A stretch of 32,189 bases of DNA, taken from NCBI GenBank assembly GCA_937924035.1, contig CALDTK010000189.1:1-32189 (forward strand), in the 5' to 3' direction. The translations under genes and the position numbers were made by a program. This DNA is from an uncultured Saprospiraceae bacterium. GTDB lineage: Bacteria > Bacteroidota > Bacteroidia > Chitinophagales > Saprospiraceae. The notes under the pieces were generated by a model. That model had not been told where the DNA came from. It did not search any database and saw nothing but the letters and a program-made list of their open reading frames with translations. Below, piece after piece: positions 1 through 32,189 of this stretch. Numbering within the stretch: position 1 is the stretch's first letter; each line of letters begins with the position of its first letter.

Positions 1-486
1 TTTCTGTATTCCACTCCACTTTTTAGGAGGAAATAAATTAGTATCTGCACCTATATATAAGGTGTGCGATTTCGAAGGATCTAAGCCGAAAGTTTTCACT
101 CCCCACTCACGGTGCGCATCTGTATCCCAGAGCAGATGATCTGCTCTATTAAAGTCACGTCGATCTCGCCACTTAGCATATGGTCCTCGCCACCAAAATC
201 CATCATCGATTACTCTTGTGATGTAGGTACCAATGAGGGGATCAAAAACGATAGGCTTCCCTGCCGAATACTTCCGTACGAACGTAACATCCAATCGTCT
301 AAAGGGTGGGATATAAATTACATCACACTTCTGCGCCAACGATTTAAGTTGAGCTCCTTTTGCTGTCGTACGATCACCAAACTCAAAGAGGTCAAATTGA
401 TCAGGAGCGACGGCTTTTAGTCCTGCAACTAGCACTTGAACACGGTTGTAATCAAACCCTCTGCGACCGGTGAGCAGTACCCGCAT
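1..486 (-). CDS. GT-B fold glycosyltransferase (GT4-like), N-terminal part, runs off left edge
   Basis: Reading the minus strand from an ATG at 486 gives 162 uninterrupted codons to the window edge. The ORF track misses it because the stop lies outside. The protein starts MRVLLTGRRGFDYNRVQVLV and has a segment VKTFGLDPSKSHTLYIGADT followed by NLFPP. That last stretch resembles the family-4 glycosyltransferase linker where the N-terminal Rossmann domain meets the nucleotide-sugar-binding domain (typically an FGV...I.NGVDT..F.P pattern). The donor-binding E-x7-E region would lie outside the window, so donor and acceptor cannot be predicted. It follows mtaB with only 8 bases between mtaB stop and this ATG, so the two are probably co-transcribed. 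The family call is from motif resemblance; the exact role is unknown. Confidence 0.72.
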   Translation of the reverse strand, partial: MRVLLTGRRGFDYNRVQVLVAGLKAVAPDQFDLFEFGDRTTAKGAQLKSLAQKCDVIYIPPFRRLDVTFVRKYSAGKPIVFDPLIGTYITRVIDDGFWWRGPYAKWRDRRDFNRADHLLWDTDAHREWGVKTFGLDPSKSHTLYIGADTNLFPPKKWSGIQK

Positions 487-494
487 AGTTACTT

Positions 495-1820
495 CTATGA
501 AGGATTGGAAATAGCGAGAGGACTAACATCTACCACAAGGTGCTCCTCGATAAAACCAATGAGCTCTTCTCGGCGCGGGGCTCGCACTCGAACATAATTG
601 TCCGTCCAACCGGCCATCAGGCTAGGTTCTTTGTCTACCTCCCAGAGGATAGGCCTAAAAGCACCTTGGTGTTCTGCATCAAAGGCACGGCGCTTCTTTG
701 CACTGAGTTCGGTAAGAATTGCATTTCGCCGTCTTCGCTCTTGCACAGGCACGACACCAGACATTTCTGCTGCAGGTGTGTTGTCGCGCTCGGAGTAGGT
801 AAACACGTGGAAATAACTCACTTCCATTTCCTCTAAAAAGGCAACGGTCTCATCAAATTCTTTTTGCGTTTCTCCTGGAAACCCAACAATAACATCAACC
901 CCAATACACGCATGTGGCATTCGTTTGCGAATGCGTGCAACGCGCTCGGCGTAGAGTTCTTTTTTGTAGCGACGCGCCATACGGGCTAGCGTTGCATTAC
1001 AGCCAGATTGCAGCGGCATATGAAAATGCGGCATAAAACGAGCACTTTCGCCTACTACATCTATAATTTCATCGGTACAAAGGTTCGGCTCGATGCTCGA
1101 AATACGAAAACGCGGCACTTCCGTCACTTCTTTATCGAGTGCCTTTACAAGATCGACAAAGAGCGCTTCTTTTCGAGGTCGATTGCCTTCGATCACATCT
1201 GTTCCGTTTCCAAAATCTCCGAGGTTACAGCCGGTTAAAACGATCTCACGAACACCTTGAGCCCCGAGAGTTTTGGCGGAAGCTACCGCATTAGAAACGG
1301 TATCAGAACGACTCGCTCCACGTGCTTGAGGAATCGTGCAAAACGTACACTTGTAGTCACAGCCGTCTTGGACTTTCAGAAAACTGCGGGTACGATCACC
1401 AAAGCTTGCCGAACTGACGAACGTATCTGCTTCTCGTACATCACCCGCTACCACCCAAGCCTTGCCAGAAGTTGTACTGAGTTGGTCGACATACTCAAGC
1501 AGTCTGAATTTTTCTGCAGCCCCGAGCACTAAATCAACACCTTCGATATTCGCGATCTCCTGCGGCTTGAGTTGGGCGTAACAGCCAGTCACGACAACTT
1601 GTGCTGATGGATTTTTACGCATCGCACGACGCACTTCTTGACGGCACTTCTTGTCTGCACCTTCTGTTACTGAGCAGGTATTAAGCACATAGATGTCGGC
1701 GCTTTCGCGAAAACTGACCACACCAAAACCAGCCCCCTCGAACTGTTGTCGAAGCGTAGAGGTCTCAGAGAAGTTGAGCTTGCAACCGAGGGTATGAAAT
1801 GCGACAGTGCGTGGAGTCAC
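495..1820 (-). CDS. mtaB: tRNA t6A37 methylthiotransferase MtaB
   Basis: Radical-SAM methylthiotransferase of 441 residues, the usual MtaB size. The family converts N6-threonylcarbamoyladenosine at position 37 of ANN-decoding tRNAs to the 2-methylthio form. The N-terminal UPF0004 domain shows the three cluster-binding cysteines at about residues 13 (HTLGCK), 49 (NTCSVT) and 80 (VVTGCYAQ). The radical-SAM triad is C154/C158/C161 in DGCDYKCTFC. A TRAM-like tail follows from about residue 375. HTLGCKLN near the start and the NTCSVTEGADKKCR segment fit MtaB better than MiaB or RimO. The start is GTG; no in-frame ATG lies before the first cluster cysteine. A glycosyltransferase gene follows after 8 bases. 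A possible -7 box (TACTTTTG, minus strand 1850-1843) lies just upstream, inside the preceding gene's terminator. Confidence 0.93.
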   Translation of the reverse strand: MTPRTVAFHTLGCKLNFSETSTLRQQFEGAGFGVVSFRESADIYVLNTCSVTEGADKKCRQEVRRAMRKNPSAQVVVTGCYAQLKPQEIANIEGVDLVLGAAEKFRLLEYVDQLSTTSGKAWVVAGDVREADTFVSSASFGDRTRSFLKVQDGCDYKCTFCTIPQARGASRSDTVSNAVASAKTLGAQGVREIVLTGCNLGDFGNGTDVIEGNRPRKEALFVDLVKALDKEVTEVPRFRISSIEPNLCTDEIIDVVGESARFMPHFHMPLQSGCNATLARMARRYKKELYAERVARIRKRMPHACIGVDVIVGFPGETQKEFDETVAFLEEMEVSYFHVFTYSERDNTPAAEMSGVVPVQERRRRNAILTELSAKKRRAFDAEHQGAFRPILWEVDKEPSLMAGWTDNYVRVRAPRREELIGFIEEHLVVDVSPLAISNPS

Positions 1821-1842
1821 GAAGTGGAGGTAATTGAATAAA

Positions 1843-1850
1843 CAAAAGTA
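1843..1850 (-). promoter_or_regulatory. Candidate -7 box for mtaB
   Basis: On the minus strand the bases read TACTTTTG, a full match to the Bacteroidota -7 consensus TAnnTTTG. It ends about 22 bases before the GTG of mtaB, so a transcript would have a leader of roughly 15 nt. The box overlaps the 3' arm and U-tract of the upstream terminator, and no clear -33 TTG is seen, so this is only a candidate. Confidence 0.35.
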
Positions 1851-1881
1851 GCCCTGTAAATCGGAAATTTACAGGGCTACT
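1843..1881 (-). terminator. Intrinsic terminator after the DUF2807 lipoprotein gene
   Basis: Perfect 14-bp inverted repeat: AGTAGCCCTGTAAA at 1847-1860 pairs with TTTACAGGGCTACT at 1868-1881 around a 7-nt loop. Read on the minus strand the stem is followed by TTTTGTTTATT. It lies 24 bases past the stop of the gene at 1905-2615. Confidence 0.85.
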
Positions 1882-1904
1882 AAAAATGAGGGAGACTTTA
1901 CCTC

Positions 1905-2615
1905 TTAGTTATTTCCTTTCAACTCACCTGAGCCGTCATCTTCTAAATCAACCTTTGGGCTACCATCATAAGAGATGTTGCCGCTTCCAGTAATTTTTGC
2001 TTTGAGTTCTCCGCCTACAGCGACCATAATGTTACCACTGCTCTTAGTTGTTGCTTTAGCTTTATCAACGACAAGCCCTGAGGCATTGATATCACCCGAT
2101 CCATTTGTTTCTGCATCAAGTTTTTTGCCTCGGCCTTCAAGTAAGATATCGCCTGAACTACTGACTTTGGCTTCGTAATCCTCGTAATTGAGACCGGTAA
2201 GGCTAATGTCGCCCGAGCTCGATACGCTTAGTTTTAGGTTATCACCCGAAAAGCCTGAACCTGAAATAGACCCAGAACTATTGGTTGTTGCTGATTTTAG
2301 CTGCGGAATTGTAATCAATACGTAGGTGTCTTCCGTCATGCTCACATTGCCTTCGATATCGATGGTAAGTGTCTCTCCCTTTATAGTTGTTTTCAAAACT
2401 GGTTGGATATTAGCCTGAGCGTGCACAACGATTTTTTGCGATTCTCCTGAAATCACTTCTGCTCGAACACTCGAGCTTAAGACAATTTCATTTACAGCAG
2501 TAAGCATTCGCTCATCTTTGATTATAGGCCCTTCTCCATTGACTCCTTTTATGGAACCACAAGCAATAAAGGTTGCTAGAGCAGCGAATACACAGAGGTA
2601 GTTGATCAGTTTCAT
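1905..2615 (-). CDS. DUF2807 (GIN-domain) lipoprotein
   Basis: A 236-residue protein with a lipoprotein signal peptide: MKLINYLCVFAALATFIAC ends in a lipobox-like FIAC, cysteine about residue 19. The rest is a chain of short turns, SSGDI, NGSGDI, SSGNI, GSGNI and DGSGEL, spaced about 20 residues apart. This is the signature of the DUF2807 head GIN domain, predicted to form a right-handed beta-solenoid and common in Bacteroidota. The molecular function of the family is unknown; a cell-envelope location is inferred from the lipobox. It lies 75 bases after the aldo/keto reductase stop on the same strand and ends in its own strong terminator, so it may be the last gene of a two-gene unit or have its own promoter. 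Confidence 0.85.
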   Translation of the reverse strand: MKLINYLCVFAALATFIACGSIKGVNGEGPIIKDERMLTAVNEIVLSSSVRAEVISGESQKIVVHAQANIQPVLKTTIKGETLTIDIEGNVSMTEDTYVLITIPQLKSATTNSSGSISGSGFSGDNLKLSVSSSGDISLTGLNYEDYEAKVSSSGDILLEGRGKKLDAETNGSGDINASGLVVDKAKATTKSSGNIMVAVGGELKAKITGSGNISYDGSPKVDLEDDGSGELKGNN

Positions 2616-2690
2616 ACCGTTAAGAACAGCAACAAATCGTGAATTGTGTCCGCCTCGAACTGAAAGTTGCCCACATTTACTTTATTCCTA

Positions 2691-3515
2691 CTAAAAATCA
2701 AAGTTGCGTGGATCAGGACCAAAACGTCCTTCTTCTCGATTCAAACCATCGATTAGTTGCATATCAGCTGATGTTAACTCAAAGTCTAGGACATCGAAGT
2801 TCTGTTGAATTCGCCCTTGATTGACGCTCTTAGGTATGGTGATCACTCCACATTGAAGGTCCCAACGTAAGAGTATTTGTGCAGCCGTTTTTTTGTACTT
2901 CTCCGCTAGCATAGCAAATACAGGTTCTTCCTTAAAATGGCCCTGCATAAGCGGACTCCAAGCGGTGATTTTGATATCATGTTTTGCACAAAAATCGATG
3001 ACGTCTCGCTGCTGGTTGTAGGGGTGAAACTCGATCTGATTGACTGCTGGAACCACATTACTGTTTGCGATCAATTCTTCTAGATGCTCGGGCATGTAGT
3101 TGCTTACGCCGATGGACTTCACCAAGCCTTCTTTCTGAAATTGCTCGAGCTCTTTCCAAGCCTTAAGACCGCCATCTACGTGCCAGTGCAATAGGTACAA
3201 GTCAGCATGATCAAGCTTGAGTTTTTCGAGACTCGTCTCTAGCGCCTTTCGTGCGTTTCCTCCGCGGATGTCATCGTTCCACAGCTTAGTGGTCACAAAA
3301 ACTTCATCTCTTGAGAGGCCAGCGTTTTTCAAACCCTGCCCTACACCTTCTTCATTTTTGTAAATAGCTGCAGTATCGATGTGTCGGTATCCTTCTTTGA
3401 GGGCCCATTCTACAGCTTTGACTTCGTCACCACCTTTACTTTGCCAGACACCAAGTCCGATTTGAGGCATTTGATTTCCGTCGTTGAGTGTGATCTTGGG
3501 AGCGTGGGTAGACAT
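2691..3515 (-). CDS. Aldo/keto reductase (2,5-diketogluconate reductase-like)
   Basis: A 274-residue protein covering the whole AKR TIM barrel. The catalytic tetrad is visible: Asp47 in HIDTA, Tyr52 in AAIYKNE, Lys77 in TTKLW and His110 in LLHWH. Further family marks are MPQIGLGVWQ at the N-terminus, KSIGVSNY, NQIEFHPYNQQ, AWSPLMQG and the NADPH-binding IPKSVNQGRIQQN. Such enzymes reduce aldehydes and ketones with NADPH in the cytoplasm. The length and motifs are closest to the bacterial DkgA/YtbE-type group, but the natural substrate cannot be read from the sequence. No defects are seen. Confidence 0.93.
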   Translation of the reverse strand: MSTHAPKITLNDGNQMPQIGLGVWQSKGGDEVKAVEWALKEGYRHIDTAAIYKNEEGVGQGLKNAGLSRDEVFVTTKLWNDDIRGGNARKALETSLEKLKLDHADLYLLHWHVDGGLKAWKELEQFQKEGLVKSIGVSNYMPEHLEELIANSNVVPAVNQIEFHPYNQQRDVIDFCAKHDIKITAWSPLMQGHFKEEPVFAMLAEKYKKTAAQILLRWDLQCGVITIPKSVNQGRIQQNFDVLDFELTSADMQLIDGLNREEGRFGPDPRNFDF

Positions 3516-3617
3516 AGTTTGGCGTTTTTAGGAATAACCAGTTTCGTCGCTCACATGTTTGCCGCAGTCTAAACTCTTTTAAAATTGAGGAGGCTTTTGA
3601 GCAGTAATTTGAGAGGC

Positions 3618-3641
3618 GCAGGGATGCAGGGATGCAGGGAT
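3618..3641. repeat. Tandem repeat GCAGGGAT x3
   Basis: Three perfect head-to-tail copies of the 8-mer GCAGGGAT at 3618-3625, 3626-3633 and 3634-3641, followed by a T-run. An 8-bp unit is a typical slippage-prone microsatellite and sits in a non-coding stretch. Confidence 0.9.
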
Positions 3642-3665
3642 TTTTTGAGATTGCTTAAAGTTATT

Positions 3666-3706
3666 CTGTTCGTATAGACACGTTCACCCGAACACATGTT
3701 TTTTGA
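3666..3706 (+). repeat. 41-bp direct repeat, copy 1
   Basis: Starts CTGTTCGTATAGACACG and ends in ATGTTTTTTGA. It matches copy 2 at 3724-3764 with two substitutions and no gap. Each copy has inner inverted parts, TGTTCG...CGAACA and GTTC-ACCC-GAAC, followed by T6. It could be a pair of regulator sites or a weak hairpin element; function unknown. Confidence 0.85.
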
Positions 3707-3723
3707 TTCCGACCAAAGCCAAG

Positions 3724-3764
3724 CTGTTCGTATACACACGTTCACCCGAACACACGTTTTTTGA
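3724..3764 (+). repeat. 41-bp direct repeat, copy 2
   Basis: Second copy, 58 bp downstream of the first, starting CTGTTCGTATACACACG and ending in ACGTTTTTTGA. It lies 64 bases before the helicase ATG. Confidence 0.85.
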
Positions 3765-3828
3765 GCGAAATTCTTCTCCCTTGTATCCCTATTCATAGAT
3801 TGCCATTCCGCTTACCTTCACACACACT

Positions 3829-6800
3829 ATGTCAAAGCTCCAGGTCACCGCAGCCTTCAAAGAAACCCTCGACACCCTCAACGACGAACAGCGTCAAGCC
3901 GTAGAAGGAATTCAAGGACCTTGGATTGTGCTCGCTGGACCTGGCACTGGCAAAACACACATGCTGGCCGCCAGAATTGGAAACATCTTGATGAAGGAAC
4001 AGGTAGAGCCGCGCAACATCTTGTGCCTCACCTTCACCAATGCTGGCGTAAAAGCAATGCGCGATCGCCTAGTCAAATTTATAGGATCAGCAGGTAGCAG
4101 AGTTGAAGTCAGCACCTTCCACTCCTTCGCCTCAAAAGTGATCGAGGACAATCCACATCTCTTCGATTACATGGACTGGGAATTGGCCGATGATCTCGAC
4201 AAGCGTCGCCTCATAAATGCCGTAATTGATCAGCTTCCGCCAAAACATATCTTACGTGGACCGCACCACGAACCCTACAGTTTTGGAAAAGACCTCCTTT
4301 GGCTCTTCGGACTGATGCAACAAGAACGCTGGACGCCCGCTACCGTCATCGAAGCTGCAGAGCGTCGTATCGAAGAAGCTCCACACATCTTCGTCTACAA
4401 GAAAAAATACAAAGAATTCGCTGCTGGTGATCCTAAACCACACGAGGTTGAAAAGGAAACCGAGCGAATGACCAAGCTCATCGCTGGCGCAAAACTCTTC
4501 GAAGATTACACCGCTGAAAAACGAAAGCGTAGTCTCTACGATTACGGTGATCAACTCGCCTGGCTTTTCGAAAAACTAGACACTTCGGAAATGCTGCGCA
4601 TACAATTGCAGGAGCAGTATCAGTACATCCTCGTCGATGAGTATCAGGATACGAACGGTCTTCAAAACGACATCCTCACCCTCCTTGCCGAAGACGAAAA
4701 TCCGAATCTCTTTGTGGTCGGCGACGACGACCAGTCCATCTATGAGTTTCAAGGAGCTCGGGTAGAAAGTCTTCGTGAACTCGTAGACCGATACCGCAGC
4801 CATATCAGCGTAGCAGTGCTCCGCCAAAACTATCGTTCACACCAGGCTATCCTCGATGCAGCCGAAGATGTGATCAGCGAAAACAAAAGTCGACTCACCG
4901 AGATCGCTGGCAACCCCTTGAACAAGCACCTCACGGAAGCGTCTCGTTTTGCCGAAAGGCCACTACCAGCAATCGTCAACTACCCTACTTCACTCGCACA
5001 AGCATACGGGGTCGCACAACAGATTAAAACATGGCTTGACGCAGGAACGCCTGCCGATGAGATCGGGGTCATCTATCGTAAGCACTCTCAGTCAGCACGG
5101 CTCATTGATATGCTCGAGCGTTTGGACATACCGTACCGCTTGCAACGAAGCATCAACGTACTCGAGTTACCGCTGATTCGACGCTTACACTTGGCACTTC
5201 ATTTCATCGCCAACTTGCGATCTGATCGTCCTGTCGATAACCAACAGGCGTTTGAATTCCTTCTCGTTCCTGCCATTGGAATCAGTCCTATCGAATTATT
5301 TGAAGTCAATAACTATCGCTTCACAGATTCACAACGAGTGCAGTCTTGGAGGCTCCTCCTTTCTCGTCCAGAATTATTGGAAGGAGAGAATGTCCCGATC
5401 AGTAATCCTCAGCGATATAAGGATGCGGCGGCCTTACTTAATGAGCTTGGGAATTTGGTCGAGCGATTACCTCTGCCAAAGGTCATCCAGCAAGTTGCTC
5501 AGCGTACAGGCCTTCTTCGCGAGGCAATTGCAGGAGATGAAAAAGCGCTCAATCTTGAAGCGCTTGATCAACTTGTACGTGATGCACAATCACGCATTCG
5601 AAAAGAACCAGGTCTGACGCTAGAAGGTCTATGTAACACATGGGATGAACTCAATGCCTACGACATGCCGCTTTCATTGGTCAAGCAAGCAGACACCCGT
5701 GCGGCCGTAAGTTTAATGACGGCACACTCGGCCAAGGGTTTAGAGTTTGATCGCGTCATCATGTACGATGTCACGCGTCGTGCATGGGATTCTAAGCGGG
5801 GCATCCCTCACAAGTTTAGCCTACCGCCAGAGCTCAGTCACCAGACCGATTTTGATGCGGAAGAATCTAACCGACGCCTCTTCTACGTTGCCCTTACGCG
5901 CGCTCGAAAAGAAGTGATCATGAGTGTGCCGCTCGAAAATGAAAGCGGTAGACCCGAAAGTAAAAGTGACTCAGCCGAGCTGATGCTCACCAATCGCTTG
6001 GCAAAAGAACGTGATGCTGAGATAGATGACGAAGAGCTATTGGGAGGTATTGAAGACCTCTTCGAACAAGAACTTCCGCCTCCCGCACCCCCTTTAGATC
6101 CAGCTTCCGCCAAAACCCGTTGGGAGGATCTCGACTTGACACTTGGTGCTGCGACGCAGTTCAATCGCTGTAAAGTCGGCTTCTATTACCAGTATGTAAG
6201 TGAGGTCCCTCGTACGAAGCGTAGTATTGATCGGTTCAGAGGTGCGCTCCACAAAACTCTCCAAGAGTATTACCGTCAGGCCCTCAATCCTGAGCAACTC
6301 CGTTTTGGATCTTTGGAAGAATTACTTGCGCTTTGGTCCTATCAAATTGGTCGTGAGCGTGCAGGCTTACTGGATGATGAGTTTGTGCAGTACGAGGAAG
6401 AAGGTGAAGTGACCCTTCGTAACTGGTACAATAGCGAAGCTGATCCGCTTTCACTCAATGTGAAAATTGAACGTTCGATCGCGGTCACTACTGGAAACGA
6501 TCTTCCGCTAAAAGGACGCATCGACCGTATTGACATCGATCCTCAAACAACACTCGGCATCCCTGTCGACTATAAGTTTGGTGAGCCACGTGAGATCAAG
6601 TTTAGTCTCGACAAAAAGACGGGTCGCAACAGAAACATCGACAACCGCGATTGGCGACAACTCGCATTCTATGCCATCCTCATACGAGATGGTATGCAGC
6701 GTGGCAGTCTCCCTAGCAAAGGCAAACTCATTTACCTCAGCCCGAAATCAACTGCCGTAGTAGAAGTCCCGTTGGATCCAGAAGACGTCAAGGTGTTCGA

Positions 6801-6978
6801 AGAGGAATTATACGAGACCTTTCACGCCATCCTCAAAGCAGACGATTTCTCAGGTTGCCACGAAGATCCTGACACCTCAGATCACGACAAGATGAATTGT
6901 GCTTGGTGTGCCTTTCACTACTTGAAGCGCAATGCTGGTGATTTGGTAACGGAGGAAGTTGAGGCGTTGGATGATTAA
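3829..6978 (+). CDS. UvrD/Rep-type (SF1A) DNA helicase fused to a PD-(D/E)XK nuclease domain
   Basis: A 1049-residue ATP-dependent helicase-nuclease. SF1A motifs in order: LNDEQRQAV (Q motif, ~18), Walker A GPGTGKT (37-43), LTFTNAG, STFHSFA, Walker B DEYQDTN (~269), GDDDQSIYEFQGA (~298), NYRSH (~335), TAHSAKGLEFD (~631) and YVALTRARKE (~686). The C-terminal ~270 residues carry a RecB/Cas4-like nuclease fold: RGALHKTLQEYY (~801), then GRIDRIDID followed by VDYKFG, the D...(E/D)-x-K pattern (~896-914). Cys782 (FNRCK) and Cys1010, Cys1024 and Cys1027 are spaced like the 4Fe-4S staple of AddB and Cas4 nucleases. This architecture points to double-strand-break end processing or general repair. It is a single gene with no visible partner. 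The ATG is followed directly by the helicase domain. Confidence 0.92.
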   Translation: MSKLQVTAAFKETLDTLNDEQRQAVEGIQGPWIVLAGPGTGKTHMLAARIGNILMKEQVEPRNILCLTFTNAGVKAMRDRLVKFIGSAGSRVEVSTFHSFASKVIEDNPHLFDYMDWELADDLDKRRLINAVIDQLPPKHILRGPHHEPYSFGKDLLWLFGLMQQERWTPATVIEAAERRIEEAPHIFVYKKKYKEFAAGDPKPHEVEKETERMTKLIAGAKLFEDYTAEKRKRSLYDYGDQLAWLFEKLDTSEMLRIQLQEQYQYILVDEYQDTNGLQNDILTLLAEDENPNLFVVGDDDQSIYEFQGARVESLRELVDRYRSHISVAVLRQNYRSHQAILDAAEDVISENKSRLTEIAGNPLNKHLTEASRFAERPLPAIVNYPTSLAQAYGVAQQIKTWLDAGTPADEIGVIYRKHSQSARLIDMLERLDIPYRLQRSINVLELPLIRRLHLALHFIANLRSDRPVDNQQAFEFLLVPAIGISPIELFEVNNYRFTDSQRVQSWRLLLSRPELLEGENVPISNPQRYKDAAALLNELGNLVERLPLPKVIQQVAQRTGLLREAIAGDEKALNLEALDQLVRDAQSRIRKEPGLTLEGLCNTWDELNAYDMPLSLVKQADTRAAVSLMTAHSAKGLEFDRVIMYDVTRRAWDSKRGIPHKFSLPPELSHQTDFDAEESNRRLFYVALTRARKEVIMSVPLENESGRPESKSDSAELMLTNRLAKERDAEIDDEELLGGIEDLFEQELPPPAPPLDPASAKTRWEDLDLTLGAATQFNRCKVGFYYQYVSEVPRTKRSIDRFRGALHKTLQEYYRQALNPEQLRFGSLEELLALWSYQIGRERAGLLDDEFVQYEEEGEVTLRNWYNSEADPLSLNVKIERSIAVTTGNDLPLKGRIDRIDIDPQTTLGIPVDYKFGEPREIKFSLDKKTGRNRNIDNRDWRQLAFYAILIRDGMQRGSLPSKGKLIYLSPKSTAVVEVPLDPEDVKVFEEELYETFHAILKADDFSGCHEDPDTSDHDKMNCAWCAFHYLKRNAGDLVTEEVEALDD

Positions 6979-7036
6979 ATAGCCGACTTTCTGGTATTAA
7001 AATGATAGTATCTATAGATTTAAGTTTAGTTATTCC

Positions 7037-7861
7037 TCACTTATTTGAAGGAGGCAGATACTGCCAAGATTCGCTTATCAAAACCATCTTTGAATCGAAT
7101 TTTTCTAACTTCATCCGGTTTTCACCTGGAGGATAGCTGTATCTTGCAATAGCATATTTATCTTCAGAAAAGATATCGACTATCCCGGTCAACTCCATAT
7201 TTTTATCCAGAAATCTTGTCTCTATCAATTTCTTTCTTTCAGAAGTCAAATATTCATCGCTTCGATAAGCCACGTTTTCAGATACTACCAATTCTCCGCT
7301 ATGGGTGTACTCACTTGCTATAACGACTCTACTACTATCCTCGTATGCAAATCTAGTAATAGCTTTCTCTCCAATACGATCAAAGGTTTCCCCATACATC
7401 CTCTCTTCTAATAACTCCCCTTTAAAATTGTACTTAAATTCAATCTTCGAAAACGAGATCACAGGCTCCTCATTAATTCCCAAATACTCTTCCTTCGTCA
7501 CCCTGTCTTTGTCATCATAGTAGATCCTAATCACTGGAGGCCAATCACTAAAATGCAGAGCGCCTTCCCTATTAAAATATCTTCTTTGAACTTCCCTATT
7601 CTTATCATCGTACTTGTACTCCGTGAGCGCTATACCCCAAACATCCTCTTCAATCGCACCATCCTTATCGAAAGGAATAACATACTTAACCAAGCTATCT
7701 TTATCTAGATACCTAATTACGTAGGCATTCCAATCATTACTTCCCATTTCTTCGACAAACGAGCCTTCTAGCTCATTCTTCAATGAATCTAAATTCATCT
7801 GGCACAGAGCTGCCTGCTGAATCAAAGTGAATATTGCAATAAATAACAAGTAATTTTTCAT
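7037..7861 (-). CDS. Secreted hypothetical protein with YD-like repeats
   Basis: A 274-residue protein with a clear signal peptide (MKNYLLFIAIFTLIQQAALC then Q). The mature part has about four imperfect ~33-residue repeats: TEYKYDDKNREVQRRYF, IRIYYDDKDRVTKEEY, IEFKYNFKGELLEERMY and TRFAYEDSSRVVIASEY. The pattern aromatic-x-Y-(D/E/N)-x-x-x-(R/L)-x-x-x-x-x-Y resembles YD/RHS-type or YwqK-like beta-hairpin repeats in Bacteroidota exported proteins. No enzyme motif is seen and I do not assign a function. It is convergent with the helicase gene (58 bases between stops) and is transcribed away from the atp terminator, so it probably has its own promoter. Confidence 0.75.
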   Translation of the reverse strand: MKNYLLFIAIFTLIQQAALCQMNLDSLKNELEGSFVEEMGSNDWNAYVIRYLDKDSLVKYVIPFDKDGAIEEDVWGIALTEYKYDDKNREVQRRYFNREGALHFSDWPPVIRIYYDDKDRVTKEEYLGINEEPVISFSKIEFKYNFKGELLEERMYGETFDRIGEKAITRFAYEDSSRVVIASEYTHSGELVVSENVAYRSDEYLTSERKKLIETRFLDKNMELTGIVDIFSEDKYAIARYSYPPGENRMKLEKFDSKMVLISESWQYLPPSNK

Positions 7862-7877
7862 GACAATTTATTTATGC

Positions 7878-7894
7878 TACCCTAAGATAGGGTA
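7878..7894. promoter_or_regulatory. Palindrome overlapping the likely promoter of the YD-repeat protein gene
   Basis: Inverted repeat TACCCTA-aga-TAGGGTA lies 17-33 bases upstream of the ATG at 7861. On the minus strand its centre reads TATCTTAG, a one-mismatch match to TAnnTTTG, with a TTTTG about 15 bases upstream. The layout suits an operator over a promoter, but a 5'-leader hairpin is equally possible. Confidence 0.4.
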
Positions 7895-7910
7895 ACGTAT
7901 CAACCAAAAC

Positions 7911-7947
7911 CAAAAAGCCCCCACAACCATAAGTCGTGAGGGCTCTT
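7911..7947 (-). terminator. Intrinsic terminator of the atp operon
   Basis: On the minus strand AGCCCTCACGAC pairs with GTTGTGGGGGCT (12 bp, two G-U pairs, 5-nt loop) and is followed by TTTTTGG. Arms are 7933-7944 and 7916-7927. It lies about 25 bases past the atpG stop. Confidence 0.85.
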
Positions 7948-7969
7948 TAATTATCCAAGGGAGTATAAG

Positions 7970-8866
7970 TTACCCCTCCAACGCAGCAGCACCACCAACA
8001 ATCTCAGCCAATTCAGAGGTAATTACCTCCTGACGTGCCTTGTTGTACATGATCTTAAGATCACGGAGGATATCATCAGCGTTATCTGTTGCCTTGTCCA
8101 TCGCAGTCATACGAGCACCATGCTCACCTGCAGCAACGTCGAGGACGTAGCTATGGAAGGTCGTCTGCAGAATTGTAGGCACGAGGTAATTGAGAAGCTC
8201 AGCCTTACTTGGTTCAAAGATGTAATCAGCTTTTGTCGTTGATTCGCCTTCATCCTCTACCTTTTCTACAGGGAGGAATTGCTTTATCGTTGGGAAATGC
8301 ATCGCAGCATTTCGGAAGCGAGAGTAAGCTACTTCAACGTGGTCGATCGTTCCTGCCTCAAACCCATCCATGAGGTACTTGCTAACGCGGGCAACATTCT
8401 CATAGCTAGTATCTCCAATGACCGTACTATAGTCACGAAGCATTGTAGCCTTCGGATAGCGCTTTACAAGAAAGTCACCACCTTTCTTTCCGATCTGAAT
8501 GATCGTCAAGTTTCCTGAATTGTAGGCATCAGCAAGTGGCCCCTCCTCAATGCGAGTAGCAGCCAGTTTTGAGATATTGTTGTTAAACGCTCCAGCCAAT
8601 CCACGATCAGAGGTAACGATAACAAGAACTGCATTCTTTACTGGTCGCTCAACTCCAAATACTGAACCTCCTTCGTCGCCATCAAGGTTCGAAAGGATGT
8701 TGCGAAGCATCTCGTTAAGCTTGTTTGCATACGGACGCACCTCCTGGATAGCTTGCTGAGCACGACGCAGCTTTGCCGCCGAAACCATCTTCATGGCTTT
8801 GGTGATCTGCTGGGTGTTCTTTACAGATGCAATCCGATCGCGTACTTCCTTTAGGCCTCCAGCCAT
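7970..8866 (-). CDS. atpG: ATP synthase F1 subunit gamma
   Basis: A 298-residue central-stalk subunit. The N-terminal helix MAGGLKEVRDRIASVKNTQQ followed by ITKAMKMVSAAKLRRAQ, and the C-terminal NKARQEVITSELAEIVGGAA, are the two conserved coiled-coil ends that form the rotor shaft inside the alpha3beta3 ring. The internal TSDRGLAGAFN motif is also typical. Length is normal for Bacteroidota. It is the last gene of the atp cluster, 120 bases after atpA. That gap contains a strong hairpin followed by a U-rich tract. The start ATG is immediately followed by the conserved AGGLKE, so the start is secure. Confidence 0.97.
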   Translation of the reverse strand: MAGGLKEVRDRIASVKNTQQITKAMKMVSAAKLRRAQQAIQEVRPYANKLNEMLRNILSNLDGDEGGSVFGVERPVKNAVLVIVTSDRGLAGAFNNNISKLAATRIEEGPLADAYNSGNLTIIQIGKKGGDFLVKRYPKATMLRDYSTVIGDTSYENVARVSKYLMDGFEAGTIDHVEVAYSRFRNAAMHFPTIKQFLPVEKVEDEGESTTKADYIFEPSKAELLNYLVPTILQTTFHSYVLDVAAGEHGARMTAMDKATDNADDILRDLKIMYNKARQEVITSELAEIVGGAAALEG

Positions 8867-8905
8867 GACGTTGCGTGTTTAGTGCTGCCGAAAAATCCAA
8901 CAGAC

Positions 8906-8965
8906 AAAAATTGGGAGGCCCGATTCCAACAATGTTGGAAGTTAGGGGGTAGGGTTGGGCCTCCC
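8906..8965 (-). terminator. Terminator-like composite hairpin between atpA and atpG
   Basis: Outer arms GGGAGGCCC (8913-8921) and GGGCCTCCC (8957-8965) are perfect 9-bp inverted repeats. Inside them sits a second perfect hairpin, TTCCAAC-aat-GTTGGAA (8924-8940). On the minus strand the outer stem is followed by AATTTTTG, as in an intrinsic terminator. It lies inside the operon, so it could act as a partial terminator, an mRNA-stabilising structure or a processing site. Confidence 0.7.
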
Positions 8966-8986
8966 GAGGTGGGTTCTTAAAAGTTC

Positions 8987-10570
8987 TTACTTGTATTGAG
9001 CAGACATCTCGCTCGCAAGAGCCTTAACTTTTTCTAGATCGTCCTTTTCCAACTTTCCTTTTCGGAAGTTTTCGAGAACATCAGGGTGACGTTGCTCCAA
9101 AGTGCTACCGAATAGCTCTTCAAATTCACGAACATTCTGTACAGGTACATCACGTAAAAGGTTATTCGTCGCCAAGTAAATGATTGCAACCTGCTTCTCA
9201 ACCGATACCGGAGAGTACTGTGGTTGAATTAGAACTTGTACGTTACGCTTACCTTTCTCAAGTACGTTTTGTGTCGCTGCATCAAGATCAGAACCGAACT
9301 TGGCAAATGCCTCAAGCTCGCGATACTGTGCTTGATCAAGCTTAAGCGTTCCAGATACCTTCTTCATCGACTTGATCTGAGCAGATCCACCTACACGGCT
9401 TACACTCACACCTACGTTAATCGCTGGACGAACACCTGCGTTGAATAGGTTTGTTTCCAAGAAGATTTGACCGTCTGTAATCGAGATTACGTTAGTCGGG
9501 ATGTATGCTGATACGTCACCTGCTTGCGTCTCAATGATCGGCAATGCAGTCAATGAACCTCCACCTTTTACGATTCCCGCGTCAACGAGACTCTGTGGGA
9601 GATCATTCATGCTACGTGCGATTTCATCGTTTGCGATCACCTTTGCAGCACGCTCTAGGAGACGACTGTGGAGATAGAAAACGTCTCCTGGGTAAGCCTC
9701 ACGGCCTGGAGGACGACGTAGTAGAAGAGAAACCTCACGGTAAGCAACTGCTTGCTTTGAAAGGTCATCAAATACAATTAGTGCAGGGCGGCCAGTATCA
9801 CGGAAGAATTCCCCGATAGCTGCACCAGCAAACGGTGAATAGAACTGAAGTGCCGCTGGATCTGCAGCAGATGCAGCAACGATTACTGTGTAGGCCATTG
9901 CTCCTGATTCCTCAAGACGCTTAGCGATACCTGCTACTGTAGAAGCTTTTTGACCAGATGCTACGTAAATACAGAATACTGGTTCACCACGATCATAAAA
10001 TTCCTTCTGGTTGATGATCGTATCGATTGCAATTGCAGTCTTTCCAGTCTGACGGTCACCAATGATAAGCTCACGTTGGCCACGTCCGATTGGAATCATG
10101 GCGTCAATCGCCTTGATACCCGTTTGAAGTGGCTCGTTTACAGGTTGACGGTAAATAACACCAGGAGCCTTTCGCTCGAGAGGCATTGCATACGTTGTAC
10201 CTGTAATTGGACCTTTACCATCAATCGGCTGGCCAAGTGGATCGACAACACGACCAACATAACCTTCACCTACATTGATAGATGCAATCGTACCTGTACG
10301 CTTAACTTTTGAACCCTCGCGAATACCATCCGCAGGACCAAGAAGTACAACACCTACGTTGTCCTCCTCAAGGTTAAGTACAATCGCCTGAACGCCAGTG
10401 TTGAACTCAACGAGTTCACCTGCTTGCGCTTGAGTAAGTCCATAGACACGAGCGATTCCGTCGCCTACTTGAAGAACGGTTCCGACCTCTTGGAGCTCGG
10501 CTGCGGTCGAAGTGCCGGAGAGTTGCTGCTTGAGAATCCCGGAGATCTCATCTGGTTTTACGCCAACCAT
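8987..10570 (-). CDS. atpA: ATP synthase F1 subunit alpha
   Basis: A 527-residue, non-catalytic nucleotide-binding subunit of the F1 hexamer. The P-loop GDRQTGKT is at 171-178, the family segment [20 protein letters not shown] at about 267-286, and the arginine finger in [10 protein letters not shown] at about residue 392. The N-terminus [12 protein letters not shown] is the delta-binding helix. Length is normal. It lies 78 bases after atpH. No beta subunit follows, consistent with the frequent separation of atpDC from the rest in Bacteroidota. The start is set by the ATG directly before the conserved N-terminal helix. Confidence 0.98.
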
Positions 10571-10648
10571 GTTGTTGTTTTTCTACGTTGTGTGTGTTGC
10601 CGAAGCAGACACGAAAGGTTGAATTTGACAGGAGAATAAATCCTTCTA

Positions 10649-11209
10649 TCAAAGGTTCTTTTGGTAAGAGCTGTCAGTAAAGCCTTTTCGCAGCGTATTA
10701 AGCTGATTGGCTACACTGGAATCGAAAAGTTTGTCGCCGACCTCAATAACAAAGCCCCCGAGAATTTCAGGGTCAATGACTAATTCGAGTTCAACGTTCT
10801 CTGTAATTAAGCCTCCTGCGAGCATCTTGGCTTTGATTGCCTCGATTGCTGAAGACTCAAGCGGAGTTGCACTAGTAACCTTAAGCTTGCTTATGCCTTC
10901 TTCAAGGTTGTATTGCTCCATGTATGCATTCGCAATGTCAGGAAGCACTTCTTCTCTTCGCTTGTCAGTGACAATTCGAAAGAATGAAGAAGTCATTTCG
11001 TTGTAATCACCAAAAAGGGCTGCTAGCACTTTTTGCTTTTTATCAGTTGAAACGACTGGACTTTTCAGGAGGGCATGCAAGTCTGCATTTTTCACTGAAG
11101 TCTGAAAATGACGCATGTTATCGGTCACCGCATCTAGACTTCCCTTCTCACGAGCGAGGTCGAGCAGTGATTTCGCGTAACGCGTAGCTATGCGTGTTGA
11201 TGCACTCAT
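10649..11209 (-). CDS. atpH: ATP synthase F1 subunit delta
   Basis: A 186-residue OSCP/delta subunit linking the peripheral stalk to the top of F1. The N-terminal six-helix part begins STRIATRYAKSLLDLAREKG, and the C-terminal part holds the conserved ILGGFVIEVGDKLFDSSV. The ATG shares one base with the atpF stop (TAATG), a classic translational coupling. It is followed by atpA. Confidence 0.96.
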   Translation of the reverse strand: MSASTRIATRYAKSLLDLAREKGSLDAVTDNMRHFQTSVKNADLHALLKSPVVSTDKKQKVLAALFGDYNEMTSSFFRIVTDKRREEVLPDIANAYMEQYNLEEGISKLKVTSATPLESSAIEAIKAKMLAGGLITENVELELVIDPEILGGFVIEVGDKLFDSSVANQLNTLRKGFTDSSYQKNL

Positions 11210-11721
11210 TAGTTGAGCTTAATCTCGTTGATAAGTGTTTCTGCGTAGGCTGTTTGAGCCGTTGGATCGCTAAGCTGGTTACGCAGAACTTTTTGAGCAA
11301 CATCAACGGCGAGCTGTCCGGCAGAATTCCGAACGTCCATCATTGCCGCTGCGGTTTGTGCTTCGATCTCAACTTTTGCATCAGCGATCATACGTGCAGT
11401 GACCACTTTGGCCTCTTCGCGTGCTTCTTTAAGGATCTGCTCTTTGGCATCCTTTGCTTCACGCATCATTGCTGTGCGTTCTGCTTGTTGATTTTTAAGA
11501 GCAGCTGCGTTTTCAGCTTGAATGCGCGCCATTTCCGCACGTGCTTTCTCTGCTTCTGCGAGTGCGCCATCAATAGACTCCTCACGCTCACGCAATGCTT
11601 TCGCAATAGGCTTGAAGGTGAAGCGGCCGAGTACCAACCATGTAAGAAGGAAGATGATCAACGCCCAAAAAACCATTCCCATGCTTGGAACGATCGGTGA
11701 AAATTCTGCTAAAAAGAGCAT
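11209..11721 (-). CDS. atpF: ATP synthase Fo subunit b
   Basis: A 170-residue peripheral-stalk subunit. One N-terminal membrane helix (about residues 13-32, GMVFWALIIFLLTWLVLG) is followed by a long charged, alanine-rich coiled coil from about residue 40 to 150. KPIAKALREREESIDGALAE is the typical post-membrane segment. Only one b gene is present, so a b2 homodimer is expected. It lies 151 bases after atpE, the longest spacer in the operon, and that spacer holds strong inverted repeats. It overlaps atpH by one base. Confidence 0.96.
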   Translation of the reverse strand: MLFLAEFSPIVPSMGMVFWALIIFLLTWLVLGRFTFKPIAKALREREESIDGALAEAEKARAEMARIQAENAAALKNQQAERTAMMREAKDAKEQILKEAREEAKVVTARMIADAKVEIEAQTAAAMMDVRNSAGQLAVDVAQKVLRNQLSDPTAQTAYAETLINEIKLN

Positions 11722-11799
11722 AAGAGATGCTTCGTTATAGTTGTGCTTTCGCTAAAACCCAGATTTCGCTTTCCGCGAGAAACTGGAACTTGTTGAGGA

Positions 11800-11838
11800 A
11801 GCACCGGGCTGCGGCCAATCGCCTCGACACCCGGTGCT
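11800..11838 (-). promoter_or_regulatory. Hairpin in the atpE-atpF spacer
   Basis: Perfect 9-bp inverted repeat AGCACCGGG (11800-11808) / CCCGGTGCT (11830-11838) with a GC-rich 21-nt loop. On the minus strand no U-run follows, so it looks more like a processing or 3'-stabilising hairpin for the atpB-atpE part of the mRNA than a terminator. Confidence 0.6.
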
Positions 11839-11849
11839 AGTTCGTTCAA

Positions 11850-11863
11850 TCGGAGTACTCCGA
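11850..11863. repeat. 14-bp perfect palindrome after atpE
   Basis: TCGGAGTACTCCGA is its own reverse complement. It begins 10 bases past the atpE stop, between that stop and the 9-bp-arm hairpin. As RNA it would need to open a few pairs to form a loop; as DNA it could be a protein site. Confidence 0.6.
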
Positions 11864-11872
11864 GTCGACTGG

Positions 11873-12118
<246 letters not shown>

Positions 12119-13426
12119 TTATGCTGGCACATTAGGAGCGTGCTCCTCGCCGTGGTCAGCATGATGGTGCTCCTCAACTGCTGTACCGATGTACAGCGCG
12201 CTAAGTAGCGTGAAAATAAATGCTTGTAGAAAGGCAACGAACAACTCGAGGATGTTCATAACCAATGTAAATGGTACTGCAATCAGTGCTCCGACGGTAG
12301 AGCCACTAACACTTGCACCGTTATCTCCGAATTGGAAAATCAATCCAATCAAACTCAAGATGATAATGTGTCCCGCAGAGATGTTTGCAAACAGACGAAT
12401 CATTAAGGTAAAAGGCTTAATGAAAATGCCAAGAAACTCAATAACTGCCATTACTGGCTTCAATAAGAGTGGCACACCTGGCATCCAGAAAATGTGTCCC
12501 CAGTAATCCTTATTACCACTAAGGTTGACCACAAAGAATGTGACTACGGCCAATGCGCAAGTCAACGCTATATTCCCTGTTGCATTTGCTCCAAACGGTG
12601 CAATTGGAATCAAACCAAACAGGTTGACAATCAAAATAAAGAAAAAGAGTGTTGCCAAGTATGGAAAGTACTTCTCCCATTTAGGTCCGATCATTTCCTT
12701 CGCGATATCATCACGTATAAAAAGGATGATGGGTTCAAAGAAGCTTTGGATACCCTTGGGAGCTCGTCCTTGGTTTTTCTTGTACCCACTGCGAACAGCT
12801 CCAAAAATCAAAGCGAACACAAGCATCGCCATCAACATGGTTGCAACGTTCTTTGTGATCGAAAAGTCAATCCAGTTGAAGTTTGTACCGTCTAATAAGG
12901 ATGCTGCATTCGCTACAGCATATGCCTTTCCTCCACTCAATACCTTGAGGTTGTCGTCGTGTGCATCAACCTTATCGTAACTGCTAACTGAAGCTCGGGC
13001 TGCAGGATCACTTAAGCGACGAAGTACTCCATGGTCCAAGAAATAGCCATTGATCACTTTATTAGCGTGGTGTCCGCCTGCGTGAGCATTATTATCATGA
13101 CCTTTCTCGGCGGGATGGGCTTCATGATCATGGCCTTCATGTCCATGACCAGCATGATCGTCGTGCGCAGGTGCCGCATGGCTTTCGCCATGTCCGTAAA
13201 AATCGCTCGACAGTCCGAAATGGAATCCATCCGTCTTGCTCCAAGCAATAATTGGTAGTGGAATATGAATGTCACCCCAAAAGTGAAATTCATTCGCATC
13301 AGAGATGTGGTGCATTACCTGAGCACCATAATCCACATCTTCTCCTTCGCCAGAAGCGTGAACAGGAGTGGCTATCGTAAATACTACGAAAGCAGTTAAC
13401 AGAATGGAAAACAGACGGTTGAGCAT
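12119..13426 (-). CDS. atpB: ATP synthase Fo subunit a with a long histidine-rich N-terminal extension
   Basis: A 435-residue proton-channel subunit, much longer than the ~270 residues of E. coli. It begins with a signal-peptide-like segment (MLNRLFSILLTAFVVFTIAT) and a predicted extracytoplasmic stretch of about 170 residues. Residues 79-120 hold 13 histidines (HDDHAGHGHEGHDHEAH), and the C-terminus carries another cluster (VEEHHHADHGEEH). The channel part has several membrane helices and the essential arginine, here about Arg344 in TLMIRLFANISAGH. Long N-termini are known in Bacteroidota a subunits; the metal-binding idea is inference from composition. First gene of the cluster; a possible -7 box lies 34 bases upstream. 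Confidence 0.96.
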   Translation of the reverse strand: MLNRLFSILLTAFVVFTIATPVHASGEGEDVDYGAQVMHHISDANEFHFWGDIHIPLPIIAWSKTDGFHFGLSSDFYGHGESHAAPAHDDHAGHGHEGHDHEAHPAEKGHDNNAHAGGHHANKVINGYFLDHGVLRRLSDPAARASVSSYDKVDAHDDNLKVLSGGKAYAVANAASLLDGTNFNWIDFSITKNVATMLMAMLVFALIFGAVRSGYKKNQGRAPKGIQSFFEPIILFIRDDIAKEMIGPKWEKYFPYLATLFFFILIVNLFGLIPIAPFGANATGNIALTCALAVVTFFVVNLSGNKDYWGHIFWMPGVPLLLKPVMAVIEFLGIFIKPFTLMIRLFANISAGHIIILSLIGLIFQFGDNGASVSGSTVGALIAVPFTLVMNILELFVAFLQAFIFTLLSALYIGTAVEEHHHADHGEEHAPNVPA

Positions 13427-13660
13427 GCCGGAGTGCCTAAAGGCGTTTCAAATCGGCGGCAAAAATACGCAGCTTTATGTTCCTATCCTACCCTTCTTTG
13501 TAGACAAAAGCAATTGAATTCGTTTAGAGACACTCAAAGTGGAAAAATTGCTCCTTTTTATGTAGCGAAATTGGGTCTTTAGAAAGGCGTCGCAAGTTTT
13601 GGCGTACTGCTCCAAATGCCCTACAGCAAAGCATTTCAAACGGCCTTGGGCAAGAGTAGG
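13427..13660 (-). other. Upstream region of the atp operon (234 bp, no gene)
   Basis: It separates the Omp85-like gene from atpB on the same strand. I see no coding potential, and no atpI/atpZ-like gene precedes atpB. The operon promoter is expected here. Confidence 0.5.
13460..13467 (-). promoter_or_regulatory. Candidate -7 box of the atp operon
   Basis: The minus strand reads TATTTTTG, a full match to TAnnTTTG, ending 34 bases upstream of the atpB ATG and giving a leader of about 25 nt. No good -33 TTG is seen at the usual distance. The match is low-complexity, so confidence is modest. Confidence 0.4.
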
Positions 13661-15007
13661 TTAAAAATACTGGCCAAAACCCAGTACGAAGCCTCTTTGC
13701 TCAGCATTTGTCACATCAAGACCATAATCTAACCGCAACACCGCATTTTTAGCTTTAGCACTGATGATTCTTAGTCCTCCTCCAACAAATTGACGAAATG
13801 TCGAGCCATTCGTCAATTCAATTAAAGGTCCTCCAGGTGACCTCCAAGTGCCTAAGTCTGAGAAACCCACTGCTTGCGCTGAAAAATTACCACGACGGTC
13901 CTTCCAAACCAAATGACGGTATTCGAGATTTAGAACTGCTTGCGCCGAACCTCTATCGACACGATTTCCACTTCCTCTAATGTTAAGCTGACTATCCAAT
14001 ACAAAAGGTGCAAAAGGGCTGTCCCTATTTGTGGCTAAACCAAGCCTCAATCTACTCGCCCAATTGCCTCGTCTTCCTATAAGTCCAAAACGAAGAAACT
14101 CGTGCCAAGCAATCAAAAATGGTTCTTGATTCGTATTCAGTACCACTTGTGATATCGTACTGTTGAACGACCCTGAAACACGCTCACTCAGGTAATTTCT
14201 GCGATCAATTTGGTGCCCCACCTTCAACAACAATTTATTGACACTTAAGAAAACCGGAGCACCTAAACTCTCATCAGGCTCATCAAGTAGTGAAAACTCT
14301 TCTCTAAAAAAGGTAGCTCCAACATTCAAGTTATGCCTAGGCTGAAGCCGGTAGCTAGACCCTAGAGACACATTTTGATTGATGTACAAGTAATTGGCCG
14401 GACCACTATTAAAGTATACAGGTTCTTCAGCCGCGTACCTCCTCACCTCAGCGCTAATTCCGTATCGAGAATTATTTATCGACGGATTTTTAAAAGCTAG
14501 AAGGAAATTGTGTTCCCCTTGGATGTTCTGATAAAATGCCATCAACTCTTGACCTTTACCAAAAAGGTGTTGATCATTTATCCCAATCAAAAAGTGGACA
14601 TTGCCTTTCACCCCACCAAAGCCAAACAAAGGCGAAAGCGTTCGAGCTTCAACCATTTCCCAATGAACGTGATAATTCACTTTACCATCTACGGTCATTT
14701 TATGTACCGTATGGCTTGCTCCTTGAATGGGTGGCAAGTTGACCAAGTTTTGCCGAAAGGCCAATAATGAGACGCTATCAAATACTGAGCTTTCAATATT
14801 CCAGAGCAGTGTGTCCGTATGACTAGAGAGCTCAACGTTCTCTAAATTAATCGACAGATAGCTTAATTGGGTGCGCTTCAGCCCCTCAAACGTCAAGGTC
14901 GTTTGTGCACTACTCAAAACTCCAGTCAGCAGGAAAATACCAAGAACAGTTAGCCTTCTTGAGAATAGCCAGATGTTACTTTGGAGGTGAGAATACACGT
15001 GGGGCAT
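13661..15007 (-). CDS. Omp85-superfamily-like outer-membrane barrel protein
   Basis: A 448-residue exported protein. The N-terminus has a hydrophobic signal segment (LTVLGIFLLTGVLSSAQ). Residues about 40-130 may form a single POTRA-like domain. The remainder has alternating strands and a C-terminal block LNIRGSGNRVDRGSAQAVLN then LEYRHLVW, GFSDLGTW, GGGLRII and RLDYG, ending in Phe. The IRG..N..RG stretch resembles the (V/I)RG(F/Y) loop-6 motif of BamA/TamA barrels, followed by the typical E.R near-terminal strands. This supports an outer-membrane location. Full BamA has five POTRAs and about 800 residues, so this is a small relative of unknown cargo. It follows the DUF547-barrel gene by 33 bases, probably one operon. 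Confidence 0.72.
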   Translation of the reverse strand: MPHVYSHLQSNIWLFSRRLTVLGIFLLTGVLSSAQTTLTFEGLKRTQLSYLSINLENVELSSHTDTLLWNIESSVFDSVSLLAFRQNLVNLPPIQGASHTVHKMTVDGKVNYHVHWEMVEARTLSPLFGFGGVKGNVHFLIGINDQHLFGKGQELMAFYQNIQGEHNFLLAFKNPSINNSRYGISAEVRRYAAEEPVYFNSGPANYLYINQNVSLGSSYRLQPRHNLNVGATFFREEFSLLDEPDESLGAPVFLSVNKLLLKVGHQIDRRNYLSERVSGSFNSTISQVVLNTNQEPFLIAWHEFLRFGLIGRRGNWASRLRLGLATNRDSPFAPFVLDSQLNIRGSGNRVDRGSAQAVLNLEYRHLVWKDRRGNFSAQAVGFSDLGTWRSPGGPLIELTNGSTFRQFVGGGLRIISAKAKNAVLRLDYGLDVTNAEQRGFVLGFGQYF

Positions 15008-15040
15008 TTTTAAAGGTAGAGCTGTAGAACATTTGAAAGG

Positions 15041-16624
15041 CTAGAGGTTGAACCTCAATCCCAAATTCACAGTTGTCGCCGAGCCCTCAACATCACTAAT
15101 AAAGGTATTACTGAAGCTCGTCGCTAGAACTTCCACCTCAAACTTTGGTGTGATTTGATACTTAGCTCCTGCTCCTACTTGAGTGAAATAACTGAAATCA
15201 GTTTGCCAAAAAGGACTGTACGAACCTAGTGCGTAAAATGTTGTTTTAGGATTCGGGAAAAAGCTAAAAATGCCTGTAACTGGTGTAGAGGTGCGATTGC
15301 TCCTTCCATTATCTGCACTTCCAATGTCTTCGATTATAAAATCTAATTCGGTAAATACTGAGAACCTATTTCCAATACTAAAATCATTGAAAAACTGAGT
15401 AATCCAAGTATCACCATCAAAGTCAATAAAGCGTTGACCGTCACGCGATCCGCTTGCATCCTCTTGGGTTGAAATAAGGTATTGACTCTCTATCGAAAAA
15501 TTAGAGAGCTTTTTGAAAGGAGCAATTCTAATCCTTGGACCAAAACCTGTGATTCCTTGGCGGAATACACTATTCTCACTTGGCGAACCTAGTACTGCAA
15601 GATTATTCGCTTCTCCTGATTCGTCATATCGTACTCGTCGGTAGCGGCCAGCTATCCCTACATTAATACGATCGGTTAGGCCATAGAGCGCGCTCAACGA
15701 TGTAGTATTAAAACTCGCTCGCTCACCTGCGGCGTCTTGTGAGTAGAGATTATTGAACAGCTTGACCTCATAGGTTCCTTTTGCCACAGTAGAACTTACT
15801 ACGTAACGAAAAGCATTTGCGCTAGAAGCTGCTGAATTAGCAATTCCACGATTGCCTTGAGTATTACTGAGATTTAATTGACTTGATTTCAAATTATTGA
15901 CTGTGCTAGATCTCTCATTGATCGACCAGTTGTAATCATAGTATCCAAGTTTAGTATTTAAGTCGAGCTTAGTCGATTTGTGTTCGTTAATAAAAGCAAG
16001 CACTGCTTTTTTACTTCCTCCAAAATCAGCAGCATACCAGTTGAATATTTGTGACAGCTCAACCCCTGAGGTTGAAATCTTCAAGAAATCTTGATCGTCG
16101 ACTGCACGCTTTGTCTGTGCATCAAGTTGAGCGTCCAAGGTGCTGGGCGAGTAAATTTTGTTAATTATTGGAGGGCAGTCTAATGCCCCACATACAAGTA
16201 CAAAGTGAAGCCGCGGATCATCGTATTCTTTGATCAAATACTCTTTTTCCAAGGTGTTCAATGAAATATTCTTACCAGCTACAATAACTTTTTTTGCGTC
16301 GAAAAAATTACTAATGTCAATAACTGAAGCGACCGGATAGTTCTCTAAGATCTGATCAATAACCAAGAGGTTATAGGCATTAATAAGGTAAGCCTTCCGC
16401 ACTTGCGGAGAGAGATTCGCTAAATCAATCTGCGCAATCTGCTCGACGATCGGTGCCAATGTCCCAGCACTTTTAAGAGCAGCATAGTCGACAAGCCCGT
16501 CTTTGACATGGGTTTTGAGCAATGTATTACTAGCCTCATTGAAAGATTGAAGCTGATTATTCTGGGCAGTACTGAGGCCAGTCAAAAGGGTAAAAACGAG
16601 AGTGAAGAGCGAAAACTTGAACAT
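15041..16624 (-). CDS. DUF547 domain protein with a C-terminal outer-membrane barrel-like domain
   Basis: A 527-residue protein. A signal peptide (MFKFSLFTLVFTLLTGLSTA) precedes a full DUF547 domain (about 25-235) with the hallmarks RKAYLINAYNLLVIDQILEN, SLNTLEKEYL, DPRLHFVLVCGALDCPPI and FNWYAADFG. The conserved His and Cys (HFVLVCGALDCPP) suggest a hydrolase or transglutaminase-like fold, but activity is not established for the family. From about residue 260 to the end the sequence turns into alternating aromatic and polar strands with glycines and ends VNLGLRFNL, as in Bacteroidota porin-like barrels. DUF547 is usually found alone, so the fusion stands out. It is first in a likely two-gene operon with the Omp85-like gene and is divergent from the SDR gene. 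Confidence 0.8.
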   Translation of the reverse strand: MFKFSLFTLVFTLLTGLSTAQNNQLQSFNEASNTLLKTHVKDGLVDYAALKSAGTLAPIVEQIAQIDLANLSPQVRKAYLINAYNLLVIDQILENYPVASVIDISNFFDAKKVIVAGKNISLNTLEKEYLIKEYDDPRLHFVLVCGALDCPPIINKIYSPSTLDAQLDAQTKRAVDDQDFLKISTSGVELSQIFNWYAADFGGSKKAVLAFINEHKSTKLDLNTKLGYYDYNWSINERSSTVNNLKSSQLNLSNTQGNRGIANSAASSANAFRYVVSSTVAKGTYEVKLFNNLYSQDAAGERASFNTTSLSALYGLTDRINVGIAGRYRRVRYDESGEANNLAVLGSPSENSVFRQGITGFGPRIRIAPFKKLSNFSIESQYLISTQEDASGSRDGQRFIDFDGDTWITQFFNDFSIGNRFSVFTELDFIIEDIGSADNGRSNRTSTPVTGIFSFFPNPKTTFYALGSYSPFWQTDFSYFTQVGAGAKYQITPKFEVEVLATSFSNTFISDVEGSATTVNLGLRFNL

Positions 16625-16785
16625 GATAAAATCTTTACAGGGTTTAGAAGCAAAACGGTTGCTTCCTCTATAGCAAATTTGAAGGCTTCAAGAGGCTATT
16701 GCTTTATCCGATCTTCCTTCTGACTTACCCATTTTTCCTCAATTTTGGGCCTCAAGCCTTATTTGAAGATGCAGAACGCTTAAAA

Positions 16786-16797
16786 ATTGGTTGACCA
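16786..16797. promoter_or_regulatory. Short inverted repeat upstream of the SDR gene
   Basis: TTGGT-TG-ACCAA lies 25 bases before the ATG at 16822, in the 197-bp spacer between divergent genes. A TTG within it and the downstream TAGTTTTA could form a promoter, but then the mRNA would be almost leaderless. Weak evidence. Confidence 0.25.
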
Positions 16798-16821
16798 ACT
16801 GTATTGGAGTAGTTTTACTTT

Positions 16822-17718
16822 ATGCTTAGTAAGACTTGTGCGATTACCGGCTGCAACTCTGGTATAGGCCTGGTAGCAAGTCTTGAATTGGCCCGACAGG
16901 GATATGAGCTGTTTATGCTCATGCGTAAAAGCGATAAATCTGAAAAGGCTTATCAGCAAGTCTATGCCGCTGCAGATGGGGGAAGGGTCCATTATATTCC
17001 AGTCGATTTAAGCTCGATGACAGGCACACTGGCTGCCGCGAAACAGGTTTTGGCGAAAGCTGAAAAGCTAGACTTGCTCATAAACAACGCAGGCTTGCTG
17101 TCAAGGAAGGAACAACGTACTTCGGAAGGCCTAGAGCTTACTCTTGCTGTGAATTATTTTGCGCCAGTGGTTCTTACTCGTGCACTTTTACCACTTCTCC
17201 GATCGGCAAATTCTGCAAGAATCGTAAACGTTAGTTCCGCAATGTCTAAACGAGGGAAACTCTTTCATCAAGACAATTTCGAACAGGTTCCTTTTTCAGG
17301 TTTTAGCGCCTATGCAAATTCCAAATTGCTGATTAATTACTTCACCTACTCCCTTTCCAAATGCTGTGAGGGTGGTCCAATTGTCGCTAATTGCTTGCAC
17401 CCTGGAGCAGTGAATACAGGTGTTTTCCGTAGTTACCCTAAATGGATAGTCAATATTCTTGGACGCTTTCTGCTTACGCCAAAACAAGGTGCCCAACACC
17501 TGCTACTTCCTGCCACCAACCCGTCCTTAAATCATTACAAAGGAGAAATAGCCAAGAAGATATCAGGCGTCTACTTCAATAAGTCTAAAGCGATTGAATT
17601 GTCCAAAATCATCGAAAGCAAAGAAGTAGCCATGAAGGTATGGGAGCAAACGGAAGTAATTTTAAGCCAAATACTGGGCATGGAAAGTCTACTAAAAATG
17701 TCGTACGCTGAGGCGTAG
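16822..17718 (+). CDS. Short-chain dehydrogenase/reductase (retinol dehydrogenase-like)
   Basis: A 298-residue NAD(P)-dependent oxidoreductase. The Rossmann motif is TGCNSGIG (9-16), NNAG is at 88-91, and the catalytic residues are Ser139 (VNVSSA) and Tyr164/Lys168 (YANSK). The region after the active site, NCLHPGAVNTGVF, and the C-terminal length fit the human-RDH/WWOX-like branch that acts on lipophilic alcohols and ketones. The substrate is not predictable. It is 11 bases from the acyl-CoA dehydrogenase gene, so the two are probably co-transcribed and may act on a shared lipid-like substrate. Confidence 0.92.
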   Translation: MLSKTCAITGCNSGIGLVASLELARQGYELFMLMRKSDKSEKAYQQVYAAADGGRVHYIPVDLSSMTGTLAAAKQVLAKAEKLDLLINNAGLLSRKEQRTSEGLELTLAVNYFAPVVLTRALLPLLRSANSARIVNVSSAMSKRGKLFHQDNFEQVPFSGFSAYANSKLLINYFTYSLSKCCEGGPIVANCLHPGAVNTGVFRSYPKWIVNILGRFLLTPKQGAQHLLLPATNPSLNHYKGEIAKKISGVYFNKSKAIELSKIIESKEVAMKVWEQTEVILSQILGMESLLKMSYAEA

Positions 17719-17729
17719 TTTGCCCGTCC

Positions 17730-18929
17730 ATGTCTACCCTTTTCACTACCCCTCGCACAAAAAAGCTCCGTCCTGCAATTCAAGCTTATTTAGATGAGCA
17801 CATATTGCAAAATGAATTAGAATGGCTGAAACAGCCTTTCGGAGAGCTGGAGTCAATGCTCCGAACGCATAAACAAGCTATGCAAAAGCTTGGCGTTTGG
17901 AATCTCTACCATAGTGCTGAGCATGGCGGACCTGGACTTTCACTCACAGAAGTCGCCCAAGTAGGAGAAACACTCGGGCAGACTGTATTTGGTTTGTTTC
18001 TCTGTAATGCTCAAGCTCCCGATGCGGGTAACCTTGAATTGCTTCTTAAATATGCAAACGCTGATCTTCAAGAGCGTTTCGTAGCTCCAATGTTAGCGGG
18101 TGAAATGAGAAGTTGTTTTGGAATGACAGAACCAGACCTTGCTGGGAGTAATCCTGTGCGTATGCACACAACAGCTGTGCAAGAAGGCGACAACTATATT
18201 ATCAACGGACGTAAATGGTTCACCACCGGTGCCGATGGAGCACGTCTTTGCATAGTTATGGCAATTACAAATCCTGAAGCTGAAAAACCTCATCACCGAG
18301 CTAGTATGATTGTGGTACCCACCGATACAGAAGGGTTTTGCCGAGAGCGAAACATCTCTATCATGGGGCACGATGGTTCAGGTTGGTTGAGCCACTCGGA
18401 AGTAACCTTCACAAATGTCCGGGTACCGATTTCAAATCGTTTGGGAGGAGAAGGCCAAGGCTTTCTTCTCGCACAAGAGCGTCTTGGACCAGGCCGAATT
18501 CACCATTGTATGCGTTGGATAGGAATGGCCGAACGAAGCTTTCAAATGATGGTAAATCGTGCGGCCGGACGAGAATTATCTGACGGCATCATGCTAGGTG
18601 ATAAGCAGATGGTTCAGTCTTGGATAGCTGAAAGTAGAGCCGAAATAGATGCTTCTCGTCTACTTGTCCTTCATACAGCGCATGCCATTGAGACGCAAGG
18701 AGCGAAGGCTGCCCGGGATCAAATTAGTATTATCAAATTCACTGTTGCTGGAATGCTAAATCGTGTAGTCGATCGTGCCATTCAAGTACATGGTGGCCTT
18801 GGTGTTACGGATGATACAATACTCTCCTTCCTCTATCGGGAAGAGCGTGCTGCAAGGATCTACGATGGGACGGATGAAACCCATAAAGCTTCATTGGCCA
18901 AAAGAATTCTTAGAAAAGCAAGGCACTAG
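17730..18929 (+). CDS. Acyl-CoA dehydrogenase, ACAD10/11-like
   Basis: A 399-residue FAD enzyme covering all three ACAD domains. The FAD/substrate segment is CFGMTEPDLAGSNP (about 129-142), with KWFTTGADGA following. The beta domain has SEVTFTNVRVP, and the C-terminal helices contain IQVHGGLGVTDDTILSFLYR and RIYDGTDETHKASLAKRIL. In that last motif Asp stands where short- and medium-chain enzymes have the catalytic Glu (YEGT), as in the ACAD10/11 branch (ADGPDE). The N-terminal kinase domain of ACAD10/11 is absent. Likely role is alpha,beta-oxidation of an unusual acyl-CoA; chain length unknown. It is sandwiched between an SDR and a methyltransferase on the same strand. Confidence 0.92.
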   Translation: MSTLFTTPRTKKLRPAIQAYLDEHILQNELEWLKQPFGELESMLRTHKQAMQKLGVWNLYHSAEHGGPGLSLTEVAQVGETLGQTVFGLFLCNAQAPDAGNLELLLKYANADLQERFVAPMLAGEMRSCFGMTEPDLAGSNPVRMHTTAVQEGDNYIINGRKWFTTGADGARLCIVMAITNPEAEKPHHRASMIVVPTDTEGFCRERNISIMGHDGSGWLSHSEVTFTNVRVPISNRLGGEGQGFLLAQERLGPGRIHHCMRWIGMAERSFQMMVNRAAGRELSDGIMLGDKQMVQSWIAESRAEIDASRLLVLHTAHAIETQGAKAARDQISIIKFTVAGMLNRVVDRAIQVHGGLGVTDDTILSFLYREERAARIYDGTDETHKASLAKRILRKARH

Positions 18930-18959
18930 GTAATTCATCACAACGGCTACCTTACCGCC

Positions 18960-19850
18960 ATGCCTGTTCATTACTCTAGCTGTCCAGCATGCGACGCAAG
19001 TGACCTTAAAAAAGTATTGACTGCCGAAGACCACACGGTAAGTCACGAATTGTTCGACATTTGGCACTGTAACCAGTGTTCGTTGAGGTTTACTCAAGAT
19101 GTCCCTACTGAGGACAAGATTGGTCCCTACTATCAGTCTGAGGAATATGTATCACACTCGAATACGAGCAAAGGATTCATCAATGGTATTTATCAGCAGG
19201 TACGAGACATTACACTTTCGCAAAAACGCTCACTGATTCGAGAAATGACCGGTAAACAGACTGGAAGTATCCTTGATGTTGGCTGTGGTACAGGAGAACT
19301 GCTTAACACCATGAAGCAGGCCGGCTGGCAGACCCGTGGGCTAGAACCAGACGAAGGTGCGAGAACCTTTGCTAAAACTCAATATGGCTTAGAAGTCACC
19401 CAGCCCGAAGATCTTTTCAAGCTTGAAGGCACCTATGACTGCGTAAGCATGTGGCACGTCATGGAGCATGTGCATCGCTTGCACGAATACTTTGATCAGT
19501 TACACAAGTTGATTGGTGAAAATGGAACCCTAATCATCGCTGTTCCGAACTATACCAGTTCGGATGCACAGCATTATGGCAAGAAATGGGCAGCCTACGA
19601 TGTTCCTCGCCACTTGTATCATTTCAGTCCTCAGTCTATGAAGCGGCTCCTTGTCCAGCATGGCTTCAAACTTCGCGAATTGCGTGCAATGCCATTTGAC
19701 GCCTTTTATGTAAGCCTACTTAGTGAGAAGTACAAAAATGGGGGCATGCGCCCAGTGAGTGCTTTTTTGAAAGGGTTAGGATCATACTGGCCTAGTCGAA
19801 GCAAGCCTGAGCAAGGTAGTTCGGTAATGTATTTTTGTGAGCGAGCTTAG
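18960..19850 (+). CDS. Class I SAM-dependent methyltransferase with N-terminal zinc ribbon
   Basis: A 296-residue protein. A zinc-ribbon-like Cys set (CPAC at 8-11 and CNQC at 37-40) precedes a Methyltransf_23-type Rossmann domain. SAM motif I is ILDVGCGTGELL (104-115), the acidic residue after strand 2 lies in GLEPDEGA, and WHVMEHVHR is motif IV/post-IV. The arrangement, including the later VPRHLYHFSPQSMKRLL, is typical of methyltransferases near glycan or lipid biosynthesis genes in Bacteroidota. The substrate is unknown. It is 30 bases after the acyl-CoA dehydrogenase gene. Confidence 0.9.
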   Translation: MPVHYSSCPACDASDLKKVLTAEDHTVSHELFDIWHCNQCSLRFTQDVPTEDKIGPYYQSEEYVSHSNTSKGFINGIYQQVRDITLSQKRSLIREMTGKQTGSILDVGCGTGELLNTMKQAGWQTRGLEPDEGARTFAKTQYGLEVTQPEDLFKLEGTYDCVSMWHVMEHVHRLHEYFDQLHKLIGENGTLIIAVPNYTSSDAQHYGKKWAAYDVPRHLYHFSPQSMKRLLVQHGFKLRELRAMPFDAFYVSLLSEKYKNGGMRPVSAFLKGLGSYWPSRSKPEQGSSVMYFCERA

Positions 19851-19860
19851 CTTGCTATGC

Positions 19861-19976
19861 AATTGTCAATTTCTAATTGATAATTGGTAATGATCACGAC
19901 GCTTGCTCACCTTCGGTTCGTGAGGACATCTTGCTCGTGTCTCGGCATTATCAATTGACAATTACCAATTAAAAAT
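19861..19976. repeat. Imperfect AT-rich inverted repeat between the methyltransferase and nucleotidyltransferase genes
   Basis: The left arm (about 19861-19891) and right arm (about 19944-19976) are built from AATTGNNAAT-type units (AATTGATAAT, AATTGGTAAT, AATTGTCAAT) and are roughly inverted with several mismatches. The 50-bp centre is GC-richer and holds CTCAC...GTGAG. It could be a miniature element, a terminator-like structure or slippage-derived sequence. Confidence 0.6.
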
Positions 19977-19987
19977 TCTATTCCTCC

Positions 19988-20980
19988 ATGAAAGCCATTA
20001 TCCCAGTAGCAGGAGCAGGTACACGACTTCGTCCATTTACCTATACCCAGCCAAAGCCGCTCATTCCTGTGGCGGGTAAGCCGATTTTGAGTTATATAGT
20101 AGACCAGCTTAAAGAGCTTGGGGTATCTGAATTCATCTTTGTGATCGGTTACCTCGGTGAGAAGATTCGCACGTATGTAGAAGAGACCTATCCAAACTTA
20201 GAGACCAAATTTGTAGTCCAAGACGAACGCAGAGGTTCAGGGCATGCAGTATGGCTAACCAAACAAGCGATGGGACGAACAAAAAATGTGATCATTGTTT
20301 TTGGAGATACCATAATTGAAGGCGGCATTGAAGAAATCGTGAATTGTAGTCACACCTGCATGGCCATAAAACCTGTTGAGGATCCGCGTCGCTTTGGGGT
20401 AGTTGAATTAAAAAAGGACGGTACCATAAAAGCGATGGTTGAGAAACCTAGAATGCCAAGGAGCAATCAGGCACTTGTTGGTTTTTATAAAATTAGCGAC
20501 TTCAAATTACTCTGTAATACGCTAGGAACATTACTTGATGATCCAAAACAAGAGGAGAGTATAACCTTAACCGACGGGCTCATGATGATGCTGGATGGTG
20601 GCCACCCTATGCATGCAGAGCAGGTACATAGATGGTATGATTGCGGTGACCCTAAAGTACTCTTAAATACGAATAGGACACTGCTAGCCAAGCGAAAATA
20701 TGGGGAAAGCCAAGAGCCTGCTTTTGATCGTACAATCATTATTCACCCAGTAGCCATTGGCAAAAACTGCAAGATCCATGACGCCGTGATCGGACCAAAT
20801 GTCTCCATCGGAGACCATGCTGTTATAGAACATTCCATGGTAAGTGAAAGCATCGTTGGGCGCTTTGCAACACTGAATAAAGTGAACCTCACCGAATCCG
20901 TTATTGGTAATGACACCGCACTTCACGGCAGACCTAAGTCGCTCAATATTGGTGACAATACAGAACTAGAATTAGGTTAA
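19988..20980 (+). CDS. Sugar-1-phosphate nucleotidyltransferase with left-handed beta-helix tail
   Basis: A 330-residue NDP-sugar pyrophosphorylase-like enzyme. The N-terminal signature GAGTRLRPFTYTQPKPLIPV contains the G-x-G-T-R-(L/M)-x(n)-K-P nucleotide/phosphate site. The family strand RRFGVVELKKDG and the product-site VEKP follow. From about residue 250 hexapeptide-like repeats (IGKNCKIHDAVIGPNVSIGD) make a left-handed beta-helix, as in RmlA-like long forms and GlmU/GMP-type enzymes. Likely reaction: NTP plus sugar-1-phosphate to NDP-sugar plus pyrophosphate; UTP or dTTP cannot be decided. The tail acyl/acetyltransferase activity is not evident. It is 137 bases after the methyltransferase gene. 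Confidence 0.92.
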   Translation: MKAIIPVAGAGTRLRPFTYTQPKPLIPVAGKPILSYIVDQLKELGVSEFIFVIGYLGEKIRTYVEETYPNLETKFVVQDERRGSGHAVWLTKQAMGRTKNVIIVFGDTIIEGGIEEIVNCSHTCMAIKPVEDPRRFGVVELKKDGTIKAMVEKPRMPRSNQALVGFYKISDFKLLCNTLGTLLDDPKQEESITLTDGLMMMLDGGHPMHAEQVHRWYDCGDPKVLLNTNRTLLAKRKYGESQEPAFDRTIIIHPVAIGKNCKIHDAVIGPNVSIGDHAVIEHSMVSESIVGRFATLNKVNLTESVIGNDTALHGRPKSLNIGDNTELELG

Positions 20981-21028
20981 GGTTTTGAGCTCCTTCAACT
21001 TGTTTTGGCGTAAGCTCGTTGCAATAAT

Positions 21029-21757
21029 ATGAGCAAGTCATTCCATTCAACAGCTCTTATTATCTGTGTTTTAGCGAAAGCTACCTTTTGCCTTGGACAA
21101 GATTCTGCCCAAATGCGACTTTATCTGTTGCCAGGGACAGGAGCGGATGAGAGACTCTTCCACGCACTCGATCTAAGCACTTTTGACACCGTCAATGTTG
21201 TCTTGCCCGTCCCATTGAAAAAGGAATCGATGCATGAATATGCGTTACGCATTGCACGAGATCAAATAGATACCACTCGACCTTTCGCCTTGCTCGGCGT
21301 ATCACTTGGAGGTATGGTGGCTACAGAACTTGCTGATGAATTGAATCCTGAGGCTGTAATTATTATCGCTTCCGCTAAAACAGGCAATGAGATGCCATCG
21401 AGTTACCACTTTGCTCGGTACCTGCCCATCCACCATATCGTAGGTGGGAAAACTATGCGCTGGTTTACGAAACAACTTCAACCAAAATTCGAACCGATGG
21501 AGGTTGATCAACGTGAGCTGTTTCTGGATATGCTTTACGGAAAAGATCCTGCTTTTTTGAAGGGTGCTGTACGCCTCATGGTGGACTGGAATCGTTCAGA
21601 TATACCTGAGGGTATAATCCATGTACATGGTGAATATGACCACACCCTACCCTATAAGCATACCCAACCTACACACAGCGTTGTGGATGCAGGGCACATG
21701 CTGACCTATAGCATGCCAGAGGTTGTGGAGAGGGTTTTAGCGGAAATCTCGCTATAA
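21029..21757 (+). CDS. Secreted alpha/beta hydrolase
   Basis: A 242-residue protein with an N-terminal hydrophobic segment (STALIICVLAKATFCLG), probably a signal peptide. The catalytic triad is readable: Ser92 in the nucleophile elbow GVSLGG, Asp204 in HGEYDHTLP and His223 in DAGHML. The oxyanion-loop stretch LLPGTGADERLF is typical of small esterase-like hydrolases in Bacteroidota. Substrate unknown. It follows the nucleotidyltransferase by 48 bases and ends 30 bases from the convergent polyferredoxin gene. Confidence 0.88.
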   Translation: MSKSFHSTALIICVLAKATFCLGQDSAQMRLYLLPGTGADERLFHALDLSTFDTVNVVLPVPLKKESMHEYALRIARDQIDTTRPFALLGVSLGGMVATELADELNPEAVIIIASAKTGNEMPSSYHFARYLPIHHIVGGKTMRWFTKQLQPKFEPMEVDQRELFLDMLYGKDPAFLKGAVRLMVDWNRSDIPEGIIHVHGEYDHTLPYKHTQPTHSVVDAGHMLTYSMPEVVERVLAEISL

Positions 21758-21787
21758 AGTGCCCCTCACGGAGTGTGTATTTGAACG

Positions 21788-23608
21788 CTATAGGATCCCT
21801 ACGGAATCTGCACTAATGTGAATCGCTCGCGTCTCATCTGCTCGGAATTGTGAGTCATCATCACCGTTCTCCAAACGAAGGACGCCACGAGGACAAACAG
21901 CAGAGCAAACTCCACAACCAACACAACTAGAGCGAACAATGTCCTGACCTCGTTGCGCATACCAACGAACATCGATACCCATCTCGCAATATGTTGAGCA
22001 GTTACCACAAGAGATGCACTGACTTCCGTTTGTAGTGATTCGGAATTTAGACTTATAGCGCTGGACTAGTCCAAGATATGCTGCTAGTGGACAACCAAAG
22101 CGACACCAAACGCGGTTGCCCATGAGCGGATAAAAACCCGTACCGACAACGCCCGCAAAGCCAGCCCCAATCAGGAACCCATACCATTTGCGGATATCAT
22201 ATGCATTGAATATCCAAATTTGAGCATTGCCAGTGAAGAAATGATACAGAACCGCAGCCGTCATAACGATTGCCGACACAAGCACTCCATGAATAATGAA
22301 ACGCTCATACTTCCAGCTACGAAGGCTCTTGTCACTCAGTTGGCGATACGGATCCCCCATTGTTTCGGCCAAGCCTCCACAACCACAGACCCAAGAGCAA
22401 TACCAACGCTTACCAAAGAAGTAAGTCATTACCGGTACGCCAATTACAATTAAGGCGATACCCCAGCCCAAAAGGAAGATCCCGAAGCCTCCACTTGACA
22501 TTAACGCATTAAGGTTCCAGTCGAAGAAGAAGTCATAATCCAGTGGCCAGATGTTTTTAAGGTCTGCACTCGGGCCACCAAGCCTTGACATGAGTTCTGG
22601 AATCAGAAACGCAAATCCGGTCTGAAAGAACATCACTGAGCTGGTACGCACTAATTGATATTTATTGTGCTGATATTTTGACCACATACGGACGCCCATC
22701 ACAATCACAATCGTGGTGTAAAGTGTACCGTACACGAACCACTGGCTAGCTGCGTTACCACTTAAAAATTCAGAAAGTGGGCTACACATGATAACCCAAG
22801 GGGTAATGAGGTACGGCGCCCAATACAAGAGGAGATAGAACCCAATGAGGTAGGTTCCGCCTAGAATACCGAGTGTTGCAGAAGCCATATCGGGCGAAGC
22901 GCTTCGAGATGGCGTATTCTTCGCACTTTTCTGAACAATGAAAACAAGAACTGTAATCAGGATAGCTACTCCTGCTGTGATCGCCGGCCAAACCCATTTG
23001 CCATCCATGTAACTAATTCCATATGCAAGCACTCCAATAAGAGTGAAGCCTAAGAAAACGCTTCTCCAAGTGAGCGTTAGGCCTCTCGTCAATGGAGAAT
23101 GATAAATGTGATCATTCTTGATGCCTGGATCAGCTGAGAATTTGGGAAGAATGTAGAGCAAACCACCTAGAATACCGATTCCAAAGGTTAATCCGAACCA
23201 CATCCATGGGTTGGCACTTACCGAGCCTGTGCTCGATTCACGGATAATCGGGAAGAGTTGATTTTTTAGGTAACCATCTCCTAATTTAAAGTCCCATTCT
23301 CCTAGACCATCAGGAGCTCCAGAAGCTTCGTAAGTTGAGATAAGGTCCGTTTGAGCTTTCGCAAAGACAGCCTTATATCCATCGACAGCGGCAAAAGGAC
23401 TACTGAAAGTTTTTCCAGAGAACCCTAGATCAGTCGCAGCTTTAGCTATTGCTTGTTGGTGATGTTCGTTAGCGCCTTTCGGCAAAACATCGGGAGTGAT
23501 TGTATATGATTCTAGCCCCAGCATCCCTGTGAAGAGTAATAACGCAACACAAAATAAACCTAGGCCAACCCACTGCATGGTTGTTCGTTGAACTGCTTTT
23601 TTAGACAC
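21788..23608 (-). CDS. Membrane polyferredoxin (NapH/NosR/CcoG-like 4Fe-4S protein)
   Basis: A 606-residue integral membrane protein. After a first membrane helix (~12-32) comes a ~100-residue extracytoplasmic domain of unknown fold, then about eight to nine more helices. Four cysteine clusters follow: YCSWVCGCGG (~402), WCRFGCPL (~499), and two ferredoxin-type 4Fe-4S sites, CISCGNCSTYC (~530) and CVGCGVCSAVCP (~561). This matches NosR/NapH-like membrane electron-transfer proteins, without an FMN-binding domain. Its ATG overlaps the upstream FAD oxidoreductase gene by 8 bases, so translation is probably coupled. I infer a transmembrane electron relay fed by the flavoprotein; the terminal acceptor is not in the window. 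Confidence 0.9.
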   Translation of the reverse strand: MSKKAVQRTTMQWVGLGLFCVALLLFTGMLGLESYTITPDVLPKGANEHHQQAIAKAATDLGFSGKTFSSPFAAVDGYKAVFAKAQTDLISTYEASGAPDGLGEWDFKLGDGYLKNQLFPIIRESSTGSVSANPWMWFGLTFGIGILGGLLYILPKFSADPGIKNDHIYHSPLTRGLTLTWRSVFLGFTLIGVLAYGISYMDGKWVWPAITAGVAILITVLVFIVQKSAKNTPSRSASPDMASATLGILGGTYLIGFYLLLYWAPYLITPWVIMCSPLSEFLSGNAASQWFVYGTLYTTIVIVMGVRMWSKYQHNKYQLVRTSSVMFFQTGFAFLIPELMSRLGGPSADLKNIWPLDYDFFFDWNLNALMSSGGFGIFLLGWGIALIVIGVPVMTYFFGKRWYCSWVCGCGGLAETMGDPYRQLSDKSLRSWKYERFIIHGVLVSAIVMTAAVLYHFFTGNAQIWIFNAYDIRKWYGFLIGAGFAGVVGTGFYPLMGNRVWCRFGCPLAAYLGLVQRYKSKFRITTNGSQCISCGNCSTYCEMGIDVRWYAQRGQDIVRSSCVGCGVCSAVCPRGVLRLENGDDDSQFRADETRAIHISADSVGIL

Positions 23609-24971
23609 GAGACGTAGATTTTGATGTGAGCTTTTTTAGAAACCTTTGGACGCCTGATAATCCCCGTTTCGACGCGAGTTTTACGGAGGTTCCTTCTTGC
23701 TGATTGAATGCAGAAACCACTTCGGCTTCATGCTCTTCATAAAATTCGGGATCGAAGTTGGCCAAACCTAAGTGCTCGACGACTTCATTAATATGCGTTT
23801 TGTTTGCGATCCAAGCTTCACAAACTTCATGGCGATAGCGAATGCCCATCATATGAAATCCAAGTACGGCTTTTGAGCTCGTGTCCCAGTAAAGTCGAAC
23901 GGCTTTCTCTTCTGTTGGGTGTTGCCAATAAAACCAAGACTGACCTTCGGGAAGTGTTGCTGGCGTTGAACCGTACACTTGATATTCCAAGTCAAAAAAC
24001 TTGGCCGAATTAAAGAAGATACCAGGACGGTAAGGAGTAGGTTTTCCAAGGATGTTGTAAGCAACTGTCTCTCCCATCATTCGTCCAGTGTACCAGATTG
24101 CTTCAATTGGTCGTCTTCCAGGCTGAGGGTCGTTCAATTCAGCACAATCACCAATTGCGTATACATCCTTGATACTGGTCTCGAGATGGTCGTTAACCTT
24201 GATACCTCTGCCGAGTTCTAGGTTTGAAAAACTAAGCCATTCGATATTAGGCTTAACTCCTGCAGTTATCCCTACAAATTCGCATTGAAACTTCTCTCCT
24301 CCTTTTGCTACAGCCAGTTTCACTTTTCCAGTACCATCCCCCCATATCTCTGCGAGCTCAGTCTGGAGGCGCAAGTCAATACCATGTTTGTTCTGAATAT
24401 GCTTGGTAACCATATTACTTTCCTCTGGAGGAAGAACACGATTCCAATACGATTCTTCACGTACGAGGAAACTCACTGGAATATTTCTCGTGTGAAAGCA
24501 CTCTGCCATCTCAATCCCTATAAGACCTCCACCGACAATAACCGCTTTTTTCAATCCTTCTTCCGAATGGCGCTCCATTGCTTCAATGTCTTGGAGATTA
24601 ACCATTCCGTGAACTCCATCAAGGTCTTGTCCTGGCCAACCGTAATAGCTAGTCACAGATCCTACAGCTAATACTAGCTTGTCGTAGTTCATGATTGAAC
24701 CATCAACGAATTCTAGCCGCTTTTCAGGAAATCGAATTTTTTCAACCCATGCGGTTTTGAGCGTAATTCGGTTTTTTTCCCAAAACCAGTCTTCGTAGGG
24801 CTTTAGGTCCTCTTTCCGCATGTGCCCCATGTAGGAATACATGAGTGCTGGGCGCGAGTAATGGTAATCACTCTCTCCAGAGATAATTGTGATTTCGTGT
24901 TGAGACTGTTTGCGCAGATGACGAGCAGCGGTTATGCCGGCGATCCCGTTCCCAATAATGACTATGTGCAT
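23601..24971 (-). CDS. FAD/NAD(P)-dependent oxidoreductase (pyridine nucleotide-disulfide family)
   Basis: I place the start at the ATG at 24971 (456 residues) because it directly precedes HIVIIGNGIAGITAARHLR, the FAD Rossmann motif; the ORF-track start at 25022 adds 17 residues with no match. A second Rossmann motif AVIVGGGLIGIEMAECF binds NAD(P)H, and VYAIGDCAEL is the C-terminal FAD motif. No CxxxxC redox pair is seen, so it is not a thioredoxin/lipoyl-type reductase. The domain order resembles NirB N-terminus or rubredoxin/ferredoxin reductases. It overlaps the polyferredoxin gene and probably supplies electrons from NAD(P)H. The promoter should lie in the 200-bp divergent spacer. Confidence 0.92.
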   Translation of the reverse strand: MHIVIIGNGIAGITAARHLRKQSQHEITIISGESDYHYSRPALMYSYMGHMRKEDLKPYEDWFWEKNRITLKTAWVEKIRFPEKRLEFVDGSIMNYDKLVLAVGSVTSYYGWPGQDLDGVHGMVNLQDIEAMERHSEEGLKKAVIVGGGLIGIEMAECFHTRNIPVSFLVREESYWNRVLPPEESNMVTKHIQNKHGIDLRLQTELAEIWGDGTGKVKLAVAKGGEKFQCEFVGITAGVKPNIEWLSFSNLELGRGIKVNDHLETSIKDVYAIGDCAELNDPQPGRRPIEAIWYTGRMMGETVAYNILGKPTPYRPGIFFNSAKFFDLEYQVYGSTPATLPEGQSWFYWQHPTEEKAVRLYWDTSSKAVLGFHMMGIRYRHEVCEAWIANKTHINEVVEHLGLANFDPEFYEEHEAEVVSAFNQQEGTSVKLASKRGLSGVQRFLKKLTSKSTSRV

Positions 24972-25171
24972 ATGAAGTGTGCGGAGTTGAGGGTAAGGTA
25001 AGTTCAAGTTCCCAGAGACCACAATTCAAAGGCGCGATGTGTAAATCATCAAGCATTTAGTACCGTTTTGCAATGAAATTGCTTCTTCTGCAACCCTTAA
25101 CACACTTTTAATGTCTTTATAGTAGCCTTGTTTAGCGGATAGGCTTATCTTTAGCTTGTAAATCGACCAGC

Positions 25172-25843
25172 ATGCGAATAGCTTTACTCAGTGTATTCTT
25201 TTTAATGAGTCTTATTGGCTCCGCTCAGACCCTCTCCTTTGAGAGTGCACTAGTGACGGAACCCGCAGACCCAGCTATTGGAGACATCTCAACACATAAT
25301 AGAATAATCAACTCTGGCAGCAACCCTGTGAGAGCTCGTTGGATTCGTGAGGTAAATGATTTGCCAAGTGGATGGCTTAGCGCTATCTGTGACACTAATC
25401 AGTGCTACTTGCCACGCATTGATTCTGCCGATTTTATCATTCAGGCTAACTCCTCGTCACCAATCATTCCACACATTTACCCTGATGGTTCTGCAGGAGA
25501 TGCTCAGGTAACTGTACGTGTAGTCGACATTGATGATCGAAGCAATAATGCCGTTTCTACTTTTTCATTCCCAATGATCAGTAGCGTGAAGGATCCATTT
25601 TCTTCTGGGCCTAAGCTCTACCCTAATCCTGCAACGAATGAGTTTAGTATCCTCTCAGATGTTAGCGTCAGTGAAGTTACAGTAACAAACATGCTTGGTA
25701 AGCTTATCAAAGTATATTCTGGTAACTCTCCATCCTATGATGTTAGCGACCTACCAAACGGTATTTACCTCGTGTCCATGAAGGATAACTATGGAAGAAT
25801 CATTAAGACCCTCCGCTTTAGCAAGAGAAATTATCATCCATAA
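25172..25843 (+). CDS. Short secreted protein with T9SS type A sorting domain
   Basis: A 223-residue protein. Signal peptide MRIALLSVFFLMSLIGSAQ, a ~120-residue beta-rich middle with two cysteines (CDTNQC) and no recognised domain, then the Por secretion tail: KLYPNPATNEFSI, VTNMLGKLIKVYSG, LPNGIYLVSM and a basic end (FSKRNYHP). This is the normal layout for cargo moved across the outer membrane by the type IX system. It ends in a very strong terminator and is convergent with the truncated intron. Function of the passenger is unknown. Confidence 0.88.
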   Translation: MRIALLSVFFLMSLIGSAQTLSFESALVTEPADPAIGDISTHNRIINSGSNPVRARWIREVNDLPSGWLSAICDTNQCYLPRIDSADFIIQANSSSPIIPHIYPDGSAGDAQVTVRVVDIDDRSNNAVSTFSFPMISSVKDPFSSGPKLYPNPATNEFSILSDVSVSEVTVTNMLGKLIKVYSGNSPSYDVSDLPNGIYLVSMKDNYGRIIKTLRFSKRNYHP

Positions 25844-25875
25844 GCTTCTTAGTCTACGATTTCAAAAGCTTACGC

Positions 25876-25912
25876 AAAAGGCCAGTGCTCAGAGAGAGCA
25901 CTGGCCTTTTTT
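25876..25912 (+). terminator. Intrinsic terminator after the short T9SS gene
   Basis: AAAAGGCCAGTGCTC (25876-25890), 5-nt loop, GAGCACTGGCCTTTT (25896-25910) and TT: a perfect 15-bp stem with U-tract. It lies 33 bases past the stop. Confidence 0.95.
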
Positions 25913-25915
25913 ACG

Positions 25916-26392
25916 TCACAAAACTAGCCTGTCTATAACGGTCGGGATGCCGAGCATCCTTCCTCCGCCAGAGGCCTTGGGGATAGCAACTCCTCGTACA
26001 ACACTTACTCGGTAGTCGCCGCGTAGCAAACTTTGACGCAAACTCTCGTAGTTGAGGGGCGTCCACCCCTTCAAATCTTCGGTTGTCATCCCATCTACTC
26101 CGCAACTCCCACCGTTGCTGATTACCTGCTTCGCAGCAGCGGTCAGATTCTTTAGCGACGCTACCGCCTCCATCAAATCTTGGGTCAAGGCTCGCTTTTC
26201 TACCCACCCCGTGTGTGAATCCGTCCTACCCGACTCTTTCGCTTCGCGGCATACGCCCGCTTGGTTCAGTTTAGGGCTATTCTCCACCCATTCTGCTTCT
26301 CTAAACGGAAGCTTCATCTGGTATGCATGTGCCAACGATGGCACTGAATATTTCTCTGGACTTTTGTTCACTACATTCTCGGTGTGGAGCAC
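25916..26392 (-). pseudogene. Truncated group II intron reverse transcriptase/maturase
   Basis: 158 codons only, whereas intact intron-encoded RTs have about 420-600. The N-terminal RT part is clear: GVDGMTTEDLKGW (RT-0/1), LRGDYRVSVVRGVAIPKASG and GRMLGIPTVIDRL (RT-1/2). Then it stops (TGA, minus strand), so the YxDD catalytic motif, maturase X domain and any endonuclease are missing. The break is directly next to the terminator of the neighbouring plus-strand gene, which suggests a 3' deletion rather than an internal stop. The start is GTG at 26392 with AAGGAG upstream, both inside a small hairpin. RT identity is secure; intron class is not. Confidence 0.9.
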
Positions 26393-26402
26393 CGGCTGCT
26401 CC
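26386..26402 (-). promoter_or_regulatory. Hairpin covering the ribosome-binding site and GTG of the RT gene
   Basis: On the minus strand GGAGCA (26402-26397) pairs with TGCTCC (26391-26386) around GCCGG. The AAGGAG ribosome-binding sequence lies in the 5' arm and the GTG start (26392-26390) at the loop/3' arm. This is the layout described for domain IVa of Ll.LtrB, where the maturase represses its own translation. Confidence 0.6.
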
Positions 26403-26767
26403 TTGCGTTAAAAGTTCGGCCCTTCGCTTTAGGCAATCCAATACCTCGCTACTATGGCCTCGGCTGAGTCCTGCCTCGTCTCTCGACGCATTGGCAGGGT
26501 TCCCACGGTAAGTCCTGTGTCCTCCTTAATATCCAGCATGATTTACCACCCCTCTTTTACGTTTGACTTTGGGGCTTTGAGATTCATTGCTCGCTTACCC
26601 AGACGGTAGGCCTTATATCATGTTTCTGTTCGTCTAGACATTAATTTGATTCTCACTGCCTTCAGATTCCGCTTCACGGGGGACACCCTCGTGATGCACT
26701 AACGATTCCTCGTCAACTAGGCTCGCTCGGGACTCTAACCCCAAAGACACAGAACATGCATGGCATA
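26393..26767 (-). mobile_element. 5' RNA segment of a truncated group II intron (domains I-III/IV inferred)
   Basis: No coding potential; upstream of the RT on the same strand, as intron domains should be. Structured elements are visible: CCTGCC...CGTC-GAGA-GACG...GGCAGG (26470-26498) with a GNRA-type GAGA loop, and CACGAGGG-TGT-CCCCCGTG (26675-26693). The 5' boundary is unclear: no perfect GUGYG is found near the terminator at 26768; GTATG (directly after the T-run) and GTGTC (~26750) are candidates. Domain V/VI are not found within the window, as expected from the truncation. Confidence 0.6.
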
Positions 26768-26801
26768 CAAAAATAGGGCAGCATCTTGCGATGCTGCCCT
26801 A
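26768..26801 (-). terminator. Intrinsic terminator after the thioredoxin-fold T9SS gene
   Basis: On the minus strand TAGGGCAGCATC-GCAA-GATGCTGCCCTA (12-bp perfect stem with a GCAA loop) followed by TTTTTG. It lies 39 bases past the stop at 26841, and the intron fragment begins right after it. Confidence 0.95.
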
Positions 26802-26840
26802 AACAGATGAGATAATCCTCATCAATGTGCAAGTCTAAGC

Positions 26841-28364
26841 TTATTGAACGCTTAAACGAATTACACTACTACCTTCTGCTGCAGAAAGCTCAAGGAAGTG
26901 AACACCTGATACTCCCTGTGGAAGTTCGAATGTCATTTGTGAACTTGCTGATCTAGAAGCAAAAGTTTGAATCGTCTGGCCTAATGCATTGAATAGGCGA
27001 GCATCTACATTTCCTGTTGTGTTGAGCTGATCAAGTGAGACCACTACAACTCCTCCTGATTGAACAGGGTTAGGATATGCGTTTATTCCGTTTGCAAGTG
27101 GCGTTGATGTAGAAACAACTGTTTCAGCTGCAACTGCGAAAGGCGATTCATAATCCTCCTCAAAGCTATTGTTCACCTCACCTCCAAATTGGATGTTGAA
27201 GACTTCTTCATTAGCTTCAGTAAGGAGTTGAACTCCTGGAATAGGTTGGGTTGCAGCAGTTCTGAAGAGTCCATCTCCGTAAGAATCAAGAATAACCATG
27301 CTATAACAACTCAAATCAGTACTTCCTGGACGGAAACCGTAAGTGAATGTTCTGTTTGCATTTGCGCCACCTCCTGCAGCGACTCCAGTATAATTCTCAC
27401 TGAGAACAACATTTCCATCTCCGTCTCTTAATGTCCAAGAAGTCTCTACTGGGTAGAAGTCAGTTGTAAAGTTTAAGGTCAGAGAATCACTAACCGCTGA
27501 TGGAGAGCCTATTGTAACATCAACTTGACTATTGTCCTGATTGATATCGTTAGCAAGGTTTGCCATTACAGTGATGTCACTTTCGATACCATCTGTCAAA
27601 GCGGCTGGGAGAGATCCAGCGTTTATTGAAATAATCTCATAAGGAGCGAGATCTTGTGTAATGGTTGTTTGAGCAACAACACTTCCCCCTGACATAACTG
27701 AAACATCAAAATCTTCTGTAGCAGTAGTCAAAGAGTGATTTTGAAATTGGAAGGTAGCATCTACACTAGATCCACAAACATTAGTTTGGCCAGTGTATTC
27801 CAAGATAATTCCGTCTGCATCGTTAGTTGCTAATCCAGGATTGTTTAAGTGCCAGTTTTGATACTCAGCAACATCTGTAAAACGTCCAATTTCGTAAACC
27901 ATACGGTTTGGTGTAACCGCATAGATCGTTGGGAAGAATGCAATGTCGTAAAGCGCATTGAAGTTATCATCGTTGATGATAGGATAAGTCGTTCCAGTAA
28001 CCCAATCACCTAGACTAGTGGTAGCTGCACTTCCACCGTTGGCTGTAACGTAGAGTAGGCTCTCTGGAGTACGAGAATCCGCCTCTACCATTACCATACG
28101 AAGCTCGTCTGTTCCGTCTGGACCGTAAGCTGAGTAAAGATCTTTGAAGTACTCTCCTTCATGCCAGCTCCAGCAAGGAGGGCACCAAGTAGCCATTACG
28201 TCGATGATGACAGTTTTACCACTATCGAGCGTTTTGTAAAGGTTGAATGTATCACCAGCTATCGTCTCTAGAACGAAGTCTGGAGCGTTAGTGTAATTCT
28301 GGAGTTGAGCGAATGTCGAGCTTGCTAGAAACAAGCTGAATGCGAGTAGTAGAGTTTTTTTCAT
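26841..28364 (-). CDS. Secreted thioredoxin-fold protein with T9SS type A sorting domain
   Basis: I start at the ATG at 28364 (507 residues), where a signal peptide begins (MKKTLLLAFSLFLASSTFAQ); the ORF-track start 43 codons upstream has no signal-like sequence. Residues about 28-180 form a redoxin domain: PDFVLETIAGDTFNLYK, the active site ATWCPPCWSW (CxxC) and the cis-Pro loop FFPTIYAV. A beta-rich middle of about 250 residues follows, then the sorting tail NAYPNPVQSGG, LFNALGQTIQTF and VHFLELSAA. Probable role: thiol-disulfide chemistry outside the cell or on its surface, with the enzyme moved by T9SS. The partner is unknown. Strong terminator follows. Confidence 0.9.
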   Translation of the reverse strand: MKKTLLLAFSLFLASSTFAQLQNYTNAPDFVLETIAGDTFNLYKTLDSGKTVIIDVMATWCPPCWSWHEGEYFKDLYSAYGPDGTDELRMVMVEADSRTPESLLYVTANGGSAATTSLGDWVTGTTYPIINDDNFNALYDIAFFPTIYAVTPNRMVYEIGRFTDVAEYQNWHLNNPGLATNDADGIILEYTGQTNVCGSSVDATFQFQNHSLTTATEDFDVSVMSGGSVVAQTTITQDLAPYEIISINAGSLPAALTDGIESDITVMANLANDINQDNSQVDVTIGSPSAVSDSLTLNFTTDFYPVETSWTLRDGDGNVVLSENYTGVAAGGGANANRTFTYGFRPGSTDLSCYSMVILDSYGDGLFRTAATQPIPGVQLLTEANEEVFNIQFGGEVNNSFEEDYESPFAVAAETVVSTSTPLANGINAYPNPVQSGGVVVVSLDQLNTTGNVDARLFNALGQTIQTFASRSASSQMTFELPQGVSGVHFLELSAAEGSSVIRLSVQ

Positions 28365-28505
28365 ACGAATTTTTGTGAACCACAATTTGAAAAGAAAATC
28401 CAGCAACTGCCGAACTTCTAGCGAAGATGATAAAATCTTTGTAAATGCCGAGTCAAAAGAAGAAAAATTCCTTTTTGTGCAGTTAAGCGACACAACTGCT
28501 TTTTT

Positions 28506-28900
28506 TCAGATTGGATACCCCACCGCATTCCGCGGCGTCTCCCACAGTTTTAGCTAAAGCTCAAGCTCTTCAGGTAATCTAGGCTTCAGATAACCATAAA
28601 TCGCGGCCGCAATGTGCTCCGCCCTAGGCAACTTATCCTGAAAATCAGGAACATCCAAATTCAGGTTCTTGGGTCAAATCGATCCTCGACCTCTTCCTTG
28701 ATAAGATAATTTGTTTCAGAATGCCCAAATCCATGACGTAACCCGTATCTGGATTTACCTCACCTTTCACACACACCTCGAGCTCGTAATTGTGCCCGTG
28801 GAAATTAGCGTTGTTACAAGGACCAAACATCTTCTCACTTCATTCACTTGCTTTTTTAGAGATGGGAAGACAGTGTTAGGTATTCTACAATACTACGCTT
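28506..28900 (-). pseudogene. queD: Decayed copy of queD (6-carboxytetrahydropterin synthase)
   Basis: The region 28512-28738 is a direct repeat of the intact-looking copy at 31967-32189 with about eight substitutions, a 1-base deletion (CTTGGGTC for CTTGTGGTC on the plus strand), a 5-base insertion duplicating GATAA, and a nonsense change (TCG to TAG near the C-terminus). Upstream on the minus strand are MFGPCNNANFHGHNYELEV and DTGYVMDLG, the Zn-site HGH and active-site Cys region of the family, preceded by TGA within an otherwise matching SKKASE-SEK stretch. The whole reading frame is therefore dead. The 5' boundary near 28900 is an estimate. Confidence 0.88.
28512..28738. repeat. Direct repeat, copy A (queD duplication)
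   Basis: 227 bp matching 31967-32189 in the same orientation with about 8 substitutions, one 1-bp deletion and one 5-bp insertion, about 96% identity. The true repeat probably extends past the right edge of the window. Confidence 0.93.
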
Positions 28901-29223
28901 CACCTATTTCTAGCAATACTCAAGTGAAAATTCATCAATCAAGAGTTAAGCAAAGTAGCGCGACCCTAAGAGATGGAATAACAATTTTTAATCGAACTGC
29001 GATTAAATGAGAAACCGTTGAGTACATAGATCCAACCGATCCTCTGACCAAATCAACCGATACTCCATCGTCTCTACATTATTCCAACTCTCTTTTGCAA
29101 CTTCCCAGTGTAGTTAATCGATAATCTTAATCTGAGACTTATAATTATGTCTAACCCTGGTTACAATTAGCCGATTACTACTATGGATTTTTAAACCTTA
29201 TTTCTCAATTCTTAACTGTAGAC
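28901..29223. other. Intergenic region upstream of the large T9SS gene
   Basis: About 320 bp without a gene; AT-rich. The promoter of the 29224 gene must be here or in the last 150 bp, but no clean TTG/TAnnTTTG pair stands out. I see no hairpin or repeat of note. Confidence 0.5.
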
Positions 29224-31872
29224 ATGAAAAACAAACAAATCATTCTCGCATTAGTACTCCTGCTCTTTAGTGGCGGATTATTTGCACAAGACGAAGATGG
29301 GTGCGGCACCCAAATCTCGGTAGAAAACATCGAAATTTGCCTCGATGGAACTCAAGGGAACTCACTTGAATTAGTGGCTCTAGTAAACGCTGCCGATGGG
29401 GAGCTTGAATTCGATTGGGGCCCAACCACAGGATCATATACCGTATCCAACAGTAGTAACGGGTATAATGGCATAATTGATCCGTCAGATTTAGATCCAA
29501 ATTCTATTTACTTGTACAGCATTTCGGTTCAGTGTAAAGAAAATCAAGATGAAAAAGTTATTGCTTATATGACTGTAACAACTGTTAGTCCACCTGATCC
29601 GACTTATAATGTGTACTCTTCAGGAAATACAAACATTGCCTCATCTCCACCAGCACCAGGATCCGTAATTGAAATAGAAGCTTGTCAAGGAATAACAATT
29701 GTTGCAGATGATTTACCGTCAAATTTAGAACAAGGTGAATGGACAGTTGATCCGTCAGATTTCGATACCGAAGCGTACTCTTATGACCAACTTGATGATT
29801 ATTCAATGAAAATTGATATAAGAGAGATAACTGATATCGAACTTTGTAATGGAATTTCTCTAAGATACTTTTATAAAACTAGTGCAGGTTGCACTGGCTA
29901 TCAAGACTTCCATGTCACAATTACACATCCACAGCAACCAATAATAAACACAATAAGAGAATCTTATTGCCTTACTGACCCACTTTGTGTTAACAATCTC
30001 ATTTTTCCTCATATGGGTTGTGGCAACAACTTCTCAGAAGTTCCCTTAACCCCATTCCCTGGACTTGATATAGTTAATTGGGGAGTGACAAGAGTAAATG
30101 ATGATAGCAATCATGATACTAAGGACCATCCAGCAGGAAGTGAAATAACTGTTAGCCTAAACACTCCGTCGCAAGCATCGTCATTTTGCCTAGAGGGCTA
30201 CGAAACCGGTACCTATGAATTTAGGTTTCATCAGTTTGGAGATGCCCCTTCAGTTTGTCCAATTCCTGATTGGACGTATTTTATAACTATTGACGAGAAT
30301 GATTTTGATACATATAAGATAGGAGCTGGAGCAACCCCTGAGAGTCTAATTAATTTCTGCGATGGCAATTTTGTGGGCAAAAACTTTAGCGTCAACCCTT
30401 CAGTAGGAAGTATTTGGACTATAGAATGGTCTTCAGGCAATGACTGTATTGAACTTCCTCCATCTGGAATTCTACCTGATCCAAATGATCCTGACCATCC
30501 TACTCCTCTAACACCTGGCCGAACCTCAGGAGCTATTTTATTCAGCGATTGTGCACCATTCACATCCCCGTTCTTAATAACTGCTACTATTACTACAGAA
30601 GGTGGTTGTGAACAGAACTATACCTGGAAGATATTAGTTCCTCCTACAAATGAACCTATTACGGAGGATATTTCTTGCACTTCTGATCAAGACGATTATA
30701 AACTATTTGTTGACTATTTAAAAGCCACCTACTACAGCGAAACACTCGGAGAACCTCTATGCGGTGCAGAAGTTAAAATCTCAGGCATACCTGGCTCTCC
30801 ACTTCCTTACGATAATATTAGATGGGATGGAATGAGTTATAACCTGACAGACAATATGGGTTTCTTTGCGCCAGTTGCAGGAACTTATACCTTTCTAGTA
30901 TCTACAACCTTCAGTTCCAACGGCGCAGACGGTTGTGACGCCACTCAAGAAATCACCTTTAATGTTGGAATACCAGACATTGATCTAAATAATGAAATAA
31001 CTGATATTTCTACGTGTTTAAGCTCTGCAGACTTAGTTACGTTTCCTCAAAATTACTTGTCATATAATATCTCATGGGTTCAAATTTCAGGCCCCGCAGG
31101 AACATTCATCGACCAGATGTGTAACATTGACGGTCCATTACGACCTTGTGTAACTGGATTGATACCTGGTAATACCTACGAGTTTGAAGTAACAGTGGCC
31201 GATCCTAATGATTCTGATTGTGCAGAGTCGAAAGTAATTACTGTTAGTACCCTGGATTGTCCTGAGGGGTGCGATGGTCAGTTTACTTGGGCATTGCAAC
31301 ACAGAGAATGCGATGATCCTGGACCAATAGCTACTCGGAACCAAAGACTCTGTGATGGCAAAGAAGCATACTTATGCATTTTAGAGACAAATACTTTTTG
31401 CCAGGTGTCTTCTGCTAATGACGGTTGTGAAATAGATGAATGGTTGTCGCCCCAAGAGTTCGCCGGCTATGATGGACAATGCCTCTTTCCAATAACTGCA
31501 GCTCATCATATAGGGACTCCCGATAACCCAGTAGAATTTAGTGTGCGATTGACTTGTGAGGACGGCCATCCTTGTATCTACAATTTCAATATCCCGCCTT
31601 GCGATGACATGAAAGAAGGTAAGCTTGTTATCAACGAATCCTTCAGCACACTATCACAAAGCATGGTTTTCTTCCCCGCTGAAGGCATCGTAAGATTCGC
31701 TGAAGAAGTGCGGTCGGATGTCCATTTGACAAATGCAACTGGCCAGGTAATTAAGTCTGCCACTACTACAGTTGATTTATCTGTTAGGGATTTGAACCTG
31801 ACAACAGGTATTTATTTCCTATCCATAAACTCGGAAAAAGGAGCGGAAACATTGAAAATCTTCATTCCTTAA
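29224..31872 (+). CDS. Large secreted protein with T9SS sorting domain
   Basis: An 882-residue protein. Signal peptide MKNKQIILALVLLLFSGGLFAQ, then about 780 residues of acidic, beta-rich, cysteine-containing sequence. It resembles strings of Ig/PKD-like modules (for example SAGCTGYQDFHVTITHP, TTEGGCEQNYTWKI and DGCDATQEITFNVGIPD, each ending an apparent module), but no named domain is certain. The sorting tail is VHLTNATGQVIKSA, LNLTTGIYFLSI and LKIFIP. Base composition is visibly AT-richer than the neighbouring housekeeping genes. A surface or released adhesin-like protein is the likeliest class. It lies between two queD copies and ends in a bidirectional terminator. Confidence 0.85.
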   Translation: MKNKQIILALVLLLFSGGLFAQDEDGCGTQISVENIEICLDGTQGNSLELVALVNAADGELEFDWGPTTGSYTVSNSSNGYNGIIDPSDLDPNSIYLYSISVQCKENQDEKVIAYMTVTTVSPPDPTYNVYSSGNTNIASSPPAPGSVIEIEACQGITIVADDLPSNLEQGEWTVDPSDFDTEAYSYDQLDDYSMKIDIREITDIELCNGISLRYFYKTSAGCTGYQDFHVTITHPQQPIINTIRESYCLTDPLCVNNLIFPHMGCGNNFSEVPLTPFPGLDIVNWGVTRVNDDSNHDTKDHPAGSEITVSLNTPSQASSFCLEGYETGTYEFRFHQFGDAPSVCPIPDWTYFITIDENDFDTYKIGAGATPESLINFCDGNFVGKNFSVNPSVGSIWTIEWSSGNDCIELPPSGILPDPNDPDHPTPLTPGRTSGAILFSDCAPFTSPFLITATITTEGGCEQNYTWKILVPPTNEPITEDISCTSDQDDYKLFVDYLKATYYSETLGEPLCGAEVKISGIPGSPLPYDNIRWDGMSYNLTDNMGFFAPVAGTYTFLVSTTFSSNGADGCDATQEITFNVGIPDIDLNNEITDISTCLSSADLVTFPQNYLSYNISWVQISGPAGTFIDQMCNIDGPLRPCVTGLIPGNTYEFEVTVADPNDSDCAESKVITVSTLDCPEGCDGQFTWALQHRECDDPGPIATRNQRLCDGKEAYLCILETNTFCQVSSANDGCEIDEWLSPQEFAGYDGQCLFPITAAHHIGTPDNPVEFSVRLTCEDGHPCIYNFNIPPCDDMKEGKLVINESFSTLSQSMVFFPAEGIVRFAEEVRSDVHLTNATGQVIKSATTTVDLSVRDLNLTTGIYFLSINSEKGAETLKIFIP

Positions 31873-31890
31873 TAAAATTCTTTTCTAAAA

Positions 31891-31932
31891 GAAAGGCCCT
31901 GAATCACTCACATGATTCAGGGCTTTTCTTTT
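31891..31932 (+). terminator. Bidirectional intrinsic terminator between the T9SS gene and queD
   Basis: GCCCTGAATC (31896-31905) pairs with GATTCAGGGC (31914-31923) around an 8-nt loop. TTTTCTTTTT follows on the plus strand and CTTTCTTTT on the minus strand, so it can serve both convergent genes. Confidence 0.9.
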
Positions 31933-31960
31933 TAGGTGCCAAATTCAGTATGCTGTTGTC

Positions 31961-32189
31961 CTACACTGGATACCCCACCGCATTCCGCGGCGTCTCCCAC
32001 AGTTTTAGCGAAAGCTCAAGCTCTTTAGGTAATCTAGGCTTCAGATGGCCATAAATCGCGGCTGCAATGTGCTCCGCACTAGGCAACTTGTCCCGAAAAT
32101 CAGGAACATCCAAATTCAGGTTCTTGTGGTCAAATCGATCCTCGACCTCTTCCTTGATAATTTGTTTCAGAATGCCCAAATCCATGACG
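31961..32189 (-). CDS. queD: 6-carboxy-5,6,7,8-tetrahydropterin synthase (PTPS family), C-terminal part, cut by right edge
   Basis: The frame is open to the window edge; the ATG at 32185 in the ORF track is internal (the VMDLG of the family, roughly residue 60), so the real start lies outside. The visible part holds the family marks DRFDHKNLNLDV (catalytic His/Asp region), PSAEHIAAAIYGHL and LWETPRNAVGY. QueD makes 6-carboxytetrahydropterin from dihydroneopterin triphosphate in preQ0/queuosine synthesis; related PTPS enzymes act in biopterin routes, and the distinction needs the N-terminal cysteine region. The decayed copy at 28506-28900 has Cys in the expected place. Stop is TAG at 31961. 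Confidence 0.88.
   Translation of the reverse strand, partial: VMDLGILKQIIKEEVEDRFDHKNLNLDVPDFRDKLPSAEHIAAAIYGHLKPRLPKELELSLKLWETPRNAVGYPV
31967..32189. repeat. Direct repeat, copy B (queD duplication)
   Basis: Matches 28512-28738 as described for copy A; this copy keeps the reading frame open, and the repeat is cut by the window edge. Confidence 0.93.

Follow-up and report, generated by a model that had tools for sequence, protein, structure and literature searches.

Introduction

Group IIC introns, in which the intron-encoded protein (IEP) belongs to class C, were reportedly described by Robart et al. in 2007 as inserting after intrinsic terminators. A review likewise names intrinsic terminators as the insertion sites of IIC introns, and it describes most bacterial group II intron copies as truncated or inactivated (PMC4424553). 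Bacterial group II introns have been reported to lose the 3' terminus and to persist as fragments (PMC4496777).

In this study, we analysed a stretch of 32,189 nucleotides (the window) from the genome of an uncultured Saprospiraceae bacterium. A first-pass annotation made from the sequence alone had read positions 25876-26801 as a truncated group II intron lodged between the terminators of two convergent genes, leaving the class of the intron open. We consider it highly probable that a group IIC intron was inserted after the terminator of a redoxin gene, that its 3' part was later lost and that what is left is an inert remnant.

Results

The intron fragment lies between a plus-strand gene (25172-25843) that encodes a 223-aa secreted protein with a T9SS sorting domain and a convergent minus-strand gene (26841-28493) that encodes a redoxin-domain protein, also with a T9SS sorting domain. 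The first-pass annotation had regarded both products as secreted, in line with which the T9SS domain Por_Secre_tail was detected in both, the match in the redoxin-domain protein (25.3 bits) being slightly under the curated cut-off of 27. Both genes end in the perfect intrinsic terminators that had been noted on either side of the fragment, and both terminators are strong. That of the redoxin gene, which serves as the intron's 5' exon, is a 12-bp stem-loop at 26774-26801 on the minus strand (-23.6 kcal/mol, z -7.8) with a run of five T (26773-26769) behind it. That of the 223-aa gene (25876-25912, plus strand) consists of a structure at 25876-25910 (-27.1 kcal/mol, z -7.7) with a T-run at 25907-25912; it is conserved in a same-genus genome, and the break of the intron adjoins it.

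Between the terminators, the 5' 846 nt of the intron occupy 25923-26768 on the minus strand, the low-coordinate end, which lies inside the RT gene, being approximate to within a few bases. Nucleotide 1 of the intron is 26768 and its first bases are GTATGCC; the element begins at the T-run of the one terminator and stops 10 nt from the T-run of the other. With the Rfam models of group II introns, two D1-D4 RNA segments were matched on the minus strand within 26683-26419, namely RF02001 (group-II-D1D4-3) at 26683-26513 (117.5 bits, E 9e-24, gathering score 32) and RF01998 (group-II-D1D4-1) at 26497-26419 (40.4 bits, gathering score 35). Segments of the domain I-IV RNA core expected of a group II intron are thus present, and both fall inside 26393-26767, where a structured 5' RNA segment of the intron had been predicted. 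Weak sub-threshold Rfam matches to sbrA, mir and Thr_leader were set aside as merely the terminator hairpins. The 5' end departs from GUGYG: the window reads GTATG, which is unique to it among the 28 sites scored below, the remaining sites reading GTGTG or GTGCG (GTGYG).

The ORF at 25916-26392 (minus strand; 158 aa, uninterrupted) is an open N-terminal fragment of an intron-encoded RT and comprises RT-0 and RT-1; the final codons of the ORF and its stop fall past the break. It matched TIGR04416 (group II RT/maturase) with an E value of 7.5e-19, covering only model positions 2-78 of 353, and showed 52% identity to residues 20-153 of the RT of a full-length relative, L083. In the alignment, the similarity to full-length relatives ceases within '...LGIPTVIDRLV', at about 25923. 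The RT is therefore truncated as the first-pass annotation had claimed, except that the break, placed there after RT-2, lies slightly earlier, at approximately the border of RT-1 and RT-2. The 10 nt at 25913-25922, which separate the RT fragment from the T-run that terminates the convergent gene, show no similarity to intact introns. The loss of the 3' part, including YxDD and domain V/VI, was also borne out: in the window, the intron runs into the neighbour's terminator, and domain V/VI and the 3' splice site, which intact relatives have, are missing. The element is thus a group II intron remnant and not an active intron.

The RT fragment was compared with PDB chains. The best match was GsI-IIC (1.2e-15), followed by 5hhj, 5hhl and 7uim, all four being IIC RTs; the next, 6me0, a IIB RT, was far behind (2.2e-5). 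The RT of L083 gave 382, 314, 262 and 258 bits with GsI-IIC, 5hhj, 5hhl and 7uim, respectively, compared with 127 bits with 6me0 and 116 bits with LtrA (5g2x), a IIA RT. Since both the fragment and the full-length relative score best with IIC RTs, the IEP can be assigned to class C on the basis of sequence score.

Insertion sites were examined at the window and in 27 relatives (same family, Sphingobacterium, Pedobacter and others). A strong hairpin, defined by a score of at least 7 and an end no more than 10 nt from the first base of the intron, was located directly upstream of the intron at 25 of the 28 sites (the window and 24 of the 27 relatives), compared with 10% of 840 random positions. 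The habit of IIC introns of inserting immediately behind a terminator stem-loop is therefore shared by the window and these relatives, full-length ones included, which show the same arrangement of terminator and then intron. Because the T-run upstream of the introns hardly varies, covariation in the IIC-type exon pairings EBS1-IBS1 and EBS3-IBS3 would be of little information; the 3' exon of the window intron is lost. The affinity of the RT to IIC RTs, together with this insertion habit, settles the class as IIC as far as sequence comparison can do so, and agrees with the first-pass reading of the 5' flank, a terminator stem and T-run, as the type of site used by group IIC introns.

When the window intron was used as a query, 15 of the 298 genomes of the family gave matches, including the window's own. 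Full-length copies (ca. 1.9 kb), for which the first-pass annotation had proposed a search, were found in several genera of the family. L074, L079 and L083 are 1.90-1.95 kb in length, and the RT frame is open in each; their conserved 3' end reads CTACTCGAT or TTACTCGAT, in common form (C/T)TACTCGAT. L078 is of the same kind but starts at a contig edge. Other copies are broken in different ways. L073, L075, L080, L081 and L082 are 5'-only remnants like that of the window, L071 keeps both intron ends and has lost the RT (ORF-less), L072 carries an internal deletion, and a query with the 3' end detected the 5'-truncated copies L140 and L149. The last four copies rule out that only 5' halves are preserved, and the occurrence of all these forms indicates that decay takes several routes. 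Introns of this family often sit at contig ends in relatives, and since such edge copies escaped classification, these counts are biased toward broken copies. In L080 (ca. 935-975), a hairpin that resembles a terminator of the opposite strand comes immediately after the break of the 5' remnant.

The window's own assembly is fragmented (4.11 Mb in 364 contigs, 85.6% complete). No second intron copy was found in it, nor was the 3' part of the intron detected with the 3' DNA of a relative or with the RT protein as a query; the latter query also revealed no other group II RT. These queries were used in place of the domain V model RF00029. A search of the genome with RF00029 was negative, which has no weight since the model also misses domain V of the full-length IIC introns L074, L079 and L083, even at E 0.1. 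Just one further RT is present in the assembly, on contig C124, and it is unrelated. This locus (L088, 819-2189 and 3118-3990) has an RT with a YMDD motif near an FGE-sulfatase-domain protein and resembles a diversity-generating retroelement.

In G075, the sole same-genus genome compared, similarity of 75% spans the 223-aa gene and its terminator as far as window position 25910 and is picked up again at 28512, within a QueD-like gene. The block 25911-28511, which contains the intron and the adjacent redoxin gene, is absent as a whole. As G075 has neither the intron nor the redoxin gene, its locus is not an empty intron site and is not informative on insertion, and the deletion itself is not seen; no empty site or intact-intron allele was found for the window locus. 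In several other genera (e.g. G030:C1, G023:C92, G035:C95 and G307:C61), homologues of the redoxin and 223-aa proteins are encoded close to each other, and the block may thus have been lost in G075.

Two further features of the window were observed. Segments similar to 6-pyruvoyl-tetrahydropterin synthase (QueD-like) at 28509-28884 and 31964-32189, both on the minus strand and 94% identical over 228 bp, flank an 882-aa T9SS gene; the first is a pseudogene with extra bases and stops, and the second runs off the contig end. A short repeat (ca. 38-50 bp, 'attatcaattgacaattaccaattaaaaattc') at 19926-19977 occurs in many places in the window's own genome and in the same-genus genome with 82-94% identity.

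Discussion

Based on these results, the history of the locus is hypothesised to be as described below. A group IIC (IEP class C) intron would have entered the DNA by reverse splicing immediately behind the terminator of the redoxin/T9SS gene, past both its stem-loop and its T-run, and with the same orientation as the gene. A subsequent deletion or rearrangement would have removed the 3' part of the intron (the bulk of the RT gene, domains V and VI and the 3' splice site), ending 10 nt before the terminator of the convergent gene and leaving that terminator in place. Selection to keep the terminator would limit a local deletion, which may explain why the break adjoins it. As the remnant lacks both the catalytic domain V and a usable RT and its 5' end is altered, it should neither splice nor move, and the copy is presumably dead. 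The sequence of events proposed by the first-pass annotation, insertion after a terminator followed by deletion, remains the best reading, although the deletion step is not visible in G075, from which the whole block is missing.

A variant of this explanation, differing solely in the manner in which the 3' half was lost, is that a larger rearrangement and not a small local deletion cut the intron, placing the redoxin gene and its 3' flank beside the gene at 25172-25843, so that the break is the edge of the rearrangement. This is possible but somewhat doubtful. The similarity to G075 stops exactly at the break and restarts beyond the redoxin gene, and the duplicated QueD-like fragment suggests that the stretch has undergone rearrangement; however, with the redoxin and 223-aa homologues adjacent in other genera, the adjacency may be old and the block perhaps lost in G075. 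We think it very unlikely that the junction is an assembly artefact and that the intron is intact in the organism. The assembly is indeed fragmented, and contigs of relatives often end in introns of this family. However, the junction lies within a contig, the neighbour's conserved terminator lies beyond it, and the assembly contains no second intron, RT or 3' part for a false join.

It is scarcely credible that the element is part of a split intron, acting in trans with a 3' half located elsewhere, or that it has been retained as a regulatory RNA or a structured 3'-UTR. The RNA domains are well kept (117.5 bits as against ca. 121-144 bits in better-preserved relatives of the family), but a remnant of fairly recent origin would be expected to score well too, the 5' end carries a mutation and no 3' half was found in the assembly. 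Equally hard to credit is the view that this family retains the 5' halves of IIC introns inserted at terminators for a function, for instance as structured spacers between convergent terminators, and not as products of decay; the hairpin right after the break in L080 can be cited alongside it.

Read as an inert remnant of a IIC intron, the window element is an ordinary case, one further fossil of the kind that the decay of bacterial group IIC introns is known to leave, and leaves the understanding of group II elements unchanged. What the comparison documents is an intact IIC intron lineage in this Bacteroidota family, the Saprospiraceae. As in group IIC (IEP class C) introns, the window copy occupies a site directly after a terminator stem and T-run, its RT is closest to the IIC RTs of solved structure and its intact relatives are ca. 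1.9 kb in length; it differs from them by its missing 3' half and by GTATG in place of GTGYG at the 5' end. From the fragmented bacterial group II introns described previously (PMC4496777, PMC4424553), which likewise keep the 5' part and have lost the 3' terminus, it shows no substantial difference, its break merely happening to adjoin a second terminator.
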